Assembly (NCBI GenBank): GCA_017429505.1
Contig: JAFROW010000008.1
Span: forward strand, 62,001-126,000
Origin: Clostridia bacterium
Lineage (GTDB): Bacteria > Bacillota > Clostridia > TANB77 > CAG-508
DNA length: 64,000 nucleotides
Reading direction: 5' to 3'
In this document: piece by piece, positions 1 through 64,000 of the stretch
Layout: every line of letters begins with the position of its first letter
How positions within the stretch are numbered: the first letter of the stretch is position 1
The notes under the pieces: model-generated
The model's database searches: none
Told to the model about the DNA's origin: nothing
The model's input: only the letters and a program-made list of their open reading frames with translations
Position numbers and translations under genes: made by a program

Positions 1-510
1 TTTTTTTACTCCTTCAATAATACCTTTCTCAATATTATATACATAATCTCCTTCTGCATCTCTTTCTGAATCACTTTTGATATAGTTATAATCATATGTA
101 TCATACAAATAATTTGTTAAATATGCTAAATCTTTGTATATAGATTCACACTTAGATTTTCTTACTATTTTACTTTCTAAAAGTTCTCTTAAAACTTCTA
201 CTGAATTATCATCTATATGTTGAACAGAATCTATACTTTCTGCGTTTACTTTTTTGTTATACTTTAATGCATCAAAGTAAATTCCTCGCCATGGAAAACG
301 TTCTTCATTTTCATTGTTACTACTTATGTATTCTTGAGATTGTTCTTGTTCTTGAGCTTCTAAATCTGATGAATTTATTGATTGTGCATCTAAATTATCT
401 GATGAAGAATTTGATTGTGGTTGTTCCTCTCCATTATTAAATTCAACTATTACCTTTCTCGCTCCAACTTTTTGAACTTGTGTTAAAAAATCTTGTTCAT
501 TAATATTCAT
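1..510 (-). CDS. Partial hypothetical protein (C-terminus outside the window)
   Basis: An open frame reads leftward from an ATG at 510 to base 1 without a stop, giving about 170 residues. The start is set by a strong GGAGGAG ribosome-binding site about six bases upstream. Residues 1-25 are ordinary. Residues about 30-70 are rich in Gln, Ser, Asn and Glu and look like a disordered linker. The rest is charged and mostly helical, with no membrane segment or motif I recognise. A promoter (551-579) lies directly upstream. I cannot assign a function. It shares a divergent intergenic region with the membrane protein at 810. Confidence 0.6.
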   Translation of the reverse strand, partial: MNINEQDFLTQVQKVGARKVIVEFNNGEEQPQSNSSSDNLDAQSINSSDLEAQEQEQSQEYISSNNENEERFPWRGIYFDALKYNKKVNAESIDSVQHIDDNSVEVLRELLESKIVRKSKCESIYKDLAYLTNYLYDTYDYNYIKSDSERDAEGDYVYNIEKGIIEGVKK

Positions 511-550
511 TTTTTCTCCTCCAACATTATTGTATACATTTTATGTCAAT

Positions 551-579
551 ATTATATCATATTTTCTTTTTTTAGTCAA
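551..579 (-). promoter_or_regulatory. Sigma-A-type promoter of the leftward gene at 510
   Basis: On the minus strand there is a TTGACT -35 (574-579), a 17-base spacer and a TATAAT -10 (551-556), about 40 bases upstream of the start codon. Confidence 0.7.
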
Positions 580-650
580 CATAATATCTAAATTTTATGT
601 ATTAAATTTAATGAGTATTTCCACTAATTAATATATTTTTAAAATTATTG

Positions 651-679
651 TTTACTTTTTCTGTAAACTATGATATAAT
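651..679 (+). promoter_or_regulatory. Promoter with GTTTAC repeats upstream of the 810 gene
   Basis: TTTACT (651-656), 17 bases, TATAAT (674-679). GTTTAC at 650 and GTAAAC at 663 form an inverted repeat across the spacer, and another GTTTAC follows the -10. This looks like an operator, but no regulator can be named. A similar TTTACT-type promoter occurs at 7925. Confidence 0.55.
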
Positions 680-809
680 GTTTACATAAATTACATTTCT
701 ATAGTGACTATTTGCTCTTTTATTAAGCAAATTTTACACTATTTAAAATATATGGTTTGAGAAAGGAGGGATTTATTCGATTTTTTTACACAAGATAAGG
801 AGAAGTATT

Positions 810-2096
810 ATGTTTATATTATATATTTTTGGACCAATCTTTATTTTTTTACTCTTGATAAAAATCATTTTCAAAAAACCTGGAGAATTATTTGTTGAAG
901 GCTTGGGGTGGACTGCACTAATAGCATTTCTTATTGTTTTATTTATAGCTGTATTGTCTTTTAGTTTAAAAAAACTGGTTCCATTTGATCCTAGTTTTAA
1001 AGAACCTCTAGCTTTTATTGAAAATTTGATAGATAAATTTCCAATAAAATCTCCATTTTCTGGTTTAAATCCAGGAAATGAAACAGTTCCAAATAGTTCA
1101 TCAAATTCGAATAATTCTAACAATTCGAAAGATTCGGAAAGTTCTGATAATTCAGATAACGAAACTGTAATATCTACAGAGGAACTTTCTGAAATGAAAG
1201 AAGAATTAAATAAAAGGATTTCAGATGTACTTTCCGATGAGACAGAAAAAAATGATAATGTAATAATTAATAGAAATTTCTCAATGTATTGGAGAGATTT
1301 TGGTGCTGACACAAAATGGAACAAAAAAGATTTTGAAAAATATTTTTTCTCTGTATATTCAAAAAAGCTAGAGTTCAATCATATTACTTCGGCTGAAGCC
1401 AAATATCCTAATATTGATTATACTCTTGATCTCAAAGAAAAAAAGGGAAAATTAATATGTACCATTGAGTTTACTAACTCAAAAAAATTCAATGGAACCT
1501 TTAGCCAAATTGAGGACCGATACGTATCAGGTCCTATAGGTCAAAGTAAGCAAAAATCTTCAATATTTAATTCCATTAAAGATTTGTTTCTTGACATGCC
1601 TATGGAAAAAACAAGTAATTCTATGTTTGATGAACATGGTCATTCAGAAGAAATGACTGTGGCAAAACTTTTAAATGAATTAAGTGACCCCATAGTGAAT
1701 GCCAAAAAGAAACAAATTCTTACGGAGTTAGCTACATGTAAGTATTTTTCCGATATCTATACAGTTAAATTGAACGAAAAAATTTATCTGAAAAAAGAAG
1801 GTATAGTAAAAACTAACTTTTCAGATGAAGAGATTGAATCAATTTTTGGTTCAACTAAGAAAAAAGATACCACTGTCGTTAAAAAACCAAGTAGCAAATG
1901 TTATGTTTGTATTACAAACACTCTTTGTTATAATTCATCATCTACAACATCTGCTATTGAATTAATACAAATAGCAGAAAATATTAACTTGGATGGTTTA
2001 ATATATAGTAACATAAATGAAAACGCAAGAGCTACAGCTCAAAATGGCAAGACATTTTTTGAGCTATTTGAACAAATCAAAGATAAAGATAACTAA
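810..2096 (+). CDS. Two-pass membrane protein of unknown function
   Basis: This 428-residue protein starts at an ATG with AAGGAG eight bases upstream. Residues about 1-20 and 33-55 are hydrophobic membrane segments. Residues about 90-120 are a Ser/Asn/Asp-rich low-complexity linker. The remaining 300 or so residues form a soluble region with mixed charge and two cysteines in a short C-K-C-Y-V-C stretch near residue 370. I recognise no domain. It is a single-gene unit with its own promoter (651-679) and a strong terminator (2122-2153). The topology suggests a membrane-anchored soluble domain, but the side is unknown. Confidence 0.6.
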   Translation: MFILYIFGPIFIFLLLIKIIFKKPGELFVEGLGWTALIAFLIVLFIAVLSFSLKKLVPFDPSFKEPLAFIENLIDKFPIKSPFSGLNPGNETVPNSSSNSNNSNNSKDSESSDNSDNETVISTEELSEMKEELNKRISDVLSDETEKNDNVIINRNFSMYWRDFGADTKWNKKDFEKYFFSVYSKKLEFNHITSAEAKYPNIDYTLDLKEKKGKLICTIEFTNSKKFNGTFSQIEDRYVSGPIGQSKQKSSIFNSIKDLFLDMPMEKTSNSMFDEHGHSEEMTVAKLLNELSDPIVNAKKKQILTELATCKYFSDIYTVKLNEKIYLKKEGIVKTNFSDEEIESIFGSTKKKDTTVVKKPSSKCYVCITNTLCYNSSSTTSAIELIQIAENINLDGLIYSNINENARATAQNGKTFFELFEQIKDKDN

Positions 2097-2121
2097 AAGA
2101 TTTCTCAAACCATAAAACCAA

Positions 2122-2153
2122 AAAAAGCGAACCTGAATTCAGGTTCGCTTTTT
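2122..2153 (+). terminator. Strong intrinsic terminator
   Basis: A perfect 16-base-pair hairpin centred on GAATTC (arms of AAAAAGCGAACCTGAA and its complement) ends in a T run. It is A/T-tailed on both sides, so it can serve both this gene and the convergent gene at 2191. Confidence 0.85.
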
Positions 2154-2190
2154 GGGTTGTTAAAAACTACAAAAAACGAAATGGAAGCTA

Positions 2191-2940
2191 CTATTCTTTT
2201 ATTATCACGTTGGAATCATAATGTTCCATTACGCAAATGGTAGCTATAGTTATTGCCAACGGATATCCAAGATCACCAAACCTGGATAATCCTGTAGACA
2301 GAAAAATAGCAGACAAAAATGACATCAAGATAAAAATTCCCCAACCCAGGAAAATCTCACCTATATCATATACTTCATCTTTTACAGCCTTAAGCATTAT
2401 AATTTGTCCGATAGTGATTACAACTCCGAGAAAAATACAGATTCCTGCTCTAATATCGTCCCCGGTAGTGTTTAAATATGGGATATTATATCCTACTTCG
2501 TTAGCTGTATTTGAAAACATTGTAATAGTTATACCAAACGTCGCTCCAATAAAACTATATCCTACTTGTTTTTTCCTCACATCAAATGAATCATACTTAA
2601 TAAATATGATTAATGTGAGTAAAAGTGTTAAGCCTGAGGAAGCAAATCTTTGCCAATCCGATGAATCCAGACTTGATATAGCATGGTTCATCACCAAAAC
2701 AACAATTCCTCCCACTGCCATAGCGAGATACATAGCCAACCGCTCTTTGGTTTCTTCTTTTGCCTTGAAGTATGCATAAATGAGTAAACCAGTTACAATA
2801 ACGTATATACCTAAATAGGCATATAATTTCCAACCACCTTTATTCGTGACATGACTGTTCAACATTGTATATATACTTCCGATGATCTGAAGTGCACACA
2901 CAAAGAAGAACTTAAAATTCTTGCTGCTTAATTTCCGCAT
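2191..2940 (-). CDS. Polytopic membrane protein, unknown
   Basis: I place the start at the ATG at 2940, where GGAGG lies seven bases upstream. A longer in-frame start at 2982 exists but would run through that binding site. The 249-residue product has about seven hydrophobic segments separated by short charged loops (for example KAKEETKER). No transporter signature is visible. Base composition looks more GC-rich than the neighbours, hinting at transfer. It has its own promoter (3001-3029) and shares the terminator at 2122. Confidence 0.55.
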   Translation of the reverse strand: MRKLSSKNFKFFFVCALQIIGSIYTMLNSHVTNKGGWKLYAYLGIYVIVTGLLIYAYFKAKEETKERLAMYLAMAVGGIVVLVMNHAISSLDSSDWQRFASSGLTLLLTLIIFIKYDSFDVRKKQVGYSFIGATFGITITMFSNTANEVGYNIPYLNTTGDDIRAGICIFLGVVITIGQIIMLKAVKDEVYDIGEIFLGWGIFILMSFLSAIFLSTGLSRFGDLGYPLAITIATICVMEHYDSNVIIKE

Positions 2941-3000
2941 TTCATTTCCTCCTTTTTGTATTTTTATTTGACTATTGGACATTGCCTTTAAGATATGAAT

Positions 3001-3029
3001 ATTATATAATACGTTTAGTTATTTGTCAA
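3001..3029 (-). promoter_or_regulatory. Promoter of the 2940 gene
   Basis: Minus strand TTGACA (3024-3029), 17 bases, TATAAT (3001-3006). Confidence 0.7.
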
Positions 3030-3063
3030 TAGTTTATGTAAATTTTTTTATTTCCCCTTAATT

Positions 3064-3837
3064 TTATTTTTCAGGATCTTCCCAACTCTTTTTTTCTCCT
3101 AATGGATATCTATCAACTTGTTTTCCAATTTTCAAAGCTCCATCTTTAGTATAAACAAGTTCATATTTAAGACCTTCTTCTATGCCATCTAAATAATCGC
3201 CAAGTTCTTTATACATTTTTTTTCTATTAATATCTCCAAAACGTATATTTATAGATTTTATTTTAAAACATTCTTCTATATCATCTAGTACTTCTTTACT
3301 AATTGGATTTTTTGAACCATCCTCACTGCTAAACAATCTCTCACTATTTACATTTACTTTAAAATATTTTTTTCCATTTTTATCAACAAGTTCTTCTATA
3401 CTTATGTCTTTAGCTTCAATGTACTTTTCTGCATTCTCTTCTCCCTCGTTGCCAACAATTATATCATTATCATTTCTTAATTTTCTATTTATTGCATTAG
3501 CTATTTTTTCTAGTAATTCTTGGTATCTTGTTTTAAACAATATCCCTTCATTTCCATCTTCTATATTTCCTTCAAAATCATGACTAGGAAACAATTCCAT
3601 ATAAACATCATTTCCTATTTTTTCTTCTCCTAACTCACTTATTTTTTCTAATTTTTTTGTCTCTTTTAAAGTTTCCTCGCTTACACCAAATTCAGCGTAT
3701 GCTTTTTCGTCAGGTGTTATGGCAATCTTATCTTCTATCTTTCCACATCCTTGTAATGATGACATTGTTAAAGCAAATGGTAATGCCATACCAGCCAAAA
3801 ATTGTACTCTTTTTTTATTGCTATTTTTATTATTCAT
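3064..3837 (-). CDS. Predicted lipoprotein, unknown
   Basis: A 257-residue protein. Residues about 8-30 form a signal peptide ending in a lipobox-like S-L-Q-G-C, so Cys31 is probably lipidated and the protein tethered outside the membrane. The mature part is acidic and lysine-rich without any motif I recognise. An AAGGAAGG binding site precedes the ATG. It is transcribed from a promoter (3954-3982) back-to-back with that of the SPFH gene at 4126, so the two may respond to shared regulation. No function can be given. Confidence 0.6.
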   Translation of the reverse strand: MNNKNSNKKRVQFLAGMALPFALTMSSLQGCGKIEDKIAITPDEKAYAEFGVSEETLKETKKLEKISELGEEKIGNDVYMELFPSHDFEGNIEDGNEGILFKTRYQELLEKIANAINRKLRNDNDIIVGNEGEENAEKYIEAKDISIEELVDKNGKKYFKVNVNSERLFSSEDGSKNPISKEVLDDIEECFKIKSINIRFGDINRKKMYKELGDYLDGIEEGLKYELVYTKDGALKIGKQVDRYPLGEKKSWEDPEK

Positions 3838-3953
3838 TGTTCTACCCTTCCTTTTATAAATATGTTTAGGTTTTTAATATAGATTTACCTATAAACTTTT
3901 TTATTACATAATAAATTCCATCTAAATTTTTATACGAAAATTATTTTATCAAC

Positions 3954-3982
3954 ATTATATCATTATTTACATAATTAGTCAA
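3954..3982 (-). promoter_or_regulatory. Promoter of the lipoprotein gene
   Basis: Minus strand TTGACT (3977-3982), 17 bases, TATAAT (3954-3959). Its -35 is only 18 bases from the -35 of the divergent promoter at 4001. Confidence 0.7.
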
Positions 3983-4000
3983 CTTTTTTATAACATTTTA

Positions 4001-4029
4001 TTGACATAATATTATTTTTGTTATATAAT
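4001..4029 (+). promoter_or_regulatory. Near-consensus promoter of the SPFH gene
   Basis: TTGACA (4001-4006), 17 bases, TATAAT (4024-4029). The first AUG with a good binding site is about 95 bases downstream, so there is a long leader. Confidence 0.75.
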
Positions 4030-4125
4030 ATGTACATAAAAATTCATTAATATATTATTATAGAAAGAAAGGAGTTTTAATAAAGAGGGAAACTAACAGT
4101 AGTAGCTAATTTAGGAGGAAAAATC

Positions 4126-5376
4126 ATGGATAATTTTAACGAAAATGAAAAAACAGAATTTGAAAATGATGTTGACAACACTGAAAATGATAATGGCAAA
4201 AAGGATAATAAAAAGTGGCGGAAGTTTAAAATTCCCAAAGGCAAAGTCAACTTTGGCAATTACTTTGTATATATAATTGTAATTGCAATTTTATTGTTTT
4301 TCATTTTATTTGTAACCCAAAATGCTAAATACATTCCTATTGTTTTGGTTGCTGTACTTGTAGCAACAATCATTGCATTTATAGTATCTGGCAAACTTAG
4401 ACTTTATAAAACTGAAGCACTCAAAGTAGCTGTAGTATCAACCTTTGGCATCATTGACGATCATGTTATCAAACGTCAGATGGTTGCTGAAGGGCTCTCA
4501 ATTGATAATTACGAAGAAGAAGATAATAACAAATCTAGTGGTATTCTTAGCAAAATTTTCCGGAAAAGAAAACCAAAAAAAGGTATATTTAGCAAATTTA
4601 TCTTTATGTTCCCCTACAGAGAAATATTGGAAGAATATTCTCTTAAGGACCAAATGTCTGACCCCGATGTTTTTGAAACAATAACTCAAAGTGGAATTAT
4701 TGGAATAAATACTGCTATGATGTATCGTATCATAGATCCCAAAAAAAGATACAAATTAGGAAATGACTTTGACAATAAGATCAAAAAGTCAATTCAATAT
4801 TGTATAAATAATGTTATAGGCGAAAAAGATATGCAAGAAGTTCTCGCTTCTAAAAACAGGGGAAAACTAGGAAGTGAATTAAAACAATATTTTATTGAAA
4901 ATATTCAACCTGCTAACTGGGGATTATATATTTCAGAGTTTTTAATTGACGGCATAAATCTCACTCCTGAAAATCAGAAGGAATTGGAGAAAATCCAATC
5001 AGCAAAAAATCAGCGCGATAGAGAACTTTATATTGCTGATACAGAAGTTCAAGTAGCACAAAAAAAAGCTAAAGCAATGGAAGCTCTTGCAATAGGAAAA
5101 GCAAACGCTGTTAAAATGCAAATTGAAGCATTAAAAGATGTTGAAATGAGTGAAGCGGCAAAACTGAATTTCGCTAAAGAAATTTATTCCGAAATATCAG
5201 AAAAGGCAACACTTATTGCAACAATGCCAAGTTTTGACGGAGTTTCTTCATCACACACTACTAATAGTGAATATATGGACACAGCTATAAAAGCCAATAT
5301 CTTTGCTCAAGCCCTTAATAAAGAGGCTTCTTCTCCAAAAGAAGCTGAGGAAACTTCAACAGATCAACAACTATAA
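4126..5376 (+). CDS. SPFH/band-7 membrane protein
   Basis: A 416-residue protein starting at an ATG with AGGAGG ten bases upstream. Residues 1-45 are acidic then basic and cytoplasmic. Two hydrophobic segments follow (about 48-65 and 68-88). Then comes an SPFH-like domain (about 95-300) interrupted by a very basic K/R loop near 145-160. The C-terminal region (about 285-360) is an Ala/Lys/Glu-rich coiled coil typical of the family (repeats like AKAMEALAIGKANAV). SPFH proteins form large oligomeric cages or microdomains in membranes. The target of this one is unknown. It is monocistronic, with promoter 4001 and terminator 5406. A different SPFH protein lies at 21689. Confidence 0.7.
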   Translation: MDNFNENEKTEFENDVDNTENDNGKKDNKKWRKFKIPKGKVNFGNYFVYIIVIAILLFFILFVTQNAKYIPIVLVAVLVATIIAFIVSGKLRLYKTEALKVAVVSTFGIIDDHVIKRQMVAEGLSIDNYEEEDNNKSSGILSKIFRKRKPKKGIFSKFIFMFPYREILEEYSLKDQMSDPDVFETITQSGIIGINTAMMYRIIDPKKRYKLGNDFDNKIKKSIQYCINNVIGEKDMQEVLASKNRGKLGSELKQYFIENIQPANWGLYISEFLIDGINLTPENQKELEKIQSAKNQRDRELYIADTEVQVAQKKAKAMEALAIGKANAVKMQIEALKDVEMSEAAKLNFAKEIYSEISEKATLIATMPSFDGVSSSHTTNSEYMDTAIKANIFAQALNKEASSPKEAEETSTDQQL

Positions 5377-5405
5377 TAATATAACCTTAGCATATATGCT
5401 AAAAA

Positions 5406-5442
5406 ATCCCCCACAACCAGAAATTTTCTGGTTGTGGGGGAT
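5406..5442 (+). terminator. Strong GC-rich terminator
   Basis: A 16-base-pair stem with CCCCCACAACCAG and its complement around an AAATTTT loop, just after the SPFH stop codon. The convergent gene at 5477 can use it too. Confidence 0.85.
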
Positions 5443-5476
5443 TGTTTATGCTATTAAATACTTTTACTTTGAACTT

Positions 5477-5878
5477 TTAAAGATCTGGGGTACTAAAATA
5501 CAAATTCATTACGTTATAGGATTCTGTCATCATACAAGAAATAATACAACCACATATCCAAAAACTAATACTATTACCAAACGCCAACATATAAAATACA
5601 AATAATATATTGATTATGATATTAATCTTTATAGTATTGTCTATCTCTATATGATATGTAAGATAATGTATAAAATTGAATATAATAAAAATAATATTTA
5701 ATACTAAATCTCCAACTCCAATTTTCATAATAAAATCAAATTCTTCTGTTTTCATCTTCAATAATATACATATAACTACAATTACCACAAAATTTAGTCC
5801 AAATAATAATAGGGTAATGATTGTATATACAGTGTTCACTTTTTTTAGTCTTCTTATTTCATTTGAACTTCTCCTCAT
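5477..5878 (-). CDS. Small four-helix membrane protein
   Basis: The 133-residue product begins with a basic stretch (MRRSSNEIRRLKK) followed by four hydrophobic segments (about 18-41, 48-70, 82-100 and 104-118). AAGGGAG sits seven bases upstream of the ATG. The positive-inside rule puts the N-terminus in the cytoplasm. No family is recognised. It has its own promoter at 6002-6030, giving a 120-base leader. Confidence 0.5.
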   Translation of the reverse strand: MRRSSNEIRRLKKVNTVYTIITLLLFGLNFVVIVVICILLKMKTEEFDFIMKIGVGDLVLNIIFIIFNFIHYLTYHIEIDNTIKINIIINILFVFYMLAFGNSISFWICGCIISCMMTESYNVMNLYFSTPDL

Positions 5879-6001
5879 AGTTAGTCTCCCTTACTTTTCT
5901 TTTGTTAATTTTTCAAAGTTAATCAAAATCCCAAAATATTATGTATTTTCCTCCCTCTTTATATACTACTAAATAGGCTATTACCCTTATGTTATATTTA
6001 T

Positions 6002-6030
6002 ATTATACCAAAAGATTTATCAAAAGTCAA
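6002..6030 (-). promoter_or_regulatory. Promoter of the 5878 gene
   Basis: Minus strand TTGACT (6025-6030), 17 bases, TATAAT (6002-6007). The rest of the gap to 6300 is AT-rich and I see no gene in it. Confidence 0.7.
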
Positions 6031-6301
6031 ATATTATGTAAACCCGATCTCGTTTTTACTTATTTTACAAATGTTTAAATTTATTTTTTGCCCCTCCACC
6101 TCTGAATCAAGTTTATATTCAGAATTACCACAACTATCTGTAAATATTGTATTTTTACATTTTCTACAATTTTTACTTCTATAAATATTTTCACAATTAT
6201 AATTGGAATTATTCTTTTTTCTAGCCCTTTGATGTTTTCAATATATAACACACAATATGATTTTACGTACATTCTTTTTCTATCTGTATATTCTCCTTCA
6301 A

Positions 6302-6334
6302 AAAACTGCCAAACTATATAAGTTTGACAGTTTT
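6302..6334 (-). terminator. Terminator of the tRNA-His/tRNA-Gln unit
   Basis: AAAACTGcCAAACT and its near-perfect complement around ATATA, five bases past the CCA end of tRNA-Gln in the direction of transcription, with an A tract on the plus strand giving a U run. Confidence 0.8.
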
Positions 6335-6339
6335 CTTTT

Positions 6340-6414
6340 TGGCTGGGCCGGTGGGATTCGAACACACGCATGCCAGAGTCAAAGTCTGGTGCCTTACCGC
6401 TTGGCTACGGCCCA
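6340..6414 (-). tRNA. tRNA-Gln (anticodon TTG)
   Basis: The minus strand folds as a cloverleaf. The acceptor pairs TGGGCCG with CGGCCCA. The anticodon stem CCAGA/TCTGG encloses CTTTGAC with anticodon TTG. The T-loop is GTTCGAATC. Discriminator G is followed by an encoded CCA. It is downstream of tRNA-His in the same transcript. Confidence 0.93.
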
Positions 6415-6432
6415 ATGTTTAATTTTATAAAA

Positions 6433-6510
6433 TGGGGTGGAGTAAGGGATTCGAACCCTTGATCTTCGGAACCACAATCCGACGTGTTAACCAACTACAC
6501 CAAATCCACC
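6433..6510 (-). tRNA. tRNA-His (anticodon GTG)
   Basis: The minus strand reads GGTGGATTTGG and ends CCACCCCA. The anticodon stem TCGGA/TCCGA encloses TTGTGGT with anticodon GTG. The extra G at position -1 pairs with C73, as in tRNA-His. CCA is encoded. The gap to tRNA-Gln is 18 bases. Confidence 0.93.
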
Positions 6511-6518
6511 ATTTTTTC

Positions 6519-6559
6519 GTACAATATATATTGTACAACAAAAAGTGGTTATTTGTCAA
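6519..6559 (-). promoter_or_regulatory. tRNA promoter overlapping a perfect palindrome
   Basis: Minus strand TTGACA (6554-6559), 18 bases, TACAAT (6530-6535). The -10 lies inside a perfect 18-base palindrome (6519-6536, GTACAATATATATTGTAC). The -35 lies in the loop of the preceding terminator (6540-6568). Confidence 0.65.
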
Positions 6560-6568
6560 CCACTTTTT
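6540..6568 (-). terminator. Terminator of spo0A
   Basis: AAAAAGTGGTT and its perfect complement around a seven-base loop, 118 bases beyond the spo0A stop. The loop contains part of the -35 of the tRNA promoter. Confidence 0.75.
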
Positions 6569-6685
6569 GCAAAATTTCCGAAATAATTTTTTTGGCTATT
6601 TATTATAGCTCAAGTTTTAATAGTATCATATTATCATATTATTTTAATATACCAACTTCTCTGTATAATGTAATCTCCATTTTGA

Positions 6686-7498
6686 CTATGCACTCTTAAG
6701 TTCTAACCTCAATTTATCTGCAATCATCGCAATAAATTCACTATTTGTTGGTTTGCCTTTTTGAGCTGAAACTGTATATCCAAAAATATTTTCAACCATA
6801 TCTTGTTCACCCCTTCCCCAAGCGACCTCAATCGCATGACGAATTGCACGTTCAACTCTAGAAGGTGTTGTATCAAATCTTGCAGCAATTTTTGGATATA
6901 ACCTTTTTGTAATTTGGTTTAAAACATCAATATCATTTATAACCATCATAATAGCTTCTCTTAAGTACTGATATCCTTTTATATGTGCAGGCACTCCTAT
7001 CTCATGTATAACATTTGTAACTAATGCCTCTAAATTATCTGGTGATTTATTGTCATTAATTTCTATGTACTTCCTTACTGGCACTTCTCTTGCTATAAAA
7101 TTACTATTTTTTGTTGGTTTAAAGTTTTTAATCTCTCTAATCCTCTTAATTAATAGTTCAATGTCAAATGGTTTGACTACATAATAATCTGCTCCTAAAG
7201 CAATTGCTTTTTGAGTTATTTTGTCTTGACCTACTGCTGATAACATAACGCAAATTGGTGCTTTAACAATATTAGAATTATTAATTTTTTCTAAAACTCC
7301 TAGTCCATCCAAATGTGGCATTATAACATCAAGTATTGCTACATCTGGTAATAACTCCTTTATTTGTTCTACTGCCTCTACACCATCTTTGGCGATTCCT
7401 ACTACCTCCATATCTTTTTCATTTCCAAGATAAGTGGCAAGTGTTTTGCTAAAATCTTGATTGTCATCTGCAATTAATATTGTGATTTTTTCTTTCAC
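6686..7498 (-). CDS. spo0A: Sporulation master regulator Spo0A
   Basis: The 270-residue response regulator is activated by a phosphorelay or by orphan histidine kinases and commits the cell to sporulation. The receiver domain (1-120) shows the acidic pair D11-D12, phospho-acceptor D57 in AILDVIMP and K109 in VVKPF. The C-terminal Spo0A DNA-binding domain (about 155-268) has [20 protein letters not shown] and the recognition-helix region [17 protein letters not shown], both characteristic. Length matches the family. It is monocistronic. The 470-base upstream gap holds several TTTTTCGTAAA-like repeats but no clear promoter. This gene is the main evidence for a spore-former. Confidence 0.97.
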
Positions 7499-7924
7499 TG
7501 TTTTTTCCTCCCTTTTTTCTTAATTGTAAAATCTTTTGTACATTTTATAACTTTTTTTCGTAAATTTTTCGTTTTTCTTATATTTTATTAACATCTTAAG
7601 CATATTTATTTCTGAAAAATATTACGTTTTTTCGTAAAATAAAATGGAAAAATCTTACAATTTTTATTATAGTATATTAAAAATAAAATTGCAATAGTTT
7701 TTTGGAAATTTTTTCCATATTTTATATTTTTCGTTGTCGTTGTAAGTAAATATTTTTTTTAATATGTTTTAATTTGACCAAAAAAAAATCTAAACACATT
7801 TGATTTTTAATGGGTTAAATGTAACTTACATGAAAGGAAAAAACTGACATTTTTCCACAACTTCCTTGTAAGTATTATACATAACAAAAAATATAAAATT
7901 TTCAAAGTTTTCTGCAAACAGGTG
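7499..7924. other. Long AT-rich gap upstream of spo0A
   Basis: No open frame or RNA gene is visible. TTTTTCGTAAA occurs at about 7552 and 7632 and related TTTTTCG words occur nearby. They could be binding sites for a regulator of spo0A, but no canonical Spo0A box (TGTCGAA) is present. Confidence 0.4.
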
Positions 7925-7953
7925 TTTACTTTTGACTAAAAATATGATATACT
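7925..7953 (+). promoter_or_regulatory. Promoter of the MazF-like gene
   Basis: TTTACT (7925-7930), 17 bases, TATACT (7948-7953), 19 bases before the start codon, preceded by the same GTTTAC word seen at 650. Confidence 0.6.
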
Positions 7954-7971
7954 ATAACACGAGGTGAGATT

Positions 7972-8586
7972 ATGGAGAACAAAACTAATTTATCAACTGA
8001 ACAAGAGAATATTGAAATCACTACTAAAAATATAAAGGAAGAAAACTCTGAAAATAATACTAATGAAGAAGAAAAAACTTTAAATAAGGAAATCCATCAA
8101 AATATAAAGGAAACAGAAAATTTATTACAATCTCTTAATACTGATGATGCTATTGAATTTTCAAAATGGACAAAAGATAAATCTAATTTAAGATATAATG
8201 GTAACATGCCTACATTTCCTATATATAATAATTTTATATACTGGTGCAATCTTGGAATAAACATTGGTAGTGAACAAAACAAATTAAGACCTGTACTTAT
8301 AGTAAAAACAAATAAAAATTCAACAGTTTGTTCTATAGTTCCATTAACTACTAAAAAATTGCATGATGGCTATTGGTATCATATTGATTTAACTCAAATA
8401 GATTCTACCGCATTAGTAGAACAATTGAGAGTAGTTAGTAAGATACGAATTGAAAAGCCTTTTAGAACAAAAGGAAAATTAACTCTTATTTCTCATGAAG
8501 ATTGGAATAAAATTAATCAACAATTAGAAAGTTTATATAGGCTAAAGCCATTAAAAACTATAAATAAAAAGACTTCACAAAAATAA
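7972..8586 (+). CDS. PemK/MazF-family protein with acidic N-terminal extension
   Basis: A 204-residue protein. Residues about 85-195 match the MazF/PemK endoribonuclease fold: an N-terminal IYWCNLGINIGSEQNKLRPVLIV block, the TVCSIVPLTTK strand and the VEQLRVVSKIRI strand. These are the places where family members carry the RNA-cleavage Arg and Thr/Ser. Residues 1-80 are a Glu/Asn-rich extension absent from ordinary MazF (about 110 residues). No separate antitoxin gene precedes it. The extension might act in cis as an antitoxin-like segment, or the protein may be a non-toxic relative. GAGGTGAG precedes the ATG. A structured RNA locus begins 20 bases after the stop. Confidence 0.7.
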   Translation: MENKTNLSTEQENIEITTKNIKEENSENNTNEEEKTLNKEIHQNIKETENLLQSLNTDDAIEFSKWTKDKSNLRYNGNMPTFPIYNNFIYWCNLGINIGSEQNKLRPVLIVKTNKNSTVCSIVPLTTKKLHDGYWYHIDLTQIDSTALVEQLRVVSKIRIEKPFRTKGKLTLISHEDWNKINQQLESLYRLKPLKTINKKTSQK

Positions 8587-8604
8587 TTTTTTTTTGTAAA
8601 ATCC

Positions 8605-8633
8605 TTGACTTTATGCTATTTATAGTTTATAAT
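8605..8633 (+). promoter_or_regulatory. Strong promoter of a non-coding RNA
   Basis: TTGACT (8605-8610), 17 bases, TATAAT (8628-8633). No open frame follows; hairpins do. Confidence 0.75.
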
Positions 8634-8639
8634 TAAATT

Positions 8640-8717
8640 AATAAAACATTAGTGTCCGTTTCGAAAGAAACGTAAATCATTATTGATCCGATAGTCGAAA
8701 GACTATCGTTTTTTTAT
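8640..8717 (+). ncRNA. Candidate small RNA ending at an intrinsic terminator
   Basis: The predicted transcript of about 78 bases starts seven bases after the -10. It contains ACATTAGTGTCC (8646-8657), a hairpin GTTTC-GAAA-GAAAC with a GNRA tetraloop, a linker GTAAATCATTATTGATCC and a terminal hairpin GATAGTC-GAAA-GACTATC (8689-8707 region) followed by seven Ts. No start codon with a ribosome-binding site lies in it. I do not recognise the family. The motif recurs at 8856. Confidence 0.55.
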
Positions 8718-8823
8718 TGCATAGGAAAAATCGCAAGATTTTTCCGAAGCAACAAGGTTAAGTTTCTTTGATTCGTGCGGTTACAAAGCAACCTGCACAT
8801 GTGGCGAAGCCACTTTTCTTATT
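8718..8823 (+). ncRNA. Structured read-through region with second terminator
   Basis: The region downstream of the first terminator holds GGAAAAATC-GCAA-GATTTTTCC (8724-8745, another GNRA loop), a GTGCGG/CCTGCAC pairing and GTGGC-GAA-GCCAC (8801-8813) followed by TTTTCTT. Bases 8794-8824 match 20139-20169 at about 27 of 31 positions. It could be an extended form of the RNA or a second RNA. Confidence 0.45.
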
Positions 8824-8855
8824 ATAAAAATTAATGTATTGCATATACTATTATT

Positions 8856-8902
8856 ACATTAGTGTCCATAGCATTTTTGCTATGTTAGTCATTAATAATA
8901 AA
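8856..8902 (+). repeat. Second copy of the ACATTAGTGTCC hairpin motif
   Basis: ACATTAGTGTCC (8856-8867) is repeated exactly from 8646. A hairpin with different bases but the same position (ATAGC-ATTTTT-GCTAT) and then GTTAGTCATTA follow, echoing GTAAATCATTA of the first copy. Covarying stem bases suggest an RNA motif. Confidence 0.5.
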
Positions 8903-8926
8903 GCTCTCAAAATAATTGGGAGCTTT
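8900..8926 (-). terminator. Terminator hairpin of the ABC transporter-yigZ operon
   Basis: AAAGCTC and GAGCTTT pair around a 13-base loop, 13 bases past the stop of the leftward operon. Confidence 0.55.
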
Positions 8927-8938
8927 ACATATCAATCT

Positions 8939-9556
8939 TCAATTTATTATATATTTTTCGCCAATTTCTTTGTACTTAATAATATTTAGATTCTTTTTTT
9001 CAATATCTTCTAAAAATTTATTTATATTTTCTTTCGAAATTTGTATAATACATGTTATTTCATTTCCATATTCTACTTTAGAAATATTAATACTATTTGT
9101 TCTTGCATAATATTTTAGTTTTTCAAGATTACTATAATCAACTTTAACTTCGAATTCCTTACCTAAAATTATCACTACTTTTTCCGCTTCTTCAATAGCA
9201 TTTTGTGTAACGTCAGAATAAGCTCGAACTAAGCCACCAGTTCCAAGCAAAATCCCACCAAAATATCTTGTAACAATAACTACAACATTTACTAAATCTC
9301 TTTTTTGAAGAATATTAAGCATTGGTCCTCCTGCAGTGCCTGATGGCTCACCATCATCACTTGATTTTTCTACAATCTTTCCTTCTTCTAAAACTCTATA
9401 TGAACTACAATTATGTCTTGCATCATAATATTTCTTTTTCATTTCTTTAATTTTATTTTCTGCTTCTTCTACACTTTCTACAAAAAAAATATTAGCTATA
9501 AATTTAGACTTTTTTTCAACTATCTCGCTTTGAATATGTTCTTTTATAGTAATCAT
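8939..9556 (-). CDS. yigZ: YigZ/IMPACT family protein (UPF0029)
   Basis: 205 residues. The N-terminal UPF0029 domain (about 1-120) has the signature DDGEPSGTAGGPML and VTRYFGGILLGTGGLVRAYS. The C-terminal part (about 135-200) fits the DUF1949 ferredoxin-like domain. Homologues are cytoplasmic and may contact nucleic acid or the translation apparatus; the biochemical role is not settled. Its start overlaps the stop of the ABC permease by four bases (ATGA), so it is translationally coupled to it. That pairing is not one I know to be functional. Confidence 0.88.
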   Translation of the reverse strand: MITIKEHIQSEIVEKKSKFIANIFFVESVEEAENKIKEMKKKYYDARHNCSSYRVLEEGKIVEKSSDDGEPSGTAGGPMLNILQKRDLVNVVVIVTRYFGGILLGTGGLVRAYSDVTQNAIEEAEKVVIILGKEFEVKVDYSNLEKLKYYARTNSINISKVEYGNEITCIIQISKENINKFLEDIEKKNLNIIKYKEIGEKYIIN

Positions 9557-11022
9557 ATATTTTTTATCTCTTTTCTCTTAAATATATACAAACTTGTAAC
9601 TAGCATAATAGCAAAATACACTACACATACTGCAATTGAAAATGGCAATGATATTGGTTCAAATTGTGGTAATTTTCCAAATAAATATATACTCAAATCC
9701 CAATTTGGTGTTACGAAAAATCTTAAAAATTTTGCTTTTTCGTAATGATATGCTAGTTCATTTATAAGTTCTGCACCCATTATTCCAAGTAGTGGTAATG
9801 CTATAGCTATAGGCGAATTTATAAATAACACACTTAAAGAAAATGCCAATGTCATTATTAGTAAGTATTGTGGAAGTATTGATAAGCCAGATAAAATCAT
9901 ATATTTAAATGTACTTATTTCTTCTACACTACTTGTTTTGAAATTGTATATTGAAGCTTTACCGACATAATCATTAAATCCATTCATTATTCCACCAAAT
10001 ATAAATTGTGCCAAAGCCATAACAACATAAGTTAAAATTAAAATAATTAGACATGCAATAAATTTTGCAATTAGTATTTTTATTCTTTTATATGGTCTTA
10101 CCAATAATAGTTTTATAGTTCCTTTATTAAACTCTTCACTTACTATTGTTCCTGCAATTACTACAATTGCTATAGTTATAAATAATTGTGCATTAAAAAA
10201 TATATTTATTTGTGAATAATCAGAATCTGATGCCAAAACCCATCTATCACCATCAGTATTTAAATACATATTTTCTTTTAAATTATTTTTTAAATCATAT
10301 TCGCTTAAATATACAGTTTCTTCAACATTTTGCTTCGAATATTTCTCTTCATAAGTTAATGGCTTAGTTTTTTCTTGTTCTTTTAACATTTCTAATTCTT
10401 TTTTGCTATCTTCCCATCTTGTTAAAATTTCATTTTTGTTTGAATCTCCATAAGGTATATCTTTTTCAAGTCTCCATTCTAATGCTTGTTTTTTTACATT
10501 TATATCTAATAATTGTAAATCTATATTTGGATTATTACTCTCTAATTTTTGTTTTTCAAATGTTTTAATTTGTTCATTTACATCGTCTAACTCTGCTTGT
10601 ACAAAAGTTCTCCAATCTCCAGAATTTAGCTTCTCCACAAAACTATCATATTCATTTTTAGCCTTTTCATAATTTTCTGTTCCCTCTAGCTCTATCATAG
10701 GATATATGTATTTATCTGAATTTGAAGAAATTACTTGCCATTGCCACGAATCATAATCATATTTTTGTAATAATATTGCTGTTTCAAGTTGTGATTTCAT
10801 TGCAATATATTCTTCTTTGTAATTTGGATCACTCTTATCTAACCCATTTAATAAATCTGTATAAAATTCTACATCATTACTATTATATTTTTGAACATTG
10901 CTTTCAAAATATTTTGTAAGTACAATATTTAAAATCATAAAACCTATTGCTATTATTGCAATTACATATATTGCTTTTTTGTGAAATATTTTTGTTAATT
11001 CATTTTTTATTAAACTAATCAA
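9553..11022 (-). CDS. ABC-2 type transporter permease
   Basis: 489 residues. One membrane segment near the N-terminus (about 18-38) is followed by a long extracytoplasmic region with coiled-coil character (about 40-265). Five or six membrane segments follow in the C-terminal half, beginning FFNAQLFITIAIVVIAG, with the family hallmark VSEEFNKGTIKLLLVRPYKR. Such permeases pair with BcrA-type ATPases in peptide or antibiotic export and self-protection. The gene starts inside the end of the ATPase gene (8-base overlap). Confidence 0.85.
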   Translation of the reverse strand: MISLIKNELTKIFHKKAIYVIAIIAIGFMILNIVLTKYFESNVQKYNSNDVEFYTDLLNGLDKSDPNYKEEYIAMKSQLETAILLQKYDYDSWQWQVISSNSDKYIYPMIELEGTENYEKAKNEYDSFVEKLNSGDWRTFVQAELDDVNEQIKTFEKQKLESNNPNIDLQLLDINVKKQALEWRLEKDIPYGDSNKNEILTRWEDSKKELEMLKEQEKTKPLTYEEKYSKQNVEETVYLSEYDLKNNLKENMYLNTDGDRWVLASDSDYSQINIFFNAQLFITIAIVVIAGTIVSEEFNKGTIKLLLVRPYKRIKILIAKFIACLIILILTYVVMALAQFIFGGIMNGFNDYVGKASIYNFKTSSVEEISTFKYMILSGLSILPQYLLIMTLAFSLSVLFINSPIAIALPLLGIMGAELINELAYHYEKAKFLRFFVTPNWDLSIYLFGKLPQFEPISLPFSIAVCVVYFAIMLVTSLYIFKRKEIKNI

Positions 11023-12001
11023 TTACATTACCCCCTGTCTTTTTAAGGAATGCATCTTCTAAACTTGTCAAGTCTTCACATACCTTATATATTTTTTTGT
11101 TTCTATTTACAAGTTTTGCAACAATCTCTGGGATTTCTTCTTTTGATGCATAAATTTTTAGAATATTACTATCTATTATTTCTATATTTTTCGACTCTTG
11201 CTTTGAAATGTCTCCAGTGCCTTGTTTTTGCTGTAAACTATCTTCTTTAATATGCTCTAAAGCTGAATTGTCTAATATATTTTCTACCCCTGCTGTACTA
11301 TCTAATTCTATTTCGTATATCATTTTTCCATCTACTCTTTTGGCTTCCTCTAAAGTAGATGTTTCTATTATCTCTCCATTTTGAATAATTGAAACTTTAT
11401 TACAAAAACTTTCAAGCTCCGCTAAATTGTGGCTTGAGATTAATATTGCCATTTTCTCTTCTCTTGCAAGTTTAGTAAGCAAGTCTCTTAATTGCTTTAT
11501 TCCTTCTGGATCTAGGCCATTTGTAGGCTCGTCCAAGATTAATAAATTAGGCTTATGCAATATTGCTTGTGCAATTCCAAGCCTTTGCCTCATTCCTAAA
11601 GAATATTTAGAAACCTTATCTTTTATTCTATTTTCAAGTCCTACTAATTTTATAACTTCTTCTACTCTTTTTTGGTCAACATTTCTGTATAATCTTGCTA
11701 TAATTTTTAAATTCTCTAAACCTGACATATACATATATAAATCAGGATTTTCTACAATTGTTCCTACTTTTTCTATTGCTTTTTCAAAATCTTTTTTTAT
11801 GTCATATCCATTTATTTTTACTTCACCTGAAGTTATTTTTTGCAACCCAAGTATTAGCTTTATAGTTGTTGTTTTACCTGCACCATTTGGTCCTATAAAT
11901 CCTAATATATCGCCTTCTTGCACTTCTAAAGAAACATTTTTTAAAATGTCTTTTTTGCCTATTTTTTTGTTTAAGTTTTTGCATTCCAAAACTTTTTCCA
12001 T
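11015..12001 (-). CDS. ABC transporter ATP-binding protein (BcrA-like)
   Basis: 328 residues. It has Walker A GPNGAGKTT (about 38), signature YSLGMRQRLGIAQA (about 133), Walker B LLILDEPTNGLDPEG (about 155) and an H-loop SSHNLAELE. The C-terminal extension of about 100 residues contains a glutamine/lysine-rich stretch and an ACT-like tail typical of ABC-2 exporters. It energises the permease at 9553. The substrate is unknown. It is the first gene of a three-gene operon. Confidence 0.92.
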   Translation of the reverse strand: MEKVLECKNLNKKIGKKDILKNVSLEVQEGDILGFIGPNGAGKTTTIKLILGLQKITSGEVKINGYDIKKDFEKAIEKVGTIVENPDLYMYMSGLENLKIIARLYRNVDQKRVEEVIKLVGLENRIKDKVSKYSLGMRQRLGIAQAILHKPNLLILDEPTNGLDPEGIKQLRDLLTKLAREEKMAILISSHNLAELESFCNKVSIIQNGEIIETSTLEEAKRVDGKMIYEIELDSTAGVENILDNSALEHIKEDSLQQKQGTGDISKQESKNIEIIDSNILKIYASKEEIPEIVAKLVNRNKKIYKVCEDLTSLEDAFLKKTGGNVID

Positions 12002-12196
12002 TTTTTAAATCATTCCTTTCCTTCAAGGCACAAAACTTGGTAAAAACAATTTATTGCATATTTTTTTACTTAACATCTGCCCTTTCATTTTTCATTATAT
12101 ATCATATCATTAAGTTATACTTTTTTCAATAAAAATTTTGGATTTATTTTTTTAAGAAAACAATAAATAAGAATAAATAAAGTTAAACTTTAAAAT

Positions 12197-12222
12197 AAGC
12201 AGAAATTCTTAATTAGAACTTC
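12197..12222 (-). terminator. Terminator of the Rpn-family gene
   Basis: GCAGAAgTTCT and AGAAtTTCTGC pair around an AT loop, 17 bases beyond the stop, with a T-rich tail on the minus strand. Confidence 0.6.
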
Positions 12223-12238
12223 TGCCATTTTTTTATTT

Positions 12239-13156
12239 TCACTTTTTATTTTTTATTTTTTCTATTTCTTCTTTAGTTAATCCTGTTACTAAACTTACTT
12301 TTTCTATTTCATCACCTAATTCTAGCATTTTTTTAGCTATTTCAATTTTTTCTTCCTTTTTTCCAATTTCTTTTCCAATTTCTTCACCTTGTTTTCTCGA
12401 ATTTTGCATACTTATATTATAATTTAAAATCGCCATTTGCCTTGACCTATATAATTCCCATTCTTTCGGATCCATACTCATTGTGTCTACTATCTCCACA
12501 GCTTTTTTTATTTTTTTATTCTTTTTTACAGCCATTTTGATTTTCTCCTCCTCTCCTAAAATAAGCCAAAGCCATTGATTTAATTCATTTTCTATACTAG
12601 GATTTTGTTTTTGAAACTTGGGTAGTTCAATTGTTATCATTTCCAATTTATCTGTTAATAATTCTTCTTCTCGATTATATCCCATATCCACATACATTTC
12701 AGGTTTACTTTCTTCAAATTTCATATGTGCTATATTTAGAAAACTATTTCTTTTATAAAAATTAAACTTTAGTATACTTATAGTTATTAGCTTTCTTACT
12801 TGAGTATATAGTTCACCTTGTTTTAGTTGGTCATTAGACATAGCAACCAAATATCTTGTTTCTCTATCATCTATATTTCCTTCGTTTCCAACCTGCATTT
12901 CTACGTCAATTATAGTATCTTCGTTTATTGCGACTTTTAAATCTAAAGTTCCAGCTTTTACATCTGATAGATCTGGTGACATTTCGGGATTTTTTATCTC
13001 TATACTTCTTATTTTAGTTCCTAGTATTGATTCCAATAGGCTTTGTAGTAAATCTTTATTTTCTTCTTTTGAAAATACCCTTTTAAATACTACATCTGAA
13101 GTTAATGGTAATTTTTTTAGCTCATTTTTTTGATTTGACTTTTCTATAATCATCAT
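12239..13156 (-). CDS. Rpn-family recombination-promoting nuclease (PD-(D/E)XK)
   Basis: 305 residues of the PDDEXK transposase-like family (PF12784 type). The N-terminus has the family block LPLTSDVVFKRVFSKEENK. The nuclease core is near residues 70-90 (GTLDLKVAINED then IDVEMQV), giving the D...E-x-Q motif. The C-terminus ends in the common basic tail GLTKEEIEKIKNKK. E. coli Rpn proteins cleave DNA and promote RecA-independent recombination. These genes are usually multicopy and mobile. A decayed tail of a relative lies at 14441. Two tandem ATGs follow a GGAG. Confidence 0.85.
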   Translation of the reverse strand: MMIIEKSNQKNELKKLPLTSDVVFKRVFSKEENKDLLQSLLESILGTKIRSIEIKNPEMSPDLSDVKAGTLDLKVAINEDTIIDVEMQVGNEGNIDDRETRYLVAMSNDQLKQGELYTQVRKLITISILKFNFYKRNSFLNIAHMKFEESKPEMYVDMGYNREEELLTDKLEMITIELPKFQKQNPSIENELNQWLWLILGEEEKIKMAVKKNKKIKKAVEIVDTMSMDPKEWELYRSRQMAILNYNISMQNSRKQGEEIGKEIGKKEEKIEIAKKMLELGDEIEKVSLVTGLTKEEIEKIKNKK

Positions 13157-13628
13157 CTCCTATTCTAGCATATTTTTCAAATTTATGCAATAACTTTTTA
13201 GGATTTTTATATAATTAATACTTATACTTTTTAAGTGATAAATATAGATTTATTTTTTGTAATACCTCCTTTCTTTTTTTATTTTTAAATCTGATTATTT
13301 TAATATAGTAGAATAAAAATAATTAAGTATAAATCAAATTGCTTGTACTACTCTAAATATTTGAATTAATCTTTAAAAGTTGCAACATTGAACAAATTTG
13401 AGTCTGCAAAATTTTGCATATTGTTTTTTATATGCTAGAAAAGTCAGTATGACTTTCCTAGTATATTAGCAAATAGGAAAGTTTTACTTTCCTATTTTAT
13501 AAAAAGTTATTGCATAACATTATAATAACACAAAAAATTTACTTTTACAATAGAAAATGCTTATTTTTCAGTACTTTTCATCGCAAAATTTGACATTTTT
13601 CGACAAATCTTTTCCGCTAAAGACTAAA
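13157..13628. other. Gap between sigK and the Rpn gene with two hairpins
   Basis: No gene is seen. AAATAGGAAAGT-TTT-ACTTTCCTATTT (about 13471-13497) is a likely terminator for sigK. CTAG-aaAGTC...GACTttCCTAG (about 13436-13462) is a second stem beside it. The rest is AT-rich. Confidence 0.5.
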
Positions 13629-14333
13629 TCACGATTCTCTAAACTCTTCACTTAGTTTTCCTATTGCCTTTGTTTCTATTCTTGAAACATAAGAACGAGA
13701 AATTCCCATACTAGATGCAATTTCGTGTTGAGTTTTAGGCTTTTGTCCATTAAGGCCAAATCTTAGCTCAATAATCGTTCTTTCTCTATCTTTTAAAACT
13801 TCTTTCATTTTTTTGTAGAGCTTTTTAACTTTCATTTTTAAGTCTACAACCTCTTCTATACTTCTTTCATCATTTTCCAAAACTTCTTCTAAAGTAACTA
13901 CATTATCATCTTTGTCTTTTCCAATTGTATCATTTAAATAAACCTCTGCATTTAGTTTTTTTATAGATCTTAAATACATTAAAATTTCATTATCTATACA
14001 TCTTGAAACATATGTAGAAAGCCTTGCACCTTTGTCTACGTCAAAACTTTTTATTCCTTTTATAAGTCCAATTGTTCCAATTGAAAGCAAATCATCTTGG
14101 TCAACATTTGTATTTGAATACTTTTTACAAACATGTGCAACTAATCTTAAGTTTCGCTCTATAAGCAGGTTTCTTGCTTCTTCATCTCCTTCTTTCATTT
14201 TTATTAGTGCTTCTTTTTCTTCTTCTGCTCTTAATGGTTCAGGAAAAAGTGTACCTCCTGAAATATATCCTACTACAAAAATTGAGGTTTTTAAAAAACT
14301 CAAAAATCCTGCTAGGCAAATATTTGAAAACAT
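13629..14333 (-). CDS. sigK: Mother-cell sigma factor pro-SigK, uninterrupted
   Basis: I choose the ATG at 14333 because GGAGGTG lies nine bases upstream; an upstream in-frame ATG at 14351 would contain that site. The 234-residue product has a hydrophobic pro-sequence (FSNICLAGFLSFLKTSIFVVGY), then sigma region 2 (LLIERNLRLVAHVCKKY, then DLLSIGTIGLIKGIKSFD), region 3 remnants and region 4 (TQHEIASSMGISRSYVSRIE). SigK directs late mother-cell coat genes after removal of the pro-sequence at engulfment. No skin-type insertion splits it, in contrast to cotJC at 42 kb. A sporulation-type -10 lies upstream. Confidence 0.95.
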   Translation of the reverse strand: MFSNICLAGFLSFLKTSIFVVGYISGGTLFPEPLRAEEEKEALIKMKEGDEEARNLLIERNLRLVAHVCKKYSNTNVDQDDLLSIGTIGLIKGIKSFDVDKGARLSTYVSRCIDNEILMYLRSIKKLNAEVYLNDTIGKDKDDNVVTLEEVLENDERSIEEVVDLKMKVKKLYKKMKEVLKDRERTIIELRFGLNGQKPKTQHEIASSMGISRSYVSRIETKAIGKLSEEFRES

Positions 14334-14363
14334 AAAATCATGCACCTCCATATTTTCATAACA

Positions 14364-14372
14364 TATTGTATG
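14364..14372 (-). promoter_or_regulatory. Sporulation-type -10 element of sigK
   Basis: Minus strand CATACAATA about 15 bases before the ribosome-binding site matches the SigE and SigK -10 consensus (CATACANT / CATANNNTA). The -35 is not clear. Confidence 0.45.
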
Positions 14373-14440
14373 TTATAAAAACACAAAAGTGCATGACCTT
14401 CTAAAAATTATTTTTATGTGCACATAAACTAGTTCTAATT

Positions 14441-14503
14441 TTATAATTGTTCTATTTCTTCTTTACTTAATCCTGTGAATTCAATAATTTCTTCTATTGG
14501 TTT
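14441..14503 (-). pseudogene. Remnant of an Rpn-family C-terminal tail
   Basis: The minus strand between the large A2M-like gene and sigK reads KPIEEIIEFTGLSKEEIEQL and a stop. This matches the conserved end of Rpn-family proteins (compare EKVSLVTGLTKEEIEKIKNKK at the end of the gene at 12239). Nothing of the catalytic domain remains. It abuts the stop codon of the gene at 14502. Confidence 0.6.
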
Positions 14504-17500
14504 ATTTTATAGCGAAATTTATCGAATTCGAAATATGATATTTCCCATCTACATTACAAACAATATTCTCAAATTTATATTTTCCTGGATTTACAACAAC
14601 TAGTGGTAAATTAATAGTTTTGCATTTTTTAGTTTTATAAATCGTAATATAATTTATCATATTGTTTTGAACATAGTATTTATCATCTCCAGAAAGTGTT
14701 TTTTCTACTTTCGATAGTCTTAAACTATTTGGAAGAGCAATTCTTACTTCTCCTTCATAATTTCCGCTAAATTCTACTTTTAGATTAATAGTGCTTCCTA
14801 CTTGAGTCTTGCCATTTAAACTAATCTTTATATCTTTAGCTATATTCTTGTCGGAAATATCTTCTAAGCTTGTTCTGTAGTAATATGAAACCATCAAATC
14901 TTGTGAGTCTGTTTCAAAACTTATGTCTGCTAGTTGTTCATTATTTATCAATAATTTTTGTATTTGAACTCCATTTACTTTAATTGTTTTTTGTTTTCCA
15001 TTCATTTTTAACAAAACAGTTTCTTCATTTCCAATTTCTTCTGAGTTGTTTTTGAAGAATGAAAGTATAGCAAATCTTAAATATTCATCTGCAGGAGAGT
15101 TTTTAATTAAATCATCAATTTTTTGCACCGCTTCTTTTTTGTTTATAAATGTCTCTATTGTTGCAATAATTGATTTATATTGTTTTGCTTCTTCATCAGT
15201 TAAAGAAATCTTGCTATATAACTCTTTTGCATTTTTGTAGTCTCCCATAAATTCGAAGCTTAGTGTTACAAGCAATTTATTATAATTTGAAATATCTTTT
15301 TCTTCTTTTAAGTACATCAAATCTTGCAATACAGGTTCTTGTTTTGCTGCTAGCCATAAGTAATATTCAAAAATATTATCATTTTTGCCTAATTCTATAA
15401 ATGTACTATCTTTTGCGTATTCTCTTGCATAATATGTTACCATTGCAGCTAAAACTATATCATCTTTTCCGCTTCTTAAATTTTTAAGACCTATTCTCTC
15501 CCCATTATACAATTCCATATTTAGTCTATTTATTGTATTAGTATCTGTTTCATAATATTTATTTTTTACATCTTGTATTTTGTTATATGCAATTTGTGTG
15601 TCCAATCTTTCTGTTACAGTGCTTTCTACAAAATCTATATATCTAACATATTTTTCCATATTTTTGTTATATATTTCTAATACAATAGGATTTTTGGTTG
15701 GTTTTATTGATGCATTTGAAGTTATATTCATTGTAGTTTTTGCTTTAACTTCTTGGCTAGATTTTGTTACACTTACTTTATATTCTATTGCATCTGTCCC
15801 AGTACTACTTTTTCCTTTTATAACAGCTGTATAAGTTCCAATAGGTAGTTTTCCGAAATTTGCAGTTATCAAACTATTTGTTTTTCCTTTTGCAGTTAAT
15901 GTTTTGTTTAATTCTTTTATAGTAAATTCATAATCAACATCATAATTTGTATCTGCAATTGCTGTTGCATTTAATACTAAATCATCATCCATTTTTATTC
16001 CTCTTGGCTCTACAGATTGAACAAAGAAATCTAATTTTGAAGTGATTTTCTTAGTTCCAACTCCAACCTCTAAGTCTTTGTTTGCAGAATGTGCTGTTAC
16101 TCTGTATGTTGTTACATTATCTGGTAATTTAAATCTAATTTTAGCTATTCCACTATTATCTGTATTTACAGTCTCAAAGTGTGCAGTGTCAGCAAAATTT
16201 CCTCTTAGCTCGCCATCTCCGCCTCCTTTTCCACCATCTAGAGAGCTTATATCATCATAATAAGTTGAATAGGTATATACAGCCAAAGCTTTATCTGTAT
16301 AAATTGTTTCTAATATATTTGTGTTGTCTTCTTCTATTTCAAATACAGCTTCATTTACAACACTTACATTTACATTAGATTTAAATGCCTTTCCGACTTT
16401 TGTAGTTTTTATAGTTAAAGTTACTTCTTCACCTGGCTTATATATTTCTTTATCTGAAGTTATCTCTACATCTACTTTTTTACTTTCTTCATCAATATCA
16501 AAATATCTATCTGGCATTCTATAGAATTTTCCATCTAAAAAATATGCTGATGTCATCTTTATGCCTGGAAAATCCTTATCTGTAAATTCGCGAGTAAAGT
16601 TATTTTGTGATAATACTTCTGTTTCTGAAATATTTTCTTTAAAGAAAATATTTAGCACTTTTCCTTTATTTTCTATATCTTTTCTGCTAGTAGTTGTTGC
16701 CTCTTGAAGTTTAAAATCAATTTTTTTGCCTTTTGTAAATTTTGTAGGATATCCTAAATCATAATCCCATAAATACCTATAAGTATAATAATCATCATTC
16801 CAAAAGGCATTAGTAATTTCGCCTAATCTATCATAGCTATCCTCACCCTCTAAAAATCCTGTATGATATCCATATTGTTCTTTATTATACCAGTCTTTGT
16901 ATATAGTTGAAGTTTTTCTTACTCTTCTTCCTTTTGTATCTTTAAATATAAATTCTAATTCGTATGAATAGCTTTGAGTTTCTGTATCCTGTTTTTGCTT
17001 AATTTCATTATAATCAACTTCAATCTTACCATTTGTAGATTTTATAGTTTTTAATTTAGTTTTGTTTTCATCTTCTACTCTGTCATAATGTGGTTCCATT
17101 TGTTTTGTATATTCATTGTATTCTTCCCCATTTTGAACTTGTGTTATAATATTTTCTATTAGATTTACTTCGATTGAAGTTTCGTAAGTTCCGTTATACA
17201 GTTCTTTTAAGTCATATTCAGGTTTTACATTTTTGCTTGTATCTAACTTATATATTGTTGCTTTATACTTCTGCTCTGTAGAATGATCTTCTGCAACATA
17301 AATATCTCTTGTTATAAGTCTTGTTTCTAAATAAGTCTCAGCCTCTGTGTATTCTACATCATCTCCATTATATATGCTTACTTCTTGATATAAAGAATCT
17401 GTGACTTTAGAATCTTCACCTGTTAAAGTAATTGTAAAATGCGCTACTCCGTCTTCTCCTGTTTTAGCTCTATATGTTTTTTCTTCATAAATTGCTACTA

Positions 17501-19409
17501 CGTTTTTGTTTGGAACTAAAAGACCTGTTATGTGTTTTACTTTTACATCAAAGTTTATTTTGTCTCCTATAAATCCATAGTTTTTATTGCAACTTACTTC
17601 ATAAGTATAATTTTGAAGCTCATAATTTTTTATAGAAATACATTTTATGCCTACTTGAGTATCTTTGTAATACAAACTTACAGAAGTATAATCTGTATCT
17701 ATATGGTTTTTAAGGTCAATTTTGTAAGTAAAGGTTCCATCTGGTTGTAATGAAATTTTTTGTTTTTGTCCATCATCTAGCTCAATATAGAATTCATCTT
17801 CTAGTTTTTCGTAAAAGAAGTCTTTTGGTACAAATCCCCAAATATTTATTGTATCTGTATTTTTGTATAGAGGTCTATCTGTGTAAATATATGCATGTGG
17901 GTAATTTTCAAAACTATAGTTATATACACCAATTACAAGTTCACCAGCAACTTTTGCATATTTTATTTTTTTAGAACCATCTGTTGCATTTTCAAGTTTT
18001 GCAATTCCTTGCTTATCAGTCTTTACAGATTTCCCATTATATTCAACATTTACATTTGAAGCTAAATTATTATTTTGAGCAACCCAAACTAAAACATCTC
18101 TTTCTGTTTCCATTGCATAAGCTGAAATATCTGTTATTTGAATAGGACAATGGAATAACTCTTTTCCAGCTGAAGATTTTACTTTTGCAACATAATATCC
18201 TTTTGTTAATGTTTGCTTAAATACTAAATTTCCATAATAATTTTTAGTCTTATTTTCTACTTCATACTCCCCTTGTCTTACTGCTTTAGCATAATTTGCT
18301 GTATCTACATATTCTATAAAATCATCTATAGTAGAAAATTTTGCAATTTCAACTTTCCCAAATTGTTGCCCTTCCTTACTTGCAGAATAAGGAATGTTTA
18401 CGAATTCATTTGCTCTTGCAGTTATAATTCCATCTATTGAATTATTTACCAACTCTGCTGTAGCCCCATCTTCATTATCTATTGTAAATTCAAATTTGTA
18501 GTCATCTTCTAAATTTTGATTTTCAGCTGTTAAATTTTTTGAAATAACTATTGTGTATTTTTTTCCTTTTTCAAGCTTGGCACTTGGAGTTAATCTCCAT
18601 ATTCTTCCTAGATGGTCCCATGTTCCCTTTATGGTTGGAGAAATTTTTACATATTTTTCTAAATTTTTTACTGTAGCATACGAAAATTCAATATCTATTA
18701 TGGTATTTTGTTTTGCATTTTCGTCTCCATTAGATGGATAAGTTGATGTAACACTAAATTTATTTGAAGTTTGATATGCCCAGCTATCTTGAGTAATTTG
18801 ATTTTTTACGTATTGTAATTTTAAAATAGTATTATCTGGTATGTTTTGTTTAAATTTAAGTTTATATTCATTTTTGTTTAAAGTTTTTTCAATTGTATAA
18901 TCTAATGCAGGCTCTACATAAATACTTTTTTGAACAGCTTCTGTATTTACATTATCTCCTTCAACAAAAATTGTAAATTCTGAATCTTTTGCAACTACAC
19001 CTGATTCAAGTTTTGTTGGCTCTATTGCTTTTATGCTTATAAGATTAGCTGTTTGTTCTTCGCCAATTAAAGGAGTGTTTTTCAAATTCATTCCAAGTGT
19101 AAATATAATTAAAACAACTGCTGCCATAGATAAGACCTTAGCAAATCTTTTGTAATTTTTAAATTTAGATTTTTTGTTTTCTGTATTGAATTTTGTGTTC
19201 TTTGACATTTTTGAATAATTCTGGTTTGATGATTTTTCTTGGTTTTTCATTTGGTTCGATTTAACTTTTGAACTTTCATTTTGAATTGTTTGTGCTTTTT
19301 GCTTTTCTTGTTCGATTTTTTGAATTATTTTTTGTTCAAATTCTTTTGATGGCTTAATTGTGCCATTTAATTTTTCTTTTATTATTTTATCTAATTCATT
19401 GTTATCCAT
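14502..19409 (-). CDS. Anti-sigma-like membrane protein fused to an alpha-2-macroglobulin-like ectodomain
   Basis: 1635 residues. Residues 1-85 are a cytoplasmic charged region resembling Firmicute ECF anti-sigma N-termini. One membrane segment follows (about 90-107). The extracellular part begins with Ig/MG-like beta domains (Big-5-like, near 140-310), further macroglobulin-type repeats, then the A2M signature block: a glycine-rich GGKGGGDGELRGNF, TAHFETVNTDNSGIAKIRF and LPDNVTTYRVTAHS (about 1090-1150). The helical region after it corresponds to the thioester domain but has no CGEQ; the aligned stretch reads DFVESTVTERLDTQ. The gene overlaps the ECF sigma gene by eight bases. I infer a sensor that releases the sigma factor when the ectodomain is cleaved or stressed. 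Confidence 0.8.
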   Translation of the reverse strand: MDNNELDKIIKEKLNGTIKPSKEFEQKIIQKIEQEKQKAQTIQNESSKVKSNQMKNQEKSSNQNYSKMSKNTKFNTENKKSKFKNYKRFAKVLSMAAVVLIIFTLGMNLKNTPLIGEEQTANLISIKAIEPTKLESGVVAKDSEFTIFVEGDNVNTEAVQKSIYVEPALDYTIEKTLNKNEYKLKFKQNIPDNTILKLQYVKNQITQDSWAYQTSNKFSVTSTYPSNGDENAKQNTIIDIEFSYATVKNLEKYVKISPTIKGTWDHLGRIWRLTPSAKLEKGKKYTIVISKNLTAENQNLEDDYKFEFTIDNEDGATAELVNNSIDGIITARANEFVNIPYSASKEGQQFGKVEIAKFSTIDDFIEYVDTANYAKAVRQGEYEVENKTKNYYGNLVFKQTLTKGYYVAKVKSSAGKELFHCPIQITDISAYAMETERDVLVWVAQNNNLASNVNVEYNGKSVKTDKQGIAKLENATDGSKKIKYAKVAGELVIGVYNYSFENYPHAYIYTDRPLYKNTDTINIWGFVPKDFFYEKLEDEFYIELDDGQKQKISLQPDGTFTYKIDLKNHIDTDYTSVSLYYKDTQVGIKCISIKNYELQNYTYEVSCNKNYGFIGDKINFDVKVKHITGLLVPNKNVVAIYEEKTYRAKTGEDGVAHFTITLTGEDSKVTDSLYQEVSIYNGDDVEYTEAETYLETRLITRDIYVAEDHSTEQKYKATIYKLDTSKNVKPEYDLKELYNGTYETSIEVNLIENIITQVQNGEEYNEYTKQMEPHYDRVEDENKTKLKTIKSTNGKIEVDYNEIKQKQDTETQSYSYELEFIFKDTKGRRVRKTSTIYKDWYNKEQYGYHTGFLEGEDSYDRLGEITNAFWNDDYYTYRYLWDYDLGYPTKFTKGKKIDFKLQEATTTSRKDIENKGKVLNIFFKENISETEVLSQNNFTREFTDKDFPGIKMTSAYFLDGKFYRMPDRYFDIDEESKKVDVEITSDKEIYKPGEEVTLTIKTTKVGKAFKSNVNVSVVNEAVFEIEEDNTNILETIYTDKALAVYTYSTYYDDISSLDGGKGGGDGELRGNFADTAHFETVNTDNSGIAKIRFKLPDNVTTYRVTAHSANKDLEVGVGTKKITSKLDFFVQSVEPRGIKMDDDLVLNATAIADTNYDVDYEFTIKELNKTLTAKGKTNSLITANFGKLPIGTYTAVIKGKSSTGTDAIEYKVSVTKSSQEVKAKTTMNITSNASIKPTKNPIVLEIYNKNMEKYVRYIDFVESTVTERLDTQIAYNKIQDVKNKYYETDTNTINRLNMELYNGERIGLKNLRSGKDDIVLAAMVTYYAREYAKDSTFIELGKNDNIFEYYLWLAAKQEPVLQDLMYLKEEKDISNYNKLLVTLSFEFMGDYKNAKELYSKISLTDEEAKQYKSIIATIETFINKKEAVQKIDDLIKNSPADEYLRFAILSFFKNNSEEIGNEETVLLKMNGKQKTIKVNGVQIQKLLINNEQLADISFETDSQDLMVSYYYRTSLEDISDKNIAKDIKISLNGKTQVGSTINLKVEFSGNYEGEVRIALPNSLRLSKVEKTLSGDDKYYVQNNMINYITIYKTKKCKTINLPLVVVNPGKYKFENIVCNVDGKYHISNSINFAIK

Positions 19410-19950
19410 TTAAATTCCTCCTTTCTGATTCTTCATTTTTTATAAGTATTTTTTCCAGGTCTTTTCTTGCTTTTGAAAGCCTTGATTTTACAGTTCCTTC
19501 AGGTATGTTTAAAATCTTTGCAACTTCTTTTACACTAAAATCTTCAAAATAATAAAGCATAACAGTTTCTTTTAAATCTTTGCTTAAATTTTTTAATAAA
19601 TTTCTTGCATCTTGTTCTTCTAACCTATCTTTTTCGGTATATTGCAAATTGCCTAAACTTTCTGGAGTACAGTTTTCAAGATATATAACTTTTTTATTTT
19701 GGTTATATATTTTGTAACACTCATTAATTAAAATTCTTGTAAGCCAAGTTTTAAAAAGTTCCTCTTTTTTTAAGCTTGCAATTTTTTCAAATACAATTAT
19801 TGTTGTGTTTGAAATCGCATCATAAATCTCATCTTCATTCTTTAAAATTCCAAAAGCAACTCTATACATTGCTTGCACATTTTCTTGAATGATATTTCCG
19901 ATTTCATTTACATCTCCTTCTTTAGCTTTTTTTACTTGTTCAATGTTCAT
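19402..19950 (-). CDS. ECF-family RNA polymerase sigma factor
   Basis: 182 residues. Region 2 (about 10-80) has MYRVAFGILKNEDEIYDAISNT and FKTWLTRILINECYKIY. Region 4 (about 120-172) has LKETVMLYYFEDFSVKEVAKILNIPEGTVKSRLSKARKDLEKIL. That is a SigW/SigV-type layout. It probably directs envelope-stress genes and its own operon. The downstream gene overlaps it and should encode its anti-sigma partner. The 5' leader contains an inverted repeat (20001-20065). Confidence 0.93.
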   Translation of the reverse strand: MNIEQVKKAKEGDVNEIGNIIQENVQAMYRVAFGILKNEDEIYDAISNTTIIVFEKIASLKKEELFKTWLTRILINECYKIYNQNKKVIYLENCTPESLGNLQYTEKDRLEEQDARNLLKNLSKDLKETVMLYYFEDFSVKEVAKILNIPEGTVKSRLSKARKDLEKILIKNEESERRNLNG

Positions 19951-20000
19951 TTATTTACCACATCTCCTTTTGTATTAATTTTTTCCTTACAAAATGTGCT

Positions 20001-20169
20001 GTTACAATTGGCATAGCTTTAGTGCATTGCTATTGACAATATTATAATTAACTGCAAATTGTAACAATGTGCTTTTATACTCTTTAGATATTTTTTCTTT
20101 TTCTTAGGTTCACTTTTTTTAAAATTTTGTGCAAAAATTGCACATATGTTGTAGCCACTTTTCTTATTA
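20001..20169. repeat. Structured region upstream of the ECF operon, related to the 8.8-kb RNA locus
   Basis: GTTACAATT (20001-20009) and AATTGTAAC (20057-20065) pair, enclosing ATAGC/GCTAT. TGTGCAA-AAA-TTGCACA (20128-20144) is another stem. Bases 20139-20169 match 8794-8824 at about 27 of 31 positions, including the 17 bases AGCCACTTTTCTTATTA. No gene is present from 19951 to 20625. Confidence 0.5.
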
Positions 20170-20319
20170 ATTAAAATTATATATTTTTTAATATAAAAAA
20201 TCAATATATTAATATTAATTTAAATTTAGAAATTCTATAATTGAAAATTTGCTATCTTTCACAGAAGTTCATAATCATCAAATAAGTAAATTTGTAAAAT
20301 TGCAAAACAAATTAACTAA

Positions 20320-20560
20320 TATTAAACAAAATATATTTATTTTTATGAATAATTTCTATGACCCCCCATTTTTGATACCAAGCTGAGGATTGATTGTGTT
20401 CTATTTTAGCTATATTTTTAATTCCAAAAAAATAGACTTCATTATAAATAAGGCTTATTTTTTATTCTCGTAAGTTTTAAAGGTATTATTCAACAATACA
20501 TCACATCTTTTGTTTGGTTTCAAAATTTACGTAGAAATTTTTTGAAAAATTTATATAGTC
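20320..20560 (+). repeat. Dispersed intergenic repeat, copy A
   Basis: The core is ACAAAATATATTTATTTTT, then ATTTCTATG-ACCCC, ATTTTTGATACC and CTGAGGATTGAT. Downstream come TTTTAGC, AAAAAAATAGA, GGCTTATT and GTTTGGTTT in the same order as copy B on the other strand at 35.4 kb. Copy C at 57.0 kb keeps the core. There is no open frame, so it may be a non-autonomous mobile repeat or a structured RNA. Confidence 0.6.
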
Positions 20561-20625
20561 TGTTCCATTTCCACTTCATATTTTTTTTTAAATATAATAC
20601 ATTTATATGGATGGGAGTGATTTAA

Positions 20626-21501
20626 TTGCATTTTTTATCAGATGTTATTAAAGGAATAGCTATAGGAGCAGGTGCAATTTTGCCTGGAATTAGTAGTGGT
20701 GTATTATGCGTAGTTTTTGGAATTTATGAAACTTTACTTAATTGTGCATTGAATTTTTTTAAAAACATAAAATATAATTTCAAAATTCTATTTCCTATTG
20801 CCTTAGGCGCATTTATAGGAATTGTTTTGTTTGGAAATATCTTAAAATACGTCTTTTACGCATACCCTATTCAAACTAAATCAATTTTTATTGGGCTAAT
20901 AATTGGAAGTATTCCTGAATTATTTAAAAATGCTAACTCGTGTAAAAAAGATAATATAAATCATATCAGCAGAACCGATTCTGATTCTAAATCTCATATT
21001 AACTTTAACAGAAAAACTATTTTTAATTTACAATATTTGTTTTTTTTAGTTTTCTCCTTTGTTATAGGTCTTTTGTTGGTGTATTTAGAAGAGAAATATC
21101 ATTTTTCTAATGAAAATAATTATTTCAGTTTTTTATATTTACTATTATCTGGACTCCTAATGTCTGCAGGAGTTATAATTCCGGGAGTTAGCAGTACTCT
21201 AATACTTATGCTTTTGGGTGTATATAATGCATATTTGATTTCCATTTCTTCTTTATACATACCTTTTTTATTTCCTCTAACAATTGGACTCATTGTAGGT
21301 TCTATATGTTGTATGAAATTGATTAAATTCTTACTAGATAATTTTCATACACAAACTTTTTTTAGTATAATCGGATTTACAATAGGTTCAGTTTTTGTAC
21401 TTTTTCCTAGGATTTCATCTTTAAATGAAGCAATTTTAAGCATTCTTTGCATTACTCTTGGTACTTTTATAGTATGTTTTCCACTTAGTGAAAAGGCTTA
21501 A
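20626..21501 (+). CDS. popT: DUF368 membrane protein, polyprenyl-phosphate transporter PopT
   Basis: 291 residues starting at a TTG with GGGAGTGA seven bases upstream; an in-frame ATG further up meets a stop. About eight membrane segments form two inverted halves, each opening with the family signature: KGIAIGAGAILPGISSGVLCVVFGIYE near the start and SAGVIIPGVSSTLILMLLGVYN near 185. DUF368 proteins were shown to recycle undecaprenyl phosphate from the outer to the inner leaflet for cell-wall synthesis. A low-complexity loop (about 100-130) rich in Ser/Asn is unusual. It is a single gene after a long gap with repeat copy A. Confidence 0.85.
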   Translation: MHFLSDVIKGIAIGAGAILPGISSGVLCVVFGIYETLLNCALNFFKNIKYNFKILFPIALGAFIGIVLFGNILKYVFYAYPIQTKSIFIGLIIGSIPELFKNANSCKKDNINHISRTDSDSKSHINFNRKTIFNLQYLFFLVFSFVIGLLLVYLEEKYHFSNENNYFSFLYLLLSGLLMSAGVIIPGVSSTLILMLLGVYNAYLISISSLYIPFLFPLTIGLIVGSICCMKLIKFLLDNFHTQTFFSIIGFTIGSVFVLFPRISSLNEAILSILCITLGTFIVCFPLSEKA

Positions 21502-21688
21502 CTTATTGTTGCATCTTTGTTCAATACTATTAAAAAACTTGCAATCAAAAGTAAAATAATTTACATAACTATTGCCAATTTTGGAAATTCATGATATAAT
21601 ATAATAGAATTTAAAAGAACATAAGCACAAAAATAAATAAATACTTGTTTTTTATCTGATTTTGTGTCTTAAAGAAAGGAAGAAAAAA

Positions 21689-22612
21689 ATGCACATATTT
21701 TTATTAATATTATTAGTTATTGCTATAATTTTATTAATTGCATCAGTTAAAGTAGTAAAACAATCAGAAGTATACATTATAGAAAGACTTGGTAAATTCC
21801 ATAAAGCTGCAGATGCAGGTCTTACCATAATTATACCTTTTGTAGACAGAGTTAGTTCTGTAGTTTTGTTAAAAGAGCAAACAATGGACATTCCACCACA
21901 AGGCGTTATTACAAAGGATAATGTTACAATTAATATAGATATAGTAGTATTCTACCAAATTACAGATCCAGTAAAAGCTGTTTACGAAATTCAAAACTTG
22001 AAGAAAGGTGTTGAATATCTTGCAATTACATCAATTCGTGATATTGTTGGTAAAATGGATTTAGATGAAACATTTAGTTCTCGTGATTCTATCAACTATC
22101 AATTATGCACAATGCTTGGAGATGCCACAGATAAATGGGGTTGTAGAGTAAACAGAGTTGAAGTTCAAAATATTAATCCTCCTGAAGATATCAGAGATGC
22201 AATGGAAAAACAAATGAACGCAGAACGTAATAAAAGAGCATTAATTCTTGAAGCAGAAGCTCAAAAGCAATCAGAAATTACAGTTGCCCAAGGTAAAAAA
22301 GAAGCTGCAATCTTAGAAGCAGAAGCAGATAGTGAAGCTAAAGTAAGACGTGCAGCAGGTGAAGCTAGAGCAATAAGAGAGGTTGCAGAAGCTAAAGCTA
22401 AAGAAATTGAAATGGTTTATAATGCTATGATGAAATCTAAACCTGATGAGAAATTAGTACAACTTAAGTCTTTAGAAGCTCTTAAAGATATTGCACAAGG
22501 TGAATCTAACAAAGTATTTATTCCATTTGAAGCAACATCAGCTTTAGGTGCACTTGGTACTGCAAAAGAGATTTTAAAAGATGAAAATAGCAAGAAAAAA
22601 GAGAAAAAATAA
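21689..22612 (+). CDS. Stomatin/prohibitin-like SPFH protein (QmcA/YbbK group)
   Basis: The ATG at 21689 follows AAAGGAAG; a frame extension to 21662 lacks support. The 307-residue product has one N-terminal membrane segment (about 2-20), a canonical SPFH domain (about 25-185) with VKQSEVYIIERLGKFHKAADAGL and MDIPPQGVITKDNVTINIDIVVFYQI, then an Ala/Glu coiled coil. This is the widely conserved group that organises membrane microdomains and associates with NfeD or FtsH in other bacteria; neither is visible here. Terminator at 22641. Confidence 0.92.
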   Translation: MHIFLLILLVIAIILLIASVKVVKQSEVYIIERLGKFHKAADAGLTIIIPFVDRVSSVVLLKEQTMDIPPQGVITKDNVTINIDIVVFYQITDPVKAVYEIQNLKKGVEYLAITSIRDIVGKMDLDETFSSRDSINYQLCTMLGDATDKWGCRVNRVEVQNINPPEDIRDAMEKQMNAERNKRALILEAEAQKQSEITVAQGKKEAAILEAEADSEAKVRRAAGEARAIREVAEAKAKEIEMVYNAMMKSKPDEKLVQLKSLEALKDIAQGESNKVFIPFEATSALGALGTAKEILKDENSKKKEKK

Positions 22613-22640
22613 TTATTAAAATTTATTCAATAACCTAGAA

Positions 22641-22679
22641 AAAAAGATGATTCTTTTATAAATTGAATCATCTTTTTTA
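22641..22679 (+). terminator. Intrinsic terminator
   Basis: AAAAAGATGATTC and GAATCATCTTTTTT pair around an 11-base loop after the SPFH gene. Confidence 0.85.
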
Positions 22680-22788
22680 TTTAATCAAATATCCTATTTT
22701 CTGATTAGTTTATTTAATTGCAAAATTAGATAAATATTACATAACAATTAAAATCTTTTCATCTCAAATTTCGACAATTTCTTTATTT

Positions 22789-24069
22789 CTATTTAAAAAA
22801 TTTAATTAATTCATATAAATTTATAAATGTTTTTTCTTCTGTCTTTATATCTTCTATTTCTAGATTTTCTCCTTCCATTTTGTCTCCTAATACAAGTACA
22901 TAAGGAGTTCCAAGTACTTTAGCGTCTTTTATTTTTGCACCGATTGATAGGTTTTCTCTATCATCTAAAATTGAGTCAATTCCATTTTCTTTTAAAGTAG
23001 TATAGATTTTTTCTGCAAGTTCCACTTTATTAGCATCTTCAATTTTTGGAATTATTTGTAATTTGTATGGAGCAATATTTTTCGGAAGTGCAAATCCACA
23101 TGGATTTCCATTTTTGTCGTTTATAACACATGCTTCATATAGTGTTGCAACTGTTCTACTAACTCCAATTCCATAACATCCCATATAATATAGACTTTGT
23201 TTTCCTTCTTGATTTATGTATGTGCCATTCATCATTTCTGAATATTTTAAGCCAATTTGGAAGATGTGTCCTAGCTCGATTGTTCTTACTTCTTCTAGCT
23301 TAGAAATATCTGTAATTCCATATTCTTTTTCAAGATATTCTTTATAATCTTCTCTTTCTAGTATTTCTGTGTTAAGTCCTATTCCTGTGTTTTGATCTAT
23401 TAATATTTTGTCTTCTCCCATTGGAGATTTAAACATAAATTCTTCTGATTTTTTTCCTCCAATTGCACCATTGTCAGCAGCTATTGGCATTACATCTAAT
23501 CCTAATTGTTCAAAAATTTCCAAAAATGCTTTTCTTAAATTAGTGTAAGATTTAACCATTCCTTCTTCGTCTTTATCAAAACTGTATGCATCAAGCATTG
23601 GAAAGCATTTACCTCTTAGTAAATATCCTCTTGTTCTTATTTCGTTTCTGTATTTTTCTCCTATTTGATAAAATGTTGCAGGAAGTGTTTTGTATGTTTT
23701 TAGCTTTTCTCTTGCAAATTCAAGCATAGCTTCTTCAGCTGTTGGTGCTAAACAGAAACTACCTTTATTTGAATCTACTATAAGCATTGTTCCATCATTT
23801 ACATATCCATCATATCTTCCTGAATCTTTCCACATTTTGTCTGGTTGTAATGTTGGAAGTGACACTTCTATACAATCATATTTGTTTAGTGTTTTCACTA
23901 TTATCTCTTCTAATCTTCTTTTTACTAATAATGGAATATTGTTATATGCAAATATTCCTGCTCCAAATTGTACTAATTGACCTGATTGTAACAAAATACT
24001 TTGTCCTGGATACATTTCATCTATATTGTTTAATTTTATAGTTCCTAATCCTGTTTTTGATAATCTCAT
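22789..24069 (-). CDS. proS: Prolyl-tRNA synthetase lacking the editing insertion
   Basis: 426 residues of a class II synthetase that charges tRNA-Pro. Motif 1 is near residues 55-75. Motif 2 is EKYRNEIRTRGYLLRGKCFPMLDAYSFD (about 137-165). Motif 3 is YYMGCYGIGVSRTVATLYE (about 293-312), and an anticodon-binding domain ends the protein. Most bacterial ProRS are about 570 residues, with a 180-residue INS domain between motifs 2 and 3 that hydrolyses Ala-tRNA-Pro. Here the two motifs are joined by about 130 residues only, so the INS domain is absent. A free-standing editing protein would be expected elsewhere. Promoter at 24167-24196. Confidence 0.95.
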   Translation of the reverse strand: MRLSKTGLGTIKLNNIDEMYPGQSILLQSGQLVQFGAGIFAYNNIPLLVKRRLEEIIVKTLNKYDCIEVSLPTLQPDKMWKDSGRYDGYVNDGTMLIVDSNKGSFCLAPTAEEAMLEFAREKLKTYKTLPATFYQIGEKYRNEIRTRGYLLRGKCFPMLDAYSFDKDEEGMVKSYTNLRKAFLEIFEQLGLDVMPIAADNGAIGGKKSEEFMFKSPMGEDKILIDQNTGIGLNTEILEREDYKEYLEKEYGITDISKLEEVRTIELGHIFQIGLKYSEMMNGTYINQEGKQSLYYMGCYGIGVSRTVATLYEACVINDKNGNPCGFALPKNIAPYKLQIIPKIEDANKVELAEKIYTTLKENGIDSILDDRENLSIGAKIKDAKVLGTPYVLVLGDKMEGENLEIEDIKTEEKTFINLYELIKFFK

Positions 24070-24166
24070 TTATATTCCTTCTTTCTTTTTCTACGCGAAG
24101 CTATTCTATATTTACTATAAAACATGGCTTTTAACATAACTACATATTATCGCTTTGATGTAAACT

Positions 24167-24196
24167 ATTTTATCACAAATAGACTGTAAAAGTCAA
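24167..24196 (-). promoter_or_regulatory. Promoter of proS
   Basis: Minus strand TTGACT (24191-24196), 18 bases, TAAAAT (24167-24172). The leader is about 95 bases. Confidence 0.55.
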
Positions 24197-24263
24197 TAAT
24201 TTCGCAATTTTAAAATAAACAATCTATTTAAACCTTCCATTAACTACAGAAATCATTATTAAT

Positions 24264-25895
24264 TTAGCTTGCTTTTTTGTTTCTAAGCTCGGTTGCATAT
24301 TTAATTGTTGCTTCATTTATCTCTCCTGAAGAAATTCTAGCTATTTCGTTTATAACCTCATTTTCGTTTAATAATTTTATATTTGTATTTGTTCTTTCAT
24401 TTTTTACGTTTTTGCTAATAAAATAATTGTAATCTGCTCTTGCCGCAATATTTGGCAAATGAGAAATACACAATACCTGATGATTTTTTGAAATCCTACT
24501 AAGCTTTTCTGCCACTTTATTTGCTGCTTTTCCACTAATTCCTGTATCTATTTCGTCAAATACTAAAACTGGCATTTTGTCTGTATTTGCAAGAACTGTT
24601 TTAATAGAAAGCATTACTCTTGACATTTCTCCTCCTGATGCTATTTTTGAAAGTTCTTTTTCATCTTCTCCTAGATTAGTAGAAATATATATTTCTATTT
24701 TGTCTTTTCCTGTAGAATAAAATTCATCTTCTATATAATCTACATGTATATTTATTTTTGCATTTTTCATTTCTAAATCTTGTAAATTTTTATTTATTTG
24801 TGAAGATAATTCTTTTGCATTCTCCTTTCTTAAATTGTGAATTTTTAAAGCTATTTCTGTCATTTTTTGTTCGACTTTATTTTTTTCATTTTTTAGCTCA
24901 TTGTTTCTTTCTTCTAAATTTTCTATTTTATCTATTTCTTGTTTTATTTCTTCATTATATTGTAAAATTTCTGCAATAGAATTTCCATATTTTCTTTTTA
25001 AATCATAGATTAAGTCTAATCTTTCTTCTATTTGATTTCTTTCTTGTTCATCAAAATATGTGTCTTTTCTATAGCCTGAAATGTCTTTTGAAATCTCTTG
25101 CAATTCATAATATACACTTTTTAAATTATTTGCAGTTTGCTCATATTTTTTGTCTATTTGTTCTATTTTTTCCAATGCCCTAATACTTGTACTTAATAAA
25201 TCAATTGTGTTTTCTCCAAGTGCCATATCTGCCTCAGTTAAAGAATTTGCTATTTTTTCTGAATTCATTATAATCTTTCTTTTTTCTTCTAACTCTCCTT
25301 CTTCTGATTCTTTTAGATTAGCAACTTCTATTTCGTTTATTTGATATTTAAGTAAATCTATTTTTCTTTGTCTTTCTTTGTCATCTCCATAATTTTCTTT
25401 AAGTTCTTTGTTTATTTCGTTATATCTTGTATAATAATTTGAATATTCATTTTTTAATTCTTCGATTTTGTTACCAATAAAACCATCCAAGTACTTTTGA
25501 TGTTCTTTTATGTCTAATAAATTTTGATTATCATTTTGACCATGTATCTCTATAAATTTACTCATAAAGTCTTTTAGCTCATTTACAGTTACCATTCTTC
25601 CATTTATTTTGCACATATTTCGCCCATTTATATTTATCTCTCTTGAAATTATTATATTTCCATCAATAGAGTACTCACTTTTTGGATTATACATGCATAG
25701 CTCTACATAGGAATTAGTTTCTCCTTTTCTTATCATTTCTTTTGAGAACCTTCCTCCTGAAATTATACCTAATGAACCTAAAATTAAAGTTTTTCCTGCT
25801 CCTGTTTCTCCTGTTAATACATTTAGACCCTTATTAAAATCTATTTCAACATTTTCTATTATTCCTATATTTCTAATATGTAAATTTGTAATCAT
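24264..25895 (-). CDS. recN: DNA repair protein RecN
   Basis: The ATG at 25895 has GGAGGT six bases upstream; 14 further in-frame codons upstream are not supported. The 543-residue SMC-like ATPase has Walker A LTGETGAGKTLILGSLG (about 30-46), a central coiled coil (about 150-360), a signature EKELSKIASGGEMSRVMLSIK and Walker B MPVLVFDEIDTGISGKAANKV. RecN gathers broken DNA ends early in recombinational repair. The 5' leader contains a hairpin with a T-rich tail (25917-25952). No Gram-positive LexA box is visible. Confidence 0.95.
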   Translation of the reverse strand: MITNLHIRNIGIIENVEIDFNKGLNVLTGETGAGKTLILGSLGIISGGRFSKEMIRKGETNSYVELCMYNPKSEYSIDGNIIISREININGRNMCKINGRMVTVNELKDFMSKFIEIHGQNDNQNLLDIKEHQKYLDGFIGNKIEELKNEYSNYYTRYNEINKELKENYGDDKERQRKIDLLKYQINEIEVANLKESEEGELEEKRKIIMNSEKIANSLTEADMALGENTIDLLSTSIRALEKIEQIDKKYEQTANNLKSVYYELQEISKDISGYRKDTYFDEQERNQIEERLDLIYDLKRKYGNSIAEILQYNEEIKQEIDKIENLEERNNELKNEKNKVEQKMTEIALKIHNLRKENAKELSSQINKNLQDLEMKNAKINIHVDYIEDEFYSTGKDKIEIYISTNLGEDEKELSKIASGGEMSRVMLSIKTVLANTDKMPVLVFDEIDTGISGKAANKVAEKLSRISKNHQVLCISHLPNIAARADYNYFISKNVKNERTNTNIKLLNENEVINEIARISSGEINEATIKYATELRNKKAS

Positions 25896-25916
25896 ATAGC
25901 GACCTCCATTATAAAA

Positions 25917-25952
25917 ATACCAAACAAAGCAATACAAAACTCTGTTTGGTAT
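25917..25952 (-). terminator. Terminator-like hairpin in the recN leader
   Basis: ATACCAAACA and TGTTTGGTAT pair around a 16-base loop, followed on the minus strand by a T-rich run and then the recN binding site. It may attenuate read-through from ylmH. Confidence 0.5.
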
Positions 25953-26028
25953 TATTATACATCATTTTTAATTTTTGTCAATAGTTTTTCGAACATTTTT
26001 TTGTAAAATTTTAATTAACTAAAAAACT

Positions 26029-26050
26029 ACACTCATAATAGGTAGTTTTT
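26029..26050 (-). terminator. Terminator of ylmH
   Basis: AAAAACTAC and GTAGTTTTT pair around an 11-base loop and overlap the last bases of the gene. Confidence 0.6.
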
Positions 26051-26852
26051 ACACATATTTATCTATCTTAATCACAAATCTTCCTTTTCTAGTGTTTCCA
26101 GCAATTTCTCTGAATTCAAATCTTCCTTTACCACGAATTGTTATGGCGTCTCCCACTTTAACTTCTTTAGATGCTTTTGTTTCTACTTGGTGATTTAAAA
26201 ATACTCTTTCTTGTTTTAAAATTTCTTGTGCTTTACTTCTTGAAGTTTTTGCAAGAGTACTTACTATATTATCTAATCTTAATGAAATAACTACAGAAGA
26301 AATCTCAACTTTGCTTACTTCTACATTTTTTAGTTCAGAAATATTTTCTATTGAAAACTCAGCACTTTTAAACCTTGTTAAATTTGACAAATTTTGAAGC
26401 AAGTATTCTATAACTTCACATTTAGCAATTATATCTGCTCCCACTCTTTCAACTAAAATATCTCCAATTTTTTCTCTTTCAATTCCTACTTTTATACATG
26501 AACCTAAATATTTTCTGTGATCATATTGGCCTTCTAATTCAGATGGAAGTTTAATTCTAATTAAAGATATGATTTTTTCATCATTTTTTCTAGACATTTC
26601 TTCTGTTAGTTTTTCTGGATAAATTACAAGTATTTTTCGCTCGACGTTATCTTTGCCTCCAAAAAAATAGTATTTCTTATAATCGACTTTTTTTAATAAT
26701 TTTATTGCCATTTCTTGTTCATTCAAAGTTAAAAAATCTGTATACTGAATTTTATTTTTTATTTTTGTAAATTCTAGCTTGTCCAAAATTTTTGCAGCTA
26801 AAAGTCTTTCATCTTGATTTTTATATTCGTCTAATATATCTGTTTTGCTCAT
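26049..26852 (-). CDS. ylmH: YlmH-family S4-domain RNA-binding protein
   Basis: 267 residues. The N-terminal two-thirds have the YlmH arrangement: YTDFLTLNEQEMAIKLL, then YYFFGGKDNVERKILVIYPE, then HRKYLGSCIKVGIEREKIGDILV. The C-terminal S4 domain (about 185-260) has RLDNIVSTLAKTSRSKAQEIL. In Bacillus this ribosome-associated protein lies in the ylm cluster near divIVA and has been linked to ribosome-associated quality control. Here it stands apart from that cluster, between clpX and recN. Confidence 0.88.
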   Translation of the reverse strand: MSKTDILDEYKNQDERLLAAKILDKLEFTKIKNKIQYTDFLTLNEQEMAIKLLKKVDYKKYYFFGGKDNVERKILVIYPEKLTEEMSRKNDEKIISLIRIKLPSELEGQYDHRKYLGSCIKVGIEREKIGDILVERVGADIIAKCEVIEYLLQNLSNLTRFKSAEFSIENISELKNVEVSKVEISSVVISLRLDNIVSTLAKTSRSKAQEILKQERVFLNHQVETKASKEVKVGDAITIRGKGRFEFREIAGNTRKGRFVIKIDKYV

Positions 26853-26950
26853 TTTTTTTCCTTTCTTTTTAAAGAGTTATGCTAAATCTTATACAACTTA
26901 TTGCTATCGTATTAATTTATCTAATTGCAAAATTAGGTGATTAATACATA

Positions 26951-26980
26951 AAAACCTCACTATTGCCAAGTGAGGTTTTT
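26951..26980 (-). terminator. Terminator of the tig-clpP-clpX unit
   Basis: AAAACCTCACT and its complement AGTGAGGTTTT around a short loop, four bases past the clpX stop. Confidence 0.85.
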
Positions 26981-26983
26981 CAT

Positions 26984-28306
26984 TTAAGCCGTTTCTTTAT
27001 TAAGTGTTGGTCTTGCTTTTCTGATATTTGTTGTATTATCTGTTTTTTGTGCTCTTGATTCATCAATAACAACCTCTGGTTCTTTGCCATTTAATACTGT
27101 ATCTCTTGTAACTGTGCATTTTGCAATTTTTGGATTTGAAGGAATTTCGAACATTATATCTGTCATTATTTCTTCTATTATAGATCTTAATCCTCTCGCT
27201 CCTGTTTTTCTTTCTATTGCTTTATCTACAATTGCAGATATAGCATCATCTTCAAATACAAGTTCTACATTATCTATTTCAAATAACTTTTTATATTGTT
27301 TTACTAAAGAATTTTTAGGTTCAACCAAAATCTTTCCAAGAGCTTCTTTATCTAGTTCTTTTAAGGTTGCAATTACAGGAAGTCTTCCTATAAATTCTGG
27401 AATAAGTCCAAATTTCAGTAAATCTTGTGGCAATAATTCTTCAAATACTTTGTATTTGCTTACTTCTTTTTCACTTTCTATTTTTGAACCAAATCCAATT
27501 GATTTTTTTCCTGTTCTATCTTTAATAATATTTTCTAATCCTTCAAAAGCTCCCCCACAAATAAATAAAATATTTGATGTATCTATTTGTAGCATTTCTT
27601 GATGTGGATGTTTTCTTCCACCTTGTGGTGGTACTGAAGCAACTGTTCCTTCTATTATTTTTAAAAGGGCTTGTTGAACACCTTCTCCACTAACATCTCT
27701 TGTAATTGATGGATTTTCTGATTTTCTAGTTATTTTATCAATTTCATCTATATATACAATTCCACGTTCTGCTCTTGAAATATCTCCATCTGCAGCTTGG
27801 ATTAGTTTAAGAAGAATATTTTCAACATCTTCTCCTACATATCCTGCTTCTGTTAGAGTTGTGGCATCAGCAATTGCAAATGGAACTTGTAATATTTTAG
27901 CTAAAGTACTGGCCAAAAGAGTTTTTCCACATCCTGTAGGTCCTAAAAGTAAAATATTACTTTTTTGAATTTCTACATCATCATTTTTTTTCATTACATC
28001 TTCATTAAATATTCTTTTATAGTGGTTATATACTGCAACAGCTAAAACCTTTTTTGCTTCTTCTTGCCCTATAACATAATCATCTAATATTGTTTTTATT
28101 TCTTTTGGGCTTATTATTTTTTCTTTTTCTTCATCTATATATTCATCATCTATATCATTTAATAATTCATCTTCTATTATTCCATTGCATAGGTTTACAC
28201 ATTCATCACAAATATATACTCCTGGTCCTGCAATTATTTTTTTTACACTTTCTTGTGGTTGACCACAAAATGAACATCTTATATTTTTAGGCGCATTATT
28301 TGGCAT
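26984..28306 (-). CDS. clpX: ClpX, ATP-dependent unfoldase subunit
   Basis: 440 residues. The N-terminal C4 zinc-binding domain has CSFCGQ and CDECVNLC (about 12-40). The AAA+ module has Walker [11 protein letters not shown] (about 125), Walker [10 protein letters not shown] (about 194), the GYVGEDVE pore-loop region, a KTIGFGSK-like loop ([13 protein letters not shown]) that contacts ClpP, and sensor 2 GARGLR. It recognises tagged proteins and feeds them to ClpP. It follows clpP by 17 bases, so they are co-transcribed. Confidence 0.97.
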
Positions 28307-28323
28307 ATTTTTAAAATTCCTTT

Positions 28324-28926
28324 CTATTTTCTTTTGGTTAAAATTTCATCAATAAGACCATACTCTAAAGCCTCTTCTGCTGTCATATAATGATCTCTTT
28401 CTGTATCTTGCATTATTTGTTCTAATGGTTTTCCTGTTCTATCACTTAAAATTTTATTTAGTCTTTCTCTTGTTTTTATTAAATTTTCTGTATGAATCTT
28501 GATATCTGTTGTTTGGCCTGTAAATCCATTTCCTCCGATTAATGGTTGATGTATTAAAATTTCTGCATTTGGAGTTGCATATCTTTTTCCTTTTTCTCCA
28601 TTTGCAAGTAATACTGCTCCAAAGCTTGCAGCTAAACCAATACAAGTTGTAGATACAGGGCATTTGATATAATTCATTGTGTCTACTATTGCTAAGCCAT
28701 CTGTTACACTTCCTCCAGGTGAATTTATGTAAAGATTTATTTCTTTATCTGGATCTTCTGACTCTAAGAATAAAAGTTGTGCTACTACTAAGCTTGCAGT
28801 TGTAGCATTTACATCTTCTCCTAAAAATATAATTCTGTCTTTTAATAATCTTGAAAAAATATCGTAAGATCTTTCTCCTTTGCTTGTTTGTTCAATTACG
28901 TAAGGGACTAAGCTATTGTTTATCAT
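28324..28926 (-). CDS. clpP: ClpP, serine protease subunit
   Basis: 200 residues, standard length. The catalytic triad is visible: Ser101 in GLAASFGAV, His126 in EILIHQPL and an Asp in DTERDHYM (about 174). The oxyanion glycine turn [14 protein letters not shown] is present. It forms the 14-mer degradation chamber with ClpX. AAGGAGG precedes the ATG. It lies between tig and clpX, the usual order. Confidence 0.97.
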
Positions 28927-28952
28927 TTTTATTTCCTCCTTGTATAATTCAA

Positions 28953-29060
28953 TGAAAAACGTCGAATTACTGCGTTGATTTTTTATTGAAAATCCTCAAC
29001 ATACCTTATGTACGCCTCTGGTATTTCAACAAAAAATCGCCTTGTACTTCTCGTTTTTGA
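28953..29060. repeat. Long interspersed palindrome between tig and clpP
   Basis: About 108 bases with arms of roughly 40: AAAACG, GCGTTGATTTTTTATTGAAA and, on the other side, TATTTCAACAAAAAATCGC and CGTTTT. The centre is a smaller palindrome-like ACATACCTTATGT. It can form a long hairpin and may separate clpP from tig transcriptionally. It resembles the palindromic repeats scattered in many clostridial genomes. There is no coding potential. Confidence 0.65.
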
Positions 29061-29127
29061 TTGACTTCTTTAAATTTTTTAATTATTAACTTTTGACTAA
29101 TTTCTTTTATTTCGATTATTTAAAATC

Positions 29128-29174
29128 AAAAAGGGTTCAAAAAATTTTTATTAAATTTTTTAAACCCCCTTTTT
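29128..29174 (-). terminator. Terminator after tig
   Basis: AAAAAGGGTT...AACCCccTTTTT with an inner A/T stem, about 60 bases beyond the tig stop. Confidence 0.7.
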
Positions 29175-29231
29175 ACTTTTTTTATTGCTTGCTAATATGT
29201 AAATTTGACATTACAAATTTAGTTTTAGAAC

Positions 29232-30527
29232 TTATTTGTTTTTCTTTGCAACTTCTTTTGCATTTTCTATTAAGAAGTTTATAGCTTTCTCGTTTTGAAT
29301 TCCTTGTTTTAAATATTCTTTAATATTATCATTTTTCTCTAATTCTTCAGCTGTTTTTCCATAATTTTTAGCCATTTCTTCTAATTTTTCTTTTACATCT
29401 GCATCTGTTGCTTCTATTTTCTCAGCTTTAACTATAGCTTCTAAAGCAAGTCTTGATTTAATAGCGTCAATTGCTTGAGGTTCATATTCTTTTCTAAATT
29501 CTTCTTCTGTTTTGTTAAGCATTTTTAAATATTGCTCTAATTTAAGTCCTTGATAAGACATTCTTTGTTCCATATCTTTAACCATGTTGTCAATTTCTAC
29601 TTCTATCATTCCTGCAGGAATATCTACTTTCATGTTTTCAGTAACTGCTTTAATTACAGTATCTTCTTTTTCATATTTAGTTTTTTGTTCATTTTCTTTT
29701 TCAAGTCTTTCTTTGATGCTATCTTTTAGCTCTTTTAAAGTATCGAATTCACTAACATCTTTTGCAAATTCGTCATCAAGTTCTGGTAATTCTTTCTTCT
29801 TTATTTCATGAACTTTTACTTTAAATGTTGCATCTTTTCCTGCTAAATCTTTTGAAAAATATTCATCAGGGAATTTAACATTGATGTCTTTTTCTTCATC
29901 AATCTTCATTCCTATTACTTGATCTTCAAATCCTGGAATAAATGAACCACTTCCTATTTCTAGGCTGTAATTTTCAGCTTTTCCACCTTCAAATGCTTTT
30001 CCTTCTACAAATCCTTCAAAATCTATTACTGCAATGTTTCCATTTTCTACAGGTGTTTCTACACTTATAACTCTAGAATTCTTTTCTTGCATTTGTTTTA
30101 GGTTGTTTTCAATGTCACTTTCCTCTACATTATACTCTATTTTTTCAATTTCTATACCTTTATATTTTCCAAGCTCTACTTCAGGCTTTGTTGCAACTAC
30201 AGCTGTGAATACTAAATCTTGTCCTTTTTCCATTGTAACAATATCAACTTCTGGTTTTCCTACAACTTCTACTTTACTTTCTTCTATAGCATTTTCATAT
30301 TCTTCTCCTGCTATTTCGTTAAATGCATCTTCATAGAATATTTCCTTTCCATAGTATTTTTCTACTATAGCTTGTGGTGCTTTTCCTTTTCTAAATCCTG
30401 GTATATTGAAATATTTTGCATTTTTGAAATATACTTTTTTAATAGCATTTTCAAATTTCTCTGCTTCAACTGTTATTTCTAATTTAACTTCATTTGCGTT
30501 TTCTGTTTTTTCTACTTTACAACTCAT
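29232..30527 (-). CDS. tig: Trigger factor (ribosome-associated chaperone)
   Basis: 431 residues. The N-terminal ribosome-binding domain has the signature FNIPGFRKGKAPQAIVEKYYG (about 40-60), preceded by the EITVEAEKFENAIKKVY helix. The central FKBP-type PPIase domain (about 155-240) has NGNIAVIDFEGFVEGKAFEGGKAENYSLEIGSGSFIPGFEDQVIGM. The long helical C-terminal domain follows. It binds at the ribosomal exit tunnel. It is the first gene of the tig-clpP-clpX block. Promoter at 30612. Confidence 0.97.
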   Translation of the reverse strand: MSCKVEKTENANEVKLEITVEAEKFENAIKKVYFKNAKYFNIPGFRKGKAPQAIVEKYYGKEIFYEDAFNEIAGEEYENAIEESKVEVVGKPEVDIVTMEKGQDLVFTAVVATKPEVELGKYKGIEIEKIEYNVEESDIENNLKQMQEKNSRVISVETPVENGNIAVIDFEGFVEGKAFEGGKAENYSLEIGSGSFIPGFEDQVIGMKIDEEKDINVKFPDEYFSKDLAGKDATFKVKVHEIKKKELPELDDEFAKDVSEFDTLKELKDSIKERLEKENEQKTKYEKEDTVIKAVTENMKVDIPAGMIEVEIDNMVKDMEQRMSYQGLKLEQYLKMLNKTEEEFRKEYEPQAIDAIKSRLALEAIVKAEKIEATDADVKEKLEEMAKNYGKTAEELEKNDNIKEYLKQGIQNEKAINFLIENAKEVAKKNK

Positions 30528-30611
30528 TTAAAATCTTCCTTTCTTTTTTGTCTTACATTTACGTATTGCATTTATAAAAAATATGCATATAACTTGGGCG
30601 CAACTTCCATT

Positions 30612-30639
30612 ATTATATCACATTTTTGGAAAAATGCAA
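30612..30639 (-). promoter_or_regulatory. Promoter of tig
   Basis: Minus strand TTGCAT (30634-30639), 16 bases, TATAAT (30612-30617). A very similar promoter occurs at 36605-36633. Confidence 0.65.
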
Positions 30640-30744
30640 CAAATTTTCAAATATTTTTCAAAAATTACTTGTATTTTTCTAAAATTTATGATAAACTATT
30701 AAATAGTCAGTTAATTTTTTTTAATTTAGGAGGTGCAATTAATT

Positions 30745-30945
30745 ATGGCAAAATGCGCAGTATGTCAAAAAGAACCTGTTTATGGAAATAAACTTAGTAT
30801 TACACGTTCACATATAAGTAAAAGAACAACTCGTACTTGGAAGCCAAACTTAAGAAGTGTTAAAGCAGAAGTTGATGGAGAAGTTAAAAGAATCAAAGTT
30901 TGTGCTAAATGCTTAAAGAATGGAAAAGTAAAAAGAGTTTCTTAA
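30745..30945 (+). CDS. rpmB: Ribosomal protein bL28
   Basis: 66 residues starting at the ATG after AGGAGGTG; an upstream in-frame start at 30733 is unsupported. It has the L28 fold signature SHISKRTTRTWKPNLRSV. It is the zinc-binding type, with CAVC near the start and CAKC near the end. It is monocistronic with a terminator at 30963. The spoVM-rpmB adjacency is also found in Bacillus. Confidence 0.97.
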   Translation: MAKCAVCQKEPVYGNKLSITRSHISKRTTRTWKPNLRSVKAEVDGEVKRIKVCAKCLKNGKVKRVS

Positions 30946-30962
30946 TTTAAAGATTTAAAAAA

Positions 30963-30990
30963 AGAGCTTAAAGGTAAGCTCTCTTTTTTT
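30963..30990 (+). terminator. Terminator of rpmB
   Basis: AGAGCTTA and TAAGCTCT around AAGG, followed by CTTTTTTT. Confidence 0.88.
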
Positions 30991-30997
30991 ATTCTTC

Positions 30998-31047
30998 AGG
31001 TTCCTTTTTTCCTCCGTCCCAAAAAGGAACCTCAAAAGAAACCTTAC
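30998..31047 (-). repeat. AGGTTCC hairpin repeat, copy 1
   Basis: AGGTTCCTTTTT and AAAAAGGAACCT form a 12-base stem around a GGGACGGAGG-type loop (minus strand), then AAAAGAAACCTT. A longer relative with the same ends and the GGACAGAG loop lies at 37247-37345. It also serves as terminator after spoVM. Confidence 0.55.
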
Positions 31048-31118
31048 TCCTTAATCCCAAATATAAATTTTACAATCCCTCTTAGTGCTTTAGGAACTTT
31101 TTTTACAACTATAGTCAT
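31044..31118 (-). CDS. spoVM: Stage V sporulation peptide SpoVM
   Basis: A 24-residue open frame begins MTIVVKKVPKALRGIVKF and ends FGIKE. It matches SpoVM (26 residues in B. subtilis) in length, in Pro9 after K-x, in the following K-x-L-x-G-I-V pattern and in its amphipathic helix. GGGAGGT lies six bases upstream of the ATG. SpoVM marks the convex forespore membrane and anchors SpoIVA to start coat assembly. Its position beside rpmB reproduces the Bacillus arrangement. Confidence 0.88.
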   Translation of the reverse strand: MTIVVKKVPKALRGIVKFIFGIKE

Positions 31119-31209
31119 ATATGTACCTCCCTTTCTAAACCTCACAATTTTTGGCTATATAGAATATTTCTAAAAATCGATCTATGCAAAATACCAATGC
31201 ATATTATTT

Positions 31210-31362
31210 CTAGCAAACAAGCCATGCAAGCCCAACAGCAGTAATTGCTAATCCTATTATAAAAAGCCAGCCAGCGATTGGAAGTAACAATACAAGCAAA
31301 ATTCCAAGTCCTAAGCCAATAAAACATACACCTATTGTTTTTTTGAGTGCATTAAAAAACAT
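31210..31362 (-). CDS. Small two-helix membrane protein
   Basis: A 50-residue frame starts MFFNALKKTIGVCFIGLG and is almost entirely hydrophobic, with two helices (about 10-28 and 31-49) broken by a Pro. GGAGGT six bases before the ATG supports translation. It precedes spoVM by about 90 bases and may be co-transcribed with it. The function is unknown. Confidence 0.65.
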   Translation of the reverse strand: MFFNALKKTIGVCFIGLGLGILLVLLLPIAGWLFIIGLAITAVGLAWLVC

Positions 31363-31494
31363 AACATTACCTCCAATATTTTTTTTTTCTTATATATTAT
31401 ATTAGAGTTTGTCGTTTTATGTTACCCTCATTACATAGAGAATTGTTATTTAATCTTGAATACATATACACTCTTGCAAATTAACATTTTTCTT

Positions 31495-32565
31495 TTATCC
31501 TCTTATACTTGCCCAATATGATCTTCCAAAAAGTTTTATCATTTCTGTCATATTCTTTTTATCGTCTTCTGACAATTCTTTGTATCCCTCATACAATTTT
31601 GGCATATTTGTTTTCCAGCTAATTGAAATCTCTGAAAATTTTGAAGCAGAAGTTGAATTAAAAATATCAAATATTGCATCAAAAAATAGTCTTCTTTGTT
31701 CTATAGTTGTACTTTTTAGCCATGTTTTCATTGTATCATTCATTACTTCACTTGACTTAGTAGTTTCTTTTAATTTAACCATTTGTTTTCCAAGAACTTG
31801 CCACGAATAAATATCATGTTGATATATTCCTTTTTGAATACTTTGAACTACCTCATATCCTTCGCCATGTTCCATAATCCTGCCTATTACAGACCCTTGT
31901 GGTATGTAAGTATACACCTTGTCCAAAATTTCTTTGTTTTCTATATTTTTTATAAATTCTTCATCAAAGCCTGGTCCATCATAATTTACTACTTTAACTA
32001 TTCTTTCTTGAATTTTTTGAGGTGCAGTAACTGCAGCATAAATTGCAACATTTCCACCTTTTGAATGTCCGCCCAAAATCATTTTTTTGTTTTTATATTT
32101 ATTTGCTATTTTTTCTAAATATTCTTTTGCTGAAATTTGAGATGCCACATTTTTCATAAAAGCCATATTAAAATCTTCTTTCCACCCCAAAATTGTGCCA
32201 TCTGTTCCTTCGAAAGATAAATACATTAATTTTTTAGATATATGTATTGTAATTGCAGAAAATTGCCTTTCTGCTTCTATATCATTATTTTTTACATAAT
32301 CTGTTACAATCAAGTCTTTAAATCTTTTACTTTTTCCAAGTTTTGTTATTAGCTCTTTATCTCCATTATAGTTAAACTCTTCATTTTTAAAATTTTTCAT
32401 TTTATTTGAAATACTCTCTATTGTTTCTTCATCTTCTAATTCAATTTTATCAAATAATAAATATGAAAATCTTGCAAAAATCATATTGTCTATTTCGTTT
32501 ATTCCAAATTCATCATTTATTGGAATATCTCCTCTCCAATCCAAGTATTCATTTATATTTGCCAT
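31495..32565 (-). CDS. DUF2974 (Mbeg1-like) alpha/beta-hydrolase
   Basis: I choose the internal ATG at 32565 because the family starts with MANINEYLDWRGD-like sequence and an AAGGGA lies 12 bases upstream. The 356-residue product has FEGTDGTILGWKEDFNMAF and the nucleophile elbow GGHSKGGNVAIYAA (about 170), as in class-3-lipase-like hydrolases. The catalytic Asp/His are probably in YDGPGFD and the C-terminal IYQHDIYSW. The substrate is unknown. It is cytoplasmic, as no signal is seen, and monocistronic. Confidence 0.85.
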   Translation of the reverse strand: MANINEYLDWRGDIPINDEFGINEIDNMIFARFSYLLFDKIELEDEETIESISNKMKNFKNEEFNYNGDKELITKLGKSKRFKDLIVTDYVKNNDIEAERQFSAITIHISKKLMYLSFEGTDGTILGWKEDFNMAFMKNVASQISAKEYLEKIANKYKNKKMILGGHSKGGNVAIYAAVTAPQKIQERIVKVVNYDGPGFDEEFIKNIENKEILDKVYTYIPQGSVIGRIMEHGEGYEVVQSIQKGIYQHDIYSWQVLGKQMVKLKETTKSSEVMNDTMKTWLKSTTIEQRRLFFDAIFDIFNSTSASKFSEISISWKTNMPKLYEGYKELSEDDKKNMTEMIKLFGRSYWASIRG

Positions 32566-32664
32566 TTTTCTAATCATTCCCTTTCTTTACTAAATTAAAA
32601 GTATTATACCATTCTCTATTAGCTTTTTCAAGTTTAATAAATAATCCTTTTTCTTAAGTCTAAA

Positions 32665-32694
32665 AAAGAGGTTGTGTTGCTACACAATCTCTTT
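32665..32694 (-). terminator. Terminator of the aspartokinase gene
   Basis: AAAGAGGTTGTGT and ACACAATCTCTTT around TGCT, nine bases after the stop. Confidence 0.85.
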
Positions 32695-32702
32695 ACTACA
32701 TT

Positions 32703-33887
32703 TTATTTTATCAATTCTTTATGCAATTTTTGCAAAATATCATTAGATACTATCTCTTTAAACATAATTGAAATCTTAGATTCAGCAACTTCCATACTCA
32801 AAATTTCAGCTTTTTCCTCGTCTAAAATATTCATCACATTTTTTAAAACTGAGTTATTACTCATTATTCCATTTCCAATTATAGAAATTCTAGTAATTTC
32901 TTTATATGTGCAATCTAAGTTTTGCAACTCTGTTTCTAATAAATTTGTAAATTTGCTAAACTTATCTTTTGAAATAGTAAAAGACATATCTAAATTCTTG
33001 TCACTATTATTTATTAAGTTTTTGACTCCGATTTCGTTTATAACAAATTTGTTATAAATACTATTAAAGTCCTGAGTACTGTATTTTTTTGAAACTCCAT
33101 GCACATATATTAATTTATCATTTTTTACTATATTTTTTATTAAAATTCCTTCTACAGGTTTATTGTTTATTTCTGTGCCTTTTCCTTCCTTAAATGTTGA
33201 CTTTGCTATGATAGGTACTCCAAACTTTTCCCCAACTTCCACACATCTATTGTGTAAAACCTTTGCTCCCTCATCCGCAATATCTAGCATCTCTTGATAT
33301 GAAAGTGAATCTATTTTTTTTGCTATTGTTACTTGATTTGGGTCTGTTGTATAAATTCCATCAACATCTGAAAATATATAGCAATGATCTGCTTTTATTT
33401 TTGCAGCAATCGCAACAGCTGTTGTATCTGACCCCCCACGACCTAATGTAGTAATATCACCTTTTTCGTTTATTCCTTGAAATCCTGCAACTATAACTAC
33501 TTTGCCTTGGTCCAGTTCCTGTTTAATTCTTGTGGTATCTATGTCTTCAATTATTGCATCTTGATTTGTGTTATTTGTTTTTATTCCTGCTTGCCAACCT
33601 GTTAAAGAAATTGTAGGAACATTATCTCTATTTAGCAAAATACTAAGTTTTGCCATAGATACTTGTTCCCCTGTACTTAAAAGCACATCCATTTCTCTTT
33701 CATTTGGCATATTTGAAAGCGTTGCCGCTTCTTTTATAAGATTATCTGTTGTTTTTCCTTGTGCAGAAACTACTGCAACTACTCTTTGGTTATTATTGTA
33801 AAATTCTTTTATTTTATCAGCTACTAGGTTTAATTTTATATTATCTGCAACTGAACTACCTCCAAATTTTAATACTATTGTGTCCAT
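32703..33887 (-). CDS. lysC: Aspartate kinase
   Basis: 394 residues from the ATG at 33887, preceded by GAAGGTG; nine in-frame codons upstream are not family-like. The kinase domain has VLKFGGSSVAD at the start, VSAQGKTTDNLI, a nucleotide-binding GRGGSDTTAVAIAA (about 155) and FSDVDGIYTTDPN. Two ACT domains at the end (about 265-394) allow feedback by lysine and/or threonine. It makes aspartyl phosphate, the first step toward lysine, threonine, methionine and diaminopimelate/dipicolinate. dapB and dapA lie at 56 and 60 kb. Monocistronic. Confidence 0.95.
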   Translation of the reverse strand: MDTIVLKFGGSSVADNIKLNLVADKIKEFYNNNQRVVAVVSAQGKTTDNLIKEAATLSNMPNEREMDVLLSTGEQVSMAKLSILLNRDNVPTISLTGWQAGIKTNNTNQDAIIEDIDTTRIKQELDQGKVVIVAGFQGINEKGDITTLGRGGSDTTAVAIAAKIKADHCYIFSDVDGIYTTDPNQVTIAKKIDSLSYQEMLDIADEGAKVLHNRCVEVGEKFGVPIIAKSTFKEGKGTEINNKPVEGILIKNIVKNDKLIYVHGVSKKYSTQDFNSIYNKFVINEIGVKNLINNSDKNLDMSFTISKDKFSKFTNLLETELQNLDCTYKEITRISIIGNGIMSNNSVLKNVMNILDEEKAEILSMEVAESKISIMFKEIVSNDILQKLHKELIK

Positions 33888-34014
33888 TTTTGGCACCTTC
33901 TTTTTTAATTTCAAAGGATTATTTAATTATAAATATTCCTATATTATTATATTGTTATTTTAAGTTATATGTTAAATATATACTAAAACCATTATAACAC
34001 ACACATAAAATGAT

Positions 34015-35113
34015 TTATATATTGCTTTTAAGATAAGCCTCAATAAACCCGTGAATCTCGCCATTCATAACCGCTTCGATGTTTCCTGTTTCAAAATTTG
34101 TTCTATGGTCTTTTACCATTGTATATGGGCAAAAAACATAAGAACGGATTTGACTTCCCCAAGCTATATCTCTTTGCACTCCTTTTAATTCTTCTATTGT
34201 TTCTTTATTTTCTCTTTCTTTTAAATCTAACAATTTAGATTTTAACATTTGCATTGCATATTCTCTGTTTTGAACTTGTGAACGTTGCGTTTGACAAGCT
34301 GTTATTATTCCTGTTGGAATGTGTGTAAGCCTTACAGCAGAAGATGTTTTGTTTATATGTTGTCCTCCTGCCCCTGAAGCTCTATATACATCCATTTTTA
34401 TATCATCAGGATTGATGTATAAATCTACATCATCTTCAATTTTTGGAATCACTTCTAATGAAGCAAAAGATGTATGTCTTCTTCCTCCACTATCAAAAGG
34501 TGAAATTCTAACTAATCTATGTACTCCCATTTCTCCTTTTAAATATCCATAAGCATTTTCTCCATTTACTTCAAATGTAACACTTTTTATTCCTGCTTCA
34601 TCACCTTCTATGTAGTCAAGCTCTTTTACTTCATATCCATTTTTTGCTGCCCATCTTGAATACATTCTATAAAGCATTTCTGCCCAATCTTGAGATTCTG
34701 TTCCTCCTGCTCCTGGATGAAGCGTAAGTATTGCGTTATTTGAATCATATTTTCCCGATAATAAAGTTTGTAATTCATAGTTTTCTATTTCTTTTTGTAT
34801 TTTTTGTGTATTTGAAATTATTTCTCTTTCTAAAGATTCATCTTTTTCTATTTCTGTCAATTCCATAAATTCTTTTATATTTTCAATTTCTCTTATTATT
34901 TCTCTATATTTCGTAACTTTGCTTTTTCTATGTTTTATTTCTGATAAAACTTTATTACTGTTTTTTTGGTCATTCCAAAATCCATCTTGCATAGTTTTTT
35001 CTTCTAATTCTTTTAGCTCTTCTTCAAGTTTTGGTATGTCAAAGTGAATCACCTAAACTTTTTAATTTGACTTCGTTTTCATATAAGATTTTTTTTGTCT
35101 CTTCAAAATCCAT
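34015..35113 (-). CDS. prfB: Peptide chain release factor 2 with programmed +1 frameshift
   Basis: Translation starts at an ATG at 35113 (MDFEETKKILYENEVKLKSL) and meets an in-frame TGA at 35039-35041 after 24 codons. The slip site is CTT-TGA-C with an internal AGGTGA (35049-35054) four bases before it, the classic autoregulatory arrangement. The +1 frame continues DIPKLEEELKELEE to the end, about 366 residues. The UGA-recognising SPF is in RISPFDSGGRRH, and the catalytic GGQ is in GAGGQHINKTSS. When RF2 is scarce the ribosome shifts and makes more. Confidence 0.96.
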
Positions 35114-35221
35114 AATTTTTTCACTTCCTTTTTAATGCACTTATTTTACCAAATTTCTAATGAAAAGTCAAATTTAAGATTTTGCTAAAAATCATATCAT
35201 TTTAATTACAAATTGCATTAG

Positions 35222-35470
35222 CATATATTAAATTTTCTAAGAAATTTGTATAGCCTTTCTAAAACCAAACAACTTGCATGAAACATACTATGGCTATACT
35301 TCTATTTCTTTTGAAAATCAATAATAAGCCATTTTACTTAAGTTATCTAATTTTTTAAATTTTAAATTGGCTAAAAAGCTATTGTGATAAATCCTCAGAG
35401 TACCATCAAAAATAGGGGTGCATAGAAATTTTTTTTTAATATTTATTTTGTTTTATTTATCAATATTTTT
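35222..35470 (-). repeat. Dispersed intergenic repeat, copy B
   Basis: On the minus strand: ACAAAATAAATATT, ATTTCTATGCACCCC, ATTTTTGATGG, CTCTGAGGATT, then TTTTTAGCC, AAAAAATTAGA, GGCTTATT and GTTTGGTTTT, all in the order seen in copy A at 20.3 kb. It fills most of the 458-base gap between the M23 gene and prfB. No open frame. Confidence 0.6.
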
Positions 35471-35532
35471 AATTAACTTGAAAAATTATAATCACATATT
35501 ATGACACAGCATCTGATAAAAATCCAAAAAAG

Positions 35533-35564
35533 AAGCACTTCCCATATATTATTGGGTTGTGCTT
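35533..35564 (-). terminator. Terminator of the M23 peptidase gene
   Basis: AAGCACAACCC and GGGAAGTGCTT (minus strand) around an AT loop, seven bases beyond the stop. Confidence 0.7.
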
Positions 35565-35571
35565 TTTTAGC

Positions 35572-36567
35572 TTATTTATACAAATACTTTTGTGGGTTTA
35601 TAGCCTCACCTTTTATCCTAATTTCTAAATGTAAATGAGGTCCTGTTGAATTTCCTGTTGTTCCAACTGTTGCAATCACGTCTCCTGATTTAACCTTTTC
35701 ACCTACTTTGGCATAAATCTTGCTACAATGTGCATACCAAGTTTCTACGCCATTTCCGTGGTCTACTTTAACTAAATTTCCATAAGGTCCATTATTTTGT
35801 GCAAATACCACTTTTCCTTTTGCTACAACTTTAATATCTGTTCCTTCTGAACAAGCAATATCTAGACCTGTGTGCGCTCCTGACCTTATAGAACTCGTAA
35901 CTCCAAATCTTGAAGAAATTCTGCCTGAAACTGGAAGTACAGATACATTTATTCCTTCTATAACTGCTATTGCTTCTTTAGCTTCTTTTTCATCTAAAAG
36001 ATGCTCAATTTCGTTTTCTACAGATTTTTCTGCTATTTCAATTTTATCTGTTTTAACCTCATCTAATTTTTGAGTATATTTTTCATTTACAACAATGTCT
36101 AATTTTATGCCATCTCTTTTATGCTCCTTTTTTATTTTTGATACAACTTCTTCAGCCTCTTCTATTGTATCTACATATGCTTTGTTTTTACCATTTACAT
36201 TTACAGCATAAAATTTATATGTTATAACTTTTTCTTCATCTAACTTAGCAATTATTTCTTCTTCGTTTGTATCTTGAGTTCTTTGTATTAATTTCATTTC
36301 ATATTGTGGCTCACTTGCAAGTGAGATATTGTCCACATTTCTTACTTCTTTGTTAATAATTTTTCCATTTATTAGTTCTTTAAATGCTGCTTCATTTTGT
36401 ATATATCCTATTGTCTTATCTGCAATTTTAACTTCATATACTGGTTTATATTTTATTCCTAATATCGCGATTATTAATATAAAACCTAATATCATTATCT
36501 TTAAAACTCTTGTTGTTTCTTTTGTAACTGTTTTAAATTTTGATTTTAGTTTTAAAATATTATACAC
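35572..36567 (-). CDS. Membrane-anchored M23 (LytM) peptidase
   Basis: The frame is open to 36633, but the first part overlaps a promoter (36605-36633), so I place the start near the GTG at 36567; AAAGGAGA abuts it and the exact codon is uncertain. There is one membrane segment (KIMILGFILIIAILGI), then a charged region with a G5/SH3-less spacer, then the M23 domain (last 130 residues) with zinc ligands in HTGLDIA and HLHLEIR, plus WYAHCSK. Such enzymes cleave peptide cross-links or act as scaffolds (SpoIIQ, SpoIVFA). The ligands look intact, so I expect activity. Confidence 0.8.
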   Translation of the reverse strand: MYNILKLKSKFKTVTKETTRVLKIMILGFILIIAILGIKYKPVYEVKIADKTIGYIQNEAAFKELINGKIINKEVRNVDNISLASEPQYEMKLIQRTQDTNEEEIIAKLDEEKVITYKFYAVNVNGKNKAYVDTIEEAEEVVSKIKKEHKRDGIKLDIVVNEKYTQKLDEVKTDKIEIAEKSVENEIEHLLDEKEAKEAIAVIEGINVSVLPVSGRISSRFGVTSSIRSGAHTGLDIACSEGTDIKVVAKGKVVFAQNNGPYGNLVKVDHGNGVETWYAHCSKIYAKVGEKVKSGDVIATVGTTGNSTGPHLHLEIRIKGEAINPQKYLYK

Positions 36568-36604
36568 TCTCCTTTTACTACTATTTTTACACGCGACATC
36601 AACT

Positions 36605-36633
36605 ATTATACCACATCTTTTAAAAAAATGCAA
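36605..36633 (-). promoter_or_regulatory. Promoter of the M23 peptidase gene
   Basis: Minus strand TTGCAT (36628-36633), 17 bases, TATAAT (36605-36610). It shows that the open frame upstream of about 36600 is not translated. Confidence 0.65.
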
Positions 36634-36704
36634 ATTTTGTTCTTTTTTTAGAGTTTCTACATAGATTTTAACAGATATTTTTTATTGAAGGGAATGAATT
36701 TTTT

Positions 36705-37241
36705 ATGTTTATTTACAATTTAAAATTAAATAAAAAATTAGTTACAATGGCATTTATATGTATATCTTTGGTAATCATTTGCTTAATAATTATGTATAGT
36801 TTATTTATCATATTTTTCAAATCAACTTCTACTTGTGATTCCAACCAAAAAGAAATAATAGATTTAAATGAAACAAATTATACAAATGTTTTAAAATCTG
36901 CTAATGAAAATATTGATTCTTATGTTGGTAAAAAAGTACGTATTACTGGCTATGTATACAGGCTTATAGATTTTGATGATACACAATTTGTTGTGGCACG
37001 TGATATGAAGTTTAATGAAAGTTCTAATTCTATAATTGTAGGATTTTTGTGTGAAAGCAAAGAGGCATCAAAATATGCAGATGGAACTTGGGTTGAAGTT
37101 ATTGGAACAATAAAAAAAGGAAGATTTACTGATGAACTTGCGGTCCTTGATGTTGTTACAATAAAAGAAACTGATAAACCTGAAAATATTTTTGTAAACC
37201 CTCCAGATAAAACATATATTCCTACAACAAATATATTTTAA
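36705..37241 (+). CDS. Single-pass membrane protein with a TIGR03943/YcgQ-like domain
   Basis: 178 residues. A membrane segment at about 15-38 is followed by an extracytoplasmic domain. The stretch NIDSYVGKKVRITGYVYRL...FVVARDM and VGFLCESKEASKYADGTWVEVIGTI resembles the C-terminal part of TIGR03943-family (YcgQ) membrane proteins, an OB-like fold. The partner permease (YcgR type) is not next to it. The role is unknown. Confidence 0.65.
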   Translation: MFIYNLKLNKKLVTMAFICISLVIICLIIMYSLFIIFFKSTSTCDSNQKEIIDLNETNYTNVLKSANENIDSYVGKKVRITGYVYRLIDFDDTQFVVARDMKFNESSNSIIVGFLCESKEASKYADGTWVEVIGTIKKGRFTDELAVLDVVTIKETDKPENIFVNPPDKTYIPTTNIF

Positions 37242-37246
37242 AATCT

Positions 37247-37345
37247 AAGGTTACTTTTTTTCTCTGTCCACAAATGTGCGTCCCTAAATGTAACTTTAGA
37301 AGAAATTTCATTTTTTCCGCTTCCAAAATGAATCAAAAGTAACTT
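37247..37345 (-). repeat. AGGTTAC hairpin repeat, copy 2
   Basis: AAGGTTACTTTTTTTC at one end and GAATCAAAAGTAACTT at the other pair with each other. Inside are a second stem (TTCATTTT/AAAATGAA type) and GGGACGCAC/GGACAGAG. The ends and the GGAC-GAG loop match copy 1 at 30998. Confidence 0.5.
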
Positions 37346-38441
37346 AACCAGTCCCCAAAATGGACTTCAAAATACCATTGTCTATAAAATCGCTAAATAT
37401 ATTTTTTAAAATAATTAAAAGGATTGGACCTACAAACATACCTAAGACTCCTATAAGTTTAAAGCCTGTATACATTGCAATTATTGTAAAAATAGGGTGT
37501 ATTCCTATATTTCCACTTACAATTTTGGGCTCAATAAATTGTCTAGTAACACTCATTATAATTAACAAAATAATTATTGATATTCCAAGTGTTAAGTCCC
37601 CATTTAGTCCTGAAATAATTGCCCATGGAATCATTACTGTTCCTGATCCTAGAATTGGAAGTGCATCCACAAAACCTATTCCAAGTGCTATTAGCAATGG
37701 AAATCCTACATTTAGTCCTGCAAAATACATTATATACAATCCAATTAAAGAAATTGTAAAAGAGATTAAAATTAAAGTTGCCTGAGCTTTTAAATATCCT
37801 CCTAAAGTTTTGGTTATTTGTTTTAAATGAGTGGCTATTTCTTTTACCCACTTTTCAGGCAGATGATGCTCCAGTTCATCTATCATATAAATTTTGTCTG
37901 TACATATAAAATATAAAGCTAGAATTGTAACTGCAAAATATATTGCTATTGTTGGAATAGATGTTACAAACTTTATAAGTTGCGTTAAAAATCTTTGCAA
38001 ATAAACAGATAATCTTTCTAATAACGATGAAGTTGCATCTTGAACAATTTGTATTAATTGATTTGAAATATTAAGTTTTCCTAGGTCTATACTTTTAATT
38101 ATATTTTGAATTTGATTATTGATTTTTTCATAATATTCATTAAAACCTGATAAAAGGTTACTTGCTTCTGAAACTATTGTTGAAATTCCCCATATTAATA
38201 AACCTAAAATTGTTCCAAATACTATTACAAACACTATTATAGAGCTTAGTCTTCTCGAAAATTTTAATTTTTCCATTATCTTTTTTATAGCAGGTTCCAT
38301 CATTAAAGATATTATAAATGCAATTAAAAATGGCATATAAAATACAGCAAGTTTAAGAGCCACAATTACTGAAATTATGCTAATTATAACATAAAATACT
38401 TTTTTTAAAATACTTGTCCAATATGTATTTTCACTCAACAT
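37344..38441 (-). CDS. ytvI: Sporulation integral membrane protein YtvI (AI-2E family)
   Basis: 365 residues with about eight membrane segments in the AI-2E exporter-superfamily layout. The signatures are LPEKWVKEIATHLKQITKTLGGYLKAQATLILI and ALGIGFVDALPILGSGTVMIPWAIISGL, then a final hydrophobic pair. YtvI-type members are SigE-controlled in Bacillus and contribute to sporulation, although the transported species is not known. Its ribosome-binding site (GAGGAG) lies in the 3' arm of a terminator-like hairpin. Confidence 0.85.
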   Translation of the reverse strand: MLSENTYWTSILKKVFYVIISIISVIVALKLAVFYMPFLIAFIISLMMEPAIKKIMEKLKFSRRLSSIIVFVIVFGTILGLLIWGISTIVSEASNLLSGFNEYYEKINNQIQNIIKSIDLGKLNISNQLIQIVQDATSSLLERLSVYLQRFLTQLIKFVTSIPTIAIYFAVTILALYFICTDKIYMIDELEHHLPEKWVKEIATHLKQITKTLGGYLKAQATLILISFTISLIGLYIMYFAGLNVGFPLLIALGIGFVDALPILGSGTVMIPWAIISGLNGDLTLGISIIILLIIMSVTRQFIEPKIVSGNIGIHPIFTIIAMYTGFKLIGVLGMFVGPILLIILKNIFSDFIDNGILKSILGTG

Positions 38442-38442
38442 A

Positions 38443-38477
38443 AAAATCTCCTCATATAATAATTATATGAGGATTTT
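38443..38477 (-). terminator. Hairpin that is both terminator and RBS sequester for ytvI
   Basis: On the minus strand AAATCCTCATATAAT pairs with ATTATATGAGGAGATTT. The 3' arm carries the GAGGAG of ytvI, and T bases follow. It should terminate the upstream subtilase-like transcript and, in read-through RNA, hide the binding site. Confidence 0.6.
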
Positions 38478-38535
38478 TTATTTTTTATTCATATAAAACA
38501 ATTTGTCACGTTCTGATTTGTTCTAATTTATCTTT

Positions 38536-40953
38536 CTAATTTGTTTTTCTAATTATAAATCCTTGTGAATTTACAGTTTTATTTCTTAGTTTTACCCAAA
38601 AATAATATTTTGTGTCCGATTTTAAGGCAGCTGTAATAGTCACATTTGTAAATCCTTGTGAGTTTGAACTATAACTAGATCCCAAATCAGTATTTGAGCC
38701 TGAATTTGTATTTACGTCTGTAGTGTTTTGCCCTTGATTTGCTAAATTAGTTTGAGTTATTGGATTTGTTGAATTTATTGGTTCATTTGTTGAACTTTGG
38801 TTTGTATTGTTTTGTTCTTCCTGATCTTCAAATTCTTCAGGTGCAATATCTTGCTCAGTTATTTTCCATCTTTCTATATCAATATTATCATTTAAAGTAA
38901 TTGTTACTTCTTTATTTTTATTGCCTTCCCATTTAGCTGATACATTAATTGACTTAATAACATTGCCTTCATCTAGGTCCGCTTTTCCTTCTTGTGGAAA
39001 ACTCTTTATGATAATTTTCTTTTCTGAAATATTTTCTAGTGCATCTCTAACATAAATTGTATATGTTCCATTTTGTGTAACTTTTAAGTTATTGCTATCT
39101 ATTCCCCAACTTTGCTTATCCCAACTATATGGCATTTGATGAAGTCCTGACTCTTTATCCTCTGCTGTAACATTTATTGTAACATATTTTTCAGTATCTT
39201 TTTTAGTGTCATCTATAGTATAATTAATAGTCGGAGCAATAGTATCTATTTTTGTAACCTCTTTTGTTAGATATGCTACATTACCTGCACTATCAGTTAC
39301 CCAAATAAAATAAGTTCCATTTTCTTTTAATTCATCTTTAACATCTAAATTATTTGTTATAACTTCTAATTTTTTCCAATCTTTTGGAACATCTTTAGAT
39401 TTTGTAATATTCCAACCATAAATTCTTATATTATCAGATCCTTTAATACTGAAGTTTTTAGTTTTCTCCCATTTTTCTTCATCAATATTTAATTCTGTTA
39501 TTTGTGGTAGTATTTTATCTATATCTGACATTTTTATTCCTGTAAAATCTGGGAATCCATACCCATAAGTACTATCTCTTCCTTGGATTCCTAAATCTTT
39601 ACAATAATTTCTAAGCACATTATATATCTCTAATATTGTAAAATCTTTATTATATGTTTTTATAAGTGCAATTAATGATGCTATATGAGCATTTGAATAT
39701 CCTGCTCCTGACCATTTTGAAACAGTTGATGAAGTATTAAAAATCTCTTCAACATCTGTACTACTTGCAACAAAGTCTATATATTCTCCACTTCCAGAAT
39801 AGCTCGTTGTTTTTAATTCTTTATCTACTGATGAAACAGCTATTGTCGTTGAATTGTTTGCAGGAAAAATGTCCTCATTTTCAGTTGACATCCTTGTTGT
39901 ACAACAAATTGGTTTATTTTCTTTAAAAGCATTTTGCAATAAAAGTTCTACCATATAATCTTGCTTATGAACAAATTCATAACAAATTACATCTGCCTTT
40001 TCTGTTGCATAAGCTATTGCTTTTATAATAGTTTCTGTAGTTGTATAATATTCATCATTTATTACTACTAATGGCAAAATTTTAACATTATTTGGCGTAG
40101 ATTCATTTATAACCTCTAGAATTCTACTACCTTGTGGTATAGACTCATGTACATCTTTTGGATTTTCTTGATTTATAAAATTATAATAGTCTTCATTAAT
40201 CTTTTCTTTAAAATAATCATGTTCAATTGCAGCACCATATCCTATTGTTGCAATAATTACTGGAGATGGACTTCCATTATCATTTACTAATTTTTTATAA
40301 TTATTAAGCCCCATTGCCGCAGTACCATAATCTTTGATATTATTTTTATCTTCTTTTTTATTATCTCCATATACAGTTTGTGACTCATCATTTATTGTAC
40401 TTATATTCATAACTTCATCAAGTTCTACTTTTTTTATTCCTTCACTTTGTGATAAATAATCATAAGCTGCTCTTGTTCTTTTTTGAGAATCATATTTTAA
40501 AATATATATCCCTTCTTGCAGTTGATTTTCTTCTACTGCATTAAAATTATCTTCTATAGCATCTGCTTCTACCAATAACGTTTTAGTTTGATATGGGTTT
40601 TTTAAATGAATTATCTTATTTTGCATTTCTACTTCTATTGTGGTATTTTCAAAATAGTTAATCAAATCCCCAGTTGAATTAAGCAAAGATTCTGCTTGAT
40701 TATCACTTATCCCAAATTCTTCTTGCAAAGTAGTTTCTAATTGATCTCTTTTTACTTTTTTATTTTCTGTATCTATTGTAATTTCTACATAATAGTTTTT
40801 ACCTATTACTGTGTCATTATAGTCTAATTTTTGTTTACTCTTTTTACTACTTATTATTGCATAAGTAACTACTACAGCAATTGCAATTACTACTAATACC
40901 ACTGCAACTATTATTAATATTTTATTTAATTTTGCTCTTTTGTATTGGTTCAT
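38536..40953 (-). CDS. Membrane-anchored subtilase-fold protein with degenerate active site
   Basis: 805 residues. There is an N-terminal membrane segment (about 11-34), a pro-domain-like region (to about 190), then an S8-like domain (about 200-490). The blocks align but key residues are changed: the Asp block reads VIIATIGYGAAIEHDYF (D to G), the His block VHESIPQGSRILEVI keeps H, and the Ser block reads SGAGYSNAHIASLIALI where GTSMAAPHVAG is expected (S to G). Three Ig/Big-like domains follow, then a Thr/Asn/Ser/Gln-rich linker and a final beta domain. I infer a pseudoprotease with a surface binding role. Confidence 0.7.
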   Translation of the reverse strand: MNQYKRAKLNKILIIVAVVLVVIAIAVVVTYAIISSKKSKQKLDYNDTVIGKNYYVEITIDTENKKVKRDQLETTLQEEFGISDNQAESLLNSTGDLINYFENTTIEVEMQNKIIHLKNPYQTKTLLVEADAIEDNFNAVEENQLQEGIYILKYDSQKRTRAAYDYLSQSEGIKKVELDEVMNISTINDESQTVYGDNKKEDKNNIKDYGTAAMGLNNYKKLVNDNGSPSPVIIATIGYGAAIEHDYFKEKINEDYYNFINQENPKDVHESIPQGSRILEVINESTPNNVKILPLVVINDEYYTTTETIIKAIAYATEKADVICYEFVHKQDYMVELLLQNAFKENKPICCTTRMSTENEDIFPANNSTTIAVSSVDKELKTTSYSGSGEYIDFVASSTDVEEIFNTSSTVSKWSGAGYSNAHIASLIALIKTYNKDFTILEIYNVLRNYCKDLGIQGRDSTYGYGFPDFTGIKMSDIDKILPQITELNIDEEKWEKTKNFSIKGSDNIRIYGWNITKSKDVPKDWKKLEVITNNLDVKDELKENGTYFIWVTDSAGNVAYLTKEVTKIDTIAPTINYTIDDTKKDTEKYVTINVTAEDKESGLHQMPYSWDKQSWGIDSNNLKVTQNGTYTIYVRDALENISEKKIIIKSFPQEGKADLDEGNVIKSINVSAKWEGNKNKEVTITLNDNIDIERWKITEQDIAPEEFEDQEEQNNTNQSSTNEPINSTNPITQTNLANQGQNTTDVNTNSGSNTDLGSSYSSNSQGFTNVTITAALKSDTKYYFWVKLRNKTVNSQGFIIRKTN

Positions 40954-41219
40954 TATTTTTTCCTCCCTATATCTCTATAAATGAAAAATTATCTTTCACT
41001 CTCTCTTTTTCTTAAAATTTTATTTTTTTCGTTTTTATATTAATATAATACCACTAATATTTTTTTATTGCAATAATTATTTAAGAAATTATTTTTCTAC
41101 TTATAAATATAATCTATTAATTAAGTTATAATTTTTTTTCATATATTATCATCTTCTTTCACAAAATGTATTTTTTTGTCATATTATATACTAAACTAAT
41201 TAAAGGAGGAAAAAACGTG

Positions 41220-41588
41220 ATGAATCGCAGATGTAGAAGATGTTTTTGTATGAACAACAATAATCCACATTGTGTTAATCAAAATATGTTGGAAAAAGCT
41301 TGTCAAAACACAAATTTTCCTACAATGAATTATAACGAGAATTGTAATTGTGGTTTTGATGATGATAATGAAAAAGATGTTTTTCCAGAAAATCCAATGC
41401 TTGCACAAAGTTATGTTCCAATTCAATATATGAATGAAACATTCAAACCATGTATTGGTTTAGATAATGGAACTATTTATCCTGAGCTTGTAAGTCCTTA
41501 CTGCCCGGGAGACTCTATAAAAGACATTGAATTTTTAAGAAGAACAAATTCTATTGGAGAGGGGTGCAATAGTGATGGAAGAAGATAG
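41220..41588 (+). CDS. cotJA: Spore coat protein CotJA
   Basis: Start at the ATG 41220 (a GTG three bases earlier is possible) after AAAGGAGG. The 122-residue protein has a Cys/Asn-rich N-terminus and then the CotJA domain: PENPMLAQSYVPIQYMNETFKPCIGLDNGTIYPELVSPY. It is longer than Bacillus CotJA (about 82). It is first in cotJABC, transcribed in the mother cell under SigE in Bacillus, and is needed to bring CotJC into the coat. It overlaps cotJB by 14 bases. Confidence 0.9.
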   Translation: MNRRCRRCFCMNNNNPHCVNQNMLEKACQNTNFPTMNYNENCNCGFDDDNEKDVFPENPMLAQSYVPIQYMNETFKPCIGLDNGTIYPELVSPYCPGDSIKDIEFLRRTNSIGEGCNSDGRR

Positions 41589-41928
41589 AAACTGCAATTG
41601 TGAAAATATAGAAAATATTAATATGCAATTAAATATGAATATGGATATGAATTATAATTCTTGTGGTTGCAACGATAAAAATATGACTAGAAAAGAAATG
41701 CTTAAAAAGATTAAATGTTTAAGATTTGCAATAATCGAACTTGCTTTATATCTTGATACTCATCCAGATGATACTAAAGCTTTATGCCTACACAATAAGT
41801 ATAGCAAAGAGCTTAAAGAAATTTGTGATAAATATCAAAAGGTTTATGGACCTCTTACAATCGAATATCCATGTAATAAATGGAGATGGCTTGAAGAACC
41901 ATGGCCTTGGGAAGGAGGAATTAACTAA
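41575..41928 (+). CDS. cotJB: Spore coat protein CotJB
   Basis: 117 residues from the ATG at 41575 with GGAGAGGGG upstream. A low-complexity Asn/Met/Cys N-terminus (about 1-37) precedes the CotJB domain: LKKIKCLRFAIIELALYLDTHPDDTKALCLHNKYSKELKEICDKYQKVYGPLTI and the closing WRWLEEPWPWE. Its stop overlaps the cotJC start (TAATG), so the genes are translationally coupled. Confidence 0.92.
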   Translation: MEEDRNCNCENIENINMQLNMNMDMNYNSCGCNDKNMTRKEMLKKIKCLRFAIIELALYLDTHPDDTKALCLHNKYSKELKEICDKYQKVYGPLTIEYPCNKWRWLEEPWPWEGGIN

Positions 41929-42347
41929 TGTGGACTTATAATAAAGTTTTACAATATCCTGTTAATATTAAATGTACTGACCCTCGTTTAGCTAAAGTTA
42001 TAATAAGCCAATATGGAGGTCCAGATGGTGAACTTGCTGCTTCTCTAAGATATTTGTCTCAAAGATTTGGTATGCCTGACCAAACTTCTAAAGCAATATT
42101 AAATGATATTGGTACAGAAGAATTAGCTCACCTAGAAATGGTTGGTTCTATAGTTCACCAATTAACTAAAAATGCTACAATTGAAGAATTGGAAAAAGCA
42201 GGCTTAGCGCCATACTATACAGACCATGGGGTAGATGTATACCCTGTTTCAGCTACAGGAGTTCCATTTACTGCAGCATATATTGCAGCTAAAGGTGACC
42301 CAATAGCAAACTTACAAGAAGATTTAGCGGCAGACGTTGCACCTTGA
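41928..42347 (+). pseudogene. cotJC: cotJC 5' half, interrupted by a mobile element
   Basis: The first 135 codons are CotJC, a manganese-catalase-family coat protein: WTYNKVLQYPVNIKC, GGPDGELAASLRYLSQRFGMPD and the ligand helix IGTEELAHLEMVGSIVHQL. After A135 the frame runs four codons into the element (DVAP) and stops. GGAGG precedes the ATG. The 3' part is at 52894-53097. Joined at GCAGA, the parts restore 200 residues (B. subtilis CotJC is 189). The state is probably developmentally reversible rather than dead. Confidence 0.93.
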
Positions 42348-42357
42348 AAGATACAAC
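42327..42357 (+). other. attL of the cotJC-interrupting element
   Basis: The host side is GCGGCAGA (42327-42334); the crossover lies in GCAGA (42330-42334), shared with attR. The element-side half-site is CTTG-N5-TACAAC (42343-42357), the mirror image of GTTGTA-N5-CAAG in attR. The symmetry centre predicts a GA core dinucleotide at 42333-42334. Confidence 0.8.
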
Positions 42358-42833
42358 ATCAATAAAATATAGTAAAATGAACCAATACAAGATTTTTGAA
42401 TAAACACCAATATAAAAAATGGATTTTTATTTTTTATCGTAAAATAATAGTAAAGGAGAATAGAGTATAGTAGCCTACTATACTAGGAGCATTGTCTATA
42501 AATGGCTATTTAGTAATGAATATAATATAATAAATAAGCACTTGGTTATGAATATCAAGTGTTATTTTAATACATCTCTGATGTATATATTGCTACTATA
42601 TAAATGAGTTTAATTGTTATGCAATAAAAACTCTTTACAGAATTTTAAATCTGTGCTCTTGACTAAAGAGGGCTACTGGAGAGATAATGTAAATAAGAGT
42701 GCTCTAAACAAATGATATAAAATTCAAGAAACATACGGATAAAACAAATACGGCTAGTAAATTCTAAAATCAGTTTTTAGCTGTTTTTATATGTTGATAT
42801 AGTAATTTATGGTAGAAAGGATTTTATAATGAA
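42348..42833. other. Non-coding left end of the element with a palindrome
   Basis: No gene is visible in 486 bases. At 42464-42484 a perfect inverted repeat has arms AGTATAGTAG and CTACTATACT around one C. CACTTG/CAAGTG (42539-42561) is a small stem. Related AGTAT...ATACT palindromes lie at 50442 and 50992. This could hold an origin or a site for an accessory recombination protein. Confidence 0.5.
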
Positions 42834-43466
42834 ATGAAGCAAATAACTGATGTAATAAAACTAATTACTGACAAATATCTTGATAGAGTAAATGTTGTTT
42901 TAAATAAAGAAATGCTTTCATTAGAATATTTATATTATATAAATGGAGAGCAAGATGTGTTTAAAATAGTACAAATAACAGAAAATGATAATCAACTCTA
43001 TGCTAAAATATATCCAGAAACAACAGAGGAAATTATAACAATTAAAGATTTAGAAGATATATTTACAGGATTTGAGAAAGAACTATTTATAAATAAATCA
43101 AAAAATCAAATTTCAGATAGTAAAATAGAACAAGAACAATATCAAGAATATTTGAATATGATAGATAAAATTTTCAATATTGATGAAGATAAAGATATTG
43201 ATTTTAGTAAATTGAAATTTTTAAATATAATATTTGAACATTTTGCAGAAGATTTGTACTCTCCTAGTGAAAAGCATAACAAATTAAGAAGAGAGTATAT
43301 AGATATTACAAATGAATTTAGAGAATCATTAACAGATGGACAAACAGCAATATATGAAAAAATATCAGATTTAAATAGTAAAATGACAGAAGAAATAGAA
43401 CAGCAGCTATTCATATTTGGTTTTGTAATTGGTTGCAGAATAAAGATGGATTTGGAGATGAAATAA
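42834..43466 (+). CDS. DUF6809-like protein, long form
   Basis: 210 residues; AGAAAGG lies 13 bases upstream of the ATG. The C-terminal 65 residues (LRREYIDITNEFRESLTDGQTAIYEKISDLNSKM...QQLFIFGFVIGCRI) fit the DUF6809 pattern of small helical proteins common in clostridial mobile elements. The N-terminal 130 residues are acidic and unassigned. The next gene encodes a short paralogue four bases downstream. The function is unknown. Confidence 0.6.
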   Translation: MKQITDVIKLITDKYLDRVNVVLNKEMLSLEYLYYINGEQDVFKIVQITENDNQLYAKIYPETTEEIITIKDLEDIFTGFEKELFINKSKNQISDSKIEQEQYQEYLNMIDKIFNIDEDKDIDFSKLKFLNIIFEHFAEDLYSPSEKHNKLRREYIDITNEFRESLTDGQTAIYEKISDLNSKMTEEIEQQLFIFGFVIGCRIKMDLEMK

Positions 43467-43469
43467 TAT

Positions 43470-43832
43470 ATGTGTTTAAAAAATAAAGTAGAAGTAAATG
43501 ATGAACTAATAATACAAAAAAGTATAGACAATTTTAATAATGATTTTAAAACGAAGATTAAAAAAGATAATATCAGTTTTTTAGTAAGTATGTATTATAA
43601 CTTTGTAAATTTATTAAGTACAGACCAAGTAACATCAAGAGATGATTTAAAGAAACTTGTAGATGTAGAAGAAAGATTAAATAAATCTTTTAATAAAGAG
43701 CAACAAGAACTATTCACAGAGTGGAACGATTTACAAGACAAGATGTTTGATGAATATGAAAAGAGAGCCTTTATTTTTGGCTATTGTACTTGTAGTGAAT
43801 TAAATATAGAAAGTAAAATGAGTAGGAACTAA
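43470..43832 (+). CDS. DUF6809-like protein, short form
   Basis: 120 residues. The C-terminal half (LKKLVDVEERLNKSFNKEQQELFTEWNDLQDKM...RAFIFGYCTCSEL) shares the helix-helix-F-x-x-GY/F pattern with its neighbour. It starts three bases after the neighbour's stop, so the two are coupled. Its last codons form half of a bidirectional terminator (43817-43846). The function is unknown. Confidence 0.6.
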   Translation: MCLKNKVEVNDELIIQKSIDNFNNDFKTKIKKDNISFLVSMYYNFVNLLSTDQVTSRDDLKKLVDVEERLNKSFNKEQQELFTEWNDLQDKMFDEYEKRAFIFGYCTCSELNIESKMSRN

Positions 43833-43846
43833 AATTCTTACTCATT
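43817..43846. terminator. Bidirectional terminator
   Basis: AATGAGTAgGAA and TTCtTACTCATT pair around an A-rich loop and overlap the ends of two convergent genes; CTCTTTTT follows. Confidence 0.65.
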
Positions 43847-44069
43847 CTCTTTTTAATAATTCATCTATATTACATTCTAACGCTTCACAAAGTTCGTCCA
43901 AATCTTGATATAGGACTGATTTATTCTCTTGATTTATCATATGTTGAAAGTTTGTGTAATTCATCAAAGGTTCCCCTTTTTTGGCACGAATATTATTAAG
44001 TGAATTAAATAATTTATATTTGCTGTAACCTCTGTTGTTCATAATTTGAATAGCATTAAGTTTTAGCAT
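43842..44069 (-). CDS. XRE-family transcriptional regulator
   Basis: 75 residues. It has an HTH of the Cro/C1 type: LNAIQIMNNRGYSKYKLFNSLN, then MNYTNFQHMINQENKSVLYQDLDELCEALECNIDELLKRE, where the last block is the typical end of HTH_26 regulators. It is divergent from the sorting-signal protein at 44269 and probably controls that promoter and its own. No peptidase or sensor domain. Confidence 0.8.
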   Translation of the reverse strand: MLKLNAIQIMNNRGYSKYKLFNSLNNIRAKKGEPLMNYTNFQHMINQENKSVLYQDLDELCEALECNIDELLKRE

Positions 44070-44210
44070 AATAATACCCCCATTCTCTTAATATTTGAAT
44101 ACAGTTTATAAAATATTCACTCAAATAATAATTCTTTTAAAAATACTGTTTTAACTATTTACATTTTTTGAAATTTGTGCTAAATTAGCATTAGATAATT
44201 TATAGAATAA

Positions 44211-44217
44211 TGTCGAA
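44211..44217 (+). promoter_or_regulatory. Perfect Spo0A-box word upstream of the surface-protein gene
   Basis: TGTCGAA lies 52 bases before the start codon of the 44269 gene. The 7-mer can occur by chance, but its placement in the only divergent promoter region of the cargo is suggestive. Confidence 0.3.
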
Positions 44218-44268
44218 TTAAATTCTATAAATTATACTTCAACGAAAGAGAAAGGGGGTGAATGAGAG

Positions 44269-45666
44269 ATGACAAGAATTAAAAGCAAGATGAAATTTTT
44301 GATAATGTTAGGCCTAGCATTATTAGCTGTATGTATATTTAATACATCAGTAAATGCAACTACTAATGAAGAAATTAAAAATATAATACCAGATACGATA
44401 AACCTGGATATTCCAGAAGAAGAATATAATAAAGCCCAAACATCAATAGCAAACAAAGTTAAAGAAATTATTGCAAATAGTAATTTGGAAGATAAAGATA
44501 ATCTAAATGTATCAGCAGATTATAATGTGTTATATTTTTATGAAGCAACTGTTAATGTAGGTTCAACACAAAAAGAAGTAAATATTTTATTTAATAACAC
44601 AAACAATGTAGATAAAGAAGAAGAACAATATATTAAGAACTTAAAAATAGATAATCCTAAATATATTGAAACTGATTTGAATTATTTAGCTGTTAATAAA
44701 GAAAATAAAGAACAATGGAGTTATTGTGAAAAAAAATTAAATGAATATTTTACTAAAAAAGTAAATGATAGTAATATTAAATTAGTTGCTGTGATTGGCC
44801 AAGGTGCTGGAAATGGAATAAATTTAGGAGCTACGAATGTATATTTGTATATTTTTAAAAATGGAAAACTATATGATATAAGAGATATTGAAAATATAAC
44901 ATTTATTCCAGTAGTTGATGTTCCAGCTAATCTAACTGACAAAGAACTTAATGACTATGTTATTAAAGAAGTAAATAAACTATACAATTATGATGAATAC
45001 GGATATGCAAGTATTTCTAAAAAAGCAGATAATATTTATACATTAAATTCAGAGAGTGAAGATAAAGAGTTTTATAATTGTGAGATTATGGTAAAAAGAG
45101 AAAAAGCAACAGCAGTTACAGATACAGATGCAGATACTAAAATTAAACTTGATACTACATCAGCAGTAGTTCCAAAAGGTACAACATTAGAAGCGAAAGA
45201 AGTTAAAGATGGAGCAACATATAATACAGTTGTTAAAGCAGTAGAAAATGAAGTGGATAAATTTGTGTTATATGATATTTACTTAATGAATAACAATGCC
45301 AAAATCCAACCAAATGGAAAAGTTAAAGTTTCAATACCTGTTCCAGATGGTTATGATACTTCTAAAATAGTTGTATATAGAGTAGAGGAAAATGGAACAA
45401 AGACTAAATTAGATGTAACTGTAAAAGATGGCTATATTACATTTGAAACAGACCACTTTTCAAATTATGTTGTTGGAGAAGAAAAAACAACAGTATCAGA
45501 AGAAGCAACAAAAGAAACAACAGATACATCAAAGGCATCTAATACTACAAAAAGAGAATTAGATAATACACCTAAAACAGGAGCAGAAACTAATATCATA
45601 ACAGTAATATCTTCAATAATTAGTTTAGTATCAGCAGGGGCAGTTGCATTAGTAAGAAAATTTTAG
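44269..45666 (+). CDS. Cell-wall-sorted surface protein (sortase substrate)
   Basis: 465 residues; GGGGGTG lies about ten bases before the ATG. The signal peptide (about 1-31) ends near SVNA. Residues 33-280 have no family I know. Residues about 290-410 are a beta domain with PKGTTLEAKEV and KVSIPVPDGYDTSKIVVYRVEENG, seen in clostridial surface proteins. A Thr/Lys-rich linker leads to the sorting signal: D-N-T-P-K-T-G, a 20-residue hydrophobic stretch and R-K-F. The sortase gene follows 67 bases on. They form a dedicated pair, likely a host-benefit cargo. Confidence 0.85.
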   Translation: MTRIKSKMKFLIMLGLALLAVCIFNTSVNATTNEEIKNIIPDTINLDIPEEEYNKAQTSIANKVKEIIANSNLEDKDNLNVSADYNVLYFYEATVNVGSTQKEVNILFNNTNNVDKEEEQYIKNLKIDNPKYIETDLNYLAVNKENKEQWSYCEKKLNEYFTKKVNDSNIKLVAVIGQGAGNGINLGATNVYLYIFKNGKLYDIRDIENITFIPVVDVPANLTDKELNDYVIKEVNKLYNYDEYGYASISKKADNIYTLNSESEDKEFYNCEIMVKREKATAVTDTDADTKIKLDTTSAVVPKGTTLEAKEVKDGATYNTVVKAVENEVDKFVLYDIYLMNNNAKIQPNGKVKVSIPVPDGYDTSKIVVYRVEENGTKTKLDVTVKDGYITFETDHFSNYVVGEEKTTVSEEATKETTDTSKASNTTKRELDNTPKTGAETNIITVISSIISLVSAGAVALVRKF

Positions 45667-45669
45667 TAT

Positions 45670-45711
45670 AAATGGGTAGATATACATTTCAAATGATACC
45701 TACCCCATTTT
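45670..45711 (+). terminator. Attenuator-like hairpin between substrate and sortase
   Basis: AAATGGGTAG and CTACCCCATTTT pair around a loop of about 20 bases. It probably lowers sortase expression relative to its substrate. Confidence 0.5.
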
Positions 45712-45732
45712 AGTATAAAGGAAGTTATAGAT

Positions 45733-46512
45733 ATGACAAAACATACAGATAACAATAAAGGATTTAAAAGAATAGTTTTAATATTATTATCCATTCTGAT
45801 TATATTAAGCGTCATATTGTATGTGAAAATAAAATTAGACGAATACAGAGAAAATAAGAGTCAAAGAGAAGTATCGCAGGTTTTAGATATAATAGATATT
45901 CCAGAAGAAGATATAACACCAGTTGTTACAGAAAGAATGTTAAAAGTAAAGAAACTAAAACAAGAGAATAATGATATTGTAGGCTGGTTACAAATTGATG
46001 GTACTAATATAAATTACCCTGTTTTACAAAGCAAAGATAATGATTACTATCTAAAACATAATTTTAAACACAAATATATTTCAACAGGTTCAATATTTTT
46101 AGACAAAGATTATGATTGGAATAAACCAAGTTCAAATTTATTGATATATGGACACAGAAATAAAGTTGGGTTGATGTTTGATGAGTTAATTAAGTATAAA
46201 GATGAAGCATTTTACAAGGAGCATAAGACTATTAGATTTACAACAGCAGATGAAGATGCTGAATATGAAATAATGTCAGCATTTAAGTCACGAGTATATT
46301 ATACAGATGAAACAGATGTGTTTAGATACTACTATTTCATTGATGCAGAAGACAAAGAAGAATATGATGAGTATGTAACTAATTGTAAGAAATCCAGCTT
46401 ATATGATACAGGATTCACAGCAAAATATGGTGAACAATTACTTACATTATCTACTTGCGATTATGAAGTAGAAAATGGAAGATTTGTAGTAGTTGCAGTT
46501 AAAAGAAAATAA
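45733..46512 (+). CDS. srtB: Class B sortase
   Basis: 259 residues. An N-terminal membrane anchor (about 13-32) leads to the catalytic domain: GWLQIDGTNINYPVLQSKDNDYYLKHNF, His141 in IYGHR, Cys242 in LTLSTCDY and Arg250 in GRFVVVAV, the triad needed for transpeptidation. The long NINYPV...DYYLKHNF insert marks class B. It should cut the T-P-K-T-G signal of the protein encoded upstream and link it to peptidoglycan. Clostridial class B enzymes are known to accept PXTG-type signals. Confidence 0.93.
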   Translation: MTKHTDNNKGFKRIVLILLSILIILSVILYVKIKLDEYRENKSQREVSQVLDIIDIPEEDITPVVTERMLKVKKLKQENNDIVGWLQIDGTNINYPVLQSKDNDYYLKHNFKHKYISTGSIFLDKDYDWNKPSSNLLIYGHRNKVGLMFDELIKYKDEAFYKEHKTIRFTTADEDAEYEIMSAFKSRVYYTDETDVFRYYYFIDAEDKEEYDEYVTNCKKSSLYDTGFTAKYGEQLLTLSTCDYEVENGRFVVVAVKRK

Positions 46513-46514
46513 TC

Positions 46515-46547
46515 AAGTTCGCTAATTATAAAGTTAGTGGACTTTTT
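46515..46547 (+). terminator. Terminator of the sortase gene
   Basis: AAGTTCGCTAA and TTAGTGGACTT pair (two G-U pairs in RNA), followed by TTTTT. Confidence 0.7.
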
Positions 46548-46616
46548 CTATTGCACTTATTCCATTACTAAAAATTTTAAATAGTAAGATATTATCAGAA
46601 GGAGAGTGTAGTAAAA

Positions 46617-46790
46617 ATGGAAGAAATACAATATATAGAAGATATTCAGGATTTAACTATAAAAGCATTACTTGATGCATATTTAGATGATTATGAAGAT
46701 ACATATAGAAAGCAGAGAGATGAAATTATAGTAATAGATGATAAACAAAAATTACAAGAATTATTGGTAGATTTGATAAAAACTGCATAA
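46617..46790 (+). CDS. Small acidic protein, unknown
   Basis: A 57-residue frame starting MEEIQYIEDIQDLTIKALL, with AGAAGGAG 12 bases upstream. It is acidic and predicted all-helical. It stands between the sortase and resolvase modules with a terminator downstream (46917). There is no known family. Confidence 0.5.
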   Translation: MEEIQYIEDIQDLTIKALLDAYLDDYEDTYRKQRDEIIVIDDKQKLQELLVDLIKTA

Positions 46791-46916
46791 TATCATCGTT
46801 GAAGAAGCACCACAATCTAATTTAAAGCATTTTTCTAACCACAGATAACAAGTTATATGTCTTGAATTTTAATACAATCTAACAAAGCATAACTCTATCA
46901 TTTTTTATACATTCCA

Positions 46917-46955
46917 AGAGAAGATTGATTTAATTACTTATCTTCTCTTATTTTT
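46917..46955 (+). terminator. Intrinsic terminator
   Basis: AGAGAAGAT and ATCTTCTCT around a 14-base loop, then TATTTTT. The gap 46791-47105 holds otherwise only the inverted repeat at 47007. Confidence 0.75.
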
Positions 46956-47006
46956 ATGTATTCATAAAAGTATAGGATTCTGTACATTGTAAAATCATTA
47001 TTTTAT

Positions 47007-47042
47007 ATATTCAAAAAGGTTGGTATATTATTTTTTGAATAT
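47007..47042. promoter_or_regulatory. 11-base inverted repeat upstream of the small resolvase
   Basis: ATATTCAAAAA and TTTTTGAATAT are perfect arms with 14 bases between, 64 bases before the resolvase start. This geometry fits a resolvase dimer site or operator. Confidence 0.5.
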
Positions 47043-47105
47043 TCACAAATTGGATTGGACATTAGTGGACAAAGGAGGTATAATGTTTATAAGAGGTGAT
47101 TAACT

Positions 47106-47708
47106 ATGACGAAAACAGTAGCATATATTAGAGTTTCTTCCAAAGACCAGAATTTAGATAGGCAACTTGCAGTATTAAATGCTCTTGGAATTGAAGAAAA
47201 ATATATTTATCAAGATAAACAAAGTGGTAAGGATTTTGAAAGAGTAGGCTATATGTATATGAAAAAATCATTAGAACCAGGAGATACATTAGTTATCAAG
47301 GAGTTAGACAGGTTAGGTAGAAATCAAATGGAACTAAAAAAAGAGTGGGAATATTTTAGAGATAATGAAATAAATGTTAGAGTATTAGATATGCCAGCAC
47401 TTAATATAAATTATGATGATGAAAATATAAAACCTCTTGTGAAGATGATAAATAATATTATATTTGAGATAATGAGTTGGAAAGCAGAAAATGAAAGAGA
47501 AACAATAAAAAAAAGACAAGCAGAAGGGATTGCAACAGCAAAAGCAAATAATGTTAAATTCGGTAGGCCAAAGACCAAAATTCCAGATAATTTTATTGGG
47601 ATATGCACCAGATGGAGAAATGGTGAAATAACAGCAACAGATGCTATTATATTAACAGGAATGAAAAGAACTAATTTCTATAAACAAGTAAAATCATTAA
47701 ATTTATAG
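47106..47708 (+). CDS. Small serine resolvase/invertase
   Basis: 200 residues. The catalytic domain begins TVAYIRVSSKDQNLDRQ with Ser11 as nucleophile and contains ELDRLGRNQ with the conserved arginines; the long E helix follows. The C-terminal HTH (about 160-198, KIPDNFIGICTRWRNGEITATDAIILTGMKRTNFYK) fits the Hin/resolvase type. It may resolve multimers of the replicating circle, invert a segment or assist the large recombinase. An AGGAGG precedes the ATG. Confidence 0.9.
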   Translation: MTKTVAYIRVSSKDQNLDRQLAVLNALGIEEKYIYQDKQSGKDFERVGYMYMKKSLEPGDTLVIKELDRLGRNQMELKKEWEYFRDNEINVRVLDMPALNINYDDENIKPLVKMINNIIFEIMSWKAENERETIKKRQAEGIATAKANNVKFGRPKTKIPDNFIGICTRWRNGEITATDAIILTGMKRTNFYKQVKSLNL

Positions 47709-47720
47709 TAAGGAGAGCCT

Positions 47721-47969
47721 ATGAATAAACTAGAAATTGAAATTGCAAGTTTTAAAGAAGAAGTATTAACTACTGGAATGACTATGTCTATGTATCTAAA
47801 TAAAAAGAAGAGTTTAATAAACAAAATAGAATGTTTTAGTAATAAGAGTTTAATGTTTTTTCAGCAACTTTATTTTATAGATTTGATAAATCGACAACAG
47901 TATTTAGATATGAAGATTAAAGTAGATAAATCAAGAAAGCATTATAAATCAATGTTATCAATTATATAA
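47721..47969 (+). CDS. Small helical protein, unknown
   Basis: 82 residues, start 12 bases after the resolvase stop with AAGGAG in between, so it is in the same operon. Predicted helical and basic towards the end (DKSRKHYKSML). I cannot match it to any family. As a resolvase partner it might be an accessory or regulatory factor. Confidence 0.5.
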   Translation: MNKLEIEIASFKEEVLTTGMTMSMYLNKKKSLINKIECFSNKSLMFFQQLYFIDLINRQQYLDMKIKVDKSRKHYKSMLSII

Positions 47970-47976
47970 GTGAATT

Positions 47977-48005
47977 AGGAGAATAGAAATTGCATCTATT
48001 CTCCT
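47977..48005. terminator. Bidirectional terminator with an embedded stop codon
   Basis: AGGAGAATAG and CTATTCTCCT around ten bases, between convergent genes; the stop codon of the leftward gene is in the stem. Confidence 0.75.
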
Positions 48006-48766
48006 TTATCATCTTCAAATAAATTTTCTATAAATGCATTTAATACACCACGAAATGCTCGAACTATGTTATCTTTGGTTTCATTGAAACTTGGAATTGG
48101 TTTATCACCCATATTTAGTTTGCCTTTATCTTCAATTTCCTGTATATATTGTATGAATTCTTTATAGGACATTTTTTTTGTGTGGTCATTATATTTCTTT
48201 ATGTGCAGTAATTCGCCTATGTTTTCATCTATCTCTTTTTCAAAAGTATTTAAAAAACTTTTTTGATGTATAAGATAATTTATTATTTTTGAATATGTGT
48301 TCTCTAAATATTCTCCATCTTTAAGAAGACTTGGCAAGTTTTTAAAACTCATTTCATTATAACTTTCTTCGTCAATACCAATCTGCTTTAATAAAACAAG
48401 TCGAAAATCTTTATGGTATTCCTTGGGAACAATATCTACAACCTTACATTTAAAAACTTTTGCAAATTTAGTATATACATTATATTGTTTAATAGATGGT
48501 GTGCTAGTTCCTAGATAATATTTCTTAATAGTGTCCCAATCTACACCTGTTGCCTTTTCTAATGCAGCATAAACTTCTTGTTTATATGCTTGTCTGTATG
48601 TTTCTACTTCTTTATTTAATTCTTTTTTTCTCTTTTTCTTTTGCTGGTTTGCAATTTTTAATTTATTTACTTCAGAATCAACATATATGCGTAATACCAT
48701 ATTAAATGGGTAATGATTATAGTTTCCTTTTTTTGACAAATTCTCATTTTTGGTCTTTTTACTCAT
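47996..48766 (-). CDS. Putative DNA-binding regulator of the element
   Basis: 256 residues. Residues about 60-110 (EVYAALEKATGVDWDTIKKYYLGTSTPSIKQYNVYTKFAKVFKCKVVDIVP) look like a divergent Cro/C1 HTH, ending with the usual cytoplasmic-repressor sequence F-x-C-x-V-x-D-I-V. The rest is helical and unassigned. It is divergent from the Rep module across a region with three palindromes (48781-48950), so it is a candidate repressor of replication. The N-terminal 60 residues are highly basic. Confidence 0.6.
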   Translation of the reverse strand: MSKKTKNENLSKKGNYNHYPFNMVLRIYVDSEVNKLKIANQQKKKRKKELNKEVETYRQAYKQEVYAALEKATGVDWDTIKKYYLGTSTPSIKQYNVYTKFAKVFKCKVVDIVPKEYHKDFRLVLLKQIGIDEESYNEMSFKNLPSLLKDGEYLENTYSKIINYLIHQKSFLNTFEKEIDENIGELLHIKKYNDHTKKMSYKEFIQYIQEIEDKGKLNMGDKPIPSFNETKDNIVRAFRGVLNAFIENLFEDDKGE

Positions 48767-48780
48767 AACTACTCCTTTGG

Positions 48781-48950
48781 AGCAAAATGATTTGTTTTAA
48801 AAAATGAACCAAATTTTGTGATATACATTATATAGTTCATTGCAGATGAGCCACCATTTTGCTTTGAATAAATTTAATAAAAATGCAAGAGTGGTCTTCC
48901 AAACTATACTCTTGCGTTGATTGACAGTCCACTAACACAAGTATATGTGT
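48781..48950. promoter_or_regulatory. Palindrome-rich control region between repressor and Rep module
   Basis: AGCAAAAT (48781-48788) and ATTTTGCT (48856-48863) are inverted. GCAAGAGT (48885-48892) and ACTCTTGC (48908-48915) form a stem. TTGACA at 48921-48926 is a likely -35 whose -10 region coincides with ACACA-AGTATA-TGTGT (48935-48950). This could be an operator set or an origin for Rep. Confidence 0.5.
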
Positions 48951-49047
48951 TTATTAAGCAGACTTTATATAAATTCTCTATACATATATATACTATATTT
49001 TATGGAATTTGTCAATCTCCTAAATCAATATTAAAGGGGGGGTAACA

Positions 49048-49392
49048 ATGATTGCAGTAGGAAATTTTACATTTAAGAGTTTCAAAGAGAGAGAAGCAGG
49101 TAGTTTTACAAATATTCAAACTGGTGAAGTTATTGAATATACAGCAAGTCATATATTGAAATTTGATGAAGAACTTGAAGACGGAGATATTCGTGAAAGA
49201 AAAGCAAAAGTTGAATTAGATAACCACGAACTGATACAAAAATTATTGAAAGTTAAATCATATCAACCTATAACTCTCAAATTTAAAGTTAATCTATGCA
49301 AAGATGGAAGTTTTGGTTTTGTAAAACTTATAGATGCAATAGTTCCAGAAAATGAAAAACAAAAAAATCAAGAAGAAAAATCAATACAATAA
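49048..49392 (+). CDS. Putative single-stranded DNA-binding protein of the Rep module
   Basis: 114 residues starting after AAAGGGGGGG. The sequence is beta-rich (FTNIQTGEVIEYTASHILKFDEEL, then PITLKFKVNLCKDGSFGFVKLIDAIV) with an acidic Lys/Gln/Glu tail, as in small OB-fold ssDNA-binding proteins. It lies 82 bases before an HUH Rep. Inoviruses and related rolling-circle replicons pair Rep with such a protein. The assignment rests on position and composition, not on a motif. Confidence 0.45.
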   Translation: MIAVGNFTFKSFKEREAGSFTNIQTGEVIEYTASHILKFDEELEDGDIRERKAKVELDNHELIQKLLKVKSYQPITLKFKVNLCKDGSFGFVKLIDAIVPENEKQKNQEEKSIQ

Positions 49393-49474
49393 TTTTATAT
49401 TTTGTATTATAGATTAACTAGATACAAATAAGAAACATTAGGGTGTAAGAATTTGAGTTAAGGAGTGGTGAAAA

Positions 49475-50359
49475 ATGTCTAGTGTATTTTTTCAAGATGG
49501 AGAAAATTATAGAATTGATAGGAGCAAAAAGATTAAGATAACAAGATATGATGTGTCTGGTGATGCAGAAATTATTGATACATCGAATAAAGTTAATGGT
49601 TTGAAAGACATAGAGAAAATTAGTAAGAATATGTACTTTGATAAAAAAAAGAATAGATATGTAAGATACAAATCAGATGATGAAAAAACAGAAGATAGTT
49701 TAAGGAAGAGTATGAAAGTGCTTAATAATAAGTTAAAGAACAATTTTAATGGTGGCAGTAATGAATTGTTTATAACATTAACAACAACAGTTCCAGTTAC
49801 AGATGTAGCAGAAATCAAATTATATTTTGAACAATTCTGGGAGAAATTAAAGTCAATATACAATGGACTAGAATATGCTTATGTACTTGAATGGCAGGAG
49901 CAAAGAAACAGTTGGCATTTTCATTTATTACTTAAAGATATAAAAAACCCTGTGTTATATATTCCAAATTCTAAAATAGAACTTTTATGGGGTAAGGGTT
50001 ATACAAAGACAAGTAGAGTTTCAGCAGACCTTAAATATAATAGCATAGATGAAGAAGAAATATTGAAATATGATGACAGAGATATAAGAAATACAGTACA
50101 GATATTAGGAATAAAAAGAGTAATTTCCTATATGTGCAAAATGAAGAGTAAGAAATCTATACCACGATATGTTAGATGCTTTGAAACAAGCAGAAATCTA
50201 AAATCTCCACAAATAGAAGTTAAAACATATGGAGATATATATGATGAAATGATTGAAAATAACTATCAGTTGAGTAAAGAAAGAACAACTCTTGTTAGAG
50301 ATGTAAAAACAAAAGCAATAGTTAATAAGATTAAAAAGGAAGTTTGGAGTATAAAATAG
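49475..50359 (+). CDS. rep: Rolling-circle replication initiator (HUH endonuclease)
   Basis: 294 residues. The three Rep motifs are present in order: motif 1 ELFITLTTT (about 97-105); motif 2 with His148 and His150 in NSWHFHLLLKD, the metal-binding HUH; and motif 3 with Tyr219 and Lys222 in ISYMCKMKSK, the nicking tyrosine. No helicase domain. The layout fits the G2P/plasmid Rep group. It would nick a double-strand origin and start leading-strand synthesis on the excised circle. A candidate origin lies just downstream (50422-50478). Confidence 0.88.
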   Translation: MSSVFFQDGENYRIDRSKKIKITRYDVSGDAEIIDTSNKVNGLKDIEKISKNMYFDKKKNRYVRYKSDDEKTEDSLRKSMKVLNNKLKNNFNGGSNELFITLTTTVPVTDVAEIKLYFEQFWEKLKSIYNGLEYAYVLEWQEQRNSWHFHLLLKDIKNPVLYIPNSKIELLWGKGYTKTSRVSADLKYNSIDEEEILKYDDRDIRNTVQILGIKRVISYMCKMKSKKSIPRYVRCFETSRNLKSPQIEVKTYGDIYDEMIENNYQLSKERTTLVRDVKTKAIVNKIKKEVWSIK

Positions 50360-50421
50360 AGATTTAAACTCTTGTAAATACTTTTTAAAATACAGCAGAT
50401 AAATAGAATTTAGATGATAAC

Positions 50422-50478
50422 AGCAAGGACAAGCAATATGTCAGTATAATACATTGATATACTGCTTCTCCCCTTGCT
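50422..50478 (+). other. Candidate double-strand origin downstream of rep
   Basis: Nested inverted repeats: AGCAAGG/CCTTGCT outside (50422-50428, 50472-50478) and CAGTAT/ATACTG inside (50442-50447, 50459-50464). A cruciform in the gap after a Rep gene is typical of nick sites; the exact nick cannot be read. Confidence 0.45.
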
Positions 50479-50514
50479 TATAATATGAAATAAGATGAAA
50501 AGGAGAAATTAAAA

Positions 50515-50838
50515 ATGATATTCGGTTATGTTAGAAAAGCCAAAAATGAAGATTTAGGAGAAAGTTTAGAAAAACAAAAACACGAGTTATTAAAGTTAAA
50601 TGACAAGGTAGATTATATATTTGAAGAATATGCGAATGGACTAGATGTAAACAGACCAGAATTAAACAAAATGCTGGAAACTGTTACAGATGGAGATGTA
50701 ATAGTTACAACAGATATAAGCAGACTAACAAGAGATATAAAGCAACTTAATGATATAGTAGAATTAGCAAAAAAGAATAATATAAAACTTCAAGTTGGAA
50801 CTACAATATGGGACAATACAGATAGTATGTATATTTAA
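50515..50838 (+). CDS. Resolvase-domain protein without catalytic serine
   Basis: 107 residues, only the N-terminal resolvase domain. It aligns from MIFGYVRKAKNEDLGESLEKQ to TTDISRLTRDIKQLND. Where resolvases have Y-x-R-V-S, this reads Y-V-R-K-A, so the nucleophile is Ala9. The arginines of S-R-L-T-R-D (70, 73) remain. There is no DNA-binding domain. AAGGAG lies seven bases before the ATG. It cannot cut DNA but could bind another serine recombinase and regulate it. Confidence 0.75.
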   Translation: MIFGYVRKAKNEDLGESLEKQKHELLKLNDKVDYIFEEYANGLDVNRPELNKMLETVTDGDVIVTTDISRLTRDIKQLNDIVELAKKNNIKLQVGTTIWDNTDSMYI

Positions 50839-51063
50839 TATGATAACAAGCAGAAGATGAAATATGATTTATAGTGATTAGATTAACAGAGATGATAGTA
50901 AATATAGTAGTAATAAATCAAGAAGTAGTTTAGGAAGTTATAAATAAAAGATAATAAATTTAGAAGTAATAAAGGTATTAAATAATGTCGTAGTATAATA
51001 TACTGTTGATATATACACATAAATCTTAAATATATGAATAAAAATTAACAAGGGGTATTTAAG

Positions 51064-51174
51064 ATGGAAAATATAATTTGTGAAAATATATTTGTTTCAG
51101 CAGATGAAACAGAAAGATGTCAGACATTTAACGATGTATGGCAGATGATAGTTAATTTAATGATAAATAGTTAA
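51064..51174 (+). CDS. 36-residue protein directly upstream of the integrase
   Basis: The frame starts MENIICENIFVSADETERCQ and ends VWQMIVNLMINS. AAGGGG lies eight bases upstream. It is the last gene before the integrase and of a size compatible with a recombination directionality factor or leader peptide. It has no recognisable domain. Confidence 0.5.
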   Translation: MENIICENIFVSADETERCQTFNDVWQMIVNLMINS

Positions 51175-51193
51175 TTTATGATAAACAGTTTAC

Positions 51194-51239
51194 ACGAACC
51201 AGTATTTTGGTGTAAAATGTTTATCGAGTATTGGTTCGT
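51194..51239 (+). promoter_or_regulatory. Inverted repeat in the integrase leader
   Basis: ACGAACCAGTA (51194-51204) and TATTGGTTCGT (51229-51239) match at ten of eleven positions across 24 bases, 30 bases before the integrase ATG. TTTTG follows, so it may be an operator or attenuator. Confidence 0.5.
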
Positions 51240-51269
51240 TTTGCTGTTTCTTTTAGGGGGAATTGTAAA

Positions 51270-52874
51270 ATGAATATAACAAATAATGTAGCAAGTTCAC
51301 AAACTAATGTGGACAAAAAGAAACCAAAAGTTGCAATATATTGCAGACTTTCCGAAGAAGATAGAAACAAGGAGAATGAAGAAGATGATAGTAGAAGCAT
51401 TCAAAATCAAAAACTAATGTTGACTGAATATGCAATAAGACAAGAATGGGACATACAAGGAATTTATAGTGATGATGACTATACCGGAGCAGACAGAGAT
51501 AGACCCGATTTTAATAAAATATTAAATTTAGCAGAAAAAAGACAAATTGATATTATATTGTGTAAGAGCCAAAGTAGATTTACAAGGGAACTTGAATTAG
51601 TGGAAAGATACATTCATAACCTATTTATTGAATGGAACATAAGATTTGTAGGATTAGTTGATAATGCAGATACTAATGTAAAAGGTAATAAAAAATCCAG
51701 ACAAATAAATGGATTAGTTAATGAATGGTATTTGGAAGATATGTCTGAAAATATAAAATCAATTTTGCAGAGTAAAAGAGAACAAGGACTACATACTGGT
51801 GGTCTTGCATTATATGGCTATCTAAAAGACCCAGACAAAAAAGGTCACTTGATTATTGACCCAGTTGCAGCAGAAGTTGTAAGAGAAGTGTTTAATTTGT
51901 ATAATCAAGGTATTGGAAAAACAGCAATAGCAAGAGAATTAAATAATAGAGGTATCCCCAACCCTACCCAATATAAACTTCAAAGAGGTATTGCATATAA
52001 AACACCTAAAACCAGATTAGGAACATTATGGAAATATTCAGCAATAGCATCTATGTTAAAAAATGAGATGTATATTGGAAATATGGTACAAGGCAGATAT
52101 GGTAGCATTTCATATAAAAGTAAGAAGAATAAGCCAAAACCAAGAGAACAATGGGTTATTGTTGAAGGAACACACGAAGCAATTATTGATATGGATTTAT
52201 GGAATAGTGTTCAAAATAAAATAAATAAGAATTTCAAGCCATTTTTAAATGGTCATATAGGTGTCTTTGCAAAAAAATGCAAATGTGAACATTGTGGCTA
52301 TATATTAAAATCTAGCAAAAGTCATAATGACAGATATTTAAGATGCCCCACCAGACAAGTCAACAAAAATGAATGTGTAGGTTGTTTCATTTCACAGAAA
52401 GTGCTAGAAAGAATTGTATTAAAAGAAATAAATGAAATGATAGACAAATATTTGAATAAAGATAAGTTGGAAGAAAGCATTATTGTAGATAACATCAGGA
52501 GTAAGAAAGATAAGTTGGAAGAAGAAATTGCACAGTATCAAGCCAATCTTAATAAACAATCAAAAGCAATAAAAGATTTATATCTTGATAAAGCAAATGG
52601 CGTTATAACAACTGAACAGTTTACTGAATTTAATGAACATTTTAAAGAAGAGAAAGAAAATATTGAGAAATTGCTGAAACAGAAGAAAAGTGAACTTATT
52701 AAATTTAAGGATGAACAAGACATATTAAAATCTAAAAGACAGTTATTAGAGAAGTACATAAATGTAACAGAGCTTTCCAGAGAGATGATGGATAATCTGA
52801 TTGATTATATTACAGTTGGAGTTAAAGACCCTATTACAAAAAAGAAACCCATCAAAATATACTGGAAATTTTAA
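51270..52874 (+). CDS. Large serine recombinase (integrase/excisionase)
   Basis: 534 residues from the ATG at 51270, which has AGGGGG nine bases upstream; a TTG start at 51231 lies inside the inverted repeat. The catalytic domain begins KPKVAIYCRLSEEDR with Ser28 and has SQSRFTRELELVERY. The recombinase domain (about 180-290) has LYGYLKDPDKKGHLIIDPVAAEVVREVFNLYNQG. The zinc-ribbon domain has CKCEHCGYIL and a later CVGC. A long coiled coil follows (about 410-500). The stop lies two bases before the attP half-site. This enzyme should integrate at cotJC and excise with a directionality factor. Confidence 0.96.
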   Translation: MNITNNVASSQTNVDKKKPKVAIYCRLSEEDRNKENEEDDSRSIQNQKLMLTEYAIRQEWDIQGIYSDDDYTGADRDRPDFNKILNLAEKRQIDIILCKSQSRFTRELELVERYIHNLFIEWNIRFVGLVDNADTNVKGNKKSRQINGLVNEWYLEDMSENIKSILQSKREQGLHTGGLALYGYLKDPDKKGHLIIDPVAAEVVREVFNLYNQGIGKTAIARELNNRGIPNPTQYKLQRGIAYKTPKTRLGTLWKYSAIASMLKNEMYIGNMVQGRYGSISYKSKKNKPKPREQWVIVEGTHEAIIDMDLWNSVQNKINKNFKPFLNGHIGVFAKKCKCEHCGYILKSSKSHNDRYLRCPTRQVNKNECVGCFISQKVLERIVLKEINEMIDKYLNKDKLEESIIVDNIRSKKDKLEEEIAQYQANLNKQSKAIKDLYLDKANGVITTEQFTEFNEHFKEEKENIEKLLKQKKSELIKFKDEQDILKSKRQLLEKYINVTELSREMMDNLIDYITVGVKDPITKKKPIKIYWKF

Positions 52875-52876
52875 TT

Positions 52877-52901
52877 GTTGTACTATTCAAGTAGCTGCAG
52901 A
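52877..52901 (+). other. attR of the cotJC-interrupting element
   Basis: The element-side half-site is GTTGTA-N5-CAAG (52877-52891), mirroring attL, then GCTGCAGA (52894-52901) with the shared GCAGA at 52897-52901 and predicted GA core at 52900-52901. Confidence 0.8.
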
Positions 52902-53097
52902 ACAAAAAGCACGTGCAACTTATGAAAAGCTTATTGACTTATGCCGTGATAACCCTGATGTTCTTGACCCACTTAAATTCTTACGTCAAAGAGAAATTGT
53001 CCACTTCCAAAGATTTGGCGAGGCTCTCCGTGGAATTCAAGATAGACTTGCGTGTAAAAAAATGTATATGAATGATATAAAAAATCAAACTATATAA
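52894..53097 (+). pseudogene. cotJC: cotJC 3' half
   Basis: From AAEQKARATYEKLI onward the frame encodes the last 67 residues of CotJC, including the second ligand helix FLRQREIVHFQRFGEAL. No start codon of its own or ribosome-binding site is suitable; it is open upstream into the end of the element. Frame and sequence join exactly with the 5' half at GCAGA. Terminator at 53131. Confidence 0.93.
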
Positions 53098-53130
53098 ATT
53101 AAGAAATTGTTATAACTTTCGTGTGCAATA

Positions 53131-53161
53131 GTAAAAAGCCCTTTATTCTAAGGCTTTTTAC
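53131..53161 (+). terminator. Terminator of the cotJ operon
   Basis: GTAAAAAGCC and GGCTTTTTAC pair around 11 bases, 33 bases beyond the reconstituted cotJC stop. It remains at the end of the host operon, outside the element. Confidence 0.85.
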
Positions 53162-53218
53162 TATAAATATTATGTAAGCTATATCTATTCAATACTTAAA
53201 CAAGCACAATTCTTTATT

Positions 53219-55063
53219 TTACTTATTTAACTCTTTATATCTCTTTATTTTCATAGTAGAAGTTTTTTCAAACTCTCCTTCTTTTATTTCCATGTCTTTT
53301 ATAGCTTTATATGAAGTTAATTGTTTATTTACTTCTTTAATTTTCTGCCAAATTACTTTCTTAATTTCTTCTTCAGAAATATCTCCATAAATTTCTTTTA
53401 TTTTATCATAATTTGGCAATACTCTTGCAGTAATAATTAATTCTTTGTCATCTCTTTTGCTTCCTGTTTCTGGCTTTTTACCATAAACTAAAGATTCTTT
53501 AACTTCATCAACTTTGTTTAATAATCCCTCAATTTCTTCTGGATATATGTTTTTTCCATTTTGAGTAACTATTACATTTTTGATTCTTCCTGTTAAATAA
53601 ATAAATCCATTTTCATCTATGTATCCAATATCTCCTGAATGGAAATATCCTTCTTCATCAATTGCTTTTTTTGTTTCTTCTTCATCTTCATAATATCCAA
53701 TCATTAAAGTTGGAGTTTTTATTAAAACTTCACCTTCACCATTTTCATTTGGATCTTTTATTTTAACATCTGCTTGAACTATAGGCTTTCCACAAGAACC
53801 AACATTTATCGCGTAATCAGGTGTTAAAGCCGAAATTGGTGCTGTTTCTGTAAGTCCATATCCTTGTAAAAATAGTATTCCAATATTTTCAAGCCATTCT
53901 CCTACTCCTTTTTCTATTGGTGCTGCTGCAGAAACTATTATTCTAAGATTTCCACCTAAATTTTCGTATATATCTTTAAATACTCTTCTTTTTATATCTA
54001 TTCCTGTATTTTTTAGTAGATTTGTAACTGTTATCATAGCACTAACAATTTTATCTTTTTTACTTTTTACTATTTTTTCATTTATTTTTTTATATAAACT
54101 TTCTACTAAAAGTGGAACAGTTAAAATCGCTGTTGGATGGCTTTCTTGTAAATTTGGAACTATATATCTTAATCCTTCGCAAATTGCTATTGATGCTCCT
54201 TGTGACATTGGGTACAAAAATCCTATTGTAGATTCATAGCAATGATGTAAAGGAAGCACTGAAAATAGCCTATCTGATGGGTATAATTTAACATAAGCTG
54301 TTACAGCATTTATATTTTCTGCTAAATTTCTGTTATTTAACATTACACCTTTTGAATTTGATGTTGTTCCTGATGTGAAAAATAATATTTTAAACTCTTC
54401 TGGATCAATTTCTATTTTTTCAAAAGATTTATCTCCTTGTGCAATAATCTTCTTTCCTTCTTCAATTAGATATTCTAGTCCAACATCTTTTCCTTCAATT
54501 TGCTTATCTGATTTCATCTCTATAAAATATTCAACGTCTGGCACATTTTCTTTTATTCTCTTTATATCATCTGTTTTTTTAGGTGAATAAATAATTGCTG
54601 AAGCCCTTGCTCTTTTTACAATATTTTCTAGCTCATTTAAAGGTAACTCCCTATCTGTAGGAACAGCTATTCCAACACCACAAAGCATTGCCATATATGA
54701 TACATACCAACCATATTGAGTTTCGCCAATTATTATAACTCTCTTATCTTTTAAATTAATCTTTTTTGTTAACGCTGTTCCAAGTGCCATAACATCTTCG
54801 CCAAATTCTTTATATGTAGTAACTTTGTATGGTTCTTTATGATTTGGCTTTTCTAAAATACAAGACTCATTTGGATATTTTTCTACTGATCTTGTAAAAA
54901 ACTCTTTTACAGTTTTATAATTTGTTTTGTCTTCATAAGGTGTTGTTCTTTTTTTGTGGTCCTTTTTTTCTAATTTTTCGTAATCAATTTTTTCTAGTTC
55001 CTCTAAATTCATTTTCATTTTTTTAAATTTAAATTTTGGTATTTTAAGATCTCTTAATGACAT
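53219..55063 (-). CDS. AMP-dependent synthetase/ligase (long-chain acyl-CoA ligase-like)
   Basis: 614 residues of the ANL superfamily. The P-loop-like FFTSGTTSNSKGVMLNNRN (about 245), the A5 motif GYGLTETAP, the A7 block YFHSGDIGYIDENGFIYLTGRIKNVIVTQNGKNIYPEEIE and the C-terminal lysine region KTSTMKIKRYKE are present. The protein activates a carboxylate, probably a fatty acid, by adenylation. The first 40 residues are a basic, lysine-rich extension. No acyl-carrier or beta-oxidation genes are nearby, so the substrate is inferred only from family resemblance. Confidence 0.88.
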   Translation of the reverse strand: MSLRDLKIPKFKFKKMKMNLEELEKIDYEKLEKKDHKKRTTPYEDKTNYKTVKEFFTRSVEKYPNESCILEKPNHKEPYKVTTYKEFGEDVMALGTALTKKINLKDKRVIIIGETQYGWYVSYMAMLCGVGIAVPTDRELPLNELENIVKRARASAIIYSPKKTDDIKRIKENVPDVEYFIEMKSDKQIEGKDVGLEYLIEEGKKIIAQGDKSFEKIEIDPEEFKILFFTSGTTSNSKGVMLNNRNLAENINAVTAYVKLYPSDRLFSVLPLHHCYESTIGFLYPMSQGASIAICEGLRYIVPNLQESHPTAILTVPLLVESLYKKINEKIVKSKKDKIVSAMITVTNLLKNTGIDIKRRVFKDIYENLGGNLRIIVSAAAPIEKGVGEWLENIGILFLQGYGLTETAPISALTPDYAINVGSCGKPIVQADVKIKDPNENGEGEVLIKTPTLMIGYYEDEEETKKAIDEEGYFHSGDIGYIDENGFIYLTGRIKNVIVTQNGKNIYPEEIEGLLNKVDEVKESLVYGKKPETGSKRDDKELIITARVLPNYDKIKEIYGDISEEEIKKVIWQKIKEVNKQLTSYKAIKDMEIKEGEFEKTSTMKIKRYKELNK

Positions 55064-55270
55064 ATTTGTTTCCTCTTTTCAAAATATTATTACTATTAGG
55101 CTATATCTTTTATTACTTAAAATTTGTTTTAAGCTAATACAAATAATTGTACTTATTGCAAAGCATTACCTTTTAGCATATGAATTATAACATATTTTTT
55201 CAATTTACACAAATTAAGTTTTATACCAGTCAGTACAAATTGTAGCTATTTTTTACAATCAATTCGTAAA

Positions 55271-55990
55271 TTACTTGATTTCTTTTAATACAGATTCAGT
55301 TGTTTTATCTTTGTCAAATTTATTAAAAACATATAAAAACAGCAATACCACAGCTACAATTATTCCATAAAGCCAAATTGCTTTTTTCCAATCACCTACA
55401 GCAATATTTGCTCCTGCAATTGTTGAAGTTACAATAGATGGCATTCTTGCAATTGTTGATATTGCAACAAATCTTCTAGGCTTAATTGGAAGTAGTCCTG
55501 ATAAATATATAAGTAAATCTTTTGGCGTTCCTGGTACAAGAAATAATATAAAAATTATTAATTCAATCTTTTTAGGATTTTGAAATATTTTATTATTTTC
55601 TATTTTTTTTATTTTCTCTTCATCACTAAAATCATACACAAATTGTCTTCCTATTTTTCTAACTAACCAAAAAATTAATGTTGCTATCATTGCACTTGAA
55701 ATCATTATAAATATTGTGCCCCAAAACCACCCATAGCACATTCCTGCTAATATCTCTATTGGCTCTCCTGGAAGAATAAATAAAAATATCTGTACAACTT
55801 GTATTATAAATAGCAATAGTATGCCATAAATTCCTGAATTTGTAACCTTTTCTTTGAACTCTATCTGTCCTTGTTTTGTTGATAGATTTTTCATTACAGG
55901 AAATAAGTATATTGTAATTGTAGTAAAAATTATTACTACAATTACAAATAAAGTTATTTTAAAAATTTTTAATTTCGTTTTTTTATTCAT
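55271..55990 (-). CDS. TVP38/TMEM64 (DedA-superfamily, VTT domain) membrane protein
   Basis: 239 residues from the ATG at 55990 with AAGGAAA upstream; the upstream ATG at 56011 lacks a site. About six membrane segments surround the VTT domain, with FILPGEPIEILAGMCYGWFWGTIFIMISSA and LFLVPGTPKDLLIYLSGLLPIKPRRFVAIST. Relatives scramble or flip lipids, and DedA members (UptA) recycle undecaprenyl phosphate. PopT at 20.6 kb may have an overlapping role. Confidence 0.87.
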   Translation of the reverse strand: MNKKTKLKIFKITLFVIVVIIFTTITIYLFPVMKNLSTKQGQIEFKEKVTNSGIYGILLLFIIQVVQIFLFILPGEPIEILAGMCYGWFWGTIFIMISSAMIATLIFWLVRKIGRQFVYDFSDEEKIKKIENNKIFQNPKKIELIIFILFLVPGTPKDLLIYLSGLLPIKPRRFVAISTIARMPSIVTSTIAGANIAVGDWKKAIWLYGIIVAVVLLFLYVFNKFDKDKTTESVLKEIK

Positions 55991-56080
55991 TTTCTTTTCC
56001 TTTTTTTGCATTATTTTTTTATAATTTCCGCTTAAATTAAATTGTTATTTATATTTAATTATAAATAATTCTCGTAGACA

Positions 56081-56824
56081 TTATATCATATCATCCATAT
56101 TATAAAATCCATTTATTTTTCTATTAATAAATTTTGCTGCCTTTAAAGCTCCTTCTGCAAATACATTTCTTGAATATGAAATATGTCTTATTTCAAATGT
56201 TTCAAACTCTCCAAAAAATTGAACAACATGTTCTCCAACTATGTTTCCACCTCTTATTGAATTCATCCCTATTTCATATTTATCTCTTTTTTTGTGTTTA
56301 TCATGTCTATTATATTCACAATGATATTTGTTATCAAGTGCTTCGTTTATACTATCTGCAAACATCTGCGCAGTTCCACTAGGGCTATCAATTTTTCTAT
56401 TATGATGTACTTCTGTAATTTCTATATCTGTTCCTTCTAATTTTGGCGCAATTTGTTTAAGAAGATTTTTCATCATTGTAACATCAAAAGACATATTCGC
56501 AGATTTAAAAATTGCTATCTTTTGTGACATTTCTTCTATTTTTTGGTTTTCTTCATCTGTAAATCCTGTTGTTGCAATTACTATTGGTATATTTGTTTTT
56601 AGAGCAAAATTCAAAATATTAAATGTTGCTTGAGGTATTGAAAAATCTATTATTACATCAGGTTTTACATTTATTTCTTCTGTGTTTGTAAATATTGGGT
56701 AGTCTTCATCTCTTTTTGAAATATCAAATCCTCCCACTATTTCGATATCCTCATCTTTTTTGGCAAGTTCAGATACAACTTGTCCCATTTTTCCATTACA
56801 TCCATTTATTAAAATTTTTATCAT
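56081..56824 (-). CDS. dapB: 4-hydroxy-tetrahydrodipicolinate reductase
   Basis: 247 residues from the second ATG (56824), eight bases after GGAGGT. The Rossmann start IKILINGCNGKMGQVVSELA, the NAD(P) loop VIATTGFTDEE and the substrate-binding EVHHNRKIDSPSGTAQMFAD with catalytic His/Lys are all present. It reduces the DapA product on the path to diaminopimelate and, in spore formers, dipicolinate. dapA is 3 kb away in the same direction but not in one operon. Confidence 0.96.
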   Translation of the reverse strand: MIKILINGCNGKMGQVVSELAKKDEDIEIVGGFDISKRDEDYPIFTNTEEINVKPDVIIDFSIPQATFNILNFALKTNIPIVIATTGFTDEENQKIEEMSQKIAIFKSANMSFDVTMMKNLLKQIAPKLEGTDIEITEVHHNRKIDSPSGTAQMFADSINEALDNKYHCEYNRHDKHKKRDKYEIGMNSIRGGNIVGEHVVQFFGEFETFEIRHISYSRNVFAEGALKAAKFINRKINGFYNMDDMI

Positions 56825-57000
56825 AATCATTTACCTCCATATACTTTTTTGAAAATTATAACTTTCCATGAAAATAAATATTAATTCTCTATTCATATTA
56901 CGCACCTAAAAAATAGTTTCCATAATTTCCTCTTACACAAATTAAATACATAAAATAAACTACACAAATATATTATTTTTAGAAAAAATTTTACACAGCC

Positions 57001-57090
57001 CAAAATATATTTATATTTTTTCAAAAATTTCTACGCACCCCAAAAATCGGGGGTAAGCTCAGAATCAATCCAAACATATTTTCAAGCACT
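57001..57090 (+). repeat. Dispersed intergenic repeat, copy C
   Basis: CCAAAATATATTTATATTTTTT, ATTTCTACGCACCCC, AAAAATCGGGGGTA and CTCAGAATCAATCC follow the order of copies A and B. The downstream part is diverged, with TTGGTTTACATTTAC near 57150 a possible trace. The whole gap 56831-57267 holds no gene. Confidence 0.55.
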
Positions 57091-57267
57091 CATTTGTTTT
57101 TTTAGTACAACCATTTCAATTTATCCCTTTAAAATCTTTTTTAATTGCTTTGGTTTACATTTACTGTTATGGTCTGACACTTTCATTTTACTTTAAAAAA
57201 TCGTTTACAAATTTTTTATATATTAATATAATTAACATGAAAAAGATTTATTGAGTTCATATTATAC

Positions 57268-57301
57268 AAAAGAGCAGAGAGTTTATCCCTGCTGTTCTTT
57301 T
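57268..57301 (-). terminator. Terminator of the FN3-GH25 gene
   Basis: AAAAGAACAGCAG and CTGCTCTTTT (minus strand) around an eleven-base loop, 26 bases past the stop. Confidence 0.75.
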
Positions 57302-57326
57302 GTTAGTTTTTGGTTGATCTGTTTTT

Positions 57327-59354
57327 CTATCCTGCACTTGGATTCTCAGAATTTGAAACTTCTGTTTTATTTGACTCTTCAGTCTTTGGTTCCTCTGAAT
57401 TAACTGGATTCTCAGGCTTTGGTTCTTCAGGTTTTGATTCCACTGGAGTAGCTGGATTTTCTGGCTTTGGATCTTCCGTTTTTGGCTCTTCTGTTTTTGG
57501 TTCTTCCGTTTTTGGCTCGTTTGGATTCTCTGGCTTTTGTTCTGTAGGAATTACTTCTTCTTTCTTTACATACATGATGTTTAAATCTGCATTTCCTAAG
57601 ATACCACCAACTTTTCCTGCACTTGAATATTGCCAAATTGTAAATGTGTCTTCATAATTAACACTTGAACTGCTAGTGTAATGTGCAATCCAGCAAGTAT
57701 ATTTTGTTCTTAAATCTTTTTCTAAATATGTATCAAACCAATGTCTATTTGCATATATTCCTGGTTTGTATCCAGCTTTTGCAATAATATTATTATACTC
57801 TACACACATTTTAGATAATTCTTTTTTGCCTACATATGTTATTGAGCTATCTTCCATATCAATAAATACCGGTAGGTCTAAAGTTTTTCCTTTTAATTTT
57901 TTAACTGTCCAATCAGCACCTTCTTTTATATGTTTAACAGAATTTGAATAACAATACACATATACTCCTACAGGAATATTTAATCTTTTACATTCACTAT
58001 AATTTCTTTCAAAATATGTATCAATTTTATGATTCTCCTTGTTCCCTATCCAACCAAGTCTTAGAATTGCAAAATCAACTCCCATATTTTTTACTTTATC
58101 CCAATCTATTTTTTCTTGATGTTGAGATACATCTATTCCTGCTTTATATTTATCTGTAGAATCTGTTTTATGAGAAATAATTGAAGACTGGTCAGAATAA
58201 TAATTTTTTCCATTAAAAGTACTATATGCTTTTACATACATTTTATAGAATTTTGCTGCTCTTAATCCTGTAATACTCATTGATGTGCTTGTTGTAGTTT
58301 TATGTAATACAAATGATTGATAACTTTCTCTATATACATAAACCGCATATCCTGTAGCTTCTTTTACTCCATTCCATTTTAACTCTATAGAATTTGTTGT
58401 AGCATTTTTTATTTCTAGTCCTGTAACTTTATTTGGGCTTGTTCCAGCATTTAAAACATCTGAAAATGAACCATATTGTTTACTATTATTTATCTTTATA
58501 TAAGCTCTCACTTTAAACTTATATTCTGAAGCAGGATTCAATCCTGAAACTTTTAAATAAGTATTTTTTGTTTCTCCTTGATAATCATAATTTTTAGTAC
58601 TTGTATTATATTTATATACTTTATATGTTGCTTCATTTGAAATTTTGTTCCATGACAGACTAACTGAATTTAGAGAATAGTCGTATTCTTTAACACCTGT
58701 TACTTTTGATGGGACTGTCTTAGCCTCAAGCACTTGTGAATATGATCCATAATATTTTTTGCCATTTAATTTTTTATATGCTCTAACTTTTATTTTATAA
58801 CTTTTTGCGGGATTCATTCCTGTTAATGTTATAGATTTCTTTGATGATGATTGCTTAAAATCATATTTATTTGTAGAGCTATTATATACATACACTTTAT
58901 ATGAGGTGGCTCTTTTTACTTTTTCCCATTTTAAAGAAATAGTTGTATCAGATTGACTAAGAACTTTTAAATTTTTCACTTGATTAGGTTTTGTCGTTGT
59001 AGCTACTGAATAAGAATATGCACCATAGTATTTCTTTCCATTCTTCTTTTTATATGCTCTAACTCTAAATTTATATTTTTTTGCTGATTTTAAATTTTTT
59101 ACTTTTATATTTGTTTTTGATGTTGTAGCATATAATTCATATTTATTTCTTGAATAGTTATATACATATACTTTGTAACCTTTTGCTTTTTTTACCTTCT
59201 TCCACTTAACTTTAACTTCTGATGATGTTGTAGAACTTACCCAAATTTTGCTTACTTTTTTTACATATACCTTTGCAGCATTCGAAAAATTTGGAATTAG
59301 TGCTATGAATAATAATGCTATTACTATTATAATTTTGTAACTTATTTTTTTCAT
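57327..59354 (-). CDS. Secreted FN3-repeat protein with GH25 lysozyme domain
   Basis: 675 residues. The signal peptide (about 1-26) ends at SNA. Four fibronectin type III repeats follow (about 30-395), each closing with Y-x-x-x-V-x-A-Y. Residues about 410-600 are GH25: AGIDVSQHQEKIDWDKVK, FAILRLGWIG, the catalytic FIDMEDS (D-x-E) and GIYANRHWFDTYL. The tail (about 605-675) is a Pro/Glu/Lys repeat (EEPKTEEPKTEDPKPENP). There is no sorting signal or wall-binding repeat, so it is probably released or held by charge. It likely remodels peptidoglycan. Confidence 0.9.
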   Translation of the reverse strand: MKKISYKIIIVIALLFIALIPNFSNAAKVYVKKVSKIWVSSTTSSEVKVKWKKVKKAKGYKVYVYNYSRNKYELYATTSKTNIKVKNLKSAKKYKFRVRAYKKKNGKKYYGAYSYSVATTTKPNQVKNLKVLSQSDTTISLKWEKVKRATSYKVYVYNSSTNKYDFKQSSSKKSITLTGMNPAKSYKIKVRAYKKLNGKKYYGSYSQVLEAKTVPSKVTGVKEYDYSLNSVSLSWNKISNEATYKVYKYNTSTKNYDYQGETKNTYLKVSGLNPASEYKFKVRAYIKINNSKQYGSFSDVLNAGTSPNKVTGLEIKNATTNSIELKWNGVKEATGYAVYVYRESYQSFVLHKTTTSTSMSITGLRAAKFYKMYVKAYSTFNGKNYYSDQSSIISHKTDSTDKYKAGIDVSQHQEKIDWDKVKNMGVDFAILRLGWIGNKENHKIDTYFERNYSECKRLNIPVGVYVYCYSNSVKHIKEGADWTVKKLKGKTLDLPVFIDMEDSSITYVGKKELSKMCVEYNNIIAKAGYKPGIYANRHWFDTYLEKDLRTKYTCWIAHYTSSSSVNYEDTFTIWQYSSAGKVGGILGNADLNIMYVKKEEVIPTEQKPENPNEPKTEEPKTEEPKTEDPKPENPATPVESKPEEPKPENPVNSEEPKTEESNKTEVSNSENPSAG

Positions 59355-59376
59355 TGTATTTTTTCTCCTCTAATTT

Positions 59377-59850
59377 TTATTTTTTTAAATCCCCTGCTAT
59401 CTTTCTTTCTGAATATGCAAAATATTTATCTACATAAGTCATCAAAAAAGTCTCTTTATATTTTGGAAAAGCAAGAGTTACTGGCCACATATGTTTAAGA
59501 ATTATATCTTTTTCTTTTTTATTTAGATTAAATATTTTCTTTGCATTTTCATAAGCTGTTCTTGCATGTGTATATGCATGAAGTCCTTTTCTACCTTCTT
59601 GTCTTTTTCTCCAATCATATAAAAACAAATCATGCACAAGACCTGCACGAGCAGCAGAAACATAATCTAATTTATATTTTTTGCATAGTAAATATAGATT
59701 ATATGAAACATATAGGCAATGGTCAAAACAGCTCACATTAAAATGTTGCCTATATTGTTTCATTTGTTGAACCATCTCATTATCTATTATATCTTTTACT
59801 ATATTCATGTAAACTTCGTCATTATATATAATGCTTTTATCTTTTATCAT
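59377..59850 (-). CDS. HD-domain phosphohydrolase-like protein
   Basis: 157 residues. The HD domain has the first His in FNVSCFDHCLYVSYNLY, the doublet in AGLVHDLFLYDW and the downstream HAYTHA and HMWP histidines that complete a metal site. Relatives hydrolyse nucleotides or act as small phosphatases. The substrate is not known. It lies between dapA and the FN3-GH25 gene, in the same direction. Confidence 0.85.
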   Translation of the reverse strand: MIKDKSIIYNDEVYMNIVKDIIDNEMVQQMKQYRQHFNVSCFDHCLYVSYNLYLLCKKYKLDYVSAARAGLVHDLFLYDWRKRQEGRKGLHAYTHARTAYENAKKIFNLNKKEKDIILKHMWPVTLAFPKYKETFLMTYVDKYFAYSERKIAGDLKK

Positions 59851-59928
59851 TTTGATTTCAATTCCTTTCTCGTTTTGCTATAATTGCATAAATTAGGAAT
59901 AAAAATTATAGTTACTAATTAGCTTAAT

Positions 59929-59968
59929 AAAATTTGAACTAACCCAAAACCTAGGTTCGATAAATTTT
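59929..59968 (-). terminator. Terminator of dapA
   Basis: AAAATTTATCGAAC and GTTCAAATTTT (minus strand) pair around CTAGGTTTTGGGTTA, about 20 bases beyond the stop. Confidence 0.5.
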
Positions 59969-59987
59969 GAAGTATATTAAACTATTC

Positions 59988-60857
59988 TTATTGTAATAAA
60001 CTTTTTAATTTTTCTTTTCCTTCATCAGACATTTCTATTAATGGAAGTCTTGGAACTCCAAAATCATATCCAATCATATTTAGTGCTGCTTTTACAGGAA
60101 TTGGATTAACTTCTGAAAATAGTGCTTTTATTAAAGGAATTGCATCTATTTGCATTTTTGCAGCTTCTTCTATATTTCCTTTGAAGAATTCTTCACACAT
60201 ATTGTGCGTATATTTAGGTTTAACATTTGAAAGTACTGAGATTACACCCATTCCTCCTAAAGAAAGAATTGGAATAATTTGATCATCATTTCCAGAGTAT
60301 ATTGTAAGATTTTCTCTACATAAATTAGCTGTCATTGCTATTTGCGATAAATCTCCACTTGCTTCTTTTATAGCAACTATGTTTTCTAATTTAGATAATT
60401 CTAAACATGTTGCTGGTAAAATATTTACTCCTGTCCTACTAGGTACATTGTATAAAATAATTGGTAATGAAGTATTTTGAGCAATTACTTTATAATGCTC
60501 TATTAATCCTTTTTGTGTTGTTTTGTTGTAATATGGCGTTACAATTAACAAACCATCTACTCCTAATTTTTCTACCTTTTTGTTCATCTCTATAACTGCT
60601 TTTGTATTATTTGAACCAGTACCAGCAATAATTGGAACTCTTCCATTTGAAGTTTTCACTGCACATTCTATTGTTTGTAATCTTTCTTCTTCAGTCATTG
60701 TAGCTGATTCACCTGTTGTTCCACAAACAATAATTGCATCTACTTGGTTATTAATTTGCTCTTCGACTAATTTAGCAAATTCTTTTAAATTTACTCCTTC
60801 GTCATTAAATGGTGTTGAAATAGCTGTTCCACAGCCTTTGAATAAAAACTTTTTCAT
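59988..60857 (-). CDS. dapA: 4-hydroxy-tetrahydrodipicolinate synthase
   Basis: 289 residues, standard length. TIM-barrel landmarks: GTTGESATMTEEE (about 46), the tyrosine site ILYNVPSRTGVNI (about 136) and the Schiff-base lysine in NIVAIKEASGD (about 165). It condenses pyruvate with aspartate semialdehyde to start the lysine/diaminopimelate/dipicolinate branch fed by lysC at 33 kb. Monocistronic or co-transcribed with mltG 57 bases upstream. Confidence 0.96.
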   Translation of the reverse strand: MKKFLFKGCGTAISTPFNDEGVNLKEFAKLVEEQINNQVDAIIVCGTTGESATMTEEERLQTIECAVKTSNGRVPIIAGTGSNNTKAVIEMNKKVEKLGVDGLLIVTPYYNKTTQKGLIEHYKVIAQNTSLPIILYNVPSRTGVNILPATCLELSKLENIVAIKEASGDLSQIAMTANLCRENLTIYSGNDDQIIPILSLGGMGVISVLSNVKPKYTHNMCEEFFKGNIEEAAKMQIDAIPLIKALFSEVNPIPVKAALNMIGYDFGVPRLPLIEMSDEGKEKLKSLLQ

Positions 60858-60914
60858 AGTAAATACTCCTTTTTTTTTTTAATGCAAATTATAATTATAA
60901 TCATGCATTATATT

Positions 60915-62000
60915 TTATTCACTATATTCATACCAAAGTCCTTGTTTTTGTAAGTTTTTGATAAGGTTTTGATGTTCCGCATAAGTTGAAGTAAAATAAA
61001 TCTTTCCTTTAGAATCTGCAACAAAATATAAATAATTTGATTTTGTTGGATTTAGTGCTGCTTTTATAGATTCTTCTGAAGGATTTCCAATTGGTCCAAT
61101 TGGAAGTTTTCCACTCATATTTGGTCCTCTTGTGTTATATGGGTTAGCTGTTTTTATCTCACTTGAATAAAGGTTTCTTTCGCCCATATCAACTTGCATT
61201 GCATAATATGTTGTAACATCACTTCCAAGTGACATTTTTGCTCTTAATCTGTTATATATTACACTAGAAATTCCATATCTTGAAGTTTCATCATTTCCTT
61301 CTAGTTCTACAATCGAAGCAATTGTAAGTAATTGATGCACACTTAATCCACTTTTGCTTATTTGTGTTTGATAATTTTTAAGAACTTTATCTGTATTATT
61401 TAATATTATATTAAAAATTGTTTTAACTGATACATCAACATTTTCGAAAATATATGTATCTGGATAAAGATAGCCCTCTAAAGGATAATAAATATTTTCG
61501 TTTGTGATATTTGCTGTTAAAAACCAATATTTTTGTATTAAAGAATTTATATATTCTTTATCTTTAAGTAATGAATAAACATCTTCTTCTGTGTTATTAG
61601 TTTTTTCTGCAATGGTTTCAGCTATCCATCTCATGTTTTTGCCTTCTTTAAAAGTAATTTTTACTGTTTCATCATATACTTCACCTGAAGAAATTTTACT
61701 TAATATGTCTTTTGTAGCCATATCTTGAGAAAGTTGATATTTTCCTGCTTGTAAACCTTTTACATTGTTAAGCTTCATATAAATAGCTGCAACTAATTTG
61801 TTTTTTATAACATTCTCACTTTTAAGCAATCCTAAAATTTCTTCAGTTCTTGTTCCTTCTTGTATATCTATAACTTTTGTTTCTGCATTATCTTTTTTTA
61901 CTGGTTTTAGTCCACTTGAATACCAAATTATTCCTGAAATAGTTAATATAGCTACAACTGCAATAACTACCCCTATTATGATTAATACTTTCTTATTCAT
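60915..62000 (-). CDS. mltG: Endolytic transglycosylase MltG
   Basis: 361 residues. One membrane anchor (about 5-27), then a LysM-like region (VIDIQEGTRTEEILGLL) and the YceG domain with LPLEGYLYPDTY-like YPLEGYLYPDTYIF, the catalytic Glu region LTIASIVELEGNDETSRYGISSVIYNRL and the closing GPIGNPSEESIKAALNPTKSNYLYFV. It cuts nascent glycan strands next to the membrane and sets their length. Upstream is the 62062 gene. Confidence 0.96.
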   Translation of the reverse strand: MNKKVLIIIGVVIAVVAILTISGIIWYSSGLKPVKKDNAETKVIDIQEGTRTEEILGLLKSENVIKNKLVAAIYMKLNNVKGLQAGKYQLSQDMATKDILSKISSGEVYDETVKITFKEGKNMRWIAETIAEKTNNTEEDVYSLLKDKEYINSLIQKYWFLTANITNENIYYPLEGYLYPDTYIFENVDVSVKTIFNIILNNTDKVLKNYQTQISKSGLSVHQLLTIASIVELEGNDETSRYGISSVIYNRLRAKMSLGSDVTTYYAMQVDMGERNLYSSEIKTANPYNTRGPNMSGKLPIGPIGNPSEESIKAALNPTKSNYLYFVADSKGKIYFTSTYAEHQNLIKNLQKQGLWYEYSE

Positions 62001-62061
62001 TGTTCCTCCTTGAAAAAACGTATCTTTTTTATGATATTTTTATCCATATATTAATAATTTC

Positions 62062-62994
62062 TTAAAAAACAGCTGTAATTCCATTTTCTTTTAACATTGC
62101 GGTTGCTTCTAGTTTAAACTTTTTAAACTCATCTGTTTCTTTATCTTTGCTATAAACTATTTTTATAGCATTATACTTTTTATTAACTGCATCTTTAATA
62201 ATTTGCTGTATAATACTCTTTCTGTTTTTATATTTCTTTATATTACTTTTACTTATATCTTTTTTATTTTTAGGTTCTTCTGTTATAGAATTTTCTTGTT
62301 TAAGTTCTTCTCTTTCTATAACAAAATCTTTTAAAAGTTTCTTTTTTATAAAACCAATATTTCCATTTGAAGTTCTTATTTTTGCCCAACCTTTTTCTTC
62401 TAAAACAAATACAACAACATTATCTTTTTTAAGTTTTTCCAGTGTAGCAGAAGAATTGTTCATCTGTTCTTTTACAGATGTATCTTTTTTTAATGTCGCT
62501 TTTTCAAGTTTAGATGAAAAATAATTTATAACAATATTTTTGTATTCTGAATTATATAAAAACTCAATATCGTAAGAATTTTGCATTTGCGAAATTGGAA
62601 GATATAATTTTCCTTGTTCTGTTTTAAACATTTGACCTGTTATTTGAATAGTTGAACCATTTATCTGTAACTTATTTTTATTTAATTGCAAATAAGTAAC
62701 TTTTCTGTCACTTATGGCAATTACATTATCCCCTTCTTGATAAATATTTTCATTTAAATTATTTTTTATATCTTCGAAGCTTAAATATTGTACATTATCT
62801 TTTATTATAATTTCGTTTTGTAGCTTGCTTGTTACGTCTTCGTTATTTACAATTAAAGAAATGTAATCTTTTTGTTTTATATTTTCTTTTTTACTTGCAA
62901 ATACAATTAAAAATAGTATAATAATAATTCCGATAAAAATCAATAGTCTTTTTGGATTTTTTATTTTTAATTTAAATTTCTTTTTTTTCATCAT
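62062..62994 (-). CDS. Membrane-anchored copper-amine-oxidase-N/SH3 protein, truncated hydrolase relative
   Basis: 310 residues. A basic start and membrane segment (about 17-33) lead to a CuAO-N-like domain (about 40-155: NNEDVTSKLQNEIIIKDNVQYLSFEDIKN, GKLYLPISQM) and an SH3-like domain (about 160-220: VVVFVLEEKGWAKIRTSNGNIGFIKKKLLKDF). In clostridial spore hydrolases these precede a GH18 catalytic domain. Here only about 70 residues follow, resembling the last part of such a domain (FKKFKLEATAMLKENGITAVF). An internal deletion is likely, leaving a binding protein without enzyme activity. Confidence 0.65.
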   Translation of the reverse strand: MMKKKKFKLKIKNPKRLLIFIGIIIILFLIVFASKKENIKQKDYISLIVNNEDVTSKLQNEIIIKDNVQYLSFEDIKNNLNENIYQEGDNVIAISDRKVTYLQLNKNKLQINGSTIQITGQMFKTEQGKLYLPISQMQNSYDIEFLYNSEYKNIVINYFSSKLEKATLKKDTSVKEQMNNSSATLEKLKKDNVVVFVLEEKGWAKIRTSNGNIGFIKKKLLKDFVIEREELKQENSITEEPKNKKDISKSNIKKYKNRKSIIQQIIKDAVNKKYNAIKIVYSKDKETDEFKKFKLEATAMLKENGITAVF

Positions 62995-63023
62995 TTAATT
63001 ATACCTCTCTTAGTATGATGTTT

Positions 63024-63082
63024 GTTGCAATTCATAGCATATACCATTGATTGATAAAATATCTATTGCCATGAATTGCAAC
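63024..63082 (-). repeat. Long inverted repeat between lexA and the downstream gene
   Basis: GTTGCAATTCAT and ATGAATTGCAAC are perfect 12-base arms, with additional pairing inside. There is no T run, so an intrinsic terminator is unlikely; RNA processing or a protein-binding site is possible. Confidence 0.55.
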
Positions 63083-63088
63083 TAAAAA

Positions 63089-63760
63089 TTACATTTTTCT
63101 AAATACACCAATTACTTTTCCTAAAATTTCGCAATTTGGTACAATTATTGGATCCATTGTAGAATTTTCTGGTTGAAGACGAATATGGTCTTTTTCTTTA
63201 TAGAATGTTTTTACTGTTGCTTCATCTTCTATTAAAGCAACAACTATTTCCCCATTTGTAGCATTACTCTGTCTTCTAACTAAAATATAGTCTCCATTTA
63301 AAATTCCTGCTTCTATCATACTTTCTCCTCTAACAGTAAGCATGAAACTATCTGAATTTCCAACAAAATCTAATGGAATTGGAAATGTATCTGTAATGTT
63401 TTCTACTGCTAAAATAGGTGCTCCTGCTGTAATTTTTCCAACTAAAGGCACATCTACCAATTCTCTTTCTGTATAGAAATCTTTTTTCTTATCTGATATT
63501 GGCTCTCCTGCGCTATTCTTTAATAATTTTAAAGTTCTACCTTTGTTATCTTCCTTCTTAATATAACCTGTGTCTTGAAGTCTTGCTAAATAACCATGTA
63601 CAGTTGCTGTAGAACTTAGTCCAACTTCTTTTCCGATTTCTCTTACTGATGGTGCATATCCTTTTTGTTCTACAGATTTTTCAATTGCCTTTAATATAGC
63701 CTTCTCCCTCTTATTTAATGTTCCGTCTTTTCTTCTTCTAACTCTAATTACCTTTCCCAT
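63089..63760 (-). CDS. lexA: SOS repressor LexA
   Basis: 223 residues. The winged HTH (about 15-80) has YAPSVREIGKEVGLSSTATVHGYLARL. The S24 peptidase part has the self-cleavage site Ala112-Gly113 in KITAGAP, Ser147 in RGESMIEAG and Lys184 in ATVKTFYK. It represses DNA-damage genes until RecA promotes its cleavage. Promoter at 63798-63826. I see no clear Gram-positive SOS box (GAAC-N4-GTTC) in its own promoter or before recN. Confidence 0.97.
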   Translation of the reverse strand: MGKVIRVRRRKDGTLNKREKAILKAIEKSVEQKGYAPSVREIGKEVGLSSTATVHGYLARLQDTGYIKKEDNKGRTLKLLKNSAGEPISDKKKDFYTERELVDVPLVGKITAGAPILAVENITDTFPIPLDFVGNSDSFMLTVRGESMIEAGILNGDYILVRRQSNATNGEIVVALIEDEATVKTFYKEKDHIRLQPENSTMDPIIVPNCEILGKVIGVFRKM

Positions 63761-63797
63761 ATTTTACACTTTCCTTCCTTTTTCATAATTTTAATCT

Positions 63798-63826
63798 ATA
63801 ATATCACATCATCTCAGAAATGTCAA
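63798..63826 (-). promoter_or_regulatory. Promoter of lexA
   Basis: Minus strand TTGACA (63821-63826), 17 bases, TATTAT (63798-63803). Confidence 0.7.
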
Positions 63827-63880
63827 ACAAAATTTTGTAGTTTTTTTAAAATTTTTTTTATAATTTTTTTCAATTTTCTA

Positions 63881-63909
63881 TTGACAAATCTTTTTTTTGA
63901 TTGTATAAT
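63881..63909 (+). promoter_or_regulatory. Perfect consensus promoter of tRNA-Leu
   Basis: TTGACA (63881-63886), 17 bases, TATAAT (63904-63909); the tRNA starts about 34 bases downstream. Confidence 0.85.
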
Positions 63910-63943
63910 AATTATTGTCGTTAGGACAAATGCCAGTATAAAT

Positions 63944-64000
63944 GCAGATGTGGCGGAACTGGCAGACGCACAGGACTTAAAATCCTGCGGTGGTTAAACA
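63944..64000 (+). tRNA. tRNA-Leu (anticodon TAA), 3' end outside the window
   Basis: GCAGATGTGGCGGAACTGGC is the typical start of a leucine tRNA. The anticodon stem CAGGA/TCCTG encloses CTTAAAA with anticodon TAA. The variable arm begins at GCGGTGGTTAAACA and the sequence ends there. Confidence 0.9.

What the first reader, a model, noticed from the sequence alone, without database searches (positions are those of the whole stretch)
42327..52901. Mobile element splits the spore-coat catalase gene cotJC and can restore it exactly on excision
The 5' half (41928-42334) and 3' half (52894-53097) of cotJC share GCAGA at the breakpoints. Joining them there restores an in-frame 200-codon CotJC without adding or losing a residue. 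A large serine recombinase ends two bases before attR. This is the arrangement of skin/sigK, SPbeta/spsM and vfbin/spoVFB, where excision in the mother cell repairs a sporulation gene. I do not know of a characterised case in cotJC with this cargo. sigK in the same window is intact, so the organism has placed its switch at a coat-enzyme gene.
Basis: partly seen in the sequence, partly recalled or inferred. Interest (0 to 1): 0.92.

Follow-up and report, generated by a model that had tools for sequence, protein, structure and literature searches.

The report
Spore-coat gene split by mobile elements
A mobile DNA element sits inside a gene for a spore-coat enzyme and could rejoin it exactly by leaving, and in related gut bacteria the same gene is broken this way at several places, sometimes two or three at once, which suggests the gene is stitched together from pieces when spores form.

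Summary
cotJC is interrupted in codon 135-136 by a 10.6-kb element with a large serine recombinase (LSR) near attR. Joining at GCAGA gives a 200-aa CotJC in register with intact relatives; no second cotJC was found. Of 210 genomes of the genus, 67 have a full-length cotJC match and 126 only partial ones (hand count; some are contig ends or frameshifts). Breaks inside contigs are confirmed in 59 of them and in 11 other genomes (corrected). They fall at five codons, each with its own LSR clade (one site has two systems); ten genomes have breaks at two or three sites. Reconstructed attP sites are palindromic. Orphaned halves show near-normal purifying selection. Best reading: skin/gin-like gene-intervening elements, excised most likely in the sporulating mother cell. 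Excision and its timing are inferred, not shown. Against it: elements move between species, no sporulation-sigma promoter was recognised, and 6 of the 59 genomes show only one piece. The paper searches gave no interrupted cotJC.

The parts
41166..41588 (+). cotJA
   Evidence: PF11007 E 1.9e-11
41563..41928 (+). cotJB
   Evidence: PF12652 E 1.3e-27
41928..42334 (+). 5' part of cotJC (codons 1 to 135/136); reads on to a stop at 42347
   Evidence: PF05067 E 1.4e-40; 89% identical to the CotJC of L003
42330..42334 (+). GCAGA, left copy of the recombination core (attL centre)
42335..42370 (+). element-side arm of attL (end approximate); with the attR arm it forms the palindromic attP
42834..43466 (+). 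element cargo, DUF6809 protein
   Evidence: PF20648
43470..43832 (+). element cargo, second DUF6809 protein
   Evidence: PF20648 at its cut-off
44269..45666 (+). element cargo, LPXTG-like surface protein (465 aa)
   Evidence: weak NF053819 match under its cut-off; sorting-like C-terminus seen in the sequence; no Pfam match
45733..46512 (+). element cargo, class B sortase
   Evidence: TIGR03064 177 bits, over cut-off
47106..47708 (+). small serine resolvase/invertase
   Evidence: PF00239, phrog_125
47996..48766 (-). element ORF of unknown family (256 aa)
   Evidence: no match in Pfam, NCBIfam or PHROGs
49048..49392 (+). element ORF of unknown family (114 aa), before Rep
   Evidence: no match
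49475..50359 (+). rolling-circle replication initiator-like protein
   Evidence: PF23343, phrog_3419
50515..50838 (+). short resolvase-like ORF
   Evidence: phrog_125
51064..51174 (+). 36-aa ORF just before the LSR; candidate recombination directionality factor
   Evidence: conserved in 3 of 3 close site-D elements; small ORFs found by pattern before the LSR in 8 A, 4 B and 2 C elements; no family match. Function inferred
51270..52874 (+). large serine recombinase (site-D lineage, 534 aa)
   Evidence: PF00239 + PF07508 + PF13408, phrog_95 E 9.8e-105, nearest solved chain TnpX E 9.3e-11, tree
52897..52901 (+). GCAGA, right copy of the recombination core (attR centre)
52897..53097 (+). 3' part of cotJC (codons 135/136 to 200, stop)
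   Evidence: PF05067 E 2.6e-10; in register with intact relatives
13629..14351 (-). sigma-K/E-like gene, uninterrupted
   Evidence: TIGR02846 298.1 bits, just under cut-off 298.65

Best explanation
A mobile element with a TnpX-type large serine recombinase has integrated by site-specific recombination at a conserved site in cotJC (Mn-catalase of the inner spore coat). Shown at sequence level: the LSR, palindromic attP arms, a short shared core, and an exact in-frame join in codon 135-136. Inferred: the LSR, probably with the 36-aa ORF before it as directionality factor, excises the element as a circle and restores cotJC. Also inferred: excision happens when cotJC is needed, in the sporulating mother cell, whose chromosome is discarded, so the germ line keeps the element at little cost. 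The window is one case of a lineage-wide habit: cotJC is a shared docking gene, cut at five codons by six LSR systems, up to three at once, and must then be assembled by several independent excisions.
For: Exact in-frame join. 37 junction rows (35 distinct; L046/L130 and L082/L160 are the same) were examined for in-register joins only: 36 match intact CotJC without gap in 27-40 of 40 residues around the join, L215 was mis-anchored (21 of 40); 30 of 37 rows, L215 among them, have a shared core of 5 or more bases, seven only 2-4. Palindromic attP: 26 of 33 junctions reached by 0 of 300 shuffles, the window's by 4 of 300, three without signal. Each site has its own LSR clade. Orphaned 3' parts: 0 stops in 2448 codons of 48 loci that aligned over codons 140-190; with all 76 fetched pieces that reach codon 145, 1 stop in 8497 aligned residues. 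dN/dS of 3' exons 0.107 (0.086-0.128) in 42 split genomes, 0.075 (0.052-0.099) in 20 intact ones. 53 of the 59 confirmed genus genomes have two or more cotJC matches. SpoIVA in 197 of 210 genomes and in the own genome. Known systems work this way (PMC5595907; PMC5025042).
Against: No read, PCR or culture evidence of an excised form or circle. LSR and host distances do not correlate for A1, B and C (Mantel 977, 313 and 367 of 999 reach the observed value; A2 10 of 999; D has 3 genomes only), so elements move horizontally and insertions may be recent. dN/dS is somewhat higher in split than in intact genes for both exons (3': 0.107 and 0.075; 5': 0.084 and 0.059; intervals overlap). The counts of stops favour pieces that still align. 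Six of 59 confirmed genomes show only one piece (G026, G106, G146, G202, G207, G211); G106 is 96% and G146 93% complete, so a lost half is possible there. No sigma-E/K promoter recognised; the conserved site-A leader reads TTGATT-N17-TATAAT, a vegetative type (by eye). The small ORF as directionality factor is a guess. In C. difficile, cotJC-type genes are reported to be dispensable for coat formation (passages of PMC11222575 and PMC12122855), so loss of function may be tolerable.
Confidence: 0.62

Rival explanations
1. Selfish integrative elements use conserved codons of a dispensable coat gene as attB. The gene is simply off in carriers and comes back only when the element is lost; there is no developmental excision.
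For: Horizontal exchange; cargo mostly unrelated between elements; the same site used by LSRs of viral contigs and by a 164-kb segment in MS4; 17 of 210 genus genomes have no cotJC match at all; six of 59 confirmed genomes show one piece only; weak phenotypes reported for cotJC-type genes.
Against: Between 28% (59 of 210, confirmed) and 60% (126 of 210, partial matches only) of genus genomes carry a broken cotJC, yet the orphaned exons keep dN/dS near that of intact genes; taken as a mixture of constrained and neutral evolution, the point estimates allow about 3.5% neutral (interval ends about 8%). Lasting loss at that prevalence should leave decayed halves, unless insertions are recent or carriers are dead ends.
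Confidence: 0.21
2. Restoration by stochastic, reversible excision in vegetative cells (active lysogeny or bet-hedging), not tied to the mother cell.
For: Vegetative-type promoter and hairpin in front of the site-A small ORF and LSR (by eye); yin in yabG was found excised at all time points in culture (PMC10747680, passage).
Against: In skinCd the LSR is also constitutive and the directionality factor gives mother-cell timing (PMC5025042), so such a promoter does not exclude developmental control.
Confidence: 0.14
3. Assembly artefact or mixed strains in metagenome assemblies.
For: The named relatives are mostly metagenome bins; a number of breaks coincide with contig ends (16 ends listed as unresolved).
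Against: 37 junction rows lie inside single contigs with conserved att arms and palindromes; bacterium MS4 has both halves on one 1.08-Mb contig.
Confidence: 0.02

Closest known systems
gin element in gerE, Bacillus cereus ATCC10987 (PMC5595907; abstract, introduction and discussion read)
   Same: Non-phage element with several serine recombinases splits a mother-cell gene at a short shared core; excision restores it in frame
   Different: Other gene and other LSR; shown experimentally there and only inferred here; one element in one gene, not several sites
skinCd in sigK, Clostridioides difficile (PMC5025042; passages including the abstract seen)
   Same: Large serine recombinase with a small directionality factor; LSR from a sigma-A promoter
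   Different: Target is a sigma factor; CD1234 is controlled by sigma-E and SpoIIID; no such control shown here
SPbeta in spsM (PMC4191935; search listing only), vfbin in spoVFB (named in passages of PMC10747680), yin in yabG (PMC10747680; passages seen)
   Same: Sporulation gene interrupted by a recombinase element and rejoined
   Different: Prophage or prophage-like; the window's element showed no phage structural gene among the ten ORFs scanned
Tn4451/TnpX-type integrative elements (family recalled)
   Same: Nearest solved relative of the LSR is TnpX
   Different: Here the target is one coding sequence and its frame is preserved
Heterocyst elements of cyanobacteria (nifD, fdxN/XisF; recalled)
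   Same: Excision in a terminal cell repairs a gene; the LSR has a sub-threshold match to the XisF model (87 bits, cut-off 375), second to CcrB (102 bits, cut-off 900)
   Different: Different cell type and host phylum
phi027 prophage beside a CotJC-like gene (CDR20291_1465/cotG), C. difficile R20291 (PMC11222575, PMC12122855; passages seen)
   Same: Prophage attachment site adjacent to a cotJC homologue
   Different: Described as adjacent to attR, not as splitting the gene; no reconstitution claimed in the passages seen

Membership tests
Sporulation gene-intervening elements (skin, SPbeta, vfbin, gin, yin) | A sporulation gene is split by a mobile element | tested here: met
   cotJC in operon with cotJA and cotJB
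Sporulation gene-intervening elements (skin, SPbeta, vfbin, gin, yin) | Element encodes a site-specific recombinase, in the cases read a serine recombinase | tested here: met
Sporulation gene-intervening elements (skin, SPbeta, vfbin, gin, yin) | Short shared core at both ends; joining restores the frame exactly | tested here: met
Sporulation gene-intervening elements (skin, SPbeta, vfbin, gin, yin) | Directionality factor encoded in the element | tested here: inconclusive
   Conserved 36-aa ORF before the LSR is a candidate only
Sporulation gene-intervening elements (skin, SPbeta, vfbin, gin, yin) | LSR or directionality factor under a mother-cell sigma factor | tested here: inconclusive
   No promoter recognised by eye; sigma-70 scan of 50700-51400 about what shuffles give (9 against 6.5, sd 2.3); no formal sigma-E/K scan was run
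Sporulation gene-intervening elements (skin, SPbeta, vfbin, gin, yin) | Excision during sporulation yields the joined gene | not testable with these tools
   Needs DNA or RNA from sporulating cells
Sporulation gene-intervening elements (skin, SPbeta, vfbin, gin, yin) | Orphaned half stays functional (purifying selection) | tested here: met
   for the lineage as a whole; age of insertions unknown
Prophage | Phage structural genes in the element | tested here: not met
   PHROGs matches among ten element ORFs are recombinases/invertases and a rolling-circle Rep only; shorter ORFs not scanned
Integrative mobilizable or conjugative element | Relaxase or transfer genes | tested here: inconclusive
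   Rolling-circle Rep-like protein found, no relaxase among the ORFs scanned; several ORFs unassigned

The most novel reading that the evidence does not exclude
cotJC in this lineage is a bacterial gene in pieces: up to four coding segments (perhaps more, if codon 176-177 is a sixth site) separated by up to three unrelated recombinase elements, assembled by site-specific DNA excisions in the terminal mother cell, while the germ line passes on the broken version. The gene serves as a shared docking site for competing elements because it is needed only in a cell whose chromosome is discarded.
Probability: 0.5. Interest if true: 0.92.

Novelty: new variant of a known kind. Interest (0 to 1): 0.82.

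Why it matters
Gene-intervening elements of spore formers are reported from sigK, spsM, spoVFB, gerE and yabG (introductions of PMC5595907 and PMC10747680). Here one coat gene is interrupted in at least 59 of 210 genomes of a genus, by six recombinase systems at five codons, with breaks at two or three sites in ten genomes. That turns single cases into a natural experiment on why mobile elements settle in mother-cell genes: the discarded-chromosome idea predicts this, and the many insertions make it testable. It also gives a set of recombinases with short defined sites inside conserved codons, and a named genome (bacterium MS4) that holds both halves on one contig.

Tried and rejected
Vertical inheritance of the elements: tested with distances and Mantel tests and not supported for A1, B and C. 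A strong age argument therefore could not be made, only the dN/dS bound.

Sporulation-sigma promoter upstream of the LSR: looked at alignments for A, B, C and D by eye and ran a sigma-70 scan; nothing convincing. No formal sigma-E/K scan.

Family search for the small ORFs (sub-threshold matches only) and a viral-contig search with the site-A one: nothing. In the phage collection, LSR matches were all under 60% identity (626 records).

Counts mended on checking. The first classification gave 73 genomes, 61 of the genus. I drop G101 and G135 (their 'site A' ends are CGGN frameshifts; G135 also has a second partial copy left uncertain) and G299 (a second partial copy): 70 genomes, 59 of the genus. 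Per site: E 2, A 39 (42 less G010, G101, G135), B 25, C 7 (8 less G299), D 9. G010 keeps only its site-C break. G089's A and D breaks are on different contigs and gene copies, so it is not counted as nested. L117 (G171, second site-D type) and L171 (G148, site B) were resolved by eye and are not added. These loci were fetched because they showed pieces, so 70 is not a prevalence. Ten genomes have breaks at two or three sites: in eight a middle piece bounded by two breaks is seen (G324, G214, G149, G029, G167, G087, G321, G339); in G074 and G161 the breaks are on separate contigs and nesting is inferred. The figure of 67 full-length genomes is a hand count; two (G144, G133) carry an internal TAA.

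Odds changed on checking: best explanation from 0.65 to 0.62 and the selfish-element rival from 0.18 to 0.21, because the prevalence is better stated as 28-60% and six of 59 genomes show one piece only.
Full report
The window's cotJA-cotJB-cotJC operon is interrupted inside cotJC. The 5' part (41928-42334) and the 3' part (52897-53097) share GCAGA. Joined there, they give a 200-residue CotJC that lines up without a gap with uninterrupted CotJC of relatives. A search of the own genome found no other copy. The interposed 10,567 bases have the composition of the host (26.6% against 27.4% G+C). They encode a large serine recombinase (LSR) near attR, a 36-aa ORF before it, a small resolvase, a rolling-circle Rep-like protein, a class B sortase with an LPXTG-like surface protein, two DUF6809 proteins and unassigned ORFs. 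No phage structural gene was found among the ten ORFs scanned.

The surprise came from relatives. Of 210 genomes of the genus, 193 have a cotJC match; by my hand count 67 have it full length and 126 show only partial matches. Some of the 126 are contig ends or the CGGN frameshifts described under Noticed in passing. Partial matches recur in other genera of the family and order. I fetched loci with pieces and found breaks at five places: codon 33 (site E), 61-66 (A), 98-102 (B), 114-119 (C) and 134-136 (D). After the corrections under Tried and rejected, 70 genomes, 59 of them of the genus, have at least one break confirmed inside a contig: E 2, A 39, B 25, C 7, D 9. Ten have breaks at two or three sites. 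G149 has the gene in four pieces (A, B and C) on contigs C30 and C4; G339 (L187) has A and B on one contig. Three loci (L220 and viral L245, L246) end at codon 177 with alike flanking sequence, perhaps a sixth site; this was not counted.

Each site has its own recombinase. The tree puts A, B, C, D and E in separate supported groups, with B next to D, so the origins are not all independent; several other rows have long branches and unsure places. A second, unrelated pair of tandem LSRs (L116, L224) also uses site D, with a different attL. Sites E, A and D lie at or beside the codons for Glu35, Glu65 and Glu136, which I take from memory to be metal ligands of Mn-catalases (numbering; family match). 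Recombinases thus seem to have settled on very conserved codons.

The joins look like true att sites. I examined 37 junction rows (35 distinct), in-register joins only: 36 match intact CotJC without gap, L215 was mis-anchored; shared cores are 2-16 bases, 5 or more in 30 rows including L215. Circle junctions (attP) written from the two arms of 33 of these rows (L046, L082, L142, L145 left out) are palindromic: mean 16.0, 17.9 and 18.1 of 24 positions at A, B and C, 15.0 at D, 14.0 at E, against 10.4-10.8 in shuffles. attB is not palindromic at A, B and D (9.8-10.0), slightly so at E and C (11.5, 12.4). 26 of 33 exceed all 300 shuffles, the window's is reached by 4, L141 by 1, L078 by 5, L169 by 6, and three show no signal (L224 twice, L215).

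Do the halves still matter? Forty-eight orphaned 3' exons have no stop in 2448 codons and 46 5' exons none in 2622; these sets hold only loci that align over the whole stretch. Without that condition, 76 fetched pieces reaching codon 145 have one stop in 8497 aligned residues (a few loci are duplicates, and viral and MS4 loci are included). Nearest-neighbour dN/dS within the genus is 0.107 (0.086-0.128) in 3' exons of 42 split genomes and 0.075 (0.052-0.099) in 20 of the 67 intact ones; for 5' exons 0.084 and 0.059. As a mixture of constrained and neutral evolution this allows about 3.5% neutral. The weak point is age: LSR distances do not follow host distances for A1, B and C, so elements jump between species and any one insertion could be young. 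The argument rests on prevalence: a state seen in 28-60% of genomes that leaves almost no mark on selection is easiest to explain if the gene is restored when needed. Against it, 6 of the 59 confirmed genomes show one piece only.

The hosts look like spore formers. SpoIVA is present in 197 of 210 genomes, over the cut-off in 194, and in the own genome, with a sigma-K-like gene intact in the window. cotJC belongs to the sigma-E regulon of B. subtilis (PMC3416734, passage).

Outside the genus, six of eleven viral contigs whose LSR resembles the window's carry cotJC fragments with an end at site D. Bacterium MS4 has its two cotJC halves about 164 kb apart on one contig, same strand, with a site-D LSR ending beside attR and the core GCAGCAGA.

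How would it work? The LSR recombines attL with attR at the core. Excision by such enzymes needs a directionality factor, a small protein in the cases read (PMC5025042, PMC10747680). A small ORF of 36-70 aa precedes the LSR in those A, B, C and D elements where my pattern found one (17 of 35 elements) and is the natural candidate. Control is open. The site-A leader has a vegetative-type promoter and a hairpin before a T run (by eye). In skinCd the LSR is also made constitutively and the directionality factor gives the timing, so this neither proves nor excludes mother-cell control.

Comparison with what is known: sigK, spsM, spoVFB, gerE and yabG are the interrupted genes named in the papers read (PMC5595907, PMC10747680). 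Searches of the held open-licence library for cotJC with intervening element, integrative/serine recombinase, prophage and recombinase and related terms listed no report of an interrupted cotJC; of the listings I opened only the papers cited here, and one search showed 20 of 199. The nearest is phi027 beside a CotJC-like gene in C. difficile, described as adjacent. I therefore file it as a new variant of a known kind: same machinery, new target, and a pattern of many recombinases in one gene that I have not seen described.

Noticed in passing
L226, L227, L228, L229, L141, L165, L167, L087, L100 (cotJC, near codons 30, 62 or 67); own genome L234 (carboxypeptidase): Apparent +1 frameshifts in otherwise conserved genes where a Gly codon GGN is written CGGN (9 of 9 cotJC cases looked at). 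In 55 family loci, 23 of 328 in-frame CGG codons (7.0%) sit at a +1 open-frame switch against 0.6% for other codons; the -1 control gives 3 of 328; AGG is next at 2.9%. CGG is the rarest sense codon there. None found by this scan in the window itself. Looks like CGGN read as glycine.
   Followed up: partly
L280 1501-1574 (G000:C11:10767-10837): A divergent tRNA-Gly whose anticodon TCC is followed by G (TCCG, the reverse complement of CGGA) with a weak anticodon stem, loop of 7 or 8 depending on pairing; the ordinary tRNA-Gly(TCC) in L260 has TCCA. No tRNA-Arg(CCG) among the 30 tRNA matches of the genome, but other expected tRNAs are missing too. A candidate four-base-reading tRNA; an LSR lies about 1.1 kb away.
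   Followed up: partly
L234 (G000:C13, about 42356-42790) and L257 (G000:C8, from about 73185): A D,D-carboxypeptidase gene (PF00768, dacB/dacF-like) of the same genome appears in two pieces on two contigs, the 5' piece ending beside tandem LSRs. Possibly a second interrupted sporulation gene; the pairing of the pieces is by eye.
   Followed up: partly
Genus genomes, e.g. G072, G087, G106, G119, G156, G026, G205: SpoIVA comes in two or three matches without a near-full-length one in about 30 of 210 genomes; contig breaks, CGGN frameshifts or further interruptions could cause this.
   Followed up: no
L239/L240, L252/L253 (bacterium MS4, G346:C17): cotJC halves about 164 kb apart on one contig, core GCAGCAGA, LSR ending beside attR: a named genome that could be tested.
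   Followed up: yes
L241-L246: Six of eleven viral contigs with a site-D-like LSR carry cotJC fragments at the site-D boundary.
   Followed up: partly
L220, L245, L246: 3' pieces of cotJC that end at codon 177 with alike sequence after it: a possible sixth site.
   Followed up: partly
L111, L115, L116, L117, L223, L224, L087: A second site-D attL type (..AGTGCA..), in L116 and L224 with two tandem LSRs unrelated to the window's.
   Followed up: partly
Upstream of LSR-A, e.g. L146, L135, L230: Conserved leader with TTGATT-N17-TATAAT followed by a hairpin and T run before the small ORF: possible attenuator controlling the recombinase (by eye).
   Followed up: no
L130, L174, L145 (LSR-B) and L062 (LSR-C site): LSR genes broken into two frames in the middle; in L062 the break is at a CGGA, so the recombinase itself may depend on the CGGN reading. 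Not checked for L130, L174 and L145.
   Followed up: no
G089 (L111, L169), G135 (L167), L066, G299 (L218): Genomes or loci with two cotJC copies or partial tandem/inverted copies; strain mixture or duplication.
   Followed up: no
Phage-collection records MT839049, MT839280, MT839831 and MT835881: Unannotated records from human fecal samples hold cotJC pieces ending near site A (residues 1-65/68) or starting at site D (132-194); junctions not looked at.
   Followed up: no
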